Part shown: piece by piece, positions 1-17,386 of the stretch
Layout: each line of letters starts with the position of its first letter
How positions within the stretch are numbered: the first letter of the stretch is position 1
Assembly (NCBI GenBank): GCA_020720185.1
Contig: DYPB01000042.1
Location: 1 to 17,386 of the forward strand
DNA from: Flavobacterium psychrophilum
GTDB taxonomy: Bacteria > Bacteroidota > Bacteroidia > Flavobacteriales > Flavobacteriaceae
Direction of reading: 5' to 3'
Length of the DNA: 17,386 nt
Translations under genes and position numbers: made by a program
Notes under the pieces: generated by a model
What the model saw: the letters and a program-made list of their open reading frames with translations, nothing else
Told to the model about the DNA's origin: nothing
The model's database searches: none

Positions 1-1117
<1,117 letters not shown>

Positions 1118-1244
1118 GTTTTCGGGCTTGGCGAAGGTGGCGATTTTCACCACAAATGTTGATGCGGAGAACCAAACTTTGATTAACCACAAATGTGTCT
1201 GCGGAGCACTGAACCTCCACTTTTGCCAAACCCGTGTTAGCGGT
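1118..1244 (-). repeat. attC-like imperfect palindrome at the 3' end of the DUF262 gene
   Basis: An 18-bp arm CGGGCTTGGCGAAGGTGG (1123-1140) matches the reverse complement of 1217-1234 at 15 of 18 positions. The 76-bp loop holds two 37-bp-spaced copies of a partly conserved unit. The element abuts the DUF262 stop codon, which lies inside GTTAGCGGT (1236-1244). On the cassette strand the order is ACCGCTAAC, palindrome, CCCGAAAAC. This copies the order R'' box, paired stem, R' box of integron attC sites, with R' supplied by the other end of the unit when circular. The size, about 127 bp, is within the range of attC sites. The inverted repeat is seen directly; the recombination role is inference. 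Confidence 0.55.
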
Positions 1245-3084
1245 TCGGTGTTTCTCCTTTGTTAAATATAAATTTCACAATTCGTTCTGTTGCTTTTATT
1301 GTTGCTGTGTCAATATCGTCTTTTGTCCAAGTGTCTTTGGGATATGCTGTCAAAGCCAAAGCAATGGCATATTTGCTGTCTTTGAAGCCAGATTTGTTAT
1401 CAATTGAATTTTGCTTTTTTGTCTTGAACCATTCTCGCCCAATTGACTTATTTATGTCTTCTTCAAGCAATATTTTGTTCCCAAGTTTGTTTACAACACT
1501 ATTAAACTCTTCTTTTGTTGTAATATTTGCATCTTGTTGTATTGTCGTTATGTTACGACCACTTGAAGGCATTATATGTTCAATGTTTACATTCTCTGCG
1601 AAGTAAAACTTAGTTTCTTTGTTTTTAGAGTAAAGGTATTCGTTAATAAAAACAAGTAGATTTTTATCGTATTCAATAATTGCATCCGAAATAGTTTCTT
1701 CTTTCCAATTGTTCTTGATGTGTTCATTGAAATTATTTTTGATAATGTCAATTGAAACATTTTTGTCAACTAATTTAATGTTCTCACCAAACAGAAATGT
1801 CTTGAATTTAGAACTTGAATAGCCAGCATCACTCAATTCTAATATGGTAAATAACCTTAGTAAACATTCACATAAGTCCAAAATATTTTCTTCTGTGATT
1901 TCCGTTATTTCGTAACGATGTAAGTAAGCCGACAAAAACAACTTAGCATTCTCGTTACATTTCAAAAGCAATTTTACAGTCGGATAATCTTTGATGTTAT
2001 TCCAAATGGTTGTTATTTTAGTTAAGTCATTACACAACAATAATGGTTCATTCAACAATTCTTTTTTAATGTCAGTATAATATCTTCTTAAACCTGGTGT
2101 TGTTACATCAACTGATTCATTTCCTTCTTTGTTAGTGCTTATATATTCTTTGTTGATGGCACGATTTATATACATAAATTGTTGTAAAACAGCATCAATG
2201 TCTATGATTTTTCGGTTACTTAGTTCATTCGCTAATTTGTTGATGGTTTCCCATTGGTCGTTAAATGTTTTTTTGTCATCACCAGCATTTGAGTATAGTT
2301 GTGCAGAAATTATATCGGCATCTGAAAGTGGCATACCAGTAGAGTTTAGCGAATTAAACATTGTAATCGCTTGCTCAATTTGCCAACTACGAATTTCAAT
2401 GACTTGGCATTTCTCCAAAAATATTTTTGCAAATTGATTTAGTTGGGATTCTGGCTTTTCGCCTAACTTGTTAAAAAAGTATTTGAAGTTGCGAAAGTGA
2501 TTTGTGTATTTATTGTCTTTTTGTTTTCTTGGAATTTTATGGACGTTCTGTTCAGATGTAATAAAATCTGCTGCTTCTATAATTGTTTTTACTTCTTTGG
2601 GAAATAATTCATTTATCGATTTGTTTTCTATTATTAAGATGTTTTGCGTTTTTGCATAATCTTTTAGCATTGAAGGAATGTCTTCATCTTCTGCTTTATA
2701 CAAAATCGCCATAATTTTATTTCTGTTGGCTTTAAGTCCTGCTTTAAGTGCTTCTGATTCTTCATCGTCAGAAACTTTTGGAATAGCTTCATTTAATTGC
2801 ATTAACAATGCTTTAAGCAATAACAAAAAAGTCGTTGTGCGTTGTTGTCCGTCAATTAAACTGAATTTATGAGTTTCTGAACAATCTACGATGATTGTCC
2901 CGAAAAAATAAGGGTCGCTTGCGTTAGATACAATAAACGAATCAATGTCTTGCCATAATTTATCACATTGAGTTATGTCCCAAGAGTAACCACGCTGATA
3001 TTCAGGAATTACAAAATTTTCGGATTTGTCGAGTTTAAGGAATTTGCTAATTAATTTCAGCGTTGGTTCAATATTTTTTGCCAT
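1237..3084 (-). CDS. DUF262 and DUF1524 (GmrSD-like) protein, probable defence nuclease
   Basis: The protein has 615 residues. The N-terminal DUF262 part shows IPEYQRGYSW (26-35), FFGTIIV (60-66) and the signature DGQQR (78-82) in LIDGQQRTTTFLLL, which belongs to a ParB/sulfiredoxin-like nucleotide-binding fold. The C-terminal DUF1524 part shows NIEHIMPSS (His503) and KLGNKILLE (Asn536), the HNH-type nuclease motif. Known relatives with both domains are GmrSD-type restriction enzymes, which use nucleotides and cut modified phage DNA; here both halves are in one chain, as in many members. Target specificity cannot be read from sequence. The start ATG 3084-3082 follows an A-rich leader, and the TAA stop lies inside the terminal repeat of the cassette. 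No methylase or partner gene is nearby, as expected if it acts on modified DNA alone. Confidence 0.88.
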   Translation of the reverse strand: MAKNIEPTLKLISKFLKLDKSENFVIPEYQRGYSWDITQCDKLWQDIDSFIVSNASDPYFFGTIIVDCSETHKFSLIDGQQRTTTFLLLLKALLMQLNEAIPKVSDDEESEALKAGLKANRNKIMAILYKAEDEDIPSMLKDYAKTQNILIIENKSINELFPKEVKTIIEAADFITSEQNVHKIPRKQKDNKYTNHFRNFKYFFNKLGEKPESQLNQFAKIFLEKCQVIEIRSWQIEQAITMFNSLNSTGMPLSDADIISAQLYSNAGDDKKTFNDQWETINKLANELSNRKIIDIDAVLQQFMYINRAINKEYISTNKEGNESVDVTTPGLRRYYTDIKKELLNEPLLLCNDLTKITTIWNNIKDYPTVKLLLKCNENAKLFLSAYLHRYEITEITEENILDLCECLLRLFTILELSDAGYSSSKFKTFLFGENIKLVDKNVSIDIIKNNFNEHIKNNWKEETISDAIIEYDKNLLVFINEYLYSKNKETKFYFAENVNIEHIMPSSGRNITTIQQDANITTKEEFNSVVNKLGNKILLEEDINKSIGREWFKTKKQNSIDNKSGFKDSKYAIALALTAYPKDTWTKDDIDTATIKATERIVKFIFNKGETPNR

Positions 3085-3177
3085 TTTATTTTTGTCTTTT
3101 ATTTTATGTTGTCTTGTCGTTCGTTATTTTGAGTTTTTCTAATTCGGTGCTGGTCGTCCTACACTGACCGCTAACTT
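3085..3177 (-). other. Cassette 5' leader with terminal repeat GTTAGCGGT
   Basis: Reading along the minus strand, the pfkA stop TAA is followed by AA and then GTTAGCGGTCAGTGTAGGAC at the cassette end. The remainder before the DUF262 ATG is purine-rich, with ACGACAAGACAACATAAAAT. No TAnnTTTG box is seen, so the gene may depend on transcription coming from pfkA, as promoterless integron cassettes do. This dependence is inference. Confidence 0.45.
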
Positions 3178-4164
3178 TTAGGTTGACATTATATCCGAAA
3201 CTCTTAAAAGTTCTTTATCAATAGGATAGTGTCCTTTTATGGCTTGTTCTAATGGTGTTAGTTCTATTTTATCTTGCATTACTCCCACCATATAATTCGA
3301 TTTTCCTTCTAATAAGGATTCTACGGCTTTTACGCCTAATCTACTGGCTAAAACTCGGTCATAACATGAGGGTGGACCGCCTCTTTGCATGTGTCCTAAA
3401 ACCGAAACTCTAACATCGTATTCTGGTAAATGTTCCTCTACATAATCTTTTAATTCAAAAACATTTTTGCCCATTTTATCGCCTTCGGCAACTACTACAA
3501 TACTTGATGATTTACCTGATTCTTTAGATTTTTTTAAGGATTCTAATAATCGGTCTAAACCTAAATCTTCTTCGGGTATTAAAATTTCTTCAGCACCTGC
3601 CCCAATTCCTGCATTTAATGCAATATGACCTGCATCTCTACCCATTACTTCCACAAAAAACAGTCGGTTGTGGGAGCTGGCAGTATCTCTGATTTTGTCA
3701 ATACAATCAACCACTGTGTTCAAAGCTGTATCGTATCCCAAGGTGTGGCTCGTGCCAAAAATGTCGTTGTCAATCGTACCAGGAATTCCCATTACTGGAA
3801 AGCCGAATTCTTTATTAAAAATTTCTGCACCCGTAAAAGTGCCATCTCCACCAATAAGAACTATTCCATCAATATTGTTTTTTTGTAAATTTCCATAAGC
3901 TTTTTGGCGTCCTTCAACAGTCATGAAATCTTTTGAACGAGCTGATTTTAGAATTGTACCGCCTTTATTTACAATATTATTTACGGATCGAGGTCCCATT
4001 TCTTTAAAATCGCCTTCTATCATTCCTTGATAACCTCGATAAATGCCAACGCATTCGATATTATGAAAGGCACAAGTTCGAACCACGGCTCGAATTGCAG
4101 CATTCATTCCTGGTGAATCTCCGCCAGAAGTTAAAACTCCTATTTTTTTAATTTTCTCTGACAT
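3178..4164 (-). CDS. pfkA: ATP-dependent 6-phosphofructokinase
   Basis: The enzyme phosphorylates fructose-6-phosphate to fructose-1,6-bisphosphate, the committed step of glycolysis. Its 328 residues match the short bacterial PfkA form. GVLTSGGDSPGMNAAIR (about 9-25) is the ATP site. GGDGTF (105-110) with Gly108 and PGTIDND (128-134) with Gly129 carry glycines at the two positions where pyrophosphate-dependent enzymes carry Asp and Lys, so ATP is the likely donor. Asp132 is the catalytic base, and MGRDAGHIA forms part of the sugar phosphate site. The start ATG 4164-4162 follows an A-rich leader. Downstream on the same strand is gap, but the DUF262 unit lies between them. The family call is firm. 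Confidence 0.97.
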   Translation of the reverse strand: MSEKIKKIGVLTSGGDSPGMNAAIRAVVRTCAFHNIECVGIYRGYQGMIEGDFKEMGPRSVNNIVNKGGTILKSARSKDFMTVEGRQKAYGNLQKNNIDGIVLIGGDGTFTGAEIFNKEFGFPVMGIPGTIDNDIFGTSHTLGYDTALNTVVDCIDKIRDTASSHNRLFFVEVMGRDAGHIALNAGIGAGAEEILIPEEDLGLDRLLESLKKSKESGKSSSIVVVAEGDKMGKNVFELKDYVEEHLPEYDVRVSVLGHMQRGGPPSCYDRVLASRLGVKAVESLLEGKSNYMVGVMQDKIELTPLEQAIKGHYPIDKELLRVSDIMST

Positions 4165-4181
4165 ATTTCATTTTCAATGGG

Positions 4182-4213
4182 TAAATTTATACATAAATTT
4201 ATATTTATATCAA
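4182..4213 (-). promoter_or_regulatory. Candidate pfkA promoter
   Basis: On the minus strand TTG (complement of 4211-4213) is followed after 21 bases by TAAATTTA (4182-4189). This matches the Bacteroidota -33 element and seven of eight bases of the -7 element TAnnTTTG. The ATG lies 17 bases further on. The surrounding sequence is so AT-rich that a chance match is possible. Confidence 0.35.
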
Positions 4214-4314
4214 TATTTTTTTAAATATCGTAAAAAACACATCGTTTTCGTTAATAAATTATTAAGTTGTTATTTCAAGAAGCAATAGTTTTAGGTATTT
4301 TTATTAATGTAATT

Positions 4315-4369
4315 CCCGCTTTCCGCAGTATCCACGCCCAAAAGCGTGGGATACTTGCTACAATCGGGG
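4315..4369. repeat. GC-rich hairpin, likely dispersed flavobacterial intergenic repeat
   Basis: An inner stem pairs GTATCCACGC (4328-4337) with GCGTGGGATAC (4344-4354), with one bulged C and a 6-base loop. An outer clamp pairs CCCG (4315-4318) with CGGG (4365-4368). It is much richer in G and C than its surroundings. It lies 3' of the phnA-like gene and 5' of pfkA. On neither strand does a T tract follow, so it is not a typical rho-independent terminator. From memory, intergenic repeats with CCCGCT and AATCGGGGCT ends are common in Flavobacterium genomes; I cannot check this here. Confidence 0.5.
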
Positions 4370-4428
4370 CTATTAGAACTGTTGCATTGATTTTTTAAAA
4401 ATTTCCGACCTTCAATCGTTCAACAATT

Positions 4429-5007
4429 TTACAACTTTTTCACATATTTTGTAATAATCACAATCTGTTGTCCATCAACCTTACCTTCAATATATTCGGC
4501 ATTTTCATGATCCAATCTAATATTTCTAACCGAAGTTCCTTGTTTGGCAACCATGCTTGATCCTTTGACTTTCAAGTCTTTAATTAATACAACCGAATCG
4601 CCCGAAACTAAAATTACACCATTTACATCTCGATGAATGACTTTGTTTTCATCATCTTCACCTTCGCCAGTTGCCTTGGCATATTCTAATAAATCTTCGT
4701 CCAAATACATCATTTCAAGCAATTCTTTTGTCCAACCTGTACTACTCAATCGACTTAACATTCGCCAAGCAACTACTTGAACAGCAGTGTTTTCATTCCA
4801 CATACTGTCGTTCAAACATCGCCAATGGTTTAAATCTTCCGTACCTTTATTTTCAAGCTGACTGATGCAAGTTGTGCAGGCAAAAATGCTTTCGTCCAAT
4901 CCTCCTTTTTTAGTTGGCAAAACTTGATATTCCTTTAAATTTTCGGTTGCTGCACATAATTCGCATTTGCCACCACTTCGTTTGTTTAATTCTCTTTCTA
5001 AACTCAT
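4429..5007 (-). CDS. phnA: PhnA/YjdM family zinc-ribbon protein
   Basis: The protein has 192 residues. The N-terminal part has two CxxC pairs, CELC (15-18) and CTTC (44-47), which form a zinc ribbon. The C-terminal part, from about residue 125 onward, reads VNGVILVSGDSVVLIKDLKV followed by KGSS, KQGT, VRNIRL and VDGQQIVI, the compact beta-barrel of PhnA proteins. The family was once called alkylphosphonate utilisation protein, but the Escherichia coli member is outside the C-P lyase pathway, and no phosphonate genes are seen here. The molecular role is unknown. The start ATG 5007-5005 is preceded by an A/T-rich leader, and the gene follows the helicase gene by 39 bases on the same strand, so they may be co-transcribed. 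The middle region of about 60 residues is longer than in the short E. coli protein. Confidence 0.88.
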   Translation of the reverse strand: MSLERELNKRSGGKCELCAATENLKEYQVLPTKKGGLDESIFACTTCISQLENKGTEDLNHWRCLNDSMWNENTAVQVVAWRMLSRLSSTGWTKELLEMMYLDEDLLEYAKATGEGEDDENKVIHRDVNGVILVSGDSVVLIKDLKVKGSSMVAKQGTSVRNIRLDHENAEYIEGKVDGQQIVIITKYVKKL

Positions 5008-5046
5008 TTTAATTGATAATGTATAATTGATTAATATCTTTAAACC

Positions 5047-6396
5047 TTAAATTTGAAACTTTGAATCTTCCTCTTTTTTCACTACTTTCCTTGCCACTTC
5101 AATCTTAAATTTTTTGCCTTTCATCTTTTCTTCCTTTATATTATGAAGCAAATCTTTTACTTTATTAAATTTTACCGCAGCAAATGAGATAAAATCTTTT
5201 ACTTCAATTATTCCTAAATCGTGTTTTTCTAATTTTCCTTTTTGAGAAAAAAATCCTACAATATCAATTTTATTTAATTTATTTTTTTTGCCTCCGCTGA
5301 TATAAATAGTCTGATATTCAGGAGGTTTTGGTAATGATTTTGGTTCTTCAACTTTAAAAACCGACATATTATAATCTATATAATCTAATTTTTTTTCTGA
5401 TTCATTATGAATTATATAAGCTGTTCCTGAGGCTAACATTCTGGCAGTTCTACCATTACGATGTGTAAATTCGTCTTCTTTTAATGGTAAATGATAATGA
5501 ATTACATGTTTCATTTCTGGAATATCCAATCCTCGAGCGGCCAAATCTGTTGTAATTAAATAGCTAATACTGCCGTTTCGGAACTGAATTAATGCCCGTT
5601 CTCGTTCGTCTTGATCCATACCGCCGTGATAATAAGTGGCATAAATTCCTTTTTCATTAAGTGTGTCGCTAATTCTTTCGGCGGTATCTCGATGGTTGCA
5701 AAAAACGATGGCTTGTTGAGATTTCAGACTGCAAATCAAATTAAACAAACATCCAATTTTATCTTTATCTTTGGAAATTACCATTTTTTTTTCCAAATTT
5801 GATTTTTCAGCTTCATTCGGAATGAAATCTAAAATCGTTGGATTAATGACTCGTGTATATTTCGGAATTTCAATATCAGAAGTTGCTGAAACTAGAATTC
5901 GTTTGTTCAATTTTGTCAATTTACCAATGATAAAAGACATTTGCTCGTGAAACCCGAGTTGTAATGATTTGTCAAATTCGTCTAAAACCAACGACTGAAT
6001 TTTATCAACCCGAAAGGAATCTCTGTCAATGTGATCAGTAATTCTGCCAGGAGTTCCAATTAAAACTGCAGGAGGATTTGATAAATTTTTTATTTCAATA
6101 TCAATAGAATGCCCGCCATAACAAGTGTTTACTTTATAATTGGTATTCATTTTTTTCCAAACCTGTTCAATTTGTAAGCCTAATTCTCTTGAAGGAACTA
6201 AAATTAAACATTGCACTGATAAAATTTCAGGCTGTAATAATTCAAAAATAGGTAATAAAAAAGCTATTGTTTTTCCAGATCCTGTTGGCGAAAGCAACAA
6301 AATATTATTGTCATTTATAATAGTTTCTTGAGCTGTAATCTGCATTTCGTTTAGTGTCGAAATACCTAAATTTTGTAAAATGTTGTTAGATTTCAT
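5047..6396 (-). CDS. dbpA: DEAD-box RNA helicase, DbpA type
   Basis: The protein unwinds RNA with ATP and is probably active in ribosome assembly. From the chosen start it has 449 residues. Motif I is SPTGSGKT (36-43). Further on come LVPSREL, TPGR, DEFD (the DEAD box, here with Phe for Ala), SAT (motif III), TTDLAARGLDIP and HRNGRTAR (motif VI). A C-terminal region starting YQTIYISGGKKNKLNKIDIV fits the DbpA RNA-binding domain, which in E. coli recognises hairpin 92 of 23S rRNA. I chose ATG 6396-6394 (MKSNNILQNLG) rather than the longest frame from 6444, because the extra 16 residues overlap tamB and are not family-like, and because a promoter box sits just before 6396. The specificity for 23S rRNA is inferred from the C-terminal domain. 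Confidence 0.9.
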   Translation of the reverse strand: MKSNNILQNLGISTLNEMQITAQETIINDNNILLLSPTGSGKTIAFLLPIFELLQPEILSVQCLILVPSRELGLQIEQVWKKMNTNYKVNTCYGGHSIDIEIKNLSNPPAVLIGTPGRITDHIDRDSFRVDKIQSLVLDEFDKSLQLGFHEQMSFIIGKLTKLNKRILVSATSDIEIPKYTRVINPTILDFIPNEAEKSNLEKKMVISKDKDKIGCLFNLICSLKSQQAIVFCNHRDTAERISDTLNEKGIYATYYHGGMDQDERERALIQFRNGSISYLITTDLAARGLDIPEMKHVIHYHLPLKEDEFTHRNGRTARMLASGTAYIIHNESEKKLDYIDYNMSVFKVEEPKSLPKPPEYQTIYISGGKKNKLNKIDIVGFFSQKGKLEKHDLGIIEVKDFISFAAVKFNKVKDLLHNIKEEKMKGKKFKIEVARKVVKKEEDSKFQI

Positions 6397-6400
6397 TTGG

Positions 6401-6408
6401 CAAAGGTA
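6401..6408 (-). promoter_or_regulatory. TAnnTTTG promoter box of dbpA, near-leaderless
   Basis: The minus strand reads TACCTTTG, an exact match to the Bacteroidota -7 consensus TAnnTTTG, and the ATG of the helicase begins only five bases after its G. The mRNA would therefore start at or next to the start codon. The box lies just after the tamB stop codon (6419-6421). No good TTG is seen at -33, so the match rests on the -7 box and its position. Confidence 0.5.
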
Positions 6409-6418
6409 AGAAAAGTAA

Positions 6419-9400
6419 CTAACCTTTTTTCTTTTTGTCATCAACAGGCATTATTGCATTTAATTTTGTATCTTGTTTTGGTTCGTTGGTAGGTTTTTTA
6501 TTTTCTGGATTTTTTTCTATTTTCTTTTTAAAAATTTTATTCACCAATTCGCTAAAAGTATCAAAATCAACCTCATACGAAACCCCAAGACCTTGTGTAT
6601 AACCAATTCCTTCTCCAATATAATTAATCTCATTTTCTCGATTATATACTTTCAAATACATTGTACCATCTTCATTTACACGATATTGAATTTCAAGATT
6701 TCCAACTATTGCCGATTCGTTTACACCACCAACGGGTACACCAACCTTGCCATTTATTGTTATTCTATCATTTACTTGTGTACTAATATTTACATCAAAA
6801 CGACTATTTACCTTTGTGCCTGTTGTTGTCTTTTCTGCTTGATTATAAGCAACACCTAGCTTGATTTTACTGTCTTCATCCTGAAATAAATCATCAAATA
6901 AATGACCTGCTTTTTCAAATAAATTATTATAAACTAAAGCCGTCTGATTTAAACCTTCTTGACTCAAAAAACTGCCAGAACCTAATAAAACCATTGCTTG
7001 TTTCTGGCGAATTTGTTTATCTTCTAATTTTGTCTGAATTTCTGATTTCAGTACAGAATTTACTGTTGGAAAATCAATATTAAAATCAGATTCTGGACGA
7101 CTTAAATTTCCAGTAATTCCAATAGTTACAACAGTTGGAACTTGTTTGCTAAACGATGGATTGTCTAACAATACACCAGGATTTGCACTTATTTTATTAT
7201 AAACGGCTTCAATATTCAATTCGGCTTTAAGTGGGTCGCCATTCCAAACAATACTTCCACCTTTTTTTACATCAAACGATTTGTCAATTAAGCCACCGTA
7301 TTTAAAATTGTATTTTCCTGTTAGAATATAAAAATCTCCATACATTTCAAATTTACCTAAAGTATTGATAGCCAGCTGTAAAGTTCCTAAACCATTTCCT
7401 TTCATTCCGTGCTTTGAATCCCTATTCAAAATCACTTCTATATAGGCATTTCTATTAATATCTAAATCAAAATTTAAGGATAATCCTGCATAATTTTCAG
7501 TTTCTACTGTGCCTTTTTTGATGTTTTCTTTTTCCTTTGAGGTTACAAAATGAATGTAATTATTATTTCCAAGACTTTCACTATCATTTACAGGAATTTT
7601 AATATCTGTTCCTTTATTTGACGATGCATTTACATTAATTGTTAGAGCATCAACAGATCCAAAAATTTGTGCCTTACCGTTTATAAATGCCTTTCCATAA
7701 TAAGCGGCATCTTCACTATCCTGAGTATCCAATGCTACTATATTATTAGAGTCTATATTCAAATCTAAAGCCCAATCTCCAAAGTTTTTATGAGAAATAT
7801 TACCAGTTAATTTTCCTTTAGTTTCATATTTTGTATCTTTTAAAACGATATTATTGAAAATAAATTTATCTCGAGTTACATCAACAATAGTCTGATTATC
7901 AAACTTATATTCTGTATTAATGTATGGTATTTTTAGTCCAGCATCATCAATAAACAATCTTCCATTCATATCAAATTTTTCTACATCCCCATTAATTCTG
8001 GCTTTACCAGATGCAAATCCTTGTATATTAGAGATGGTGCTACCGCCTATTGTACTTAAAATTCCGAGATTGAATTTCTCGAAATCTAAATTCAGATCAA
8101 GTGTAGTTTTATTGTCATCAATAATTAAATTTCCAATGGCATTAAATGCTTTTACATTTTTGTTTTGAATGCTTGAATTTATCTCAAAATTCTTTAATAC
8201 ATCGTCGCCTTTAATATCTAATTTTAAGTTTCCAAGTAGATTATTATTTATTTTTAAGTTTTCAATTTTAAGATTTGATATAGGTTGGTAAATATTGTTT
8301 TTCTGATTAATTGCTACCTCTCCATTAAGCAATCCATCAAAAATAAATTTATCTAAAGAAGGTGTAATTTGTTTTAAATCAACATTTTCAAAATTTAATT
8401 TTAAGTTTTTATTTTTTTTGCCTTGAAGATTTCCAAGTAAATTAATTTTCTGATTATCATGAGAAAGTACAATATTTTCTATCAAAAAATTACTTAAATT
8501 TTTATCAAAAACTATTTTATTATCAGTTGTTGATTGTTCATTTAAGAACCATAAATTATCTTTAAATTTCACTTCCGATTTTTTTACACCAACTACATTT
8601 TTATTATCAGCATTTATCGTATGATAGAGGTTTAGATTGTAATAATCGGTTGCTTTTTTGCCTCCTTTAAATTCAGTTCTAAAAAGTAAGGTGTCATTTT
8701 TAGTAACATTTATCAAACTAAAATCACTAACTTTATATTGTTTGGTTCTTATGCTATCTAATTCAATATAAGCATTATACAAAGGATTTCGATTATCAAT
8801 TTTAACTTTAATATTGTCAAAATAATTATTAAAAGCAACGATTTGTGGAGTAGAAAAATTGAATTTAAAATCATTATCGTCCGAACTCATAGTTCCGTGA
8901 ATTTTGGTATTTTTTCCAATTTCAATTCCTGGATAAAAAATTTCTATAATTTTATTATAAATATTAAAATCAAATTTCAAAAATTGCCCTTTTTGTATCT
9001 TATTTGGTTTATAATTTGTATACAAACTTCCGATTGAGTTTTCCAACATTTTTTGTAATAATGCAAATTTGAACTTCCCAACAATTTGACCCTCAATGAT
9101 ATCTGGAGAGTTTACTTTTATTGTACGAATGTTATTTTTATCAAAAACGGAGTTAATTTCAAAATCAATAAAAGTATAAGTATTTTTTTTGTTTTGATAA
9201 AAAATATCTGCAAATTTAATATTTCCTATTAGATTATCAATTGAATTTCCTGCAACATTCATTTTTAAATTGCCTTTAAAATTTGATATAGAATCTTTTA
9301 TGAAATTTAATTTTTTTAAATTGGCAAAACTAATTTTTGTATCAAAATCATAATGTTTTTTTTCTTTACTTAAATCAACAATTCCTTTAAATTCCATCAA

Positions 9401-10831
9401 TAAATTTGGATCGTTTACACTAAATTCGCCTCTGAAAATTGGTTTTTGAAAATTTCCATTCAAAGCAACATTTGTATAATTATAACCGTTATAAAAAATA
9501 TTTGAAACATTACCTTTAAATCCTGTTTTTAAATATTTTTGTGTAAAACCCTTACCATCAATATCAAGATCCATACTAACCCTACCAAGATCGCCTCGAT
9601 TAAGAAATTTTCCAACATTAAAGTTGTCCAAAACTAAATTCCCATTATAACTTGCATTATCAATTGCATCAATATTTGTCATTTTCAAATCCGACTGAAT
9701 ATTTCCCAGATCAGTTGTCATAAAAACATCTGCAAGTATTGATTTTGTTGTGATTTCTGTTTTTCCCTTAACCTTAAATTCTCCTAGTTTTTTTAGAGAA
9801 CTTGGTAGATTTTTACCTAAAATATTTGGCAATAACTCAACTAAATGATTATAGTTAGATGCTATTTTGATAAAATCTCCTTTCATATAAAAATCTTCTC
9901 CTTTTTTTTCAAAAAGATTTTTAAAGTTCACATTACCAATTATTTGTGTTTTATCATTGTCTTTCAAATTAAGATTTTTACAATATAAATTATTTAAAGT
10001 TCCTTTAACTTTTGATTGAATATTAAATTGTTTCTCTTTGCCTAACTCTTTATAAAAGTAACGAATATCGTTGGTTGAAATTGAAGCGGTATCAATTTCA
10101 ATATCAAATTTAACCTTGTTATTAAAATCCGAAAAATCACCTTTATCTCTGTCGTAATTCATTATAATTTTGCCTTTATAAATTGATTCTTTGGTTGATA
10201 AATCAAGTTCGTTTAAAGCAATAGATTTTTTTGTATAAGCAAATTTTGACGATAAATTTTCAACAAAAATACCACGATGGTCTAAAAACGACATTTTTTT
10301 GATGTCAATATCAACATCTGGACCAAGAATTTGAAAGTTTTCAAATGTTGAATTTAACTTTTTTATATCTAAATCCTTTGCAATTTCTCTATTTTCATCG
10401 GTTAGAATAAATCGTGAATTTGTAATAAAAACCCGCTTTGCTTTCATTAAAAAGGGTTTAGTTGATTTTGCTCCATCGTCAAAGGCATCAATAAATTTGT
10501 CTAAATTTGTATCCTTTTCACCTTTATAATTTTTCATATTAAAAACCATCCCATCTAATCTTAAATCGCCAAAAAGCAAATCACCATCAGCAAGTTTTTT
10601 AGCATCTAAAATATTGGTATTTATACGATTAACAAAAATCAAAGTGTCGTTTTTATAATCTTTTATAAAAACCTCTTTTAATTTTACACCGCCAAAAATA
10701 CTAACAGTTGCTTGCTCAATATTGATATTAGTTCTATATTGTTCATTAATCTGATTGGTAAAATGTTGAGCAATTTTAGTTTGAACAGCGGGCAATGAAA
10801 GTATAATTCCTGACAAAAGCAAAAGTAGCAC
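6419..10831 (-). CDS. tamB: TamB-like translocation/assembly protein (DUF490)
   Basis: This very long envelope protein (at least 1470 residues) is predicted to be anchored in the inner membrane and to span the periplasm as a beta-groove that carries lipids or assists outer-membrane assembly. A hydrophobic segment LLLLLSGIILSLPAV opens it, followed by repetitive beta-strand-rich AsmA-like sequence. The C-terminal TamB domain is seen around residues 1130-1460, for example FEMYGDFYILTGKYNFKYGG, SIVWNGDPLKAELNIEAVYN and GIGYTQGLGVSYEVDFD. The tail is lysine-rich. The annotated start is GTG 10831-10829, but it cuts off the basic part of the signal anchor; the frame continues upstream as IKKIKKILTRTVLALV to a stop at 10913-10915 without ATG, GTG or TTG. 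The true start is probably a rare codon near 10867-10876. tsaD is divergent and dbpA follows downstream. Confidence 0.92.
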   Translation of the reverse strand: MLLLLLSGIILSLPAVQTKIAQHFTNQINEQYRTNINIEQATVSIFGGVKLKEVFIKDYKNDTLIFVNRINTNILDAKKLADGDLLFGDLRLDGMVFNMKNYKGEKDTNLDKFIDAFDDGAKSTKPFLMKAKRVFITNSRFILTDENREIAKDLDIKKLNSTFENFQILGPDVDIDIKKMSFLDHRGIFVENLSSKFAYTKKSIALNELDLSTKESIYKGKIIMNYDRDKGDFSDFNNKVKFDIEIDTASISTNDIRYFYKELGKEKQFNIQSKVKGTLNNLYCKNLNLKDNDKTQIIGNVNFKNLFEKKGEDFYMKGDFIKIASNYNHLVELLPNILGKNLPSSLKKLGEFKVKGKTEITTKSILADVFMTTDLGNIQSDLKMTNIDAIDNASYNGNLVLDNFNVGKFLNRGDLGRVSMDLDIDGKGFTQKYLKTGFKGNVSNIFYNGYNYTNVALNGNFQKPIFRGEFSVNDPNLLMEFKGIVDLSKEKKHYDFDTKISFANLKKLNFIKDSISNFKGNLKMNVAGNSIDNLIGNIKFADIFYQNKKNTYTFIDFEINSVFDKNNIRTIKVNSPDIIEGQIVGKFKFALLQKMLENSIGSLYTNYKPNKIQKGQFLKFDFNIYNKIIEIFYPGIEIGKNTKIHGTMSSDDNDFKFNFSTPQIVAFNNYFDNIKVKIDNRNPLYNAYIELDSIRTKQYKVSDFSLINVTKNDTLLFRTEFKGGKKATDYYNLNLYHTINADNKNVVGVKKSEVKFKDNLWFLNEQSTTDNKIVFDKNLSNFLIENIVLSHDNQKINLLGNLQGKKNKNLKLNFENVDLKQITPSLDKFIFDGLLNGEVAINQKNNIYQPISNLKIENLKINNNLLGNLKLDIKGDDVLKNFEINSSIQNKNVKAFNAIGNLIIDDNKTTLDLNLDFEKFNLGILSTIGGSTISNIQGFASGKARINGDVEKFDMNGRLFIDDAGLKIPYINTEYKFDNQTIVDVTRDKFIFNNIVLKDTKYETKGKLTGNISHKNFGDWALDLNIDSNNIVALDTQDSEDAAYYGKAFINGKAQIFGSVDALTINVNASSNKGTDIKIPVNDSESLGNNNYIHFVTSKEKENIKKGTVETENYAGLSLNFDLDINRNAYIEVILNRDSKHGMKGNGLGTLQLAINTLGKFEMYGDFYILTGKYNFKYGGLIDKSFDVKKGGSIVWNGDPLKAELNIEAVYNKISANPGVLLDNPSFSKQVPTVVTIGITGNLSRPESDFNIDFPTVNSVLKSEIQTKLEDKQIRQKQAMVLLGSGSFLSQEGLNQTALVYNNLFEKAGHLFDDLFQDEDSKIKLGVAYNQAEKTTTGTKVNSRFDVNISTQVNDRITINGKVGVPVGGVNESAIVGNLEIQYRVNEDGTMYLKVYNRENEINYIGEGIGYTQGLGVSYEVDFDTFSELVNKIFKKKIEKNPENKKPTNEPKQDTKLNAIMPVDDKKKKG

Positions 10832-10960
10832 AAGTGCTAAAACAGTTCGGGTGAGTATTTTTTTAATTTTTTTGATGGTTATTTCTAAATAGGAATTATT
10901 AAAATAAAAAACTTACTTTTGGCTTCGTTGTAAAAAATAAATATTATTACAATTAAGTGT

Positions 10961-10990
10961 CAAATATAATTCAAAAAATATAGTTTTCAA
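10961..10990 (-). promoter_or_regulatory. tamB promoter, TTG-N19-TATATTTG
   Basis: On the minus strand TTG (complement of 10988-10990) is followed after 19 bases by TATATTTG (complement of 10961-10968). Both elements and their spacing match the Bacteroidota housekeeping promoter. The -33 element overlaps the first base of the tsaD start codon on the other strand, so the two divergent genes share their control region. The tamB leader would be about 80-90 bases. Confidence 0.55.
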
Positions 10991-12006
10991 TGCAAAACAA
11001 TCCAGTTTTTATTTTATCTATTGAATCATCTTGCGATGATACTGCTGCTGCGGTTTTACAAAACGATAGGGTTTTGAGTAATGTGGTGGCTAATCAGTTG
11101 ATTCACAGTCAATATGGGGGTGTGGTTCCAGAATTAGCTTCAAGGGCACATCAGCAAAATATTGTTCCAGTAGTAGATATTGCCTTGAAAAAAGCAGGTG
11201 TGAAAAAAGAACAACTCTCGGCCATAGCTTTTACGCAAGGACCAGGTTTGATGGGAAGTTTATTAGTTGGCAGTTCGTTTGCAAAATCAATGGCAATGGC
11301 ATTAAATATTCCGCTAATTGCTGTTAATCATATGGATGCACATATTTTAGCACATTTTATTGATGAAGAAGGTTATGAAAAACCAAGTTTTCCGTTTTTA
11401 GCCTTAACTATTTCTGGAGGACATACACAAATTGTAAAGGTTGATGGTTTTTTTGATATGAAAATCATTGGAGAAACGACTGATGACGCTGTAGGCGAAG
11501 CATTTGATAAGAGTGCAAAAATATTAGGATTGCCATATCCAGGTGGTCCATTAGTTGATAAGTATGCACAATTAGGAAATCCAGAAGCCTATCAATTTAC
11601 AAAACCAAAAATGCCAAATTTAGATTTTAGTTTTTCAGGCTTAAAAACAGCTATTTTATATTTTATCCAAAAAGAAAAATTAAAAAACCCTGATTTTATT
11701 TCAGAAAATTTGAACGATATTTGTGCCTCAATTCAGCATACAATTATACAAATTTTAATGGATAAATTGAAATTAGCAGTAAAAGAAACAGGGATAAAAC
11801 AGGTAGCTATTGGTGGAGGTGTTTCTGCAAATTCAGGCATCAGAAACACATTAAAAGAAGCAGAAAAATTGTATGGTTGGAAAACCTATATTCCAAAATT
11901 TGAATATACAACGGATAATGCTGCAATGATAGGGATAGTAGGATATCAAAAATACTTAACAAACTGCTTCGAAAACAATGAAGTAGTATCTAAAGCGAGA
12001 TTTTAA
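10990..12006 (+). CDS. tsaD: tRNA N6-adenosine threonylcarbamoyltransferase TsaD
   Basis: TsaD moves the threonylcarbamoyl group from threonylcarbamoyl-AMP to A37 of tRNAs that read ANN codons, working with TsaB and TsaE in bacteria. The 338 residues are full length. SIESSCDDTA (10-19) is the first phosphate loop of the ASKHA fold. VPELASRAH (46-54) is a family signature. His114 and His118 in HMDAH, with Asp309 in YTTDNAAMIG, bind the metal. YPGGP and IGGGVSANSGIR are further conserved segments. The ATG at 10990 is the first in frame and starts MQNNPVFILSIESS, in line with other members. The gene diverges from tamB and is followed on the same strand by rsmE after 97 bases. No partner tsaB or tsaE is in the window. 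Confidence 0.97.
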   Translation: MQNNPVFILSIESSCDDTAAAVLQNDRVLSNVVANQLIHSQYGGVVPELASRAHQQNIVPVVDIALKKAGVKKEQLSAIAFTQGPGLMGSLLVGSSFAKSMAMALNIPLIAVNHMDAHILAHFIDEEGYEKPSFPFLALTISGGHTQIVKVDGFFDMKIIGETTDDAVGEAFDKSAKILGLPYPGGPLVDKYAQLGNPEAYQFTKPKMPNLDFSFSGLKTAILYFIQKEKLKNPDFISENLNDICASIQHTIIQILMDKLKLAVKETGIKQVAIGGGVSANSGIRNTLKEAEKLYGWKTYIPKFEYTTDNAAMIGIVGYQKYLTNCFENNEVVSKARF

Positions 12007-12103
12007 TTTTGTAGTAAGTAAAAAGGTGTAAGCCAAAAAAGTGCTTTTTGAATTATGACTTACAACTTATCACTTAGAATTTATAACTAATAATAACTAA
12101 TTT

Positions 12104-12811
12104 ATGCAATTATTCTATAATCCAAATATAAATTTAGATACAAAAAACTTCTTTTTTGACAAAGAAGAAAGTAAACACATTATTAAAGTTTTGCGTAAGA
12201 AAGATACCGATATACTTTATGTTACCAATGGTTTAGGTTTTTTATTCATAACAAAAATAACATTAGCTTCGGATTCGAAGTGTACTGTTGAAATTGTTGA
12301 AGTTATAAAAAATGATGTACCAAAAAATCATTTACATATTGCTATTGCACCCACAAAAATGAATGATAGGTTTGAATGGTTTTTAGAAAAAGCAACCGAA
12401 ATAGGCATACAAGAAATTAGCCCAATTATTTGTGAACATTCTGAAAGAAAACAACTAAAAACAGATCGATTTGAGAAAATAATACAATCTGCAATGAAAC
12501 AATCGAACCAGCTATTTTTACCGAAACTGAATGAATCAATATTATTTAAAGAATTTATTAGTCAAGATTTAGAAGGTCAAAAACTTATTGCACACTGTGA
12601 AGATAATGAGAAAAAAATGTTAAAGAATATTTTAGAAATCAATCAAAAGATAATCATTTTAATTGGTCCAGAGGGTGATTTTTCTAGTAAAGAAATTGAA
12701 AATGCTATGAAAAACAATTACATACCAATTTCGTTAGGGAATACTCGTTTAAGAACCGAAACTGCAGGAATTGTAGCTTGTAATTTGGTCAATTTTTTGA
12801 ATGAAATCTAA
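12104..12811 (+). CDS. rsmE: 16S rRNA m3U1498 methyltransferase RsmE
   Basis: RsmE methylates N3 of U1498 in 16S rRNA of the 30S subunit with S-adenosylmethionine. Its 235 residues comprise an N-terminal PUA-like RNA-binding part (MQLFYNPNI, then SKHIIKVLRKK) and a C-terminal SPOUT domain with a trefoil knot. Seen motifs are KMNDRFEWFLEKATEIGI, IGPEGDFSSKEIE (GPEGDF at 188-193) and LGNTRLRTETAGIVA (LGNTRLRTETA at 211-221), the cofactor loop. It follows tsaD by 97 bases; this spacer has only a weak stem (CAAAAA at 12034-12039 with TTTTTG at 12045-12050), so read-through is possible. Its stop is 2 bases from the stop of the convergent acyl-CoA reductase gene. Confidence 0.96.
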   Translation: MQLFYNPNINLDTKNFFFDKEESKHIIKVLRKKDTDILYVTNGLGFLFITKITLASDSKCTVEIVEVIKNDVPKNHLHIAIAPTKMNDRFEWFLEKATEIGIQEISPIICEHSERKQLKTDRFEKIIQSAMKQSNQLFLPKLNESILFKEFISQDLEGQKLIAHCEDNEKKMLKNILEINQKIIILIGPEGDFSSKEIENAMKNNYIPISLGNTRLRTETAGIVACNLVNFLNEI

Positions 12812-12813
12812 AA

Positions 12814-13869
12814 TTATAATCCAATTAAAAACGATATAGTATCAACTCCATCGGCATAATCCCATAAATTTGGATTTTGTGTTTGACCAAATTGAACCGA
12901 ATTTTCTATCAAATCATTAGAAACCACACATTGAATTTGTTCTTTATCAGTAATGAATTTGTTCTTAATTTGACCCAAATCTTCATAAAATTCATAAAAA
13001 ACAGACGCTATTGGCGAGGCATAACTTTCATCTTCTTTAATAGTAAGAAATTCATTATCCAGTAATTTAAAATTGCTCATTAAAAAAACAGCTTTATTAT
13101 AGTCATAATTATTAGCATATTTTTCATATTTTATTACTTCTTGATAAGAGAAGACACCATTAAAAAATTTATCGAAATTGTAATCTTTTGGTACAAATAT
13201 TTTGGAAACATTACGACAACCCAATCCAAAATATCTAAAAATATCCTCGCCTAATGCCTGCATTTGCTCTGGAGTTTCATTACCATCAAGTACTGCAACG
13301 GAATTTCTAGATTTTCTAATTATTGAAGGTTTATCTTTAAAATAATACTCAAAATATCTGGCAGTATTGTTACTTCCAGTTGCAATTACTGCATCAAAAT
13401 TATCTAGTTTTCCGTCAATAAAAGCAATTCTATTTTCTAATCTTGGTTCGGTAGCAATTAAATATTTTGCTAAAAAAGGTAATATCTTTTGATCATTTGA
13501 GGATGTTTTAACAGCAACCCGATGTCCAGAAATTAATACTGAAATAAAATCGTGAAATCCAACCAATGGGATGTTTCCTGCAAGAATTATTCCTACGGTT
13601 TTTGGGCTAGTATTTTCATTAAAACGATATCCTGAAAGCCATTGATTTATATTGTTTTCGGTCAAGGCACTCGACCAAGATTTAATTGCAAACAACACAT
13701 TTTCAGCAGTGTACCAGCCATTATGCGATTGCGATAAAGAAATTAATTCCTGAAAATCATCAAAAAAAATGTTGTTATTAATAACAGATTCTTCTTTTGT
13801 ATTATTTGGAAATTGATTAAGAAATTGCCCTAATTTAACAAAAGCATTTTTAATTTCAATTTGATTCAT
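12814..13869 (-). CDS. LuxC-like acyl-CoA reductase
   Basis: The protein has 351 residues and resembles the LuxC family of NADPH-dependent acyl-CoA reductases, which form aldehydes from acyl thioesters in the aldehyde dehydrogenase fold. VGIILAGNIPLVGFHDF (about 92-108) matches the cofactor-binding segment, ATGSNNTARYFEYYF (163-177) the conserved glycine region, and FGLGCRNVSKIFVP (Cys218) the catalytic cysteine region. No luciferase genes are present, so bioluminescence is unlikely. It is shorter than Vibrio LuxC (about 480 residues), as expected for the Bacteroidota group. It faces a 2[4Fe-4S] ferredoxin gene across 139 bases, which suggests a redox partnership, although NADPH could suffice. 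The start ATG 13869-13867 follows an A-rich leader. The substrate is unknown. Confidence 0.85.
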   Translation of the reverse strand: MNQIEIKNAFVKLGQFLNQFPNNTKEESVINNNIFFDDFQELISLSQSHNGWYTAENVLFAIKSWSSALTENNINQWLSGYRFNENTSPKTVGIILAGNIPLVGFHDFISVLISGHRVAVKTSSNDQKILPFLAKYLIATEPRLENRIAFIDGKLDNFDAVIATGSNNTARYFEYYFKDKPSIIRKSRNSVAVLDGNETPEQMQALGEDIFRYFGLGCRNVSKIFVPKDYNFDKFFNGVFSYQEVIKYEKYANNYDYNKAVFLMSNFKLLDNEFLTIKEDESYASPIASVFYEFYEDLGQIKNKFITDKEQIQCVVSNDLIENSVQFGQTQNPNLWDYADGVDTISFLIGL

Positions 13870-13909
13870 TTGTAATTTGTTTTTAATGATATTTGATTGT
13901 AATTTTGCA

Positions 13910-13917
13910 CAAAAATA
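13910..13917 (-). promoter_or_regulatory. TAnnTTTG promoter box of the acyl-CoA reductase gene
   Basis: The minus strand reads TATTTTTG, an exact TAnnTTTG match, 40 bases before the start codon. The -33 region has only a T-rich stretch without clear TTG, so support is moderate to low. Confidence 0.38.
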
Positions 13918-13995
13918 AGAGAATAGAATAAAGAATAAAGAAAACAGATGAAATTCTTTATAAATTATATTTATTTTCTTTATTATTTACCCTTT

Positions 13996-14003
13996 TATCT
14001 TTA
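13996..14003 (+). promoter_or_regulatory. Candidate promoter box of the ferredoxin gene
   Basis: TATCTTTA matches seven of eight bases of TAnnTTTG and ends five bases before the ATG at 14009, the same spacing as the dbpA box. The transcript would be near-leaderless. No -33 TTG is evident. Confidence 0.35.
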
Positions 14004-14008
14004 CAAAA

Positions 14009-14359
14009 ATGGCAATAATAATAACAGACGAATGTATAAATTGCGGGGCCTGCGAACCCGAATGTCCAAACACAGCAATATATGAAGGTGCTGATGATTG
14101 GAGATATAAAGATGGCACAAAATTATCAGGAAAAATTATTTTACCTAATGGAACTGAAGTAGATGCTGATGCAGCACAAAAACCATTATCGGACGATATT
14201 TATTATATTGTTCCAAGTAAATGTACGGAATGTAAAGGTTTTCATGACGAGCCACAATGTGCCGCTGTTTGCCCTGTAGATTGCTGTATTCCAGACGATA
14301 ATCATGTTGAATCCGAAGAAACTTTGAATAATCGACAAGCATTTTTGCATAATATTTAA
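14009..14359 (+). CDS. 2[4Fe-4S] ferredoxin, bacterial type
   Basis: This small electron carrier has 116 residues. The first cluster motif is C9-x2-C12-x2-C15-x3-C19-P ([12 protein letters not shown]). The second uses Cys72, Cys75, Cys84 and Cys88, with an eight-residue insertion between the second and third cysteine ([18 protein letters not shown]), typical of the Alvin-type group. About 52 residues separate the two motifs, much longer than in clostridial ferredoxins, and Cys92 and Cys93 are extra. It starts [15 protein letters not shown], so the start is certain. A strong hairpin terminator follows 14 bases after the stop. The divergent acyl-CoA reductase gene is a possible partner; this link is inference. 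Confidence 0.95.
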
Positions 14360-14373
14360 TACGGAGTACAATT

Positions 14374-14423
14374 AATTAATAAAAAATGCGTTATAGTAAT
14401 TTGTAACGCATTTTTTATTAATT
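14374..14423. terminator. Strong bidirectional hairpin terminator after the ferredoxin gene
   Basis: AATTAATAAAAAATGCGTTA (14374-14393) pairs perfectly over 20 bp with 14404-14423, around a 10-base loop. The upper stem TGCGTTA/TAACGCA is followed by a T run on the plus strand, and the symmetric A run gives T's on the minus strand as well. It ends only 18 bases before the ATG of the next gene, so that gene must start transcription inside or just after the hairpin. Confidence 0.85.
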
Positions 14424-14441
14424 TTACCCAAAATATTTATA

Positions 14442-16007
14442 ATGAGACAATTTTGTTTATTCGTTTTTTTAGGGATTTTAATCTCATTTTCTTCATGCAG
14501 AAGTGATTTTAGCACAGTTCCAAGTACGGGAAGTTTAGAGTTTTCTAAAAAAAAAATTTACCTGGATACCGTTTTTAGCAACATTGGTTCAAGTACTTAT
14601 GGATTGAAAGTTTACAATCGAAGTAATAGTGATATAAAAATTCCAGTAATTCAATTAGGCAAAGGAGTAACCTCAAAATACCGATTAATGGTTGATGGAA
14701 TGACGGGGCAAGATGCTGATAATAACGGTATTGGAGAAGGCAAAATTTTTAATAATGTCGAACTTTTAGCAAAAGATAGTTTGTTTATTTTTATCGAAAT
14801 TACAAATAATGTTTCTACTCCTGTTCCTACCGAATTTACTTACGACGATCAAATTTTATTTGATATTGGTTCAAACCAACAAAAAGTAGATTTGACGACA
14901 TTAATTTGGGATGCAAACTTTATTTTCCCGAATAGAGATTCGACAACAGGCGAAAAAGAATTATTAAATGTAAATGGCTTTAGTCCATCAGAAAAAGGTC
15001 ATACCCTAACTACTCCTGCTGAATTAAACTGGACAAATGCAAAGCCTTATGTTATTTATGAAAATTGTGTAGTTAAAACTGGAAATACACTAACTATTGC
15101 AGCAGGAACAAGGGTTTATTTTCATCCTAATGCCACTTTAATTATTGATAAAGGAGCAACTTTGAAAATCGAAGGGCATAAAAATGATTATAATCCTGAT
15201 GGTACAATTTTAAATCGAAATGAAGTAAGTTTTGAAGGAGATAGATTAGAACCAGAATTTGAAGATATTCCAGGGCAATGGGGAGCCGTTTTTATTCTAT
15301 CAGATTCTAATAATAAAATAGACTATTTAAAACTTAAAAATGCCGTAGTGGGTATTTATACAGTTACTGCCGATGCTACTGATATTGCAAAACTTGAAAT
15401 TAACAATAGCCAAATTTATGATTGTTCTAATTTTGGAATATTAAGTAAAAACTCAAATATTACAGGAAAAAATCTTGTGATTAATGGAGGAGGCGAAGCT
15501 AGTTTTGCTGGAGTTTTAGGCGGAAATTACAACTTCAACCATTGCACTTTTAATAATGATTGGAGTAGTTCGAGTCAAAAAGCTATTTTAGTTAGAGATT
15601 ATTTTGATAGTAAGAATACACGATATGTTGAAAATACAAATATCAATTTTTCTAATTGCATTATTTATGGAAGAAATAATATTGAAATTTTATTGGAACA
15701 AAAAGGAAGTGGCACTACATTTACTAAAATTTTTAATCATTGTTTAGTGAAATTTGATGATTCAAATGCTTCAAGTTTAATTAAAAACGATCAAATATAC
15801 GACTCTTTTAGAAATCCATTTTCCATTTCTAATATTGTCAATCAGAACCCCAAATTCAAAAACACCTCAAAAAATCAATTAAACATTCTAACGGGCTCTC
15901 CTGCTGATAATTTAGGTCAATTTGACTCTCTTTTCGATAGAGATATTGATAATGTTATTAGAAGCAACGGAAATACTGATTCAGGTGCTTATCAAGTTGT
16001 GCCGTAA
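14442..16007 (+). CDS. Right-handed beta-helix lipoprotein
   Basis: The protein has 521 residues. A type II signal peptide MRQFCLFVFLGILISFSSC puts the lipid on Cys19. The next residues RSDF resemble the S/D-rich export signals that send lipoproteins of Flavobacteria to the cell surface, so exposure is possible. Residues about 25-190 form an all-beta N-terminal part. From about 206 onward, NTLTIAAGTRVYFHPNATL, NNKIDYLKLKNAVVGIY and NSNITGKNLVINGGG show the short beta-strand coils of a parallel beta-helix. No catalytic motif of pectate lyases or glycosidases can be recognised, and the ligand or substrate is unknown. Ten A's in a row lie at 14548-14557 near codons 36-39. The stop codon abuts the stop of the convergent DUF2805 gene with no gap. 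Confidence 0.85.
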   Translation: MRQFCLFVFLGILISFSSCRSDFSTVPSTGSLEFSKKKIYLDTVFSNIGSSTYGLKVYNRSNSDIKIPVIQLGKGVTSKYRLMVDGMTGQDADNNGIGEGKIFNNVELLAKDSLFIFIEITNNVSTPVPTEFTYDDQILFDIGSNQQKVDLTTLIWDANFIFPNRDSTTGEKELLNVNGFSPSEKGHTLTTPAELNWTNAKPYVIYENCVVKTGNTLTIAAGTRVYFHPNATLIIDKGATLKIEGHKNDYNPDGTILNRNEVSFEGDRLEPEFEDIPGQWGAVFILSDSNNKIDYLKLKNAVVGIYTVTADATDIAKLEINNSQIYDCSNFGILSKNSNITGKNLVINGGGEASFAGVLGGNYNFNHCTFNNDWSSSSQKAILVRDYFDSKNTRYVENTNINFSNCIIYGRNNIEILLEQKGSGTTFTKIFNHCLVKFDDSNASSLIKNDQIYDSFRNPFSISNIVNQNPKFKNTSKNQLNILTGSPADNLGQFDSLFDRDIDNVIRSNGNTDSGAYQVVP

Positions 16008-16286
16008 TCAATCAAATTTATTTTTAATATAGTATTTACCGTCTAAATCATCATCAAAATCATCAATTTTAATAGGTTTTGGTTTGGGTTTTGAGGCATT
16101 GGCTTTCTTTTTCCAGATTTCAAATTTATCAGCAGGAAGCCTTTTTTTCATAATTTCTAAAATCTCTTTTTCGGAAAGATTAAATTCTTTCTTTAGAATT
16201 TCAAAAGGATTTCGTTCTTCAAGTGCTAATGATACTAATCGTTCCAATTGCTCTCTGTTTAATTCAGTGTTTCTACTTTTTTTCAT
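16008..16286 (-). CDS. DUF2805 (TIGR03643 family) small helix-turn-helix-like protein
   Basis: This 92-residue protein belongs to a small family of unknown function common in Bacteroidota and Proteobacteria. Residues 12-62 (EQLERLVSLALEERNPFEIL, then NLSEKEILEIMKKRLPADKF and EIWKKKA) are helical with a helix-turn-helix look, which suggests nucleic acid binding. A KPKPKPIKI stretch and an acidic segment IDDFDDDLD follow. The start ATG 16286-16284 gives MKKSRNTELNRE. It stands alone on the minus strand, tail to tail with the beta-helix gene, and faces the CarboxypepD_reg gene across 155 bases. The family call is good; function is not known. Confidence 0.82.
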   Translation of the reverse strand: MKKSRNTELNREQLERLVSLALEERNPFEILKKEFNLSEKEILEIMKKRLPADKFEIWKKKANASKPKPKPIKIDDFDDDLDGKYYIKNKFD

Positions 16287-16441
16287 GAATAGAAATAGAT
16301 GCTTTATTAAGTTAAAAATTTATGGGTCAATATTAATAAAAAAAACAATTACTTGCTATATAATTAATAAAAATGTTAATTAAATTATAAAAAATAAAAT
16401 ACTCAATTCGTTTTTATTACTTTTACGCTTTAAAATTAAAT

Positions 16442-17194
16442 ATGAAAAAAATAGTAGCCCTTTTATTAATTATTTTATCTGGAAATAGTTTTGCACAAGA
16501 TAAAGTTTCGGGTACAATTATCAACAGTGATACTCAATTATTAATTCCAAATGTTAATGTAATCAACATCAATAAAGTAAAAGGAACGCTAACAAATAGG
16601 AGTGGTTTTTTTGAAATTGTGGCTACTATTAATGATACTTTGCATATCTCGGTTATTGGTTTTCAGTCAATTAAAATGAAAGTTACCAATGATTGGGTAA
16701 AAAACAAAACAACCAGAATAAAATTAACCCCAAAAGCAATTGCTCTCGAAAATGTGTTTGTAAAACCTTATAATTTGACTGGTTTTTTAGAAATTGACAG
16801 TAAATTAATTCCAATAAAAGAAAATTACAGATACTCAATTTCAGGATTAACAGCAGCTTATGAAGCTGGAGATTATTCGCCAAATGCTTTTAGTCGAGTA
16901 ATGGGTTCTATTTTTAATCCTGCGGATATGTTATATAATTTTTTTGGCAAAAAGCCCAAAGAACTCCGAAAAATAAAAGAAATGCGGAAAGACGACACGG
17001 TAAGAAATTTATTAGAATCTAAATTCGATAGAGAAACTATTGCAGTACTTTTAGGTATTGACAAGGAAGAAATTGCCGAAATATTAGAAAGATGCAACTA
17101 TTCAGAAACATTTATTACCACTGCAAACGATTTACAAATTATGGACGCTATTAGTGAATGTTATGAAGAGTATAAGATATTGAAGAAAAAATAA
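16442..17194 (+). CDS. Exported CarboxypepD_reg-like domain protein
   Basis: The protein has 250 residues. A signal peptide MKKIVALLLIILSGNSFAQ with a cut after NSFA or AQ sends it to the periplasm or envelope. Residues about 20-105 form a carboxypeptidase regulatory-like beta-sandwich (VSGTIINSDTQLLIPNVNV, GFFEIVATINDTLHISVIGF), the domain often placed before TonB-dependent receptors, but no plug or barrel follows. The rest (about 115-250) is mostly helical with charged segments (KKPKELRKIKEMRKDD, DKEEIAEILERCNY) and matches no domain I know. It is typical of Flavobacteria. TACTTTTA (16418-16425) is a weak promoter box. Function is unknown; a role in envelope structure is a guess. Confidence 0.83.
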   Translation: MKKIVALLLIILSGNSFAQDKVSGTIINSDTQLLIPNVNVININKVKGTLTNRSGFFEIVATINDTLHISVIGFQSIKMKVTNDWVKNKTTRIKLTPKAIALENVFVKPYNLTGFLEIDSKLIPIKENYRYSISGLTAAYEAGDYSPNAFSRVMGSIFNPADMLYNFFGKKPKELRKIKEMRKDDTVRNLLESKFDRETIAVLLGIDKEEIAEILERCNYSETFITTANDLQIMDAISECYEEYKILKKK

Positions 17195-17253
17195 ATTCCG
17201 TCTTTTTGTTTAGATAATATTTTTAAAAATAATAAATTCATAACTTTAAGTTA

Positions 17254-17284
17254 TTGCTTATTATCTTAAATTATCATTACTTTG
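17254..17284 (+). promoter_or_regulatory. Promoter candidate for the last gene, TTG-N20-TTACTTTG
   Basis: TTG (17254-17256), a 20-base spacer and TTACTTTG (17277-17284, seven of eight bases of TAnnTTTG) match the Bacteroidota promoter layout. The ATG lies 12 bases after the box. Confidence 0.45.
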
Positions 17285-17295
17285 TAAAAAAAATT

Positions 17296-17386
17296 ATGAT
17301 ACGAACTTCTTTCACTGCCTTGTTTTTATTGTTTTCTATTTCTATTTTTTCGCAAAATACCCTCCAATCAGGACCTATGGTTGGCT
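17296..17386 (+). CDS. Exported protein, N-terminus only, possibly PhoD-like phosphatase
   Basis: Only 30 codons are inside the window. They give MIRTSFTALFLLFSISIFSQ, a signal peptide, followed by NTLQSGPMVG, after which the frame leaves the window. The segment LQSGPMVG resembles the start of the mature alkaline phosphatase D (PhoD-like) proteins of Flavobacteria, which are calcium- and metal-dependent phosphodiesterases. This assignment rests on about eight residues and is tentative; the exported nature is firmer. A promoter candidate lies just upstream. Confidence 0.5.
   Translation, partial: MIRTSFTALFLLFSISIFSQNTLQSGPMVG

Follow-up and report, generated by a model that had tools for sequence, protein, structure and literature searches.

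What is the unit that stands between pfkA and gap in the window (by which we mean the whole stretch of DNA analysed here, 17,386 nucleotides), and how could it have come to be there? All of its parts are read on the minus strand. The gene preceding the insertion, pfkA (3178..4164), ends in a TAA at 3178-3180; after this stop come two bases, AA when read along the gene, and then an R'-like box, GTTAGCGGT (3167..3175), which provides the opening bases of the unit. A leader of 82 nt (3085..3166) runs from this box to a gene of 615 aa (1237..3084) that belongs to the GmrSD (DUF262/DUF1524) restriction endonuclease family according to Pfam (PF03235 and PF07510) and is called HEC-06, Orf5, by PADLOC. 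The TAA stop of this cargo gene is placed inside an R''-like box, ACCGCTAAC (1236..1244), the perfect reverse complement of the R' box, and it is followed by an imperfect palindrome whose 5' arm (1217..1234) and 3' arm (1123..1140) are assigned by folding and by covariation within the family described below. The palindrome ends in AAAAC, and the whole attC-like site covers 1118..1244; the G at the right junction (1117) is probably the final base of the cassette, and beyond it the flank resumes, with gap (3..998, partial in the window) behind the insertion. The first-pass annotation had reported the 9-bp inverted repeat, the arms of the palindrome, the stop codon within the repeat and the distance of two bases from pfkA, all of which proved exact, and had proposed an integron-like single-gene cassette. 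Our own answer, to which we would give a probability of about 0.85, is that the unit is one cassette of an integron-like system widespread in Bacteroidota, captured at a secondary G^T site.

Taken alone, the repeat and the fold of the window are at chance level, and the case therefore rests on comparison. In random sequence of the window's size, simple arithmetic predicts some 130 perfect inverted pairs of 9 bp at distances below 2 kb, and the fold of the palindrome does not stand out from its shuffles (z -0.83, with 42 of 200 shuffles equally good). This is in favour of a trivial explanation, namely that of a scattered palindromic element (REP-like, MITE or terminator) next to which the gene would stand by chance, as is the fact that the palindromes lie at gene ends, like terminators. 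A scan of the window against Rfam, nonetheless, returned nothing at gathering score; a weak match on 1000-1400, scoring 14.8 bits where the cut-off is 174.8, was discarded as chance. Among plasmids, blastn with the window site gave 15 records, short and weak, none of them spanning 80% of the query. The loop of the hairpin also contains a 32-nt direct repeat of 78% identity (1146-1177 and 1183-1214), which may have a role in the shape of the site.

Is the gene an old resident of this spacer? A search of species genomes with the window's pfkA protein confirmed 592 relatives, of which the 80 best were compared. In every one of these 80, gap lies next to pfkA across a spacer of 20-168 nt that contains no gene, which means that the spacer is empty in 80 out of 80 and the DUF262 gene is not a common possession of the relatives. 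Since this comparison is made between species, the exact junction is not a strain-to-strain one; the empty site of the window would read TAAAAG^TAATAGG, and the crossover would be placed between the G (3175) and TT. A G is retained at nine of ten sites with a non-GTT right flank, as counted by eye.

The hairpin itself turned out to be anything but private to this locus. Viral contigs scanned with a loose pattern, CCGCTAACN{90,120}GTTAGCGG, yielded at least 120 stretches, many of them due to chance, and among the matches listed there was a clear family whose arms are variable in sequence yet still complementary. On the complementarity of their arms, judged by eye, 25 viral contigs (28 sites) were considered likely members. 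Four sites were dropped from this set (L038, which is the same site as L062, and L087, L007 and L079, with poor arms), and a first covariance model, R1, was made of the window site and the remaining 24, which come from 21 contigs. The 25 aligned sites showed both-sided changes at all 17 predicted pairs. Some viral-classed contigs, such as L070, L072, L113 and L099, display family boxes and hairpins in alternation, delimiting cassettes of roughly 150-1000 bp. R1 detected the hairpin in the eight genomes selected among the pfkA relatives (8/8) and, with an E-value of 0.001, in 199 of 299 Flavobacteriaceae genomes, and with a wider model, R2, made of 66 sites, the count is 136 out of 296 Bacteroidota genomes (E 0.0001); the repeats are, hence, widespread rather than restricted to this locus. 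The background is low, as R2 gave two matches up to E 1 on 77 pfkA loci (969 kb). In one of these loci, which belongs to a Flavobacterium MAG, a lone R2 match (L138 12063-12181, E 4.8e-4) lies some 5 kb away from pfkA. The window site scores 97.9 bits with R1 and 68.2 bits with R2, being a training row of both, and independently of the models blastn found hairpins like that of the window, with 96.8-99.2% identity along 120-124 nt, in L206, L217/L202 and L295, which represent three further genomes and where they stand behind ORFs of 79, 274 and 470 aa and not behind a GmrSD gene.

The pairing of the arms is conserved in spite of their sequence variability. In the 66 sites of R2, 94.8% of the stem cells are paired, versus 60.7% in shuffled sites and 28-43% when the arms are slid, and the stem changes comprise 252 double and no one-sided ones, although two of the five covariation measures were unremarkable (45 of 500 shuffles had as many double-change pairs, and 194 of 500 as many pair types). 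That there is no one-sided G-U change suggests a pairing of DNA rather than of RNA, which also speaks against a terminator or similar element.

The arrangement of the sites is the next piece of evidence. The 94 sites detected by R1 in 21 loci (one of them, L288 4548-4639, being a partial match without boxes) lie on a single strand within each locus, with the proviso that these loci were chosen for their high-scoring sites and the density of arrays in them is thus a selected one. Among 71 neighbouring pairs there are 37 in which the 9-mer that opens the unit, of the form GTTN6, is the exact reverse complement of the nine bases preceding the hairpin that follows. With the preceding hairpin the same holds in 1 of 71, and in 1420 random comparisons the rate is 1.1%; the 34 imperfect cases are explained in part by sites that R1 misses. 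Allowing the partner at any position up to 2.5 kb downstream, it was found for 58 of 80 units (21 of 800 in the control), and 27 of these 58 partners are located where R1 is silent, most of them, albeit not all, at visible hairpins. A caller of closed cassettes built on this 9-mer rule made 131 calls in the 21 loci (none in two of them), of which six were removed as insertion-sequence or coincidental artefacts. The 125 closed cassettes that were kept have a median length of 773 bp (range 365-2554); their longest ORF of at least 60 aa runs along the array direction in 109 and against it in 8, and in 72 of those 109 the ORF stop is no more than 12 nt away from R''. The same caller recovered 63 cassettes in 144.5 kb of sequence from ten recombinase loci and none in 289 kb of shuffles. 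In 20 loci of the phylum sample that took no part in model building, 18 sites could be placed; a partner no more than 1.5 kb away was found for only 8 of them on the upstream side and only 6 on the downstream side, in comparison to 21/859 and 16/859, respectively, in the controls.

This rule refines what had been proposed for the ends of the unit. The first-pass annotation postulated that closing the unit into a circle would flank the palindrome with the complementary boxes CGCTAAC and GTTAGCG; the self-complementarity of the ends is borne out by the arrays, whereas GTTAGCG is not a fixed motif, for the boxes are cassette-specific (79 distinct 9-mers among 125 cassettes) and have only GTT in common. 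Instead of the sequence of the boxes, certain positions next to them are constant: position 11 is an A in 125 of 125 cassettes, facing a C in 103 of them, and positions 12-14 re-pair in 108-117. The window fits the pattern with its R' box, GTTAGCGGT, and its A at position 11, the facing base being G and not C; when its circle is joined in silico, the stem runs on through the R boxes and reaches -26.4 kcal/mol, versus -19.4 in the integrated form (values obtained without a shuffle control). Given that the copies flank genes in arrays instead of being scattered without them, and given the self-complementary ends, the single strand per locus, the recombinase at the array heads and the absence of any Rfam match at gathering score, we find the scattered-element explanation scarcely credible, and return to the cassette one.

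Several cassettes are present in more than one copy. Full-length repeats of cassettes of 555 bp and 884 bp (both at 100% identity) and of 677 bp (96.8%) occur elsewhere in one array, and a 365-bp cassette is present three times (95-98% identity) within one array; in the genome G102, repeats of 1586 and 851 bp stand side by side and may represent a single block duplication. Two cassettes are shared between different genomes at 82%. Together with the empty site in other species, these repeated cassettes are at most an indirect sign of a putative capture and excision by the recombinase. The content of the cassettes is very diverse: Pfam assigned 72 families to 104 proteins (103 cassette ORFs plus the window gene), three of them with two members and the rest with one, and the cargo includes restriction, methylase and AbiEii-like genes as well as many unknown ones. 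Part of it is defence-like. The window gene, the only cargo of its cassette, matches both halves of the GmrSD restriction family above the cut-offs, with 125 bits for one (cut-off 33.2) and 41 for the other (cut-off 23). A search of the genus at E 1e-40, without positive control, gave no homologue of it (0/299 genomes), nor was a GmrSD gene found in the other cassette loci compared by blastn. Several attC-like sites (in L211, L283 and L296) are followed, a few bases past their R'' box, by insertion sequences with ends GTTGCACAAC, which in L211 lie at 10780-12543, 16008-17740 and 18510-19826, and the copies of Flavobacterium piscinae carry a 554-aa transposase; these elements may target attC-like sites.

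What enzyme could move such cassettes? Here the link is drawn from genomes other than the window's own. In F. piscinae, a gene for a tyrosine recombinase of 573 aa (L211 5077-6798) is located directly 5' of an array and parallel to it. Matches to this recombinase at E 1e-40 are present in 207 of 299 Flavobacteriaceae genomes, many of which we take to be general relatives. Among the matches listed (150 recombinases and 150 sites), 27 recombinases share a contig with a site and 15 are within 20 kb of one, and for these 15 the nearest site is downstream on the same strand in 13 and divergent in two (genomes G165 and G049), where real arrays begin behind the 5' end of the recombinase gene. The two divergent recombinases (L362 8352-9173, with an array from 9569, and L363 2096-2881, with a cassette at 79-1664) have the classical integron orientation, and their first cassettes are identical in length and 9-mer. 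A further 20 recombinases were picked by similarity, and not by proximity to any site, from the top 30 matches with loci (of the other ten, five had already been taken, two were at contig ends and three were omitted). In 13 of these 20 there is a same-strand R2 site downstream, the first one within 1.5 kb, and in 7, one of them at a contig end, there is none, for which reason many relatives may do other work. The first closed cassette begins 39-138 nt after the recombinase match in 11 of the 20, and across the 20 loci 75 closed cassettes are on the strand of the recombinase and two on the opposite one; a single call in L354 was not considered an array because R2 saw no site there. Ahead of the first cassette there is often an inverted repeat with a spacer of 5-6 nt followed by G^TT, for instance AAATAAACGCACCGGTGCGTTTATCCATAT immediately before GTT (printed cases, uncounted), and we take this repeat to be an attI-like insertion point at the head of the array. 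A recombinase beside a same-strand array, a putative attI-like point and cassettes with predicted folding sites, i.e., the elements by which integrons are broadly defined, are hence found together in these other genomes. The annotation, seeing no integrase, had to suppose mobilisation in trans or an unknown recombinase, and the family of the latter can now be named: XerA-like tyrosine recombinases, without the IntI insertion, that head such arrays.

One alternative is that the unit is an ordinary IntI-type integron cassette (or CALIN) with an unusual attC, moved by the true IntI of some Bacteroidota. The layout is the same as in integrons and CALINs, with tandem, same-strand and mostly single-gene cassettes whose stop is near R'', a hairpin with the order R'', L'', L', R', an attI-like site beside the recombinase, the G^TT junction and the occurrence of a lone cassette at a secondary site. 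Moreover, true IntI proteins above the cut-off of TIGR02249 (as at loci L321-L335) are present in 57 of 198 Bacteroidota genomes, versus none of 14 named control genomes, which exceeds what the passages on this phylum in the literature suggest. However, no R2 site was found in 53 kb of flanks around 15 true IntI genes, so that the two systems look separate, and R2 sites are present in 24 of the 57 genomes with IntI (counted by eye), a proportion close to the 136 of 296 found overall, hence there is no link between the presence of IntI and that of R2 sites. Furthermore, the R' core GTTRRRY fits only 12 of the 125 R' boxes, and not that of the window. The enzymes also differ. The distance from KGxxDR to HxLRH is 64-65 residues in the 13 array recombinases aligned and 106 in Bacteroidota IntI (12 of 14 measurable), meaning that all 13 array recombinases are devoid of 41-42 residues that IntI has between these two catalytic motifs, a stretch where, we assume, the additional domain I2 lies. 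In line with this, in the alignment with VchIntIA (2A3V) the recombinase advances from 279 to 308 while the target does so from 179 to 251, and the alignment with XerA (5HXY) has no large gap. The profile TIGR02249 does match 13 of 13 array recombinases (best E 1.3e-63), with two scores, 206.7 and 201.8, below the cut-off of 265. In addition to the missing insertion, the system is set apart from integrons by its cassette-specific R boxes, by A.C mismatches at fixed places and by a recombinase that mostly reads towards the array, with the divergent exceptions of the two genomes mentioned. As possible counterparts of the extrahelical bases that set the strand in the IntI type, the attC-like sites show these fixed A.C mismatches and unequal spacers. 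Weighing this, we consider a true IntI as the agent very unlikely, and the integron-like system with a recombinase of its own is still the reading that we prefer.

If not IntI, could these be Xer-type modules, that is, units with dif-like ends on which XerC/XerD-like enzymes act in the double-stranded state? Plasmids have pdif modules of this type, and the spacing of box, 5-6 nt and box resembles that of dif. The recombinase is indeed nearest XerA by sequence and nearest XerA, together with IntI, by fold: its predicted structure (pLDDT 81.9, pTM 0.51) had VchIntIA and XerA as the closest Foldseek results, with TM-scores of 0.40-0.54. NF040815, the profile that NCBI labels "site-specific tyrosine recombinase/integron integrase", matches 13 of 13 array recombinases, with the one of L289 (228.6) above the cut-off of 220 and that of F. 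piscinae (199.3) below it, and most array recombinases have an extra N-terminal stretch and, unlike known XerA-like recombinases, head arrays. In a tree, IntI forms one clade and the flavobacterial XerC/XerD another, separate one, and the array recombinases are distributed over several lineages of the I2-less group, a tree that gives no count of the origins of the array-heading habit, since three of the array rows coincide with rows that carry the label "other" and the latter were checked for arrays only in part. As for the sites, the R boxes have only GTT in common, which is at odds with a conserved dif-like core at both ends, the spacers of the attI-like and attC-like sites differ, and the ends of each cassette are mutually complementary, something that only a folded strand would need. 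We therefore lend this Xer-type explanation marginally less credence than the IntI one. The system is, judging from its sequences, integron-like in its working, yet it fails two of the tests that define the IntI type (the I2 domain and GTTRRRY), and we read it as an integron system probably driven by an I2-less, XerA-like integrase.

On these grounds, a complete system consists of the gene for a XerA-like recombinase that lacks the insertion of IntI, followed closely by an attI-like site and by head-to-tail, mostly single-gene cassettes, each of which opens with its own GTTN6 and closes with the reverse complement of this 9-mer plus the attC-like hairpin. In a circular cassette the two 9-mers would meet across the hairpin and one of the strands would fold, allowing the recombinase to read the folded R and L boxes and to exchange strands between G and TT. 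The GmrSD cassette of the window would have entered by action in trans, at a G^T that happened to lie behind pfkA, and read-through from the pfkA promoter may express it there. The cassette reading of the first-pass annotation is, in this regard, supported by the comparisons above, and was even too modest.

No description of such a system was found among the titles listed from one open-licence library, a scope that excludes most subscription papers and preprints. NCBI already labels these recombinases as integron integrases in the name quoted above. Bacteroidota do appear on published lists of integron-bearing phyla (PMC8618304). A survey of 2008 did not retain integrases that had neither the additional domain nor the IntI patch (PMC2426708), and the IntegronFinder 2.0 paper mentions, for Bacteroidetes proper, In0 at an earlier stage and a single complete integron thereafter (PMC9024848). 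An enzyme without I2 may be why the surveys overlooked the system and under-counted it. I2 is thought to be essential for integrons, and a natural cassette system with an I2-less recombinase would make this claim directly testable. It seems somewhat probable to us that what we see is a second form of integron, perhaps of separate origin, with I2-less, Xer-like recombinases, hairpins read by their shape and their A.C mismatches, boxes that are not bound to one sequence, and a cassette pool, both large and overlooked, that extends across Bacteroidota and includes defence genes. If this is true, there would be a large uncounted stock of mobile cassettes in a phylum that is common in water and soil.
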